A stretch of DNA of 33,420 bases. It comes from Microcaldota archaeon (GTDB lineage Archaea; Micrarchaeota; Micrarchaeia; Anstonellales; Bilamarchaeaceae). The notes under the pieces are model-generated. The model ran no database searches. It had not been told where the DNA came from and saw nothing but the letters and a program-made list of their open reading frames with translations. The DNA lies in the NCBI GenBank assembly GCA_014727975.1, contig WJMK01000007.1, positions 1 to 33,420 of the forward strand, written 5' to 3'. Below, piece after piece: positions 1-33,420 of this stretch; within the stretch, counting starts at the first letter, position 1, and every line of letters starts with the position of its first letter. The position numbers and the translations under genes are program-made.

Positions 1-217
1 AGAGCTCCTCCAGGGAATCCTGAAGAGGCTCCCCAAGGCAAGCGCACCTGCGCCTGCAGCCCCCGCAAAACAAGAAAAGAAAGAGGAAAAGCCTGCAGAG
101 AAGCCCAAGGAAGAAAAGAAGGAAGAGAAAAAGGAAGAAAAGCCCGAGGAGAAGCCCAAGGAAGAAAAGAAGGAAGAGCCCAAGCCTGAAGAGAAGAAAG
201 AGGAAAAGAAAGAGTAG
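1..217 (+). CDS. Probable ribosomal protein L7Ae (eL8), C-terminal end, 5'-truncated
   Basis: Only the last 71 codons lie in the window, read in the frame starting at base 2 and ending with TAG at 215-217. A short helical stretch (ELLQGILKRLPKAS) is followed by an Ala/Pro linker and about 50 residues of almost pure Lys/Glu/Pro repeats. The L7Ae call is inferred mainly from gene order: L7Ae, eS28, eL24 and ndk are commonly adjacent in archaea, and this ORF sits 10 bp before eS28. The KKEE-rich tail is not typical of L7Ae and resembles the tail of eS24 in this window. L7Ae binds kink-turns in rRNA and guide RNAs, but that domain is outside the window, so identity is not proven. Confidence 0.5.
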   Translation, partial: ELLQGILKRLPKASAPAPAAPAKQEKKEEKPAEKPKEEKKEEKKEEKPEEKPKEEKKEEPKPEEKKEEKKE

Positions 218-227
218 GTGCTAGCCC

Positions 228-437
228 ATGAACTCACAGGGAACGCCGGCTGAAGTTGTTGAAATCAAGGCCAAGACAGGCATTTACGGGGAAATTTACC
301 AGGTGCTCTGCAAGGTTCTTGAAGGCCCGGAAAAAGGGAGGGTAATCCTCAGGAATGTAAAAGGGCCGGTAAAAAAAGGAATGATCCTTATGCTTATCGA
401 GGCCGAGCGTGAGGCAAAGGAAATACGGGCAAGGTGA
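228..437 (+). CDS. rps28e: 30S ribosomal protein S28e (eS28)
   Basis: A 69-residue protein of the usual length for archaeal eS28, a small OB-fold protein of the 30S subunit near the mRNA exit region. The family pattern is clear: PAEVVEIKAKTGIYGE near the start, then RNVKGPVKKGMIL and the conserved C-terminal EREAKEIRAR. The ATG at 228 follows the previous stop by 10 bp with a GGTG ribosome-binding site at 217-220. Its last 4 bases (ATGA) overlap the start of eL24, indicating translational coupling in a ribosomal operon. Nothing appears abnormal. Confidence 0.95.
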   Translation: MNSQGTPAEVVEIKAKTGIYGEIYQVLCKVLEGPEKGRVILRNVKGPVKKGMILMLIEAEREAKEIRAR

Positions 438-670
438 ATGGAATGAAATGTGCATTCTGCAGCAAAGACCTTTCAAAAGGGGCAGGATACCTCTTCTCAA
501 AAAAAGACGGGACAACATACATGTTCTGCTCAAGCAAGTGCAGGAACAACCAGCTTGGACTCAAGAGAGTAGGAAAGAAAGCACCCTGGGTAAAGAGGGA
601 GAAACCCGCTTCTGAAACCAAGAAGGAGAAAGCAAAAATCAAGCCCGAAAAGAAGCCCGAAAAGAAGTGA
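434..670 (+). CDS. rpl24e: 50S ribosomal protein L24e (eL24)
   Basis: A 78-residue zinc-ribbon protein of the large subunit. The first 45 residues carry the eL24 signature: CAFCSKDLSKGAG, then FCSSKCRNNQLGLKR, giving a C-x2-C / C-x3-C zinc site. The last 25 residues are a Lys/Glu/Pro extension (KPEKKPEKK) beyond the conserved core, similar in style to the tails of the upstream ORF and of eS24. The start at 434 overlaps the eS28 stop by 4 bp; an in-frame ATG at 443 is an alternative that matches the usual eL24 N-terminus more closely. ndk starts 4 bp after the stop. Confidence 0.93.
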   Translation: MNGMKCAFCSKDLSKGAGYLFSKKDGTTYMFCSSKCRNNQLGLKRVGKKAPWVKREKPASETKKEKAKIKPEKKPEKK

Positions 671-674
671 TTGG

Positions 675-1145
675 ATGGCCATGGAAAAAACAGTTGTGCT
701 GGTCAAGCCCGATGCATTCCAGCGCGGGCTTGTAGGGAGGATTGTTGCAAGGTTTGAGCGCAAGGGGCTCAAGCTCATCGGCATGAAGATGATTAAGATA
801 AGCCCTGAGCTTGCAAAGGAGCACTACGCACACCTTGTAGACAAGCCATTTTACCCCGGCCTTGAAAAATTCATGACTTCCGACCCGATTCTTGTATTCG
901 TGGTCGAGGGGCAGGAAGCAATTGAGGTTGTGCGCAAAATTGTGGGCGTAACCAACTCCAGGAAAGCAGAAGCAGGCACGGTGCGCGGAGATTTCTCCAT
1001 GAGCACTGGAAGGAACACTATCCATGCATCTGATTCACAGGAGACCGCACAGAAAGAGCTCGCCCGCTTCTTCAAGCCAGAAGAGCTTTTTGAGTATGAT
1101 CTCAAGGTTTGGGATTACCTTTATGCAGAGGATGAGAAGGAATGA
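675..1145 (+). CDS. ndk: Nucleoside diphosphate kinase
   Basis: A 156-residue enzyme that transfers the gamma-phosphate from NTPs to NDPs through a phosphohistidine. The active-site block NTIHASDS places the catalytic histidine at about residue 117. The N-terminal TVVLVKPDAFQRGLVG and the nucleotide-binding stretch around RKIVGVTNSRKAEAGTVRGDF are also family-typical. Length is normal. It is the fourth gene of the L7Ae/eS28/eL24/ndk cluster, an arrangement common in archaea, and overlaps the dUTPase start by 4 bp (ATGA). An in-frame ATG at 681 is a possible alternative start. Confidence 0.96.
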   Translation: MAMEKTVVLVKPDAFQRGLVGRIVARFERKGLKLIGMKMIKISPELAKEHYAHLVDKPFYPGLEKFMTSDPILVFVVEGQEAIEVVRKIVGVTNSRKAEAGTVRGDFSMSTGRNTIHASDSQETAQKELARFFKPEELFEYDLKVWDYLYAEDEKE

Positions 1146-1624
1146 TCCTTCCCAAGCACATCCTCCCTTCTTTTATTTCTGAGCATATTGCGGATTCCCA
1201 GTTCCAGCCAGCAGGAGTGGATGTGACCCTGAAGAAAATCCTGAAGTTTGCTTCCCACGGGCAGATTGATTTTGACAATTCCCAGAGGAAGATAAGCGAT
1301 GTCATTGAAATCCCCTTTGAGGAAGAGTGGGCAACAATCCCTGCAGGCTCATACAAGGTAGTTTTCAATGAGTATGTGCGGATTCCGCAGGATGCTGCAG
1401 CCGTCTGCTTTCCCCGCTCCTCCCTGCTGCGTTCAGGGATTACTCTTGAATGCGCAGTATGGGACCCGGGATATGAGGGGAGGAGTGAAGCACTCCTTGT
1501 TGTTTCCAACCCGCACGGGGCAAAGCTGAAAAAAAACGCAAAAATAGGGCAGCTTGTTTTCGTAAGGCTTTCTGAAGCTGCAAAAGATTCCTACCAGGGG
1601 ATCTACAAGGGAGAAAACAAATGA
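1142..1624 (+). CDS. dut: dUTP diphosphatase (archaeal dUTPase, dCTP-deaminase superfamily)
   Basis: A 160-residue trimeric-type enzyme expected to hydrolyse dUTP to dUMP and pyrophosphate, keeping uracil out of DNA. The superfamily motifs are visible: PAGVDVTL near the N-terminus, PRSSLLRSG, then AVWDPGYEGRSEALLVVSN. The glutamate that dCTP deaminases use for deamination, about six residues after the DPG motif, does not align clearly here, and the RSSLL/GRS pattern resembles archaeal monofunctional dUTPases, so I favour dUTPase over dCTP deaminase or the bifunctional form. Both ends overlap neighbours by 4 bp (ndk and truD), so it is tightly coupled in this operon. Confidence 0.85.
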   Translation: MILPKHILPSFISEHIADSQFQPAGVDVTLKKILKFASHGQIDFDNSQRKISDVIEIPFEEEWATIPAGSYKVVFNEYVRIPQDAAAVCFPRSSLLRSGITLECAVWDPGYEGRSEALLVVSNPHGAKLKKNAKIGQLVFVRLSEAAKDSYQGIYKGENK

Positions 1625-2814
1625 ATCTTGACTGGGCGTTCCTTTCAGCATCTGAAGGAATCGGGGGCAGGATAAAGGCCATCCCTGACGATTTCAGGGT
1701 TGAGGAGATAGCCCCGGACGGAACAGTCCTTGAGCTCTACAAAACAATAGAGAGGCCGGATTCCGGGGAAAAATACACTCATTTTGTGCTCCAGAAAAAA
1801 GACTATTCCACCTCCTCCGCACTCAAGCGCATTGCAAAGGCCCTTCGTGTCGGGCAGAAGCGGTTCAGCTACGCAGGCACAAAAGACAAGTTTGCAATAA
1901 CTACCCAAATGGTTTCTGTTTTTGGCGTGCCCAAGGAAAGGATGGCCTCCCTTGCCCTAATGGACCTCCAGATAAACGGGTCATGGGGTGCAAAAGACAA
2001 GGTGCAGCTCGGCGACCTTCTCGGCAACCGCTTCCGCATTGTATGGAATGGGGAAGAGGAATCCACGAAGGAAAAAGTTTCCGCAACTTTAGAAGAGCTT
2101 GAAGGGAAATTCCCGAACTATTTTGGGCCCCAGAGATTTGGCTCCACAAGGCAGAACACCCACCGCATCGGGGAACTCCTCCTCAGGAAGCGCTTCCAGG
2201 AAGCTGCAATGCACTTTCTTGCAGAAGCAGGGGAGGAGGAGCACCAGGGCGCAAGGGAAGCCCGCGCAAAACTGCTGGAATCCGGAGACTTTTCCGCGGC
2301 TATGAAGGACTTCCCGAAGCACCTGAAGCTGGAGCGCACAATGCTTGCGCACCTCTCCGAAAACCCCTCAGACTACATAGGGGCATTCAGGAGGCTCCCC
2401 AGGTATACCCTCCTGCTTTTTGTGCATGCATTCCAGTCCTTCCTTTTCAATGAGGCGCTTTCCGAACGCATAAAAGACGGGATGGTACGCAAGGAAGACG
2501 GGGAGTTCTACTGCTTCTCCAACCACTACGGGTTTCCGGATATGGAAAAGCCGGGCACCGAATGGCTTTGCGGAAAGCTGCTGGGATACGCCTCTTCACC
2601 GAATGAGCGTGAACAGGCCCTCCTTGAAAAGCACCAGATTTCCCTGGATGCATTCAGGGTGGAAGAGATGCCTGAGATTTCCTCAAAGGGCAGCTTCCGG
2701 CCCCTGCTTTCCCCGCTCAAGGATTTCCAGTTCAATGAAAGCACATTCAGTTTCTCCCTCCCTGCAGGGGCATATGCAACAAGCGCATTAAGGGAGTTCA
2801 TGAAAACAGGGTAG
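1621..2814 (+). CDS. truD: tRNA pseudouridine synthase TruD
   Basis: A 397-residue pseudouridine synthase of the TruD family, which modifies U13 of tRNA. The family signature YAGTKDKFAITTQ places the catalytic aspartate at about residue 89. The N-terminal IPDDFRVEEI, the block NYFGPQRFGSTRQNTHRIG and the later QSFLFNEALSERI are also characteristic of TruD. Length fits archaeal members, which carry an insertion domain between the catalytic halves. It starts in the ATGA overlap with dut and is followed 5 bp later by trm1, so two tRNA-modifying enzymes are co-transcribed with nucleotide and ribosomal genes. Confidence 0.95.
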   Translation: MNLDWAFLSASEGIGGRIKAIPDDFRVEEIAPDGTVLELYKTIERPDSGEKYTHFVLQKKDYSTSSALKRIAKALRVGQKRFSYAGTKDKFAITTQMVSVFGVPKERMASLALMDLQINGSWGAKDKVQLGDLLGNRFRIVWNGEEESTKEKVSATLEELEGKFPNYFGPQRFGSTRQNTHRIGELLLRKRFQEAAMHFLAEAGEEEHQGAREARAKLLESGDFSAAMKDFPKHLKLERTMLAHLSENPSDYIGAFRRLPRYTLLLFVHAFQSFLFNEALSERIKDGMVRKEDGEFYCFSNHYGFPDMEKPGTEWLCGKLLGYASSPNEREQALLEKHQISLDAFRVEEMPEISSKGSFRPLLSPLKDFQFNESTFSFSLPAGAYATSALREFMKTG

Positions 2815-2819
2815 TTTGC

Positions 2820-3896
2820 ATGGAGGAAGAGGGCATAGAGTTTGAAACAGGAAAGAGTTTCTACAACCCCCACATGCATTTCTGCCGCTCTTTCTCCTCC
2901 CTTCTTGTGGGTTCCCTCCCGGAGGGGCTTTCAGTGCTGGATGGTTTTTCTGCCTCCGGAATCCGCGGAATCCGCTATGCGAAGGAAAACCAAAATATCT
3001 CCTCAATAGATTTTGTGGAAATGCAGGAGGAAGCCGCAGCCCTTTGCGGGAAGAATGCAGCAGGGAATGGGGTTTCTGCAGAAATCCATGAACAGGAGTT
3101 CAATTCTTTCCTGATGGACAGGCACTATGATTTTTTGGAGATTGACCCTTTTGGCTCCCCCGCCCCTCATATTTACCATGCGGTGCGCTCTTTCCGCAAC
3201 AAGAAATCGGGCTACCTTTCCATTACTGCAACAGACACTGCTGTTCTGTGCGGGGCCCACCCTGATGCCTGCAAAAGAGTCTACCACTCCCTCCCGCTCC
3301 ACGATGAAATTTTCCATGAGGCCGGAATCCGAATCCTCCTGAAATATGTTTCAAGGGTTGCAAATGAGTTTAATTTCGGGATATCTCCCCTTGCCTCCCT
3401 TTCCCGCAGGCATTTCTTCAAGATTTTCCTTAAGCTGGAGAAGGGGTCAAAAAAAGCGCTTGGGGATTTCAACAGCACAGGATACCTAATTTTCTGCAGC
3501 GCATGCGGGCACAGGGAGTCCGGGCGCATGGGCATGGAAACATGCCCAATGTGCGGGAAAAAACCATCGGTTGCGGGGCCGCTCTGGCTGGGGGAGCTCC
3601 ACCATCCGGAAACCCTGGAAAAGATGGAGAGCCTCAATTCCATGCGGGATTATGCGCATAAAGAAGAGCTTGCAGAGACGCTTTCCATTATGCAGGGCGA
3701 GATTGGGATGCCGCCATGGTTTTTTGAAATCCACAAAACCTGCGGAAGGCTGGGCATCCAGCCCCCTCCCAAGACCAAAACACTTCTCAAAAGCCTCAGG
3801 GAGGAAAGCTTCCGTGCAGAGCCAACCCACTTCTCCCCAATAGGAATCAAAACAGATGCAGATATCACTGCATTTGGGAAATCCCTTAAGGCTTAA
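2820..3896 (+). CDS. trm1: tRNA (guanine26-N2)-dimethyltransferase Trm1
   Basis: A 358-residue SAM-dependent methyltransferase expected to make m2,2G26 in tRNA. The SAM-binding motif is VLDGFSASGIRGIRYA (residues 39-54), the catalytic motif DFLEIDPFGSP (104-114), and TDTAVLCGAHPDAC (138-151) is typical of Trm1. A C-x2-C pair at 226/229 and another at 242/245 form the Trm1 zinc site. The N-terminus EGIEFETGKSFYNPHMHFCR resembles archaeal Trm1, where a FYNP block precedes the Rossmann domain. ATG at 2820 is 5 bp after truD. The gene has no visible defect. Confidence 0.95.
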   Translation: MEEEGIEFETGKSFYNPHMHFCRSFSSLLVGSLPEGLSVLDGFSASGIRGIRYAKENQNISSIDFVEMQEEAAALCGKNAAGNGVSAEIHEQEFNSFLMDRHYDFLEIDPFGSPAPHIYHAVRSFRNKKSGYLSITATDTAVLCGAHPDACKRVYHSLPLHDEIFHEAGIRILLKYVSRVANEFNFGISPLASLSRRHFFKIFLKLEKGSKKALGDFNSTGYLIFCSACGHRESGRMGMETCPMCGKKPSVAGPLWLGELHHPETLEKMESLNSMRDYAHKEELAETLSIMQGEIGMPPWFFEIHKTCGRLGIQPPPKTKTLLKSLREESFRAEPTHFSPIGIKTDADITAFGKSLKA

Positions 3897-3921
3897 ATTG
3901 TTTTCCGGAGAAGGTGGAGCC

Positions 3922-4941
3922 ATGGCCAGGCATGCAATGCTACCCAAGGGAATGCTCGAGCTTTTTGATTTTGCAGCAATGAACCCTATCCAGGGTCCTC
4001 TTATGACCTCGCAAATGGCAATGCCTGCAGTTTTGCTGCATTCCCTGGAGCACCAGGAAAGGGAAATGCGCAGGATAGGGGAAGCGATTGCGGATGATGC
4101 AGAGAAGGTTGCGCAGGAGCACCATGAGGAAAAGCAGACCGTTACTACTGAAGAGGCATCCGAAACCCAGGAGATTTCAACCTCCAGCTTCAGCCTTGTT
4201 TATTACAACCCTGAGCTGGACGAGGTGCAGGTAATAAAGGACGAAGTAAAAACAAATATTTCAGACTATTCACAGAAGCAGAAGCCCGGCCAGCCAGCGC
4301 CCTATGCAGCCCAGACTGCAATGGCCCTGGACCAGTCAGTGGGGCAGAAGTCAACTTATCCCCTTTACAGGAATATCGCCACTCCCATAGCAAGGGAAGT
4401 CGTGGACCCGGTGCGGCTTGAAATAGCCCTGAGCAGAATAGAGGTGGAAAGCCCAAAGCCATTTGGGGGCGCTGCAGGCATAATAATCAAGCCGCAGGTT
4501 TTTGACAAGGTTGAGCACCAAATTGAAAAAGAAGGGATAAAGGAGGAAATTGTTGCAGTGCAGGCGCTAAAGGAAGTTGAGAACGAGCGCGCAGAAACAC
4601 TTCACCAGGTCGATTCCCAGATAAAGCAGTTCGAGCACGTAATTGAGGAGCTGGAAGTAACCGATGTGCCGATGAAGGACTTGGTCAAGGAGCTCCCTCC
4701 CCTTTCCAAGGAAAGGTACCTAACTCTTCTTAAGGAAGAAAAGAAGATAGCGGAGACCCTCGTTGTGGACATGCTTATCGCGGACCTGGAGTTCCTCCTT
4801 GCAGTAAAGAAGAGGCTAAAGAAGATGGGCCTGCGTGACCTCCTGGACACGATAAAGAAGATGGGGAAAATCCCTGGCCTTGCAGGAATAACGTTCAGGG
4901 AAGGAGGAGGGGACGATGATGAAGAGGACGAGGAGGAATAG
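3922..4941 (+). CDS. Uncharacterised protein with coiled-coil segment and acidic tail
   Basis: I do not recognise this 339-residue protein. The ORF track extends it into trm1, but ATG 3922 (MARHAMLPKG) is preferred: AAGGTGG precedes it at 3911-3917 and a TTAAATT box is centred about 26 bp upstream. The first 25 residues are Met-rich. The middle contains FSLVYYNPELDEVQVIKDEV, and a charged, probably coiled-coil helix (about 200-260) is followed by a compact helical region ending GLRDLLDTIKKMGKIPGLAGITF. The protein closes with GGGDDDEEDEEE. No signal peptide or membrane segment is visible. It follows trm1 by 25 bp and converges on eL40. The function is unknown. Confidence 0.75.
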   Translation: MARHAMLPKGMLELFDFAAMNPIQGPLMTSQMAMPAVLLHSLEHQEREMRRIGEAIADDAEKVAQEHHEEKQTVTTEEASETQEISTSSFSLVYYNPELDEVQVIKDEVKTNISDYSQKQKPGQPAPYAAQTAMALDQSVGQKSTYPLYRNIATPIAREVVDPVRLEIALSRIEVESPKPFGGAAGIIIKPQVFDKVEHQIEKEGIKEEIVAVQALKEVENERAETLHQVDSQIKQFEHVIEELEVTDVPMKDLVKELPPLSKERYLTLLKEEKKIAETLVVDMLIADLEFLLAVKKRLKKMGLRDLLDTIKKMGKIPGLAGITFREGGGDDDEEDEEE

Positions 4942-4970
4942 CAAAAACAAAAGCAAAGAAAAAAAGGAAT

Positions 4971-5126
4971 CTAGGCCTTCTTGCCCTTGATTTCCTTGTT
5001 TTTGGGCCTCAGGTACCTGGAGCCGCACTTCCTGCATTTCTTTACTCCTCTCTTGTTCCTGGCCTTGCATTTCATGCATATCCAGACTTCTGCGATTTCT
5101 GCATCTGCTTCAGGAAATTTTCCCAT
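4971..5126 (-). CDS. rpl40e: 50S ribosomal protein L40e (eL40)
   Basis: A 51-residue protein missing from the ORF track. Reading the minus strand from ATG at 5126 gives MGKFPEADAEIAEVWICMKC and ends with TAG at 4971-4973. The zinc-finger cysteines are C17 and C20 (ICMKCKARN) and C31 and C34 (KCRKCG), followed by SRYLRPK, which matches archaeal eL40 (cores such as ICMRC...CRKCG...LRPK). GGTGA lies 5 bases before the start. A CTAAATAG box about 45 bp upstream of the ATG could serve as its TATA box. The gene converges on the preceding orphan across a 29-bp A-rich gap. Confidence 0.93.
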   Translation of the reverse strand: MGKFPEADAEIAEVWICMKCKARNKRGVKKCRKCGSRYLRPKNKEIKGKKA

Positions 5127-5194
5127 TAGTATCACCAATAAATAATCACAAGTTAAGTTGCAGGCACTATTTAGAATTGAAAGAATTTAAATAC

Positions 5195-5725
5195 CTATCC
5201 ACCTGCAGGGAACTCCTCAACAACCGAATATTCCGGCCCCCCTCTCCCCAGCACACTTTGCATAAGCAGGAACTTCCTCACCCCAAATTCCCCAAATTCC
5301 TCCCCACGGTGCTTCCCAAGGAACTCCTTAATCCCAATCTTCCGCTTCACCCGCGCAAGGGTAAGGTGCCCGGAGAAACCTCTTGCTTCTTTTGGGAACA
5401 TGGATGCAAGTGCAAGCTCCACCTTTTCTGCAAGCCCCTCAAGACCTTCCCCCCCAGTGCCTGCCCACACAACCTTCACATAATCCTCTTTGGGAAACAC
5501 TCCAACTCCCTTCACCCTTACCTTAAAGGGAAGGAATTCAATCTTTCCCAGCGCCTTCTTAATCTCCTCCAGCTGCACTTCTTCCACTTCCCCAAGGAAC
5601 TTGAGCGTAATGTGCATAAGCCCGGGATCCACTTTCCTGAGCCCTTCGTCAGGGAGCTCTTTTTCCAGCTCCCCCATTCTTTTCTTTACTTCTTCAGGTA
5701 CCTCAACTGCAATGAAAAGCCTCAT
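5195..5725 (-). CDS. thpR: RNA 2',3'-cyclic phosphodiesterase (ThpR/LigT, 2H family)
   Basis: A 176-residue 2H phosphoesterase expected to open 2',3'-cyclic phosphate RNA ends. Two H-x-T motifs define the active site: HITLKFLG (H38, T40) and HLTLARVK (H120, T122). The N-terminus MRLFIAVEVPEEV is the standard LigT start, so I place the start at ATG 5725 rather than the track start at 5809, which would run into the divergent gene. A TTTTTTATAT box centred about 26 bp upstream indicates a leaderless transcript. It sits on the minus strand next to eL40 but has its own promoter. Confidence 0.92.
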   Translation of the reverse strand: MRLFIAVEVPEEVKKRMGELEKELPDEGLRKVDPGLMHITLKFLGEVEEVQLEEIKKALGKIEFLPFKVRVKGVGVFPKEDYVKVVWAGTGGEGLEGLAEKVELALASMFPKEARGFSGHLTLARVKRKIGIKEFLGKHRGEEFGEFGVRKFLLMQSVLGRGGPEYSVVEEFPAGG

Positions 5726-5759
5726 GCATTTATAAAGGCTGAGAAAATATAAAAAACTC
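5726..5759. promoter_or_regulatory. Compact divergent promoter, two TATA boxes, both genes apparently leaderless
   Basis: Only 34 bp separate the divergent ATGs of thpR (5725, minus) and the TldE-like gene (5760, plus). On the plus strand TTTATAAA at 5729-5736 is centred about 27 bp before ATG 5760. On the minus strand TTTTTTATAT (5756-5747) is centred about 26 bp before ATG 5725. Archaeal transcription starts about 26 bp from the TATA centre, so each transcript should begin at or within a base or two of its start codon. Each TATA box lies close to the other gene's start, so the two initiation complexes probably exclude each other. Confidence 0.7.
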
Positions 5760-7040
5760 ATGCCGGATTTCCCCAGCCCTGAGGCACTGCTCAGAAAACT
5801 TGATTCCAAAAACTTCTCAGAAGCGGAAGTCTATTTTACAGGCGCAAGCACCCTTTCAGTGGAATTCTCAGGGAAAAGCTACAAAACAAAGGAGTTTTCG
5901 GAAGATGCAGGATATGGGGTGAGAATCCTGAAAAACAAGAGGGCAGGATTTTCCCATACAAATATCCCCCGGGATTTCCCAAAAGCCGCAAAAACTGCAG
6001 AAAAGCTCTCCGCAATTTCCCCAAGGAGCAGTTTCACACTGGAGCCGCAACACAAGAGCTATCCCAAGCCAAAGATGGAGGACCAAAGGCTAAAAGGGCT
6101 TCCCCCGGAAACTGCATTTTCCGCAATCCGGGAAATTCTTGAAGCAATACGGAAGCATGCGGAGCCCACAAGGGTTTCGGTTTCCATTTCTGAGGGAACG
6201 GAGAGCATTGCAAATACTTCAGGCCTTTCTGCAGAATCAGGCTGCACCGCAATAAGCATTTATGCAGAAGCGAAAAAAGGCAGGGGCCTGGGCTATTCGC
6301 TTTATTCCGCAAGATTCCTCCCAAGGAGCTTCAGCAAATTTGGGAGCGAAGCAGGGAGGATTGCAGCTGCAATGGCGGATTCGAAGCCACTCCCAAGCCA
6401 GAACCTCACGGTCAAGTTTTCCCCGGATATGCTCTCTTCCCTATTGAGCTTCCTGATGTTCAGTTTTGACGGGGACAACAAGAGGAGGGGAATAAGCAAG
6501 CTGAAGCAGGGGGAAAAGAAATTCAGCAGCTCATTCACGCTGAAAAGCAACCCGCTTGCGCCAGCGGACTCCTGCTGCCCTTTTGATGGGGAGGGTGCCC
6601 CTGCATCCTCCTTCCCTCTTGTTGAGAAAGGCAAAGCAAGGAACTTTCTTTATGACCGCTACACTGCATCACTTGAGGGAACAGAAAGCAATGGAAGCTG
6701 TAACCGCACTGATTATGCCTCTGCGCCTTCCCCGGGCATCACCAACCTTGAAGTTGCCCCGGGCAGATACACGGGAAAAGGGCCCTCGAGATTCCTGGAA
6801 GTTGTTTCTTTCCATGGCCTCCACACTTCCGACCCTGTTTCAGGGGATTTCGGAGTCAGTGTTGACATAGGTTTCCTGCATGAGCGGGGAAGGAAGTCCC
6901 CGGTAACAGATATCCTGCTTACTGGGAACATATTTAACCTTTTCAATAGCATAAAACACCTTGGGAAAGCCAGATCGGTGCATGGGAACCTTGTTTCCCC
7001 CGGCATTTGGTTTTCGGATGTACAGATAATAGGGAAATGA
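5760..7040 (+). CDS. TldE/PmbA-like protein (TldD/PmbA family)
   Basis: A 426-residue member of the TldD/PmbA family. TldD and TldE form a heterodimeric zinc protease in which TldD carries an HExxxH metal site and TldE does not; no HExxxH is visible here, which points to the TldE/PmbA side. Family-like features are the N-terminal [22 protein letters not shown] block, the [20 protein letters not shown] region near 145-165, and a C-terminal beta-rich part with [24 protein letters not shown] and the final [16 protein letters not shown]. It has its own leaderless-type promoter. No tldD partner is in the window. lonB starts about 10 bp later, giving a proteolysis-themed operon. Confidence 0.82.
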
Positions 7041-7050
7041 GAGTGTGGCA

Positions 7051-9054
7051 ATGAAGAAGTTCGACAGCACAAAAGACATAACTGTTCCCGAGCACCTTAT
7101 AGACCAGGTTATCGGCCAGGACAAGGCAGTTGACATCATAAGGAAGGCAGCAAAACAGAAGCGGCATGTTCTCCTGATAGGCCCCCCGGGCACAGGGAAG
7201 AGCATGCTTGCCCAGGCAATGGCAGAGCTCCTCCCTTCAAAGGAGCTGGAGGATGCCCTTGTTTATGAGAACACCAACAATGACAATAACCCCCTTGTGA
7301 AAATACTCAAGTCCTTCCCCGGGCCCAACTACCTTTCAAAGAACCCCCAGTACGTGCAGTACTATACTCCTGCGGAACTTGCAAAGATTTCAGAGATGGC
7401 TGCAGCCAAAAAGAAAGGGGAGATCCCCGAATTCCTCAAGACGAGCCTTGCGCGCAGGATGTCCACTGCGGCAAGGGCAAAAGGCAAATCCGAGAAAGAA
7501 GGAGGCATCTCTCCCATTTTCCTCCTTACTATCTTCGGCATTATTGCGATAGCAGTTACATTTTTCCTGGACATCCCTGATGACCAGAAATGGTTTATTT
7601 TTGCTGCCCTCTTTGGGCTTGCAATACTTTATTTTGTCTCAAATGCTGCAATGGGAATTTCAAAGAGGATGACTCCGCAGAAGCAGAGCAAATACAAAGT
7701 GATTGTGGACAATACCGGCTACATCAATGCCCCTTTTATAGACGGGACAGGGAGCAGGGCGGGCGCCCTGCTTGGCGATGTAAAGCACGACCCCCTCCAG
7801 TCCGGGGGGCTTGGCACTCCTGCCCATCTCCGGGTAGAGTCAGGAGCCATACATAAGGCCAACCACGGAGTCCTCTTCATAGATGAAATTGCTTCCCTTA
7901 AAATGAACTGGCAGCAGGAGCTCCTTACTGCAATGCAGGAAAGAAAATACCCAATAACCGGGCAGAGCGACCTCTCTTCCGGCGCCCTTGTCCGCACCCA
8001 GCCTGTCCCCTCAGATTTTGTTCTTGTTGCTGCAGGCAATGTCCCGGACCTCGGGCAGATACACCCTGCACTACGCTCCCGCATAAGGGGTGAGGGATAT
8101 GAGGTATACGTGGAGGATTCCATGGAGGATACCCGGGAAAACGAGGACAAGCTTGTGCAGTTTGTTGCCCAGGAAATCAAGAAGGACGGGCGCATCCCGC
8201 ATTTCCGCAGGGATGCAGTGCTGGAGATAATTGAGGAGGCAAGAAGGCTTTCCGGAAAAAGGAAGTCATTTACACTCAATATGCGTGAATTGGGAGGGCT
8301 CCTGCGGGCTGCAGGGGATATTGCAATCGAAGACAAGTCCCGGATGGTAATGCGCAAGCACGTTGAGGATGCAAAGAAGCTTGCAAAGCCCATAGAGTCC
8401 CAGATTGTAACCAAGCTTATAGAGAGGAAGAAAGATTACCAGGTGTTCTCCACTTCAGGCTATTCTGTAGGCAAAGTGAACGGCCTTGCAGTTGTGGGTG
8501 ACGCATTTTCAGGAATTGTGCTCCCGCTTGTTGCTGAGGTTACTCCTTCAGCCTCAAAGAGCGGCGGCCGCATCATTGCAACCGGCAAGCTAGGGGTAAT
8601 CGCAAAAGAGGCAGTGGAGAATGTTTCTGCAATAATCAAGAAATACACAACTGAAGATCTTTCCAAGAAAGACATCCACATCCAGTTCCTGCAAACCTAT
8701 GAAGGGGTGGAAGGGGATTCCGCATCCATATCCATTGCAGTTGCGGTGATTTCTGACCTGGAGTCAGTTGCAGTTGATTCGAGCTATGCAATGACAGGTT
8801 CGCTTTCCGTGCGCGGAGAGGTCCTTCCCGTAGGGGGTGTAACCGCAAAAATAGAGGCAGCATACGAAGCAGGCATAAGGAAAGTCCTTATACCCAAATC
8901 AAACATGCAGGATGTTTACCTTAAGAAAATAATAAATGAGGAGATGGAGCTCTTCCCTGTGGAAAACATTGCTGATGTACTCAAGCTCGTGCTCAAGGAT
9001 GGCCCCAAGAAGAAAAAGCTGCTTTCTGCAATAAAGAAGCAGTTCAGGAACTGA
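7051..9054 (+). CDS. lonB: ATP-dependent protease LonB, membrane-bound archaeal type
   Basis: An archaeal LonB, the membrane-anchored AAA+ protease. In the 669-residue track numbering (GTG start at 7045; ATG 7051 removes two residues) Walker A is GPPGTGKS at 46-53. Two membrane helices lie at about 154-175 and 183-200, inserted between Walker A and Walker B as in LonB. Walker B is GVLFIDEIA (275-283). The C-terminal protease domain has the Ser-Lys dyad: S559 in EGDSAS and K602 in GGVTAKIEA. The pore domain faces the cytoplasm and degrades misfolded membrane and soluble proteins. Either start is possible; GTGG before the ATG could act as the ribosome-binding site. Confidence 0.96.
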
Positions 9055-9081
9055 GAAAAGGAAATTAGGGGAAAACCAGCT

Positions 9082-10320
9082 TCATCCTGTCCTTACAAGG
9101 ACATTCTCCCCTATTGATGTGATGTGCCTGAAAGGCAGGCTGAATTTCCTGCCAAGGTAGCTCTGCACCACAATAACCTCTTTTTTGGAATCCACTCCCA
9201 GCACTTTCCCAAGGAAACTGCCTGTATCTGAAATTACTTCTTTCCCGTCCAGCTTGAGCTTGAGAAGGCTTTCCTTCCTTATTATTTCAAGTATGGTGCT
9301 GGCCAGGTACCCGAGCACAATCACATAGACCATTACAAAAAGGAAATCCCCGAACCCCACATATGGAGGCTCAATGTTCAGTACCCATTGGGTCCCTACG
9401 CTCAGGACAAGAGCAGTGAGCAGCACTGCAACCAGCGTCCTTGCATGCCCTGTAATTGCAAATTTCCTCTGCTCCGAATATGCTTCAGCACTCTTCCCTG
9501 CAAGCAGGAACACAATTCCAAGCGAAACCGGGAATATCACTGCCCTGAAGGTATATGCCGCATTCTTTATCTGGTCCAGGCCAAGGCTTATCCCCTTTGC
9601 GTATGCCTCCTGGGCCATCCAGAATGAAATAAGGAACATAACAAGCGCAGGAATATACGGTATCCAGGTATTCTTCTCCAGGGAGATGCGGAAATCCCTG
9701 AACCAGTTTATAAGTGTGTCTTCTATCCCGAACCCCTTTATTATCAGGTAGAGCCCGATGAGAACGCCCACAAACTTCATCTCCCATCCCAATATGGCGG
9801 AAAGCGAAAACAGCAGAATCAGGATTGCGGGAATACCGAAAATAATCCTTGAGTAATGAGGGTCCTTGAGCTTTTCCAGGATTACAAAATAGGTTTTTTC
9901 CAGCTCTTTTGCCTGCTTCATTACCACGAGCTTGACTGCATCAATCTTGATTCTTGAGCGTATCACAGGGAGGATTACTTCATCCGATGCCCCGTCTGAA
10001 ACAAATATGCAGGATTCTGCAGGTATCTCCGTGAGTATTCTGTTCAGCTGCTTGCTTATCTCCTGGTCTGAGCGGTATCCCACTTTTTTGTACCCGGTAA
10101 GCGTAACCACTTCCACATCTTTTTTTTCCTTGGAAAGCTGGTCATACATTTTTATCGCATAGAAAATAGTGTTCGCATCCGGCTCCTGCGGGTCTGCAAG
10201 CGCGAGCCTGGTTGCCGCCTTGAAGTTTTCTTCCCTTCCGATTACTGGGCCGTGTATTTTTGCTTTTTCATACAGGTCATTGTCCCTGTCTATGCAGAGT
10301 ATCAGAAGGGGCTTTGCCAT
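9082..10320 (-). CDS. DUF373 family membrane protein
   Basis: A 412-residue protein of the archaeal DUF373 family, whose function is not established. The N-terminal 150 residues are soluble and start LLILCIDRDNDLYEKA, with conserved-looking GPVIGREEN and ALADPQEPDANTI stretches and a later SDGASDE, suggestive of a nucleotide- or metal-binding fold. About six hydrophobic segments follow (for example ILILLFSLSAILGW, FVGVLIGLYLIIKGFG, WIPYIPALVMFLISFW, AVIFPVSLGIVFLLA, LVAVLLTALVLSVG, FVMVYVIVLGYLAS), then a soluble beta-rich C-terminal tail. GGTG lies 5 bases before ATG 10320. It converges on lonB across 27 bp. Confidence 0.85.
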   Translation of the reverse strand: MAKPLLILCIDRDNDLYEKAKIHGPVIGREENFKAATRLALADPQEPDANTIFYAIKMYDQLSKEKKDVEVVTLTGYKKVGYRSDQEISKQLNRILTEIPAESCIFVSDGASDEVILPVIRSRIKIDAVKLVVMKQAKELEKTYFVILEKLKDPHYSRIIFGIPAILILLFSLSAILGWEMKFVGVLIGLYLIIKGFGIEDTLINWFRDFRISLEKNTWIPYIPALVMFLISFWMAQEAYAKGISLGLDQIKNAAYTFRAVIFPVSLGIVFLLAGKSAEAYSEQRKFAITGHARTLVAVLLTALVLSVGTQWVLNIEPPYVGFGDFLFVMVYVIVLGYLASTILEIIRKESLLKLKLDGKEVISDTGSFLGKVLGVDSKKEVIVVQSYLGRKFSLPFRHITSIGENVLVRTG

Positions 10321-10433
10321 GGATTTACACCTTCATTTTCATTTAAAACCTTTTTGGGTTTTTCCAGAACCCATTCTTCCGCAACTCTTTTTTAAAAGGT
10401 ATGTGTCAATTAATTGCATTAAGGTGCTTTATT

Positions 10434-11633
10434 ATGACAAAAAACCCAAACCAGAGGAGCATCGCCCTCAAAAAGGCAGGCGGGACCAGGGCCCTGGGCG
10501 CCCTCCCCAGGGAGAAGCGGGCAGTTGCGTTTGCTTCCCTTCTTTCTGAAGACCCGAGAAAAGAAAAGTCCAGTAGTGCAGCAGCACTGTTTGCATTCAG
10601 GAGCGCAGTGGAAAAAGGAGATGTTTTCCGCGCAAGGAAGCTTGCCGGCAAATTCGCAATTCCGGAAGAGGAATGCAGGGAGGCTGCTTCCGGGAAGGTA
10701 AAGGAGCTCCGTGCAAAAGCAGAAGGGGGCGTATCGAGCCTTGCAACAGATTTTGAACTGCTTTTCAAGCTGGATGGGCATCTGGCCGCAGAAAAAAGGT
10801 TCAGGGATGCAATGAGTGAGGAGCTGAGGCGTGCAAAAGAAAAGCTCAGAATTGATTATGCATTTGCAGACCAGCTTTTCAGGGGCATTATCAAAGAGCA
10901 GCAGGACCGCGGCATCAATGCGAATATCGAAGATGCAGCAGCCTGGCTTGCAGTTTCCTTTATCCAGAGGCGCCGTGTTGATGGAGGTCTTGGCATAGCA
11001 AAGCAATACCTCATGAAAGATGGAAAAGTGGACGGCCCACAGAAAATCCTTCTTGAGGACGAGCTGAAAAAATCCCTCCCCAACTGCTCCGAGGGATATC
11101 TTCGAACGCTGAAGAGCAATGCAGATGGGTCCGGACTCGGGCAGCTACTGCACGATTCTGTCCTGGGCATGGCATCCGGCCTTGATTTCACAGACCTTCG
11201 GTCTGTTGAACTGGTTTTCCGGGTTTCCCGGGCATTTGGCATAAAAAGCGTTACCGAAGACCTCGGGAAATTCCTTGCAAATGCATACATGGGAAGGGCC
11301 GAAGCCCAGCCAGGGAAATTCATGGAAGATTATCTCAGTGCAGCCCGTGCAGCAGTTTTTGCAGGTCTTGATGGCATGGCGGAAGAGGCGCTTGAAAAAT
11401 ATTTAATGCAATGTGCTTCAGTCTGCCCGGAAGAACCAAAGGCAATGGAAAGAGCAATGTATGTTTCGCTTGAGTTCGGGGAGGCAGAAAGGGCAAGGGA
11501 ATTCGGCACACAGGCTGCCTTACTTTACATCAAGGAAGGGAACCTGGAAAAAGCGGAAGAGATGGCGAATGAATCCGGGAACAGGGAACTCCTTGGGCAG
11601 GTATGCAGCATAAAGGGGCTTACCGCGCTCTAA
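10434..11633 (+). CDS. Uncharacterised all-helical protein
   Basis: I do not recognise this 399-residue protein. It is rich in Ala, Leu, Glu, Lys and Arg and looks entirely helical, with a TPR-like C-terminal third (DGMAEEALEKYLMQCA, FGEAERAREFGTQAALLYIKEGNLEKAEEMA). No signal peptide or membrane segment is seen. The track start at 10401 is rejected in favour of ATG 10434, which has AGGTG 7 bases upstream and a TTTTTTAAAAGG box about 40 bp upstream. The segment VEKGDVFRARKLAGKFAIPEEE resembles LKKGDMDSAERIAKKFGLSPED in the orphan at 19464, so the two may be related. It has its own promoter and no operon partner. Confidence 0.75.
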   Translation: MTKNPNQRSIALKKAGGTRALGALPREKRAVAFASLLSEDPRKEKSSSAAALFAFRSAVEKGDVFRARKLAGKFAIPEEECREAASGKVKELRAKAEGGVSSLATDFELLFKLDGHLAAEKRFRDAMSEELRRAKEKLRIDYAFADQLFRGIIKEQQDRGINANIEDAAAWLAVSFIQRRRVDGGLGIAKQYLMKDGKVDGPQKILLEDELKKSLPNCSEGYLRTLKSNADGSGLGQLLHDSVLGMASGLDFTDLRSVELVFRVSRAFGIKSVTEDLGKFLANAYMGRAEAQPGKFMEDYLSAARAAVFAGLDGMAEEALEKYLMQCASVCPEEPKAMERAMYVSLEFGEAERAREFGTQAALLYIKEGNLEKAEEMANESGNRELLGQVCSIKGLTAL

Positions 11634-11693
11634 TTCCCTTTTTAAATTTTATTATCCTTAATCCACTAACTATTCAGTTATTCTGTGATTTTT

Positions 11694-12248
11694 ATGAGCG
11701 ATAAAGTTCTAGTCCCGGGCGAGTATGTAGGCCCCGGGGAAGTTTATGAGGAAAGCGCCACAACGCACCTTGAGGGCGACGATATCTATGCCTCCACTGT
11801 GGGGGTTGCGAATGAATCCGAGGGGAAATTCAGGGCAAAGGCAAGCAAGCCTTCCCTGAAGCCAGGGGACATCGTATACGGCTCTGTTCTCCTTGTAATG
11901 GACTCTTTTGCAATCGTAGTTATCTACCCTCCGGAAAAGGACGGGAAAACCCCTGCAGCCCCGCCTGAGGGGAAGATACCCGTGCGCGCCATGTCAAGCG
12001 GATTTACTCCCTCCACAAGGGACGCAGTGCGCGTAGGGGACATCATCCGCGCAAAAGTGGTGAAAATCGAGGGGGAAAAAGCTGAGCTTACCCTTGCTGA
12101 CCCCAACCTTGGCGTAATCAAGGCATTCTGCTCCCAGTGCAGGGAGCCCCTGGAAAAGACGGGAAAGGGCCTCCAATGCAAAAACGGCCACAGGGAGAGA
12201 AGGGAAATTGCAAATGATTATAGAGCTTACGGAAAAATAGATTTGTGA
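11694..12248 (+). CDS. csl4: Exosome complex RNA-binding protein Csl4
   Basis: A 184-residue Csl4, one of the S1-domain caps of the archaeal RNA exosome. The N-terminal domain starts KVLVPGEYVGPGEVYEES. The S1 domain runs roughly from 50 to 140 (LKPGDIVYGSVLLVMDSFAIVVI, then VRVGDIIRAKVVKIEGEKAELTLA). A C-terminal zinc ribbon follows: CSQC with a second cysteine in GLQCKNGHRERREIA, with His in place of the fourth Cys. ATG 11694 is preferred over GTG 11685, which lies in a GTGA ribosome-binding-site context. A TTTAAATTTTATTA box is centred near 11646. The downstream rpo11 is a frequent neighbour of csl4 in archaea. Confidence 0.94.
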   Translation: MSDKVLVPGEYVGPGEVYEESATTHLEGDDIYASTVGVANESEGKFRAKASKPSLKPGDIVYGSVLLVMDSFAIVVIYPPEKDGKTPAAPPEGKIPVRAMSSGFTPSTRDAVRVGDIIRAKVVKIEGEKAELTLADPNLGVIKAFCSQCREPLEKTGKGLQCKNGHRERREIANDYRAYGKIDL

Positions 12249-12257
12249 GGCATTTTT

Positions 12258-12533
12258 ATGGAAATCAACCTGCTCAGAAAGGAAAAAACCGAAATGGAAT
12301 TTGAAATAATCGGGGAGGATTCCACAATCCCTGAACTGCTTGTGCACAAGCTCAATGAAATGACAGGAGTGGAAACTGCTGCATACAAGGCAGAGCACCC
12401 GCTTGTCCCAAAGCCTAAAGTTTACCTCAAGGTGAAGAAGGGCGACCCTGCAAAAGCTGTTGAAAAGGCAACAGAAGAGCTTGCAAAGGAACTTGCGGAA
12501 TTCCGCGGCCTTGTTTCAAAGATGAAAGCATAG
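12258..12533 (+). CDS. rpo11: DNA-directed RNA polymerase subunit Rpo11 (subunit L)
   Basis: A 91-residue homologue of eukaryotic Rpb11/AC19 and of the bacterial alpha N-terminal domain, which pairs with Rpo3 to nucleate RNA polymerase assembly. The hallmark block is visible: FEIIGEDSTIPELLVHKLNE (DxTxxNLL-like), then AAYKAEHPLVPKPKVYLKVKKGDP, matching the HP motif of the family. Length is normal. The start ATG is 9 bp after csl4, and the signal peptidase gene follows by 9 bp, so the three are one operon. Confidence 0.95.
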   Translation: MEINLLRKEKTEMEFEIIGEDSTIPELLVHKLNEMTGVETAAYKAEHPLVPKPKVYLKVKKGDPAKAVEKATEELAKELAEFRGLVSKMKA

Positions 12534-12542
12534 TTGGTGCCA

Positions 12543-13511
12543 ATGGGGAAAAAGCTCCTTGAGCTGTATTCCAAGAACCCATATTACCAGCTGGGGCTTC
12601 TTGCATTTCTCCTCATTCTCTATATTTTTACAAAGGTTTCCATGTTCGGGGTGCTTTTTGCAGTTGCGCTTGTTGCAACCGTTGCACTGGAAATCTGGCT
12701 AGGCTCCAAAAAGCATGGCTGGAAAGGCGAGCTCAAGGATACCGCAATCTCCCTTGCAGGGATTGTTGTTCTCTGGTTTGCGCTTACAATAATCCTGAAT
12801 ACCTCTGTACCGATAAATGCGGTTGTTTCCTGCTCCATGCTGCCCAATGTGGAGCGCGGCGACCTGATACTTGTGCAGGGTGCAGAACCGCTGGGCTATG
12901 AAATAGATTTGAGTGAGCAGGAACTTTCAGCCCTCCAGTCCCACACCAGCACAGTAACTGCGGAGGGGCTGGGAAGCTTTGAGCTCCAGGGCTCACTTTA
13001 TTCATATTGTGTCCAGCATAAAGACGAGGTGTGCACGCTGTTTGCCTCAAGCCCGGGAATTTTTTCAGAGCAGAAAGGCCCCTTTACCTTCAATTATGGC
13101 GAATGCATAAGGGAATCTGAAGAGGTCTCCCTTTCCACCCCATGCATCCATTCGGTGGATTTCAAGGGGGAAACCTATTACACAAACCTTTCCCATGACA
13201 CTATTGTGTACGCCCCTCCCTCCGGTGACCTCTACTCATACACAGGAGACATAATACACCGCCTTTTTTTCAAAATCCGCTCAGGAGGGGAAACCTATTA
13301 CCTGACAAAAGGCGACAACAACCCGATGTTCGATGTCCAGGCATACGATTATTCTGCAATGCTTGGCAACAACGCGCCCTCCTCCGGGCACTATAAAGGC
13401 AAGATACTTTTCAAGGTTCCTTTCCTCGGCTATCCAAAGCTTTTCATTTCCGGGTTTTATGCAGAAACTGCAAACTGCGGCTCTACCCTTGAATACCCCT
13501 CTGTAAGCTAA
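12543..13511 (+). CDS. Signal peptidase I, ER/archaeal type, with a large insertion
   Basis: A 322-residue membrane protein. Three hydrophobic helices lie at the N-terminus (about 15-30, 33-52 and 68-86). The catalytic serine box is VVSCSMLPNVERGDLILVQ with S98 just before M99. The second catalytic residue is the histidine of GDIIHRLF (H239), as in ER-type enzymes where His replaces the bacterial Lys. TKGDNNPMFD (256-264) supplies the conserved Asp. About 120 residues, including four cysteines (156, 164, 188, 201), separate the Ser and His boxes, longer than usual and probably a folded extracellular subdomain. ATG 12543 with GGTG four bases upstream is preferred over TTG 12534. It removes signal peptides from exported proteins. 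Confidence 0.9.
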   Translation: MGKKLLELYSKNPYYQLGLLAFLLILYIFTKVSMFGVLFAVALVATVALEIWLGSKKHGWKGELKDTAISLAGIVVLWFALTIILNTSVPINAVVSCSMLPNVERGDLILVQGAEPLGYEIDLSEQELSALQSHTSTVTAEGLGSFELQGSLYSYCVQHKDEVCTLFASSPGIFSEQKGPFTFNYGECIRESEEVSLSTPCIHSVDFKGETYYTNLSHDTIVYAPPSGDLYSYTGDIIHRLFFKIRSGGETYYLTKGDNNPMFDVQAYDYSAMLGNNAPSSGHYKGKILFKVPFLGYPKLFISGFYAETANCGSTLEYPSVS

Positions 13512-13519
13512 CTTCGTGC

Positions 13520-14380
13520 TCAGCGGTAGTATTCGTGCTTTTCCTTCCCTCCCGTAAACATTTCAGCAATCTCCATCCGGTATTTCCGCTTTTCTTCCTC
13601 GCTAATCTCTGTTTCCCCAAGCTTCTCATCCCATTTTTTCAGCGCATAGAGTGCCCTCTCCCCTTTCTCCGAATATTTTGCATAGTTGAGGAGGGCTTCA
13701 AGCGCATAGGGAGAACTGCATTCACTCAGCGATTCTATCGCGGAATTCCTGAGCATCTGGAGCGCAGGCGTTTCAAGGCTCGTATAATAGCTCAGGTGGT
13801 AAGTGATAAGCTTTGCAGCCGCATCATCCCCCAGTTCCCCAAGAAAGAGGAGCAGTTCGCTAAGCCCTTCTAGGGAAGTAGTGTAATTGAATACGGTCCG
13901 GTATACTGCTTTTCTCACTTCCCCTGCCTTGCTTTCCTTGCCCATCATCTTCCTGTAATGGGAGAAATTGTGCATTGTTTTTACCCCTGCTGCCCTTGAA
14001 AGCTGTTCGTGCGCAAGGAACAGGATGAACTGTTTCACAACTTCATCCCCCCGTATGTATGACTCTACAATTACTTTTTTTGCAGCCTCCTTTTCCCCCC
14101 TGTTTTTTGCAACAGGGTAAAGGAAGAACTCAATCATCCCCCTTTCCGCAGGCTCCATAAGGGATTTTCTCCATTCCACCAGCTTTTTGTCAGCGGAAAC
14201 AACATTCTCCACAACCTTTTCCATCCGCCGTTTCCTTTTTTCGCTGGATTTTGTCCATTTTGCGCTGGGTGTTTTTTTTGCTTTTTTCCCCTTTGCTGCT
14301 TTTCCCGCTTTTTTCTTTTCAGGCTTCTTTTTCCTGCGTGTCTCTTTTTTTGAGCTTGATTTTGGTTTTTTAGCTGCCAT
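13520..14380 (-). CDS. Uncharacterised protein: basic tail plus helical-repeat body
   Basis: I do not recognise this 286-residue protein. The first 50 residues are an extremely Lys-rich, Pro/Ala/Ser-containing tail (such as ETRRKKKPEKKKAGKAAKGK), reminiscent of histone H1-like or ribosomal tails and expected to bind nucleic acid. The remainder is alpha-helical, with paired helices such as GLSELLLFLGELGDDAAAKLI and NSAIESLSECSSPYALEALL that look HEAT-like. ATG 14380 lies 26 bp from the centre of a TATTTTAAAG box (about 14402-14410), implying a leaderless message. It is convergent with the signal peptidase gene (8 bp gap) and divergent from the orphan at 14470. Confidence 0.72.
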   Translation of the reverse strand: MAAKKPKSSSKKETRRKKKPEKKKAGKAAKGKKAKKTPSAKWTKSSEKRKRRMEKVVENVVSADKKLVEWRKSLMEPAERGMIEFFLYPVAKNRGEKEAAKKVIVESYIRGDEVVKQFILFLAHEQLSRAAGVKTMHNFSHYRKMMGKESKAGEVRKAVYRTVFNYTTSLEGLSELLLFLGELGDDAAAKLITYHLSYYTSLETPALQMLRNSAIESLSECSSPYALEALLNYAKYSEKGERALYALKKWDEKLGETEISEEEKRKYRMEIAEMFTGGKEKHEYYR

Positions 14381-14469
14381 GCGCAGCCTTCCCCTACAGT
14401 CTTTAAAATACTGTTCCCTTCCATCAGGTTTATATATTCAGATTGAGCAAACTAATTGAGGTGCAGAAC
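14381..14469. promoter_or_regulatory. Divergent promoter region between two orphan genes
   Basis: On the minus strand TATTTTAAAG (14411-14402) is centred about 26 bp before ATG 14380. On the plus strand TTTATATATTC (14429-14439) would start transcription near 14460. That puts the GAGGTG ribosome-binding site (14458-14463) at the transcript's 5' end, six bases before TTG 14470. This geometry argues against the upstream TTG at 14443 chosen in the ORF track, because that codon would lie outside the transcript. Confidence 0.6.
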
Positions 14470-15678
14470 TTGTCAGCAAAAGACCGCTCGCGCAAAACAC
14501 GCAAGAAGGAGGCAAAGCCCCCGGAGCTCCCCCAAGGGAGGAAGCTGGAGAAGCGAAGCATCAGGGATGAGGGCCCTGCAAAACGCCATGCAAAAATAAC
14601 TCCTCCAAAAAAACGCAGGGCTTCAAAGGCAGCAGCATGGATTGCCGGTGGGGCGCTTGCAATCGGGGCGATGCTTTCCCCATCCAAGTCCGAAGCAAAG
14701 ACAATGCCCAGGGAGCCATACACTGAACCGGAGGTGAAGGACATCGGCTCCTACAACCTTAATGTGCATGGGGGCTATTCCCCTTTCAAGGAAGGCGAAA
14801 CTGTTTCCTCCCTTCTTTCTTCCATGGAAGCCGAAACAAAGAAGTACAGGGCAAAGGGCTCACCAGGCTCTTTCAGCATCCCGCTTGAAGCAGGCAGGAA
14901 GCTTTTCCTTAAGCACTCCCCTTCCAGCAAAGCCCTGTTTTGTGCGGTTACGCCTTCAATAGATGAAAGGGTTGCGCGGCTAAATTTAGATATTGTTTCA
15001 TTCAGCCTTGATTATTCTCATATTGATATTGAGAACCCGGAAATGCGCATAAAAAACACCAAGAGCTCCGTAATAGTCAGCCTCCTTGATTCTGGAACAG
15101 GAAGGCACGCACGCATCACAATCCCCAAATCTGACCCAAAACCCTCGGATATAAACCTGGTGCTTTTCGAAGAGAACGCGCAGGTGAACCTTGCAGAGCA
15201 GGCGTTTTTTGCACTCAACGCACTTCCCGCCTCCCACCTCCCGGAGAATGATGCATCAAAAGCATTTGCCTCCGCTATGGAGTCAGCAGAGTTCCTTCTT
15301 GAGTTCAGGTCCAGAAATATGCAGTTTTCCCGCAGCCCCACATGGGAAAACGATCCATTTGAAGAAACAATAGACACATTTATTGAACTTTATTCAAGCT
15401 TTGGCGGAGATGTGCTTGACAAGCTTTCCGAAGAGACGGAGGGCATGAACAGGGAACAGAAAAGCGAGCTTGCAAAGCTTGCTATCCCCAGGCTTACCGC
15501 AATTGTGCTCAGGCCCTATGCTGCATGGAGGAAACTGGAGATACTGAACGAGCTGGACAGGCTTATCTCCAGCCCTGATTTCAGCAAAGAGGAGCTCCAG
15601 AAGTTTGCATGGAAACATGGCCTTTCAGCGCAATACAGGGATTTGATGAACGACATAACACGGGAGTTCTCCAAGTGA
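14470..15678 (+). CDS. Uncharacterised membrane-anchored protein with basic N-terminus
   Basis: I do not recognise this protein of about 402 residues (TTG start 14470; the track start at TTG 14443 adds 9). Residues 1-52 are very basic (for example SAKDRSRKTRKKEAK, KKRRASK). One hydrophobic stretch, AAAWIAGGALAIGAML, follows at about 54-69 and should act as a signal anchor. The remaining 330 residues would be outside the cell: a beta-rich region up to about 260 (RITIPKSDPKPSDINLVLF) followed by helices. The N-terminal architecture recurs in the partial gene at 33249. It sits alone between a divergent orphan and rdgB, which has its own promoter. Confidence 0.72.
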   Translation: MSAKDRSRKTRKKEAKPPELPQGRKLEKRSIRDEGPAKRHAKITPPKKRRASKAAAWIAGGALAIGAMLSPSKSEAKTMPREPYTEPEVKDIGSYNLNVHGGYSPFKEGETVSSLLSSMEAETKKYRAKGSPGSFSIPLEAGRKLFLKHSPSSKALFCAVTPSIDERVARLNLDIVSFSLDYSHIDIENPEMRIKNTKSSVIVSLLDSGTGRHARITIPKSDPKPSDINLVLFEENAQVNLAEQAFFALNALPASHLPENDASKAFASAMESAEFLLEFRSRNMQFSRSPTWENDPFEETIDTFIELYSSFGGDVLDKLSEETEGMNREQKSELAKLAIPRLTAIVLRPYAAWRKLEILNELDRLISSPDFSKEELQKFAWKHGLSAQYRDLMNDITREFSK

Positions 15679-15684
15679 GTATTG

Positions 15685-15694
15685 TTTTATTAAG
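15685..15694 (+). promoter_or_regulatory. TATA-like box for the rdgB-uS15-eS1 operon
   Basis: TTTTATTAAG is centred about 26-27 bp before ATG 15716, the spacing expected between an archaeal TATA box and the transcription start, so the operon mRNA probably begins at the rdgB start codon. No ribosome-binding-site match precedes that ATG, which fits leaderless initiation. The box lies just after the stop of the preceding gene. Confidence 0.55.
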
Positions 15695-15715
15695 CTTGCC
15701 GGACAACCCCAGAAT

Positions 15716-16276
15716 ATGCAAGTTTCATTCGTAACCGGCAATTCCGGCAAATTCGCTGAAGCAGAAAAGATTTTAAAGCACTTCGGTGTCAATATTCTCC
15801 ACCGTGATCTCTCAATAGATGAGATCAGGAGCGACTCAATTGAAGAAGTCGCATCCGCATCCGCCCGTTTTGCGCATGCGGAACTTAAAGAGCCCCTTTT
15901 TGTGGAAGATTCAGGACTCTTTATCCCTTCGCTGAACGGATTCCCCGGAGCGTATTCCGCCTGGGTTTTCCGGAAGCTGGGAAACGAGGGAATCCTGGAG
16001 CTTGCCGCAGGAAAGGAAGCAGAGTTCCGCGCGTGCATCGCCTACACGGACGTTAGTGTGGCCGAAACTTTCACCGGATTGGTGAAAGGAAAAGTGCCCG
16101 AGGAAATCCGGGGAACCGGAGGCTTCGGATACGATCCCATATTCATACCGGAAAAAACCCCTGAGGTTCGCCACTCTGGGGAAAAGACCTTCGCCGAGGC
16201 TCCGGAAATGAAGGAGGCGCTTTCCCACAGGAAACGCGCCCTTGAAAAGTTTGGAAAATATCTAGAAAAAAGGTGA
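15716..16276 (+). CDS. rdgB: XTP/dITP diphosphatase (RdgB/HAM1 family)
   Basis: A 186-residue house-cleaning enzyme that hydrolyses non-canonical purine NTPs (XTP, dITP) to monophosphates. The N-terminal substrate loop VTGNSGKFAEAEKIL, the metal-binding VEDSGLFIPSLNGFPGAYSA and the GTGGFGYDPIFIP block with the later SHRKRAL are all diagnostic. Length is normal for archaeal members. The ATG is positioned for a leaderless start. uS15 follows 4 bp later, so this nucleotide-pool enzyme heads a ribosomal protein operon, a linkage reminiscent of the ndk/dut genes in the first operon of the window. Confidence 0.96.
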   Translation: MQVSFVTGNSGKFAEAEKILKHFGVNILHRDLSIDEIRSDSIEEVASASARFAHAELKEPLFVEDSGLFIPSLNGFPGAYSAWVFRKLGNEGILELAAGKEAEFRACIAYTDVSVAETFTGLVKGKVPEEIRGTGGFGYDPIFIPEKTPEVRHSGEKTFAEAPEMKEALSHRKRALEKFGKYLEKR

Positions 16277-16280
16277 AGGA

Positions 16281-16736
16281 ATGGCAAAATTGCATTCTAA
16301 AAAGAAAGGAAAGTCAGGCTCAAACCCGCCAAAGAAGGAGGGCATGCCTGAATGGTCTTCCTATTCCAAGGAAGAGGTAGAGGAAACTATACGCAAGCTT
16401 GCGAGGGAAGGTGTCCCTCCCGCAAAAATCGGGCTTATTTTAAGGGACCAGTACAGCGTCCCCCTTGTAAGCCGCGTTCTTGGGATGAGCATGAACGAAT
16501 TCCTGAAGAAGGAGGACCTGCTCACCAAGTTCCCCGAGGACCTGCTCAGCCTTATTAAGAAAGCAGTCGGAATGAGGAACCACATCAAGGCAAACAAGGT
16601 GGATGTAAGCAACAAGGTAAAGCTTATCCATGTGGAATCCAAAATCCACAGGCTTTCCAAGTATTACCGCAAGACAGGGCGTGTGCCTGCAGGATGGAAG
16701 TATGACCCTGAGACCGCAGCGCTGCTCATAAAGTGA
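16281..16736 (+). CDS. rps15: 30S ribosomal protein S15 (uS15)
   Basis: A 151-residue archaeal/eukaryotic-type uS15, longer than bacterial S15 because of the N-terminal helical domain (PEWSSYSKEEVEETIRKLAREG). The S15 core is clear: LIKKAVGMRNHIKANKVDVSNKVKLIHVESKIHRLSKYYRKTGRVP. It binds the central domain of 16S rRNA early in 30S assembly. The first 20 residues are Lys-rich. The gene lies 4 bp after rdgB, with AGGTGAAGG overlapping the rdgB stop as its ribosome-binding site, and 10 bp before eS1. Confidence 0.96.
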   Translation: MAKLHSKKKGKSGSNPPKKEGMPEWSSYSKEEVEETIRKLAREGVPPAKIGLILRDQYSVPLVSRVLGMSMNEFLKKEDLLTKFPEDLLSLIKKAVGMRNHIKANKVDVSNKVKLIHVESKIHRLSKYYRKTGRVPAGWKYDPETAALLIK

Positions 16737-16746
16737 AGGTGTTCCT

Positions 16747-17343
16747 ATGGCTAAACCAAGAAAATCAAGAAAAACGTCCGAGAAGAAGAAGGCAAAGGAA
16801 TGGTATACAGTGCTTGCGCCCCAGGCATTCGACTCCAAGGAGCTTGGAGAGGCAATTGCTTCAGATGAGGGCAAGCTGGTGAACAGGGTCGTTCCGGTGA
16901 GCCTAATGGACATCACAGGAAAAATGTCACAGGCAAACATTTACACCACACTGGATTTCCGCATAAAGGACATCAAGGGAAAGACTGCATACACCGAGCT
17001 TATCGGGCACAGGCTCTCCCCAAGCTACATCCGCACCCTTGTGCGCAGGAGGAGGACCGTTCTCCATACTGTCAGGGACCTCCCCACAACTGATGACCGC
17101 ACAGTGCGCATAAAGCTGATAACGGTTACCAGGGAACGCATCAGCGAGACCATGAAAAAGAACCTCCGCGAGGCAATTGAGAAGGAGCTGAGCGAGGCAG
17201 CAGGGAAGTACGGTTACTATGAGCTGATGCAGGAAATCATCTACGGAAGGCTTTCGTCCAAGGTCTTCAACAGGCTCAGGCAGATTACCCCAATGAGCAA
17301 GGTTGAGTTCAGGAAAACCGAGCTTAAGGAGGCACTGGAGTAG
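16747..17343 (+). CDS. rps3ae: 30S ribosomal protein S3Ae (eS1)
   Basis: A 198-residue eS1, located at the platform of the small subunit near the mRNA exit. Diagnostic stretches are KEWYTVLAPQAFDSKELGE at the N-terminus, RVVPVSLMDITGKMSQANI, the arginine cluster RTLVRRRRTVLHTVRDL, and the C-terminal IIYGRLSSKVFNRLRQITPMSKVEFRKTEL. Length is close to that of archaeal S3Ae. AAGGTG lies 6-11 bases before the ATG at 16747. The creatininase-family gene follows 5 bp later, probably in the same transcript. Confidence 0.96.
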   Translation: MAKPRKSRKTSEKKKAKEWYTVLAPQAFDSKELGEAIASDEGKLVNRVVPVSLMDITGKMSQANIYTTLDFRIKDIKGKTAYTELIGHRLSPSYIRTLVRRRRTVLHTVRDLPTTDDRTVRIKLITVTRERISETMKKNLREAIEKELSEAAGKYGYYELMQEIIYGRLSSKVFNRLRQITPMSKVEFRKTELKEALE

Positions 17344-17348
17344 AGCAG

Positions 17349-18026
17349 ATGTACGCGGGCGACCTCAGCTGGGAAGAATTCCAAAATGCAAAGGGGAAGC
17401 CCGCAATCCTTGTTTTTGGGGCAATTGAGCCGCACGGAAAGCACCTCCCCCTGGATACCGATTCCATAATTCCCTGGGAGATTGCTACCCGCCTTGAGAA
17501 GAGGGCGGATGCGGTTCTTTTCCCCCCACTTAATTATGGATATGTATACACTCTTCGCAAGTATCCAGGTGCACTGAGCCTCACTTCCCGCACCCTGCAC
17601 ACGGTTGCAGAGGAAATTTTTTCTGAATTGTTCCGGGAGGGATTTACCCGCGTCCTTGTAATAATCGGCCACGGAGGGAACACCGGCCCGGTAAAATCCG
17701 CACTAAAAGAGCTTTCTGATGATTTTGATTTCCGCGCCGCGGTTGTGGAATGGTGGAAGCTCACTGAAGCTGAAGCAGGGCATGCGGATGAGGTAGAGGC
17801 TTCACTTGTGGTTGCAGCAGGGCATGAGCTGCGCGCCCAGCCCGTGCAGGAACCCCGCAAAGACTATATGGGCGCAGTTGTCCCCGCCCCTGATAATCTT
17901 TTCACATCTTCAGGATACATTGGAAAAGTAGGAGATATAAGCAAGGAGAAAGGGGAGAGGATTTATTCCGAAGTTGTGGGAAAACTGGAGAAACTGCTCC
18001 AGAATGATTTATTGCTTGAATTGTGA
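17349..18026 (+). CDS. Creatininase-family amidohydrolase (ArfB-like)
   Basis: A 225-residue metal-dependent amidohydrolase of the creatininase family. The metal-binding block is GAIEPHGKHLPLDTDSI (E27, H29, D36 and nearby), with a second histidine in IIGHGGN (H108) and an acidic block GHADEVEAS (144-152). In methanogens a family member (ArfB) deformylates an early intermediate of riboflavin and F420 synthesis; other members act on creatinine or mycofactocin-type substrates. The short length fits ArfB-like archaeal proteins, but sequence alone does not fix the substrate. It lies 5 bp after eS1 and ends just before the structured element at 18028. Confidence 0.8.
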   Translation: MYAGDLSWEEFQNAKGKPAILVFGAIEPHGKHLPLDTDSIIPWEIATRLEKRADAVLFPPLNYGYVYTLRKYPGALSLTSRTLHTVAEEIFSELFREGFTRVLVIIGHGGNTGPVKSALKELSDDFDFRAAVVEWWKLTEAEAGHADEVEASLVVAAGHELRAQPVQEPRKDYMGAVVPAPDNLFTSSGYIGKVGDISKEKGERIYSEVVGKLEKLLQNDLLLEL

Positions 18027-18027
18027 G

Positions 18028-18176
18028 TTGACACACCCTGTGGGCCGAAGCCCGATTCTTATTATGGTGTGTCGAACGGCTTCAAGGCGGAAGCCCTAAA
18101 AAAGGTATTGAACCAAGAGGATACAGATGATAAGGGTGCGCTCGCTTATGCTTCCGCGCACCCACAGAGTGTGTGG
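18028..18176 (+). ncRNA. Candidate structured RNA / leader element upstream of nac-mvk
   Basis: This intergenic stretch has four strong pairings read directly from the sequence. (1) GACACACC (18030-18037) with GGTGTGTC (18066-18073), 8 perfect pairs, extendable by a U-G and a U-A pair. (2) GGGC-CGAA-GCCC at 18042-18053. (3) GGCTTC (18078-18083) with GAAGCC (18090-18095). (4) GGGTGCGC (18134-18141) with GCGCACCC (18156-18163). An alternative long-range stem pairs 18031-18044 with 18161-18174, 13 of 14 positions, and excludes stems 1 and 2. That stem runs into the GTGG just before the nac start. It could be a cis-regulatory switch or a processed ncRNA. No known family (RNase P, SRP, H/ACA) fits on inspection. 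Confidence 0.55.
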
Positions 18177-18181
18177 TAACG

Positions 18182-18514
18182 ATGATGCCAAATATGGATC
18201 CAAAGCAGATGGCCCGGATGATGAAGCAGATGGGCATAAACACAGAAGAAGTTGCAGCAGAGCGCGTAATTATTGAAACTGCGGATGAGAAGATGGTTGT
18301 TGAGCCTGCCCAGGTTACTAAGATTTCAATGCAGGGCCAGACCTCTTTCCAGATTTCCGGCAACGTGCGCACCGAGCAGTCCCTCAAGGATGAGGACATA
18401 GAGCTGGTAATGGAAAAAGCAGGCTGCACCCGCGAGCAGGCAACAGAAGCCCTCACAAAATCCGGAGGAGACATTGCAGAGGCAATCATTTCTTTCCAGC
18501 AGGAGGAAGCCTGA
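18182..18514 (+). CDS. nac: Nascent polypeptide-associated complex protein (archaeal NAC)
   Basis: A 110-residue archaeal NAC, a homodimeric ribosome-associated chaperone near the peptide exit tunnel. The N-terminal MMPNMDPKQMARMMKQMGI is typical of archaeal NAC, the NAC beta-barrel domain covers about residues 25-70 (ERVIIETADEKMVVEPAQVTKI...FQISG), and a UBA domain forms the C-terminus (DEDIELVMEKAGCTREQATEAL). I prefer ATG 18182 (or 18185) to GTG 18173, because the GTGG at 18173-18176 then serves as ribosome-binding site. That site is part of the long-range stem of the upstream structured element. It overlaps the mevalonate kinase start by one base (TGATG). Confidence 0.93.
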   Translation: MMPNMDPKQMARMMKQMGINTEEVAAERVIIETADEKMVVEPAQVTKISMQGQTSFQISGNVRTEQSLKDEDIELVMEKAGCTREQATEALTKSGGDIAEAIISFQQEEA

Positions 18515-19386
18515 TGGGCGAAGGAGTCGGTTATGCAAAAACAATTCTTTTTGGCGAGCATTTTGTAGTGCAGGGCTCCCATGCAATCGGAGCTTCCCTT
18601 TCCAAGGAATTTTCGGTAAAAATCACGCCTTCTGAAAAGCTCAGCCTGAATATTGAAACAGGGCAGATAGTTCTTGATGCTTCCCGCGCCATCCTGGATT
18701 CATTCAGCCTTCCCGAGAACTATTTTATAGAAGCGGAAACAGGTATCCCCAGCGGGGCAGGAATGGGATGGAGCGCTGCATACTCTGTTGCGCTTGCGCG
18801 TGCAGCTGCCGCAGAAAAAGGCGCCCGGCTGGACTGGAAGGAGATTGCAAAGCACGCATATGAAGGGGAAAAGGTTTTCCACGGGAACCCCTCAGGAATA
18901 GACAATACCCTTGCCTCCCGGAAAGGCGCAATTCTTTTCAAGCGTGGAGAAGAGCCAATCCCCATCAATCTCAAGGTCCCGCTCAACCTTGTTATTGCAT
19001 ATACTGGGAAAACAGGCTACACAAAGGAGCTGGTCTCGGGCGTTGCTCGGGTAAAAGAGGAGAAGCCCGAAGCATTTGCAGATTTAATGAGAGAGGTTGA
19101 AGCGATTGTGGTGGAGGCCCGCACCTGCCTCCGTGAAGGCAATCTCGGGAGGCTCGGAGTTCTGATGGACAAGAACCAGGAGTGCCTGCGCCAGGTCGGG
19201 GTTTCTTCCCCGGAGCTGGAGGAGCTGATTTCAATGTTCAAGGATGAAGGTGCGCTGGGCGCAAAACTCACAGGCTCAGGAGGGGGCGGATGTGCAATTG
19301 CTTTGGTAAGGAGCAAGAACGATACCTCCGCAATTCTGCAGCGTATAGGTAATAAGTACCTAATTTTTGAGGCGCAAATTGGCTGA
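18514..19386 (+). CDS. mvk: Mevalonate kinase (GHMP family)
   Basis: A 290-residue GHMP kinase expected to phosphorylate mevalonate for isoprenoid membrane-lipid synthesis. The N-terminal GYAKTILFGEHFVVQGSHAIG is characteristic of mevalonate kinases. The phosphate-binding loop reads GIPSGAGMGWSAAYSVAL, GNPSGIDN (124-131) supplies the catalytic Asp (D130), and GAKLTGSGGGGCAIAL is the C-terminal motif 3. One oddity: the first serine of the usual GSSAA loop is a tryptophan (W86), while the second serine is kept. The gene overlaps the nac stop by one base and ends at a hairpin plus T-run. Another GHMP kinase acting on a related substrate cannot be excluded. Confidence 0.88.
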   Translation: MGEGVGYAKTILFGEHFVVQGSHAIGASLSKEFSVKITPSEKLSLNIETGQIVLDASRAILDSFSLPENYFIEAETGIPSGAGMGWSAAYSVALARAAAAEKGARLDWKEIAKHAYEGEKVFHGNPSGIDNTLASRKGAILFKRGEEPIPINLKVPLNLVIAYTGKTGYTKELVSGVARVKEEKPEAFADLMREVEAIVVEARTCLREGNLGRLGVLMDKNQECLRQVGVSSPELEELISMFKDEGALGAKLTGSGGGGCAIALVRSKNDTSAILQRIGNKYLIFEAQIG

Positions 19387-19399
19387 GTTCCCTGTATCC

Positions 19400-19448
19400 T
19401 GTTCTTTCACACAGAACAACACATAAACCCCCTTAAAATTTTTTTCTC
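19400..19448 (+). terminator. Hairpin and T-rich tract after mevalonate kinase
   Basis: TGTTCT (19400-19405) pairs with AGAACA (19413-19418) around a 7-base loop. About 20 bp downstream a run reading AATTTTTTTCTC follows (to about 19448). Archaeal termination depends mainly on T-runs, so the T-tract is the likely terminator and the hairpin may stabilise the 3' end. Part of the A/T tract also looks like the TATA box of the next gene. Confidence 0.4.
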
Positions 19449-19463
19449 AATATATTCCTTTGC

Positions 19464-20036
19464 ATGAATAAGGCTTTTGTTATACAGGCAGCTTCAGCCA
19501 GAGATGTTCCAAGGAAGATGGTGGAGCCAAATGCAAGGACCAGGGTAATTCCCCAGTTCCCCAAAACAATACGCGGGCTTGTTGAGGCACGCACCGCGCT
19601 TGATTCAGTGGATGTCCTTTCCCCGAAGCATTCCCCATTCAGGGAAGCAGTTTACGGCTACAATGCGGGGAGGCGCGAAATGGCCAGGAAACTGGCAATC
19701 TCTGTACATCTTGAAGCCCTAAAAAAGGGAGATATGGATTCTGCAGAAAGGATTGCAAAAAAGTTTGGCCTTAGTCCAGAAGATGTTGATGCCAATTTTG
19801 AATGCCTTTCTGAAAAGGAGCTTTGCAGGCTCCAGAAAACAGGCCCATTCCAGGATGGGCACCCGAAAGCAAGGTTCATTGAAGATGAGATACGCGAGGA
19901 AACACCTGAAATACAGCAAACAATAGACAGGCTCCTGGAAAAAAGGCTGATTGTCTTCGTTGAGGGGGGCGCAGACCGGCTTGCCGCCTTTAGTGAATAC
20001 TGCCATGTGCTTGTGGAAAACATCCTGTATAGGTAG
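19464..20036 (+). CDS. Uncharacterised helical protein, possible relative of the 10434 orphan
   Basis: I do not recognise this 190-residue protein. It is mostly helical and soluble, without a signal peptide. Its segment ALKKGDMDSAERIAKKFGLS resembles a segment of the 399-residue orphan at 10434 (VEKGDVFRARKLAGKFAIPE). The C-terminal part ends DRLAAFSEYCHVLVENILYR. ATG 19464 lies about 27 bp from the centre of a TTAAAATTTT box, implying a leaderless, separately transcribed gene. It converges on endonuclease III with a 2-bp gap. Confidence 0.7.
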   Translation: MNKAFVIQAASARDVPRKMVEPNARTRVIPQFPKTIRGLVEARTALDSVDVLSPKHSPFREAVYGYNAGRREMARKLAISVHLEALKKGDMDSAERIAKKFGLSPEDVDANFECLSEKELCRLQKTGPFQDGHPKARFIEDEIREETPEIQQTIDRLLEKRLIVFVEGGADRLAAFSEYCHVLVENILYR

Positions 20037-20038
20037 CG

Positions 20039-20683
20039 CTAGCTTGTTTTAGGAAGCCCCACCCTTTTGCAGAATTCTCTTACCTTGCACTCTTTGCATT
20101 TTGGGTTGCGCGGAAGGCACACGGTCTGCCCGTACCCGACCATTGCCCTGTTGCATTTGCGCACCAGGTTTTCCGGAAGGATTTCCAGCAGTTTTTTTTC
20201 CGTATCCAGCGGCTTCTTAGTCTTTACCCAGCCCAGCCTATTCGCAATCCTGTGCACATGCACATCCACAGCAAGCGTGGCCTTCCCGAATTCCCTGTTC
20301 AGGATTATGTTTGCGGTTTTCCTTCCCACGCCAGGGAGACTCATGAGCCCCTCCCGCGTACCCGGCACCTCTCCCCCAAAATCCTCCACAATCATCCTGC
20401 TCATCCCAAGGAGCTTCTTTGTTTTTGCCTTGTAGAATCCAATTGAGTAAACCAGATTCTGTAGCTTTTTTCCCCCTAGCGCAGCAACCGCCCCGGGCGT
20501 ATCCGCCACCGCAAACAGCCTCTTGCACACTTTGTAGGTATTCTCGTCCTTTGCGCGCGCGGAGAGCACCGTAAAAACCAGTGCCCTGTAAGGAGTAGTA
20601 AGGATATCGTCTTTCCTGAATACGAATGCGCCCTTCTTTTTTCCCTCCTTCCACATGTTATCCAGAACTTCAGCATATTCCAT
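20039..20683 (-). CDS. nth: Endonuclease III (DNA glycosylase/AP lyase)
   Basis: A 214-residue HhH-GPD glycosylase for oxidised pyrimidines in base-excision repair. The helix-hairpin-helix is LPGVGRKTANIIL, containing catalytic Lys K122, and the catalytic Asp is D140 in AVDVHVHRIANRLGW. The C-terminal iron-sulphur loop has the exact C-x6-C-x2-C-x5-C spacing (C189, C196, C199, C205). Length matches bacterial and archaeal Nth. ATG 20683 lies about 26 bp from the centre of a TTTTTTTATTTTCC tract on the minus strand, fitting a leaderless start. Confidence 0.96.
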   Translation of the reverse strand: MEYAEVLDNMWKEGKKKGAFVFRKDDILTTPYRALVFTVLSARAKDENTYKVCKRLFAVADTPGAVAALGGKKLQNLVYSIGFYKAKTKKLLGMSRMIVEDFGGEVPGTREGLMSLPGVGRKTANIILNREFGKATLAVDVHVHRIANRLGWVKTKKPLDTEKKLLEILPENLVRKCNRAMVGYGQTVCLPRNPKCKECKVREFCKRVGLPKTS

Positions 20684-20724
20684 AGAGCAGGAATAGGAAA
20701 GGAAAATAAAAAAAGGGAGTTGGC

Positions 20725-21102
20725 CTACTCCTGGCCAGCCTCGTGTATTGCCTTAAGGGCCACAACAGCTGCAGCAGGAGCGGCGAATGCGGTAAGGTAG
20801 TAGAGAACCCATCTTATCTGGTCTCCCACCATGGGGATCAGGTAAGTGAGGTTGCTCAGGCTAACCGCACAGAACAGGAATGTCAGTGATGCGAGAAGGA
20901 ACTTCTCAAGCTCGTGGTCCTGCACATTCAGCAGGCCTACGATAACACCCAGGGCCGCCAGGAAGCTGATGGAAGTGGCTTCAGGAATCAGGGCAAATCC
21001 GGCGAATATGGCTACCAGCACACCAAGGAAGTATGCATAAGGGCCAACATCACCATGCCACTTCTTCATGTGCTTTTCAGCCTTCTTCATTTTCTTTTGC
21101 AC
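20725..21102 (-). CDS. Uncharacterised four-helix membrane protein
   Basis: A 125-residue protein with a Lys-rich cytoplasmic N-terminus and about four hydrophobic segments: YAYFLGVLVAIFAGFAL, SFLAALGVIVGLLNV, FLLASLTFLFCAVSL and VLYYLTAFAAPAAAVVAL. I do not recognise a named family. The GTG start at 21102 is supported by AGGTGG at 21112-21117 (six bases upstream) and a TTTATAAA box near 21140; ATG 21090 is the alternative. The gene has its own promoter, and nth has a separate one. Confidence 0.75.
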   Translation of the reverse strand: MQKKMKKAEKHMKKWHGDVGPYAYFLGVLVAIFAGFALIPEATSISFLAALGVIVGLLNVQDHELEKFLLASLTFLFCAVSLSNLTYLIPMVGDQIRWVLYYLTAFAAPAAAVVALKAIHEAGQE

Positions 21103-21201
21103 TTTAATCCACCTGAAGCTCTTAATTTCACAAACTTTATAAATATTCCTTAAAATCCCAGAAGTAATGCGCCTGCAAGAAAAGAAAAAGAAGAAAAGGG
21201 A

Positions 21202-21687
21202 TTAACCCTTTTTCTTTGGATGGGCCCTTCCTGCAGAGCGCTCCTTGGCCTTTACCATGATAATCCTGTCTGCAGTATTCTTCAGCGCAACGCTGAACCC
21301 GGGCTCCACACCGACTATCATGGTCTGTTTCCCGTGCTCCTTTACTTTGTTGAGCACAGGGATGAAATCGGTGTCCCTGGACATAATTGCAACAACATCC
21401 ACATCCGGGTTCACAACCTGCTCGGTTGCCTCAACTGCAAGGGTTACGTCCACATCGCCCGTAGTGATTTTGGGCTCAAAACCCTGGTTCACCATCGCCT
21501 CAATCAATTTGTCCGAGGCATACTGGTCCAGGTAAATCTTTGCGAACCGTATGTTTCCGTATTCGGATACCTTGCGCTTCACTTCCCGCAAATCCACGGA
21601 AAGCTGCTTGCGGATGACGTTCGGGCCGTCCACAAAAAGGGCTATCTGGGGTGTTTTTTTTCCTAAAATATTTCCAAAAATTCCCAT
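21202..21687 (-). CDS. NYN-domain (PIN-like) putative ribonuclease
   Basis: A 161-residue protein with a NYN/LabA-like fold, a PIN-related domain often associated with metal-dependent RNA cleavage. Acidic positions expected for the active site are visible: FVDGPNV (D20), TTGDVDVTLAVEA (D78, D80) and MSRDTDFIPVL (D105, D107). A Lys/Arg-rich tail ends the protein. The start is ATG 21687, preceded by GTGG at 21697-21694. It follows tatD by 30 bp on the same strand, so two putative nucleases may be co-transcribed. RNA substrate and biological role are unknown. Confidence 0.87.
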   Translation of the reverse strand: MGIFGNILGKKTPQIALFVDGPNVIRKQLSVDLREVKRKVSEYGNIRFAKIYLDQYASDKLIEAMVNQGFEPKITTGDVDVTLAVEATEQVVNPDVDVVAIMSRDTDFIPVLNKVKEHGKQTMIVGVEPGFSVALKNTADRIIMVKAKERSAGRAHPKKKG

Positions 21688-21717
21688 TTAACCACTTCAA
21701 AACTTGGTGCAGTTCCT

Positions 21718-22443
21718 TCACAAGTGAAAGTTAAAAAAGCTTGCGGCATTCTTTGCAGTAATCTCCCCTACCTCTTTCCCCGGAATCCCTGTAACCTCAG
21801 AAATGTACTCAATTGCATGCAGCACCCCGTCCACATTCCTCGTCACGTATGGCGCATCGGTTTCCACAACCATTTTTTCCAGCGGAATCTCTCCAATAAT
21901 CTTTTTCCTGTTCTTTGAGTGCAGGCCAATTATGGAAACGATGCCTCCCATGTCCACTGCCCGCTTCGCCTCGTCCAGCCGGCCTGCAAAAAAATGCATC
22001 ATGAATTTGCCCTTCCATCCCTCATCCTCAAGCACGTCCAGGCATTCGGATTCCGCCTTCCTTGAGTGGATTACCAGGGGCAGCTTCAGGCTCTGCGCAA
22101 GCAGTACCATCTCCCTGAACACTTCTTCTTCCAGCGCAAAATCCGCTTCGGTCTTTCCCCAGTGGAAATCCAGCCCCACTTCGCCCACTGCATTCGGAGC
22201 ACTGTCCGCAATAAACTGCATCCATTCCCCAAGGTTTTCCTTTCCCTCCTTGAGGGCAGTCTGCGGCGCAATCCCAAGGGAAAACGGCACCTCCAGCTTT
22301 TTTGCAATTTCCGCATTCTTTTTGTTGGAGCCGTGAGAATAGCCCGCAGTGCAGGGAACAATTCCATGCGGGAGCTCTTCCAGCTGCTTCCCTGAAAAAG
22401 AGTCAAGGTGGCAGTGCGCGTCGACCAAAATTCCATGCGCCAT
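21718..22443 (-). CDS. tatD: TatD-family metal-dependent hydrolase (putative DNase)
   Basis: A 241-residue TIM-barrel hydrolase of the TatD family; members are 3'-5' exonucleases acting on DNA. Metal ligands are visible in order: DAHCHLD (H10, H12), GEVGLDFHW (Glu), VIHSRK (His), MMHFFAG (His) and ETDAPYV (Asp). ATG 22443 (MAHGILVDAHCHLD) is preferred to TTG 22449, which falls within the GGTTGA ribosome-binding region. A CTTTTTAAAG tract and a TTTTATAAC box lie in the shared divergent region with aIF5A. Confidence 0.92.
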   Translation of the reverse strand: MAHGILVDAHCHLDSFSGKQLEELPHGIVPCTAGYSHGSNKKNAEIAKKLEVPFSLGIAPQTALKEGKENLGEWMQFIADSAPNAVGEVGLDFHWGKTEADFALEEEVFREMVLLAQSLKLPLVIHSRKAESECLDVLEDEGWKGKFMMHFFAGRLDEAKRAVDMGGIVSIIGLHSKNRKKIIGEIPLEKMVVETDAPYVTRNVDGVLHAIEYISEVTGIPGKEVGEITAKNAASFFNFHL

Positions 22444-22501
22444 GTTCAACCTTTAAAAAGAGTAATGTTATAAAACGTATAGAGTTTTCTTCGGTGAATT
22501 T
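22444..22501. promoter_or_regulatory. Divergent promoter between tatD and aif5A
   Basis: TTATAAAA at 22468-22475 on the plus strand is centred about 30 bp before the aIF5A ATG at 22502, and GGTGA at 22493-22497 is five bases before that ATG. On the minus strand the same AT-rich core reads TTTTATAAC, with CTTTTTAAAGG closer to tatD. Because one TATA core may serve both directions, expression of the two genes may be linked. Confidence 0.5.
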
Positions 22502-22894
22502 ATGAGCGAGAAAATATTTGCATCAGCCAAAGACCTTAAAGTAGGCAAATACGTACTTATAGAGGATATGCCCTGCAGGGTAGTAAGCATGGACAAGTCC
22601 AAGCCCGGAAAGCACGGGGCAGCAAAGCTCCGCATAGTTGCAGTGGACATATTCACGGGGCAGAAAAGGAACCTCCTCACCAATACCGGAGCTGATGTCG
22701 AAGTGCCCATAATCGAGAGGAAGAACGCGCAGGTACTCTCTGTATCAGGCACCAGCGCGCAGGTTATGGACCCGCAGAGCTACGAAACATTTGAAATTAC
22801 AATACCTGAGGAACTCCAGGGAGAAATCAACGCAGGAGACGAAGTCGAGATGATGGAAGCCATGGGAAAGAAGGCAATCCTCAGGAAAAGGTGA
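22502..22894 (+). CDS. aif5A: Translation initiation factor aIF5A
   Basis: A 130-residue factor (EF-P homologue) that helps ribosomes through difficult peptide bonds such as polyproline. The hypusine/deoxyhypusine site is conserved as SKPGKHGAAK, with K37 the modified lysine. The N-terminal KDLKVGKYVLIEDMPCRVV and the C-terminal OB fold (AQVMDPQSYETFEITIPEEL) are typical. The TGA stop overlaps the GGTGA ribosome-binding site of eS24, so translation of the two is coupled. The deoxyhypusine synthase gene is not in the window. Confidence 0.97.
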   Translation: MSEKIFASAKDLKVGKYVLIEDMPCRVVSMDKSKPGKHGAAKLRIVAVDIFTGQKRNLLTNTGADVEVPIIERKNAQVLSVSGTSAQVMDPQSYETFEITIPEELQGEINAGDEVEMMEAMGKKAILRKR

Positions 22895-22899
22895 AACTA

Positions 22900-23274
22900 A
22901 TGGATTTTGAAATCAAGGAAAAGAAGGACAATAATCTTCTGGAAAGGACTGAAGTTGATGCACTGCTGTCATTTGAGGGGCCCACTCCCCCTGTCCCGGA
23001 AATGCGGCAAACTGTTGTGCAGAAGCTTGGGTGCAACCCTGACCTTATGGTGATAAGGAAGGTTGAGCCGGGTTTTGGCGAGCAGAGTGTAAAGCTCAGG
23101 GTACATATCTACAAATCCCCTGCCCAGCTTAAGAAAATAGAGGAGAAATTCGTTCTCAAGAGGAACAAGCTTGGCGAGGAAAAGAAAGAAGAGCCTCCAA
23201 AAGAAGAGAAGACAGAAGAGAAGCCTGCAGAAGAGAAAAAAGAAGAGAAGGCTGAAGAAAAGAAGGAGGAGTAG
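22900..23274 (+). CDS. rps24e: 30S ribosomal protein S24e (eS24) with charged tail
   Basis: A 124-residue eS24. The core covers about residues 1-90: FEIKEKKDNNLLERTEVDALLSFEGPTPP, then LMVIRKVEPGFGEQSVKLRVHIYKS. The final 40 residues are an unusual Lys/Glu repeat (PAEEKKEEKAEEKKEE), similar to the tail of the first partial ORF. ATG 22900 is chosen over GTG 22891, because GGTGA at 22890-22894 fits as ribosome-binding site overlapping the aIF5A stop. eS31 follows 9 bp later. Confidence 0.94.
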   Translation: MDFEIKEKKDNNLLERTEVDALLSFEGPTPPVPEMRQTVVQKLGCNPDLMVIRKVEPGFGEQSVKLRVHIYKSPAQLKKIEEKFVLKRNKLGEEKKEEPPKEEKTEEKPAEEKKEEKAEEKKEE

Positions 23275-23283
23275 GTGCTTTAG

Positions 23284-23445
23284 ATGGCAAAAGAAAAAAA
23301 GAAAGAGAAGCCCAAAAGGGAAGGAACACTCACAAAGCCATACAAGAAAGGGAAGCACTGCCCAAAATGCGGGCCGGGCGTGAAGCTTGCTGACCACAAG
23401 AACAGGCTTTCCTGCGGAAAGTGCGGCTATTACGAGAAGAAATAG
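23284..23445 (+). CDS. rps27ae: 30S ribosomal protein S27ae (eS31)
   Basis: A 53-residue protein missing from the ORF track. From ATG 23284 it reads a Lys-rich start, then [20 protein letters not shown] and [10 protein letters not shown], ending with TAG at 23443-23445. The four zinc-binding cysteines (HCPKCG and SCGKCG) and GPGV..ADH are diagnostic of archaeal S27ae, here without the ubiquitin fusion found in eukaryotes. GGTG lies 8 bases before the ATG, after the eS24 stop. The next ATG follows the stop codon directly. Confidence 0.95.
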
Positions 23446-24156
23446 ATGCAGAAGGAAAACTTCCTCTCCCTGTTTATCTGTTCTTTTGTTTTTCTTGTTG
23501 CTTCTTATTTTAGTGGCCAATTTCCTGTTTTCTATCTTGCAGCATTCCTGCTTATCCCTGCATTTGCAGCCTTCCATTTTTTCGGGAGGGCCCCAGCATT
23601 AACTTTTCTGGTTTTCTCAATTGTTTACCTGCTGCTTTTTTCTGTCCAGCATATTTCCACGCTTTACCTCCACATGGGCTTCCTTTCTTTTTCGCTCTAT
23701 TTTCTGTGGCCCCAGCGCAAGCCCCTTATTGAGGGATGCGGCCCTCCCCTCACGCGGATTGGATGGGGAGCTGCAATTTTCCTTTCCATGCTCGCAGTTT
23801 CTTTTATCGTGAATATCCTGATGTATTTTACGGGCTATGCTGACCAGGCCCAGATTCTGGACGTGGTTTCCGGCCTTCCACTCTACCTCCTTGTAATGGC
23901 ATTTACCCTTGGTCCCCTGAGCGAAGAGCTGTTTTTCCGTGCCTTCCTTGTGCCGCGGGCAGGAGTCCTTGCATCTGCCCTCCTGTTCATGTTCACCCAT
24001 GTTGCATATGGCTCTGCTTCTGAGCTTGCAGGCGCACTTGCACTCGGTCTCGTGCTTGGAATCGCATACAAATACCTTAAGGACCCTGTCCCCTGCATTG
24101 TTGCCCATTTCCTTTTTAACCTGCTTTCAGTAATCATGATACTCTGGGTGTATTGA
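23446..24156 (+). CDS. CPBP-family intramembrane metalloprotease
   Basis: A 236-residue polytopic membrane protein of the CPBP (CAAX protease/bacteriocin-processing, Abi) family. The three catalytic motifs are present: GPLSEELFFRAFL (EExxxR), FTHVAYG (FxxxH) and HFLFN (HxxxN). About seven to eight hydrophobic segments span the protein. Relatives cleave prenylated CAAX proteins or peptides, or confer immunity; the substrate here is unknown. The ATG follows the eS31 stop without a gap, and its stop overlaps the kae1 start (TGATG), so it is embedded in a translation/tRNA-modification operon. Confidence 0.92.
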   Translation: MQKENFLSLFICSFVFLVASYFSGQFPVFYLAAFLLIPAFAAFHFFGRAPALTFLVFSIVYLLLFSVQHISTLYLHMGFLSFSLYFLWPQRKPLIEGCGPPLTRIGWGAAIFLSMLAVSFIVNILMYFTGYADQAQILDVVSGLPLYLLVMAFTLGPLSEELFFRAFLVPRAGVLASALLFMFTHVAYGSASELAGALALGLVLGIAYKYLKDPVPCIVAHFLFNLLSVIMILWVY

Positions 24157-25112
24157 TGATTGTGCTTGGGATAGAGAGCACTGCGCACACGCTGGGAATC
24201 GGAATCTTCAGGGGCGGGAAGGTTCTTTCCAATGTCCATGATATCTACAAGCCCAAAGGGGAGGGAATAATCCCCAGGAAGGCTGCAGACCACCATGCTG
24301 ATGTTCTTCCGCAGGTGCTTTCCGAATCCCTTTCCAAAGCTAAAATTTCACTTGGGGATGTAGATTTGTTTGCATTTGCCCAGGGCCCTGGGATAGGCGC
24401 GCCCCTCTCCGTAGGGTGCGTTGGCGCAAAGGCCCTTGCCCTGAAATGCTCAAAACCCCTTATTGGTGTAAACCACCCCTATGCTCACGTGAAGATTGCA
24501 GAATCCCTTACCGGGCTCAAAAGCCCCTTAATCCTTTACGTTTCCGGAGGGAATACCCAAATCCTTATTGAGGAAAAGGAAGGATTCCATATCCTTGGAG
24601 AGACCTTAGATATAGGAATCGGGAACCTTTTCGACAGTTTTGCCCGTGCAACCAAGCTTGAGTATGCCCACGGCTCCACTTTGGAGAAGCTGGCAAAAGG
24701 AGGGAAGTATGTAGAGCTGCCTTACACAGTAAAAGGGATGAACCTCTCATTCACCGGTTTGCAGACTGCGGCAATACGCGCTCTCCAGGACCACCCAGCA
24801 AAAGACGTTTCCTATTCCCTGCTTGAAACCTCCTTTTCCATGTGCTGCGAAGCGCTGGAGCGGGCCCTGTTCCTCACCCGCAGGAAATCAATTCTTGTCT
24901 GCGGAGGGGTTGCCCAGAACAAGCGCCTCCAGCAGATGCTCAAAACACTGGCAAAAGAAGACAGGGTTAAGTTCGGGGTTGCCCCGGATGAATATAATCG
25001 GGACAATGGCGCAATGATTGCATATGCAGGGGGACTCCTCTATAAAAAGAAAGGTGCAAAGCCCATAAATGAATGGGAACCGGAGCCGTTCCAGAGAATA
25101 GACTCATTCTAG
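24156..25112 (+). CDS. kae1: tRNA threonylcarbamoyladenosine synthase subunit Kae1 (KEOPS)
   Basis: A 318-residue Kae1 (TsaD/Gcp/Qri7 family), the catalytic KEOPS subunit that transfers threonylcarbamoyl to A37 of ANN-decoding tRNAs. Diagnostic features are VLGIESTAHTLGIGIF, the iron-binding NHPYAHVKIAE (H107, H111), ILYVSGGNTQIL, CGGVAQNKRLQQM and YNRDNGAMIAYAGG with the metal-binding Asp. There is no Bud32 kinase fusion at the C-terminus, and bud32 is not in the window. ATG 24156 overlaps the CPBP stop; the track's TTG 24153 is unlikely. Its 3' end overlaps that of the convergent lipoprotein gene by 9 bp. Confidence 0.96.
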   Translation: MIVLGIESTAHTLGIGIFRGGKVLSNVHDIYKPKGEGIIPRKAADHHADVLPQVLSESLSKAKISLGDVDLFAFAQGPGIGAPLSVGCVGAKALALKCSKPLIGVNHPYAHVKIAESLTGLKSPLILYVSGGNTQILIEEKEGFHILGETLDIGIGNLFDSFARATKLEYAHGSTLEKLAKGGKYVELPYTVKGMNLSFTGLQTAAIRALQDHPAKDVSYSLLETSFSMCCEALERALFLTRRKSILVCGGVAQNKRLQQMLKTLAKEDRVKFGVAPDEYNRDNGAMIAYAGGLLYKKKGAKPINEWEPEPFQRIDSF

Positions 25113-25925
25113 CATATCTTCAGGGTACATGAGGTACTCCAGTTCGGTTTCTCCATCGGTTTCATCCAGCCCGAGAACTACCCCCTCCATCCATTCCTCC
25201 AGGAAAAATGTTTCCCCAAGGATTGAAACCTCTACCCATGCATCGCATACAGAAGCCCCTGGCACAATCTTCCAGAGAAGCACCCTGTCACCATCCAGGT
25301 TGATGCTTTCCCCCTCATGAAGAGAAAACCCTGTCTCGTTGCTTTCAAATTCAGCAAAATCTGCCCAGTCCCGCTTGAATGCTGCAGGGTACACAAACCA
25401 GTATTCTCCCCCTCCTGCCTCAAAGCTGTCCCTGTAATCCCCGGAGTCTGCGCACCCGCTTGAATGCAGCATAAAGTATTCGCTTTCCTTTGCCATAAGA
25501 AGCCTGCTCTTGTTTACTGCGGCAATAACAACATCGTTTTCCTCATCATAAACCCTGTGCCTTACACATTCCCCATTGCAGTCCAGGAGCAGCCCAGGCG
25601 GGTCGAATTCCACCAGCCTTATGCCTGTCTCATTACCTTCCCCTGCAGGCTCCTCTTCTTCAACAGAGGTTTCGTTTCCCCCAGGCACTTCCTCCTGCCC
25701 GGTTTCATTCCCCTCCGGGGCAGTTTCGCCAGTTTCTCCGGCAGGCTCTGCGGATTCCTGCATTGATTCATCCACAATAGCAACTGATTTGTGCACCTGC
25801 TTTATGGGGGGCCTGGGTTCCCCTTCCTCCTCCGCCCCTCCAGCCGTTTCGGCTTCACCCGGCATGGCGCATCCTGAAAAAAGAATAAGCAAAACTGCAA
25901 ATGCAAGCGTTTTCCTCCAAAGCAT
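25104..25925 (-). CDS. Uncharacterised lipoprotein
   Basis: A 273-residue protein with a lipoprotein signal: basic N-terminus, hydrophobic core LAFAVLLILF and lipobox FSGC with C19 as lipidation site. Residues 20-110 are a low-complexity Glu/Gly/Pro/Thr linker with repeated GNETG-like units offering N-glycosylation sequons. The C-terminal 160 residues look folded and beta-rich, with cysteines in LLLDCNGECVRH, SSGCADSG and ASVCDAW that could form disulphides outside the cell. ATG 25925 is chosen over TTG 25931 because an ATATGTAAATAG box is centred about 27 bp upstream. I do not recognise the ectodomain. Confidence 0.78.
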   Translation of the reverse strand: MLWRKTLAFAVLLILFSGCAMPGEAETAGGAEEEGEPRPPIKQVHKSVAIVDESMQESAEPAGETGETAPEGNETGQEEVPGGNETSVEEEEPAGEGNETGIRLVEFDPPGLLLDCNGECVRHRVYDEENDVVIAAVNKSRLLMAKESEYFMLHSSGCADSGDYRDSFEAGGGEYWFVYPAAFKRDWADFAEFESNETGFSLHEGESINLDGDRVLLWKIVPGASVCDAWVEVSILGETFFLEEWMEGVVLGLDETDGETELEYLMYPEDMLE

Positions 25926-26027
25926 GCACAAGCTATTGAACCCAAACTATTTACATATTTCTATTTCAGGCAATTACAAAATTTTTTGTAGGTATATTTA
26001 AATTTTCCTTAACTAACACTATCCCCT

Positions 26028-26780
26028 ATGAGAACTTACAGGCTCATTGCTTCCGCCCTGCTGGCGGCACTCGCATTCATACTCCAGATTTCCAATGGAG
26101 TGGTCGGGATCCCGACAGGATTCGGGATGACCGTGGACCTTGCAGCTGTCCCGGTCCTTATTGCGCTTTTTGTGCTCGGGGCGGAATATGCGATGACTGT
26201 TGTTGCCCTGCTTGCACTGATTATACTTGCAACCTCCCCCACAGGGTATATAGGTGCACTTATGAAGATGGCCGCAACAATCCCAATGATTGTTGTCCCC
26301 TACATAATCGCAAAGGAGGAAAAAATCTACAGAGACCTTATTGGCGCAGTTGCGGTAATCCTCGGGGTGCTTGCGCTTTTCGCGCTTTCCACCGAGCTTG
26401 CCCAGATGCAGGGAATTGAGATGCTTGCAGGGATAGTTCCGCTGCTGGTTGTTGTGGCAGTGGGCTACTGGATGGCCAGGAAGGGAGGCAGGATTGACCT
26501 TTCCGATGCAAAGCTTGCCATAATTGCCCTGGCTATTGCTGCATTCTCAAGGAGCCTGATAATGACTTTTGCAAACCTCTATTTTGCAGGGCCTGTTTTC
26601 TACAGCATAACCCCGGAAGAGTTCATTGGGGCGCTTGATGCCCTTGTGCTCCCTCTTTTCGGCAGCGGGATGGGGTGGTTCGCAATATTTTTCTGGAATG
26701 TTGTGCAGTCAGCAATTGAGTTTGCATTTGCATGGGTGCCTGCCTACTATTTCGGGCTCGTGAAGAGGTACGCTGAATGA
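26028..26780 (+). CDS. ECF transporter substrate-binding (S) component, RibU-like
   Basis: A 250-residue membrane protein with about six to eight hydrophobic helices. It is called an ECF S component because the A and T components follow directly. The segment MTVDLAAVPVLIALFVLGAEYAMTVVALLA with the later GYIGALMKMAATIPMIV resembles the layout of riboflavin-type S components (RibU), but the vitamin cannot be fixed from sequence. A TATATTTAAAT box is centred about 27 bp before ATG 26028 and no ribosome-binding site is seen, so the operon mRNA is probably leaderless. It overlaps the ATPase gene by 4 bp (ATGA). Confidence 0.8.
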   Translation: MRTYRLIASALLAALAFILQISNGVVGIPTGFGMTVDLAAVPVLIALFVLGAEYAMTVVALLALIILATSPTGYIGALMKMAATIPMIVVPYIIAKEEKIYRDLIGAVAVILGVLALFALSTELAQMQGIEMLAGIVPLLVVVAVGYWMARKGGRIDLSDAKLAIIALAIAAFSRSLIMTFANLYFAGPVFYSITPEEFIGALDALVLPLFGSGMGWFAIFFWNVVQSAIEFAFAWVPAYYFGLVKRYAE

Positions 26781-27505
26781 TTTCCCTGAAAAACTTTTCC
26801 CTTTCATTTAAGGACAGGCAGGTGCTGCGCGGCCTGGATTTCGCCATTGGCAAAGGGGAGGCCCTTGGCATTTCCGGAAGCATGGGCTCAGGCAAAACCT
26901 CCCTGCTCTATTGCATGAAGGGAATAATCCCCCACCTGAAGAAAGGGAAGGTTTCCGGGAAGCTACAGGTAAATGGAATGGAGAAAAACAAGCTCCGCAG
27001 GGACGTGGGGATTGTTTTCCAGGACCCAAATGACCAGATTTTTTCCAAAAGCGTTTACGATGAGGTGCGCTTTGGGCTAAAGAACCACGGCTTCCGAAGC
27101 CCGATACTGGAGGAAAAAATTGAGGGCGCGCTTAATATGGTGGGGCTCTGGAGCCGCAGGGAAGATGACCCTTTCGAGCTTTCCCACGGGCAGAGGCAGA
27201 AGCTTGCAATTGCTTCTGTTCTTGCAATGGAGCCGGACCTCATACTCCTTGATGAGCCCACCGCAAGCATGGACCACCGAACCACGCTCGAAGTTTACAA
27301 GACGCTTGGGGAGCTGCGCGAATCAGGCAAGACAATAGTGGCAGTGGAGCACGATACTGATTCGCTTGTTTCTTTTGCAGATAAGTTCCTTATCCTGGAC
27401 CATGGCCTCCAGAAGGCCTTCGGGGATGAGGATGTTTTTTCGCTTCCGGAAGTTGCAGAAGCAGGGGTAAAGATACCATGGGGCTTAAAAGAAAAGCAGG
27501 GCTGA
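26777..27505 (+). CDS. ECF transporter ATP-binding protein (A component)
   Basis: A 242-residue ABC ATPase of the ECF (CbiO/EcfA) type that powers the vitamin or metal uptake complex. Walker A is GSMGSGKT (34-41), the Q-loop is FQDPNDQIFSKSVYDEVRFG (characteristic of EcfA/CbiO), the signature is ELSHGQRQKLAIASVL (LSHGQ instead of LSGGQ), Walker B is LILLDEPTASMD and the switch His is in VAVEHD. Only one ATPase gene is present, so the complex would use a homodimer rather than the A/A' pair of many bacteria. It overlaps the S gene by 4 bp and the T gene by 28 bp. Confidence 0.94.
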   Translation: MISLKNFSLSFKDRQVLRGLDFAIGKGEALGISGSMGSGKTSLLYCMKGIIPHLKKGKVSGKLQVNGMEKNKLRRDVGIVFQDPNDQIFSKSVYDEVRFGLKNHGFRSPILEEKIEGALNMVGLWSRREDDPFELSHGQRQKLAIASVLAMEPDLILLDEPTASMDHRTTLEVYKTLGELRESGKTIVAVEHDTDSLVSFADKFLILDHGLQKAFGDEDVFSLPEVAEAGVKIPWGLKEKQG

Positions 27506-28014
27506 TTGCAGCCATTCTCCTGGTGCTTGCTGCCGTTCTTACACCCCTGGAGTATGCCCCTGCAGCCCTATTCCTGCTCATTCTATGGGCAGCTTACCAC
27601 GGAGTTTCCATTATTGCCGCGCTTGCAGCCACAGTTGTTTTCTCCATTATGCTCGGGATTTCTGCATTAATACTTGGGTTTGGTTTTGAGCATTCCATAC
27701 TTACCTCAATCCGCGCAGTCTCAATCCTGCTCCCTGCTTATGTGTACTTTTCCTACAGCTCGATGCAGGAGCTCATGGAGACGCTGGAATCCTTAGGGGT
27801 CCCCAGGGATTTCTCATTCATGTTCTCTATTACGGTTCCCTATGCGCATGTAATAGGGAGAAAGGCAAAGCAGGTGCGCATTGCCCAGAAAAGCAGGGGC
27901 TCCCGCTCCCCATGGGCAGTAATCATGCCTCTCCTGAATTTTGTGTTTGAGCGGGCAAGAATGCTTGCAATTTCAATTGAGTGCAGGGGATGGTTTCCTG
28001 GCTCCAAAGGTTAA
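27478..28014 (+). CDS. ECF transporter transmembrane (T) component
   Basis: A 178-residue EcfT-type protein, somewhat shorter than the usual 230-270 residues. Hydrophobic helices cover about the first 100 residues. The two coupling motifs that bind the ATPases are recognisable as variants: QKSRGSRS (residues about 139-146) and AISIECRGW near the C-terminus, corresponding to the A-R-G motifs of EcfT. The ATG lies within the ATPase gene, overlapping it by 28 bp, and no better start is seen downstream. The stop at 28012-28014 lies inside the repeated promoter-like element at 28008-28024. Confidence 0.85.
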   Translation: MGLKRKAGLIAAILLVLAAVLTPLEYAPAALFLLILWAAYHGVSIIAALAATVVFSIMLGISALILGFGFEHSILTSIRAVSILLPAYVYFSYSSMQELMETLESLGVPRDFSFMFSITVPYAHVIGRKAKQVRIAQKSRGSRSPWAVIMPLLNFVFERARMLAISIECRGWFPGSKG

Positions 28015-28024
28015 GAATATAAAT
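28008..28024 (+). repeat. 17-bp promoter-like repeat, copy 1
   Basis: AGGTTAAGAATATAAAT is identical to the copy at 29257-29273. It contains an ATATAAAT TATA core at 28017-28024. Here it overlaps the ecfT stop codon and the first ATG of the coiled-coil orphan, so if it acts as a promoter that gene would have to start further downstream, for example at ATG 28065. Confidence 0.55.
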
Positions 28025-29252
28025 GCCCGGAGGGAAGAATATCCCACACCTGATTGTTGATTGCATGGAGAAAATGGAACGGCTCACCAGGCTTAAGGAA
28101 CGGCATTCCGCCCTTGAAAAAAGAATCAACAGCATCGGCAAGGAATATTTCCAGGAGAGCCTCCGCCTCTCCATGGAGCTCGGCGAATTAATCGAGGAAA
28201 TAGAGTCAACGCAGGAAAGGGAAAAAATCCCGAGAAACCAGGTCCTCAGCGCAAAGATAAAAATCGTGAAATACGGAATCAAGCTTTCCAAAAGGCTGAA
28301 ATATTTTGAAGAGGAAGTCGTAATCCAGTTTGACAGGGGCAATATCACAAAGGAATTTGGCAAAAGCCTGATTTCAGTTACAAAGCGCATTAAAGACAAC
28401 AAGATGCATCTTGCAAAGCAGGAGTTCAGGCAGTTCCAGGGCATCATCGACCTGAGCAGGGAACATGATGAATCCAGTGCCAGGCTTGAGTCTGAAGCCA
28501 AGGCACTAAGGAAGGAACAGTACCGCATAAAGGAGCTGCTTAAGGGCCTTTCCTGGCTCGATTCCCAGAGCGTGGACCTAGAAAAGGCCCGCAGGCACGA
28601 GCACTACCTTGAAAAGCTGGAAGAGCTTGGGAAGCTGAGGGAGGATTACCTGCATTCCCTTCTTTCCAGGCCTGTTTCTTCCCTGCTTGCGGAGGCAGCC
28701 CCCCTTAAAGAACACCTTCCTGATTTCCCCTCAGAATCCGAAATGGCAGAAATGAGGCAATTCTTTTCCGCCTACCCTGCAATCGGGGAATCCAGCCTGA
28801 ATAAGCTCTGCGGCATGTTCTCTTTCAGCGAAAAAAAGCTTTCCCACATGTGCCCGGAAACCTCCAGGTTCAGGAAAACCCTGCTTCCGCACAAGGCATG
28901 GTTTGAGTCCATGCGCACCCTGGACCTTTCCAGCTTCCTTGTTTTGGAGGAGGGCGATGAAGCGATGCCTGGCTTTTATTCGGAACATGTTCCAGGGGCG
29001 CAAAAAATAGCTGAAGGGCTCCGCATCCCCCCCAGGGAAAGGGCAGCCGCGCTGCAGGAATACAAAAAGAAGCAGGAGATAGAGAAAAAGCGGAAGGAGC
29101 TTTCGGCATATTCCAAAGAAGGCCTGGAAAAGGAACTGGAGGAAACAGAGTCTCTCCTTGGGTTCCTTGAATCTGCCCCTGGTCCCGAAGAGGAGCCCCA
29201 GGGCCAAAACCAGGGTTTGCTTTCAAGAATCTCCTCTTTTTTCAAAACATGA
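28023..29252 (+). CDS. Uncharacterised coiled-coil protein
   Basis: I do not recognise this 409-residue protein. It is strongly charged and helical with probable coiled coils at about 15-70, 150-215 and 340-385 (for example EKMERLTRLKERHSALEKRI and KKKQEIEKKRKELSAYSKEG). A middle, less charged region (about 225-320) contains FFSAYPAIGESSLNKLCGMF. The C-terminus is Pro/Glu/Gln-rich and ends in LLSRISSFFKT, possibly an amphipathic helix. ATG 28023 is the track start; if the TATA core at 28017-28024 is used, ATG 28065 is more likely. No signal peptide or membrane helix is seen. It lies between the ECF and Trk transporter genes. Function unknown. Confidence 0.75.
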   Translation: MPGGKNIPHLIVDCMEKMERLTRLKERHSALEKRINSIGKEYFQESLRLSMELGELIEEIESTQEREKIPRNQVLSAKIKIVKYGIKLSKRLKYFEEEVVIQFDRGNITKEFGKSLISVTKRIKDNKMHLAKQEFRQFQGIIDLSREHDESSARLESEAKALRKEQYRIKELLKGLSWLDSQSVDLEKARRHEHYLEKLEELGKLREDYLHSLLSRPVSSLLAEAAPLKEHLPDFPSESEMAEMRQFFSAYPAIGESSLNKLCGMFSFSEKKLSHMCPETSRFRKTLLPHKAWFESMRTLDLSSFLVLEEGDEAMPGFYSEHVPGAQKIAEGLRIPPRERAAALQEYKKKQEIEKKRKELSAYSKEGLEKELEETESLLGFLESAPGPEEEPQGQNQGLLSRISSFFKT

Positions 29253-29256
29253 ACCG

Positions 29257-29273
29257 AGGTTAAGAATATAAAT
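29257..29273 (+). repeat. 17-bp promoter-like repeat, copy 2 (trkH promoter)
   Basis: AGGTTAAGAATATAAAT, identical to 28008-28024. The ATATAAAT core (29266-29273) is centred about 26 bp before ATG 29295 of trkH, the expected TATA-to-start spacing, so it probably drives a leaderless trkH-trkA transcript. The AGGTTAAG part lies where an archaeal BRE would be. Confidence 0.6.
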
Positions 29274-29294
29274 ATTCAAGGATAGTGGTTTTTG

Positions 29295-30746
29295 ATGCTG
29301 TTCCTCAAGAGGCTCGCAGTTCTGATGTTTTATGCAGCATTGCCACTGCTCATACCCCTGGGCTACAGCCTTTACCTTGAAGACGGGGCCTGGGCGCCCA
29401 TCGCATTCACAATACTCGTGCTCGCCCTCCCTGCAGTCCCCGAGCTCCTGAGACATATTTTCCAGAACATAAAGAATTTCATTCTTTCTATTTTCAAGCC
29501 GGATACCCCGTTCAATTACGCGAACCTCCTGGACCTTGAGAAGATGCGCGAGGAGGTTTCTGAGCTTACCCTGGGACAGATTCTTGCGCTTGTCTCGGCT
29601 GCATGGCTCATTATCCCTGCAATCTCCTGCATCCCCTATCTTGCATACTCTTTTGGGCCGGTGGATGCATATTTTGAATCTATTTCCGGATGGACTTCCA
29701 CAGGGCTTTCCGCCCTCCCGAATTTGGACGGGCTCCCGCCCAGCATAATACTTTACAGGAGCACAACCCAGTGGGTTGGCGGCCTGGGAATTGTTATTTT
29801 GATGCTTACTGTGATGAAGGGAAGGGAAGCAAAACATTTCCTCAGGGCAGAGGGGCGCACACCCACGGACGTGGGGATAAGCCGGACTGCGGGCTCCATC
29901 TGGGGGGTTTACCTCCTGCTCACGCTTATCGGAATCGCGCTCCTCTATGCAGTTGGATTTAACCCTCTGAATTCCGTGAACCTTGTTTTTGCAGGGGTCT
30001 CAAACGGAGGATTTTTCCCGTTCAATTCCTACACTTTCAATGATTTCCAGAAGTTTGCCCTTGCAGGCCTTATGTTCGGGGGCGCAACCAGTTTTATTTT
30101 CTACAAGAACCTTCTTGCCCGCAAGTTCAGGGAAGCATTCCTGGATGAGGAGCTCTGGCTTTACATTATGATTACCCTGGTTGCGGTTGCCCTTATCTAC
30201 ATTGTGAGCCACGAAGGGCTGTACAATACCCTTCTAAATTCAATCTCCGCAATTGCATGCGGGGGATTTGCAATCGGAGACCTCTCCATCATGGGCGCAT
30301 TTCCCATCTACATCCTCATCCTCCTGATGCTAATGGGGGGGATGATGGGCTCCACCACCGGAGGGATGAAGCTCTGGAGAATACTGGTAGTGCTTAAATC
30401 CATCCTGCGCAATATTAAGTCCGCATTCCTCCCTCCAGGAGCAGTCCAGGTTGTAAAGATAAACGGGCGGCCGATAAGCGAGGAATTCATTGTGGAAAGC
30501 TCCACATTTATTTTTGCATACGTGATTCTTTTCCTTTTTGGCTCCGGGGTGCTGATGGCGATAAATTATGAGATTGAGGATTCCATGTTCATGATTGCCT
30601 CTGCGCTCGGGAACGTGGGGCTTGCGATAATCCCCATCCCTGCAATGGCCCAGGGAACTAAGATATTTTTAATTGCTTTGATGTATTTAGGTCGTATTGA
30701 GATTTTCCCGAGTCTCGCACTCATGAGGTACCTGCTGAGGAGATAA
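29295..30746 (+). CDS. trkH: Trk-type potassium uptake membrane subunit TrkH
   Basis: A 483-residue TrkH/KtrB-type K+ channel-like transporter. It is built of four M1-P-M2 repeats, and the pore loops carrying the selectivity glycines are visible: SGWTSTGLS, VSNGGFFPF, IACGGFAIGD and SALGNVGLAI. Other family motifs are QWVGGLGIVI and GSTTGGMKLWR after the third repeat. ATG 29295 is chosen over the adjacent TTG 29292 and matches a leaderless start from the repeated TATA element. trkA follows after a single base, so the channel and its regulator form one operon. Confidence 0.96.
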   Translation: MLFLKRLAVLMFYAALPLLIPLGYSLYLEDGAWAPIAFTILVLALPAVPELLRHIFQNIKNFILSIFKPDTPFNYANLLDLEKMREEVSELTLGQILALVSAAWLIIPAISCIPYLAYSFGPVDAYFESISGWTSTGLSALPNLDGLPPSIILYRSTTQWVGGLGIVILMLTVMKGREAKHFLRAEGRTPTDVGISRTAGSIWGVYLLLTLIGIALLYAVGFNPLNSVNLVFAGVSNGGFFPFNSYTFNDFQKFALAGLMFGGATSFIFYKNLLARKFREAFLDEELWLYIMITLVAVALIYIVSHEGLYNTLLNSISAIACGGFAIGDLSIMGAFPIYILILLMLMGGMMGSTTGGMKLWRILVVLKSILRNIKSAFLPPGAVQVVKINGRPISEEFIVESSTFIFAYVILFLFGSGVLMAINYEIEDSMFMIASALGNVGLAIIPIPAMAQGTKIFLIALMYLGRIEIFPSLALMRYLLRR

Positions 30747-30747
30747 G

Positions 30748-31359
30748 ATGAAGATTCAGATATTTGGCGCTGGAAGGGTTGGAACTAACCTTGCAAAGCT
30801 TTTGGAGAAAAAGCACGAGGTTACTATTGTGGATATAGATAAGGAGGTTTGCGACCAGCTCGCAAGCGAATCCGATTTCAATGTAATACATGGGGACACC
30901 ACCGACCCTGCGCTCCTGGATGAGCTAAAGCTAGGGGAAGCAGACTTTATTTTTGCAGTTACCGGGCATGAGGAAGCCAACTTCCTTATTGCACTCTATG
31001 CAAAACAGGCAAAATGCAAGAGAGTAATCTGCCGTGCCTCAGAACCCAAGTACTCAAAACTGATGCAGAGGCTTGAGGTTGAGCCGCTCCTGCCTGAGTT
31101 CACGCTTGCGCGCGAGCTTGCAAGCATGGTGATGCACCCGGTGATTACACTTCTCCTGGACCCGCGCTTCTCCCAGATTGAGATGATTGAGAAGCCTGTT
31201 GCAGGAGGGATTGACGGAAAAACTGTTGCAGAGGCATGCGAGAAGGAAAAGGCCACGATTGCCGCAATTTATGATGGGGAGAATTTCCGGCCTGCTGCCC
31301 CGGACCTTAAGCTGCAGAAAGGCATGAAGGTCGTGATTGTAAAGCACAATCCCAAGTAA
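30748..31359 (+). CDS. trkA: Trk potassium uptake regulatory subunit TrkA
   Basis: A 203-residue cytosolic RCK protein that gates TrkH in response to nucleotides. The N-terminal Rossmann motif is IFGAGRVGTNLAKLL, with the acidic residue of VDIDKE at the end of beta-2. The TrkA-N domain runs to about 130, and a TrkA-C domain (IEKPVAGGIDGKTVAEACEKEKATIAAIYDGE) completes the protein. It is a single-RCK form, about half the length of E. coli TrkA. It starts one base after the trkH stop. Confidence 0.96.
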   Translation: MKIQIFGAGRVGTNLAKLLEKKHEVTIVDIDKEVCDQLASESDFNVIHGDTTDPALLDELKLGEADFIFAVTGHEEANFLIALYAKQAKCKRVICRASEPKYSKLMQRLEVEPLLPEFTLARELASMVMHPVITLLLDPRFSQIEMIEKPVAGGIDGKTVAEACEKEKATIAAIYDGENFRPAAPDLKLQKGMKVVIVKHNPK

Positions 31360-31394
31360 ACACTTTAAAAAACAAACCTTCCACTACTCCAACT

Positions 31395-31820
31395 ATGCCC
31401 CCCGGATATAAGTTAGGAAGGATGGACAGGGGTGCTGTTGCCCGTCCCTATAAGTCATCCCGTTCTGGAAATGGAAGGGCAGGCCCTGACCGCAATGCCC
31501 TTTCCCATGCAGAGAAAAAAGAATTAGACAAGAGGTTGCTCAGGGCAGTCAGCAGCTCCTCTGATTCCAGAAAACTTGTCTCCCTGCTTGAGCGGGGAGC
31601 TGACCCAAATGCGAGGGACAGGAAGCAGGACCTGACTGCTCTCATGATTGCTGCGCGCAAGGGCAAGGCAGGTTTTGTCGGGGTGCTTCTTGATTTCGGG
31701 GCGGACCCGCACTTGAAAGGCCATGGAAGCTCAACTGCATATGAGCTTGCCCAAACCTGGGGCCACTGGGACGTGCTTGATGTTTTCCGTGAAAAAAGGG
31801 CAAATACTGTTTACGATTAG
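31395..31820 (+). CDS. Small ankyrin-repeat protein
   Basis: A 141-residue protein. After a basic, Gly/Arg/Ser-rich N-terminus of about 40 residues come ankyrin repeats: KLVSLLERGADPNARDRKQD, then LTALMIAARKGKAGFVGVLLDFGADPHLKG and a degenerate third repeat, STAYELAQTWGHWDVLDVF. Ankyrin repeats mediate protein-protein contacts; the partner is unknown. ATG 31395 lies about 27 bp from the centre of a CTTTAAAAAAC box, so the gene is probably transcribed separately from trkHA as a leaderless message. Confidence 0.85.
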   Translation: MPPGYKLGRMDRGAVARPYKSSRSGNGRAGPDRNALSHAEKKELDKRLLRAVSSSSDSRKLVSLLERGADPNARDRKQDLTALMIAARKGKAGFVGVLLDFGADPHLKGHGSSTAYELAQTWGHWDVLDVFREKRANTVYD

Positions 31821-31881
31821 GCTTCCATATAATATTAAAAACACTTTGATAGAACTTTAGTTCGCTTACAGGTGTATTTGA

Positions 31882-32106
31882 ATGACAGAAAAAAGACCTT
31901 TTGATGTTTTGAACAACGCACTGAACAACACTGTTGTTATTGGCCTTAAGGGAGGAGTGACCTTCCGCGGCATCCTTGCTGCGTATGATGTCCACATGAA
32001 CCTGGTGCTCGAGAAAACCGAGCTCCTTGAGAACGATGAAGTGAAGAAGGGCATCGGAACCTGCCTCCTCCGCGGAGACAGCGTTGTCTATATCTCCCCT
32101 TCCTAG
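31882..32106 (+). CDS. Sm-like (LSm) RNA-binding protein
   Basis: A 74-residue archaeal LSm protein, expected to form a heptameric ring that binds U-rich RNA. The Sm1 motif covers NNTVVIGLKGGVTFRGILAAYDVHMNLVLEKTEL, with the D-x-H-M-N-L core, and Sm2 is GTCLLRGDSVVYISP, with the conserved RG. GGTG lies 7 bases before ATG 31882, and a TAATATTAAAAAC box is centred about 45 bp upstream. A short G/C hairpin and tRNA-Ala follow the stop within 50 bp. Confidence 0.94.
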   Translation: MTEKRPFDVLNNALNNTVVIGLKGGVTFRGILAAYDVHMNLVLEKTELLENDEVKKGIGTCLLRGDSVVYISPS

Positions 32107-32118
32107 CCGAACCACAGA

Positions 32119-32134
32119 GGGGAGTTCTCTCCCC
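32119..32134 (+). other. GC-rich hairpin between LSm and tRNA-Ala
   Basis: GGGGAG (32119-32124) pairs with CTCCCC (32129-32134) around a TTCT loop. It lies 13 bp after the LSm stop and 17 bp before the tRNA. No T-run follows directly, so it may be an mRNA 3'-end structure or a processing element rather than a terminator. Confidence 0.4.
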
Positions 32135-32151
32135 AACTTAGTCTTTATGTC

Positions 32152-32223
32152 GGGCTTGTAGCTCAGTAGTAGAGCGCTCCCTTGGCATGGGAGAGGCCGG
32201 GGGTGCGACTCCCCCCAAGTCCA
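32152..32223 (+). tRNA. tRNA-Ala(GGC)
   Basis: A complete cloverleaf: acceptor GGGCTTG with CAAGTCC, including the G3-U70 pair that identifies alanine tRNAs; D-stem GCTC/GAGC with loop AGTAGTA; anticodon stem CTCCC/GGGAG with loop TTGGCAT (anticodon GGC); variable loop AGGCC; T-stem GGGGG/CCCCC with loop TGCGACT; discriminator A at 32223. CCA is not encoded. Two unusual positions: 18 is A (normally G) and 55 is G (normally U, made pseudouridine), while G19 and C56 are kept. No intron is present. Confidence 0.95.
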
Positions 32224-32241
32224 TGGAATTTTTCGCTGCTG

Positions 32242-32287
32242 TTTTAACCTGAGGTAAAAATTTCTGTAAAAACATGACCCGTTTTAC
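32242..32287 (-). other. Inverted repeats between tRNA-Ala and vapC
   Basis: Two dyads lie in the 123-bp gap after the tRNA. TTTTAACCTGAGGTAAAA (32242-32259) is a near-palindrome centred on a single G. GTAAAA (32266-32271) and TTTTAC (32282-32287) can form a hairpin on either strand. On the minus strand these follow the vapC stop, so they may mark the 3' end of the vapBC transcript or protein-binding sites. No gene is seen here. Confidence 0.3.
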
Positions 32288-32346
32288 GCTAGTCTTTTTG
32301 TGTTCTGCACCCAAAGAAAAAGCATTTTCAGATATTACTCTTTGTT

Positions 32347-32763
32347 TTACTTGAACGGGTTTGTTGCATTCATCCACTTTACTTTCTCAAAATCCTTTTC
32401 ATTTTCGGTAAGAATTTCCTTAATCCCGTTTTCCTGCATTGTTGCAGCGAGGAGCGCATCAAAGAAATGGATTCCATAAGCATTAGAAACGGAAAGCGCT
32501 TCAACCACAGTGCCCCCGGAATACTCCAACAGCGTAGAAAGCTTCATGAACCCGAACAGGTACTCCTTTACTGTTTCATGGTCCACTCCGGGCCGGGCTT
32601 TCTCGCGCAGCACCCTTGAAAACTCCACCAGGTTCTGCACGCTGATGCACATCCTTTTCTCATTTACCAGTTTTTCTATTGTTTCCACTGCTTTTTTGTG
32701 CCTTTTCTCCCCTTTCTGCACGGAATAGATAAGCACGTTTGTATCCACGAGCACCTTACTCAT
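32347..32763 (-). CDS. vapC: PIN-domain toxin, VapC family
   Basis: A 138-residue PIN-domain ribonuclease. The acidic active-site residues are in place: D7 in VLVDTNVLIY, E47 in NLVEFSR, D102 in HFFDALLAATM and D124 in ENEKDFE. VapC toxins cut tRNA or rRNA and are held inactive by the partner antitoxin. Its start overlaps the upstream antitoxin gene by 8 bp, the usual coupled arrangement. The gene lies next to tRNA-Ala, on the opposite strand. Confidence 0.92.
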   Translation of the reverse strand: MSKVLVDTNVLIYSVQKGEKRHKKAVETIEKLVNEKRMCISVQNLVEFSRVLREKARPGVDHETVKEYLFGFMKLSTLLEYSGGTVVEALSVSNAYGIHFFDALLAATMQENGIKEILTENEKDFEKVKWMNATNPFK

Positions 32764-32989
32764 AAATCTCAGCCCGCTTCTTGTACATCCTGTAGCTGAA
32801 GCTCACTCCCTCCTTCAGCTTCCTGAAGAATTCCTCTTTGAGCTCTGTTTTGCTCTTTTTCTCCATCCCTCTAAGGGCTTCAGAGACAATCTCGCTGAGT
32901 GAGCCTTTCTTCCCCCCGTATTTCTCCTGCGCAAGCTTCCTTAGCTTTTTTTCATCTTCATCGTCAAGTGAAAGGTAAATGTTTCCCAT
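32756..32989 (-). CDS. vapB: VapB-type antitoxin (probable ribbon-helix-helix)
   Basis: A 77-residue protein upstream of and overlapping vapC. The N-terminal part (GNIYLSLDDEDEKKLRKLAQ, then GSLSEIVSEALRGM) has the beta-strand plus two-helix pattern of ribbon-helix-helix DNA-binding antitoxins. The charged C-terminal part (TELKEEFFRKLKEG) would wrap the toxin. GTGAGG lies just before the ATG at 32989. The dyad at 32998-33022 overlaps the likely transcription start and could be its own operator. Confidence 0.85.
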   Translation of the reverse strand: MGNIYLSLDDEDEKKLRKLAQEKYGGKKGSLSEIVSEALRGMEKKSKTELKEEFFRKLKEGVSFSYRMYKKRAEIYE

Positions 32990-32997
32990 GTCCTCAC

Positions 32998-33039
32998 ATC
33001 CATATTTAACTATCTAATGGATATATAACTTTATAAACT
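32998..33039 (-). promoter_or_regulatory. vapBC promoter with inverted-repeat operator candidate
   Basis: ATCCAT (32998-33003) and ATGGAT (33017-33022) form an inverted repeat whose half-site starts are 19 bp apart, about two helical turns. On the minus strand TTTATAAAG with adjacent TATATATCC supplies the TATA region (about 33022-33039), placing the transcription start near 33010, inside the dyad. This is the layout expected for autorepression by a ribbon-helix-helix antitoxin. Confidence 0.5.
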
Positions 33040-33078
33040 TGCTGATTGGCTTTCCTTATTGGCTCAGCTGCACTTATT

Positions 33079-33192
33079 ATGGATGCACTTGGGGAAGCAG
33101 AAGCAGAAGAAGCCCCGGGCGCAGAAGCAATTGTTCCTGCCCTGAGCCCAAAAAGTGATAAAAAGAAGCTTCCTTTGGTTAATCCATGCTAG
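33079..33192 (+). CDS. Possible small ORF or gene remnant
   Basis: ATG 33079 opens a 37-codon frame ending at TAG 33190-33192: an acidic Ala/Glu stretch (MDALGEAEAEEAPGAEAIV) then a Lys-containing end. The frame extends upstream to TTG 33046, adding a hydrophobic segment (AFLIGSAALIM). The composition, hydrophobic segment then low-complexity Ala/Glu, recalls the start of a secreted protein, so it could be a small exported peptide or a decayed 5' gene end. There is no clear ribosome-binding site. Confidence 0.25.
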   Translation: MDALGEAEAEEAPGAEAIVPALSPKSDKKKLPLVNPC

Positions 33193-33248
33193 ACCACTTT
33201 AAGCGAAACCCTTATAAATAACTTTATTTCTTAAATTAACTGGTGGTA

Positions 33249-33420
33249 ATGATGGTGCGCACATCAAAAACCCAAAAACAAAAAGAACTTTCTTCTTCTC
33301 CAGTTAAACCCCGGTTCAATAAACGCCTGCTTGAGAGGATAGGGCACAGGGCAAAAGCAAAGCTTGATGCACTCAAGAAAACCGCTATTGCCTTGGGAAT
33401 AGGGGTAATGGTTTCATGCG
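33249..33420 (+). CDS. Uncharacterised protein with basic N-terminus and signal anchor, 3'-truncated
   Basis: The first 57 codons of a gene that runs off the window. The N-terminal 45 residues are Lys/Arg/Ser-rich (VRTSKTQKQKELSSSPVK, then RFNKRLLERIGHRAKAK), followed by a hydrophobic stretch beginning TAIALGIGVMVSC at the window edge. This is the same plan as the orphan at 14470. GGTGGT lies two bases before ATG 33249 (an ATG also follows at 33252), and a CTTATAAATAAC box is centred about 33 bp upstream. The C-terminal domain is not visible, so no function can be proposed. Confidence 0.65.
   Translation, partial: MMVRTSKTQKQKELSSSPVKPRFNKRLLERIGHRAKAKLDALKKTAIALGIGVMVSC

Follow-up and report, generated by a model that had tools for sequence, protein, structure and literature searches.

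In the canonical tRNA elbow, where D-loop and T-loop meet, residue 18 inserts between residues 57 and 58 and forms a single-hydrogen-bond pair with pseudouridine 55 (PMC4810234). A study cited in the same source ties this 18-55 pair to rapid translocation. The combination of G18 with pseudouridine 55 (psi55) is taken as universally conserved in reviews, and a T-loop review which makes no mention of G55 describes psi55 as the most universally conserved tRNA modification (PMC7912444). Outside tRNA a loop of the sequence type UGNRA is known as a type R1 lonepair triloop whose G commonly contacts an adenine from outside the loop, giving a composite GNRA tetraloop (Barrick and Breaker, PMC2258182). 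Additionally, U-turns can begin with G (PMC5311481).

Here, we describe an archaeal alanine tRNA gene with A18 and G55 in place of G18 and U55. A literature search limited to CC-licensed papers yielded no description of A18-G55 in tRNA, so that this elbow is apparently undescribed for tRNA, with structural precedent existing outside of it. Very probably the gene product is an essential alanine tRNA of the ordinary kind, in which A18-G55 serves as an alternative inter-loop pair at the elbow.

The tRNA-Ala(GGC) gene and its neighbourhood

The window (the whole analysed stretch of 33,420 nucleotides from a Microcaldota archaeon) contains the following features at and around this gene, with tRNA positions in standard numbering:

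31882..32106, + strand, LSm (Sm-like) protein gene directly upstream of the tRNA (Pfam PF01423, 71 bits; ORF)
32152..32223, + strand, tRNA-Ala(GGC) gene with alternative elbow, CCA not encoded (ARAGORN; Rfam RF00005)
32154, + strand, G3, which pairs with U70 as alanine identity element (sequence)
32168, + strand, A18 in the D-loop in place of G18 (sequence; RF00005 alignment; kept in relatives)
32169, + strand, G19, which pairs with C56, outer elbow pair retained (sequence)
32184..32186, + strand, anticodon GGC (ARAGORN)
32204..32208, + strand, U54-G55-C56-G57-A58, a UGNRA-type T-loop with G55 at 32205 in place of U55 (sequence; class consensus; motif description in PMC2258182)
32220, + strand, U70, partner of G3 in the alanine identity element (sequence)
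32347-32763, - strand, gene of a PIN-domain protein (PF01850), convergent with the tRNA and separated from its end by 124 nt
32756-32989, - strand, small partner gene upstream of and overlapping the PIN-domain gene, forming with it a VapBC-like toxin-antitoxin pair

ARAGORN and Rfam RF00005 agree on the exact ends of the tRNA, the only RNA gene detected in the window, and its RF00005 match of 66.1 bits against a gathering threshold of 29 places it among cloverleaf-folded tRNAs. Its D-loop reads A14 G15 U16 A18 G19 U20 A21 and its T-loop U54 G55 C56 G57 A58 C59 U60. Pairing is complete in each of the four stems, and the contacts G15-C48, G19-C56 and U54-A58 are all in place. With G3-U70 and an anticodon that reads GCN codons the gene is a tRNA-Ala; it lacks both G18 and U55 of the canonical elbow and keeps the neighbouring G19-C56. 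The earlier note, which had described an alanine tRNA with A18 and G55, intact stems and G3-U70, thus proved correct in every detail checked. As to the neighbouring PIN-domain gene, many VapC toxins cleave tRNAs.

The earlier note had also pointed out that position 55 cannot be pseudouridylated, which stands since the sequence has G55 and no U. Formation of psi55 by Pus10 is not possible at G55, and the modification would be lost from this tRNA, while nearly all other tRNAs retain U55. Loss of the psi55 synthase as the driver of the change was rejected: Pus10 is intact in this genome and finds a match in 40 of 42 genomes.

Coupling of positions 18 and 55 and its distribution

The 2.9 million viral contigs of IMG/VR were scanned with four patterns identical save for positions 18 and 55. 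A18/G55 was returned from 87 contigs, A18/U55 from two and G18/U55 from at least 120, and no contig had G18/G55. A second set comprises 535 scored unique tRNAs on fetched loci that had not been selected by the search pattern; it contains 454 tRNAs with G18/U55, 74 with A18/G55, six with G18/C55 and one with C18/G55, and none with either A18/U55 or G18/G55. The resulting Fisher p of about 2e-92 for the 18/55 coupling is not to be taken literally, because relatedness was not corrected for and inflates the counts; yet the swap occurs in different isoacceptors of different phyla. Counted independently of D-loop length, U55 goes with GG in 751 cases and G55 with AG in 118, the crosses amounting to 2 and 5, several of which are alignment slips (e.g., A18-G19-G20). 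Within the G55 class (n = 118) the consensus is UGNRA, with U54 in 115, C56 in 118, R57 in 118 and A58 in 115 of the members. The coordinated change that had been suspected from this one gene is therefore borne out by near-perfect coupling across independent tRNAs, and, as judged from covariation, A18/G55 is a true covarying pair that recurs in archaea, bacteria and phages.

For Micrarchaeota a pattern left free at both positions was used, and a hand count of the matches listed gave 60 genes with A18/G55, six with A18/U55, none with G18/G55, 71 with G18/U55 and 13 with G18/C55. Among these matches G55 never occurs without A18, and A18 occurs occasionally with U55. This asymmetry suggests that A18 may have arisen first and that G55 followed. 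The coupling is not absolute in the A18 direction, since a tRNA-Thr(CGT) with A18 and U55 is kept in three species (G000:C28:6202-6273, corresponding to L005 1501-1572 on the - strand, in the genome of the window, and also G003:C66 and G004:C15). This tRNA-Thr can be regarded as a discordant or an intermediate state. The 13 listed G18/C55 genes represent another route to the loss of psi55 (Micrarchaeota genomes G015, G072, G082, G121, G128, G174, G196, G197, G200, G208 and G225).

One exact pattern run over GTDB genomes gave 106 stretches, mostly tRNA-Ala of Micrarchaeota and Woesearchaeota. Verrucomicrobia contributed tRNA-Phe, -Met and -Ile and Pelagibacteraceae tRNA-Phe, and there were single matches in Actinomadura, Anaerolineae, Deltaproteobacteria and Kazan. 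In Micrarchaeota A18/G55 is present in 54 of 301 genomes with 78 genes, all of them alanine tRNAs by anticodon save two tRNA-Thr(GGT). In bacteria and phages it is found in tRNA-Phe, -Met, -Gly, -Ile and many others.

Several clustered tRNA arrays of bacteria and viral contigs consist almost wholly of A18/G55 genes, e.g., 37 of 39 in L192 (3405-7643 of CALDQK010000138.1, G303:C138) and all 27 in L253; L252, L278, L110 and L118 are further examples. In the bacterial bins checked such arrays stand alongside a canonical chromosomal tRNA set. Two of these bins, G302 and G303 (those of L118 and L192), gave no TruB match, and 36 scattered chromosomal tRNAs checked in them are all canonical with U55, which makes assembly gaps the likelier cause; the missing TruB is thus probably explained by such gaps. 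Viral matches with A18/G55 (L200-L286) include 46 tRNA-Gly(GCC) and 15 tRNA-Met(CAT), and this suggests a few phage lineages, each carrying a single A18/G55 tRNA. No G55 was found in the tRNAs of mycobacteriophage Willis and Stenotrophomonas phage Piffle.

Conservation, alanine decoding and alternative explanations

The tRNA-Ala(GGC) is identical over 72 of 72 positions in three other species of the genus (G001, G003 and G004), and in a fourth (G002) it shows 96% identity with three differing sites and keeps A18/G55. In all four genomes it is again the end of the LSm gene that precedes the tRNA, and flank comparison shows that the spacer and the DNA beyond the tRNA are unrelated in sequence. 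An identical tRNA amid diverged flanks means that A18 and G55 are under purifying selection and are not errors. A18/G55 is moreover common to the family, which together with the identical gene in three genomes goes far beyond what chance would produce. No relative with G18/U55 at this locus was found, all four having A18/G55 beside LSm, and the earlier view of a functional gene is upheld by its conservation in relatives and by its intact stems and identity elements. That the genome is a fragmented draft of 55 contigs speaks for a sequencing error, an assembly error or a pseudogene. However, the identical gene occurs in three independently assembled genomes, and both changes are common to many others, including the complete ones of Micrarchaeum sp. 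A_DKE (NZ_CP060530.1) and Fermentimicrarchaeum limneticum Sv326 (CP058998.1), so that binning or assembly cannot be the only cause. Such an error or decay has a practically negligible probability and was rejected on the identical genes of the relatives; A18/G55 is a working alternative way of building the tRNA corner.

From the unusual elbow, which is its sole support, the earlier note had considered a specialised tRNA used outside translation, like some bacterial tRNA-Gly. This proposal fails on gene content. Among 44 tRNA hits in the genome of the window there is no second tRNA-Ala(GGC), and all identity elements of the single gene are intact. The same genome carries A18/G55 also in an intron-bearing Ala(TGC) gene (C10:44162-44322), the ARAGORN label of which (Ser) is wrong: its ends match the window gene by 94%, and in G001 its orthologue carries the label Ala(TGC). 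Intron-bearing A18/G55 alanine tRNAs are mislabelled by ARAGORN as Pro or Ser both here (L064) and in G005:C13:55517-55623 (L077). Ala(CGC) with a GUCU D-stem (C13:18723-18794) belongs to a different gene lineage and has the canonical elbow, likewise in G003 and G004. A full survey of G002, which is 95% complete, gave 43 distinct tRNAs, of which 40 are canonical and three, all of them for alanine, have A18/G55; no canonical tRNA-Ala was found among the 43. Every alanine isoacceptor has A18/G55 in G002, G013, G021 and others. As the alanine set of G002 consists of A18/G55 genes only, such tRNAs must decode alanine codons, and they are presumably aminoacylated and used on ribosomes. A redundant copy beside a normal decoder, as it would be expected of a tRNA with another function, is seen neither for Ala(GGC) in the genome of the window nor in G002. 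A role outside translation is thus unlikely, indeed highly improbable, and was rejected on the gene content of both genomes. Only slightly more credit can be given to acquisition from, or conversion by, mobile tRNA arrays or phages rich in A18/G55 elbows. It could draw on the nearly uniform arrays mentioned above, but the gene is of the native archaeal tRNA-Ala type with a fixed LSm linkage in the genus, and the listed matches of Micrarchaeota and Woesearchaeota are of alanine type with archaeal acceptor stems whereas the arrays carry other isoacceptors; we consider this origin very unlikely.

Another reading takes the elbow variant as an identity or anti-identity mark specific to alanine, where A18 or the loss of G18/psi55 may have co-evolved with alanyl-tRNA synthetase (AlaRS) or may exclude other enzymes. 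It would fit the almost exclusive alanine specificity of these tRNAs in Micrarchaeota, which extends to the Woesearchaeota matches examined, as well as the canonical elbows of the 40 non-alanine tRNAs in G002. The C-Ala domain of AlaRS binds the elbow (PMC10036535), and in Caenorhabditis elegans it reads G18 via a lysine near a GG motif (PMC10485164); the near-restriction to tRNA-Ala is suggestive because AlaRS contacts the elbow. However, the GG motif and the lysine do not follow the elbow state among relatives, the genome of the window mixes A18/G55 and G18/U55 alanine tRNAs under presumably one AlaRS, and elsewhere the swap affects tRNAs for many other amino acids, as listed above for bacteria and phages. 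Co-evolution with AlaRS was rejected as a candidate after inspection of the C-Ala GG motif in the AlaRS genes of 31 relatives, where no residue tracks the elbow state; the assembly of the window's own genome lacks an AlaRS gene. A broader formulation assumes two interchangeable elbow chemistries (G18-psi55 and A18-G55), the second of which would serve in Micrarchaeota as an alanine mark that C-Ala or further factors binding the elbow recognise in a positive or a negative sense. In either formulation an alanine mark is doubtful, although less improbable than the explanations discussed before.

The A18-G55 elbow in comparison with known systems

The reading that we prefer, an ordinary alanine tRNA with an alternative inter-loop pair, takes its structural model from the UGNRA loop. 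Positions 54-58 read TGCGA (32204-32208) and match this motif, and the outside adenine that goes with its G is indicated at the sequence level by the covariation of 18 and 55. G55 would start the turn in place of U, with G19-C56, U54-A58 and R57 retained. A18 would act as the outside adenine, occupying the place normally held by G18: it may slot between R57 and A58 and pair with G55 in a GNRA-like composite fold. We infer both the pairing geometry and the three-dimensional fold from sequence. Such a model would explain why 18 and 55 change jointly, why G18/G55 is absent and why G19-C56 remains untouched. Historically, a compensatory swap may have proceeded via an A18/U55 intermediate, the pair being held by purifying selection afterwards. 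The link of the 18-55 pair to translocation and its conservation, described as universal in reviews, imply that A18/G55 may carry a cost; a functional penalty appears to be absent as far as can be deduced here. As the earlier note had proposed, recognition by RNase P, the CCA enzyme, EF1A or the ribosome might be altered.

Reportedly, suppressor tRNAs obtained by the Steinberg laboratory from randomised D- and T-loops indicate that alternative combinations of these loops can support function. A natural covarying alternative without G18 and psi55 in essential tRNAs offers natural pairs that allow a direct test of the need for these residues, and the functions that can be addressed include translocation, elbow-binding enzymes and the reading of G18 by AlaRS C-Ala. 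Moreover, tRNA models that score 18/55 as fixed penalise real genes.

With canonical archaeal tRNA-Ala the tRNA of the window shares the cloverleaf, G3-U70, G15-C48, G19-C56, U54-A58 and 7-nt loops. In contrast with these canonical forms, which have G18 and U55, it has A18 and G55 and hence no psi55 made by Pus10. In eukaryotic tRNA-Ala, too, unusual purine-purine pairs take the place of conserved tertiary contacts (Westhof et al. 2020, PMC7566577). They involve positions 15/48 and 54/58, however, and none is reported from archaea, whereas the present swap affects 18/55 and is found in archaea, bacteria and phages alike. The UGNRA T-loop of rRNA and of the TPP riboswitch has the same U-G-N-R-A sequence together with a candidate outside adenine (PMC2258182). 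Compared with these RNAs, the present case is the D-loop/T-loop elbow of a tRNA, with a contact that is predicted here from its sequence signature.
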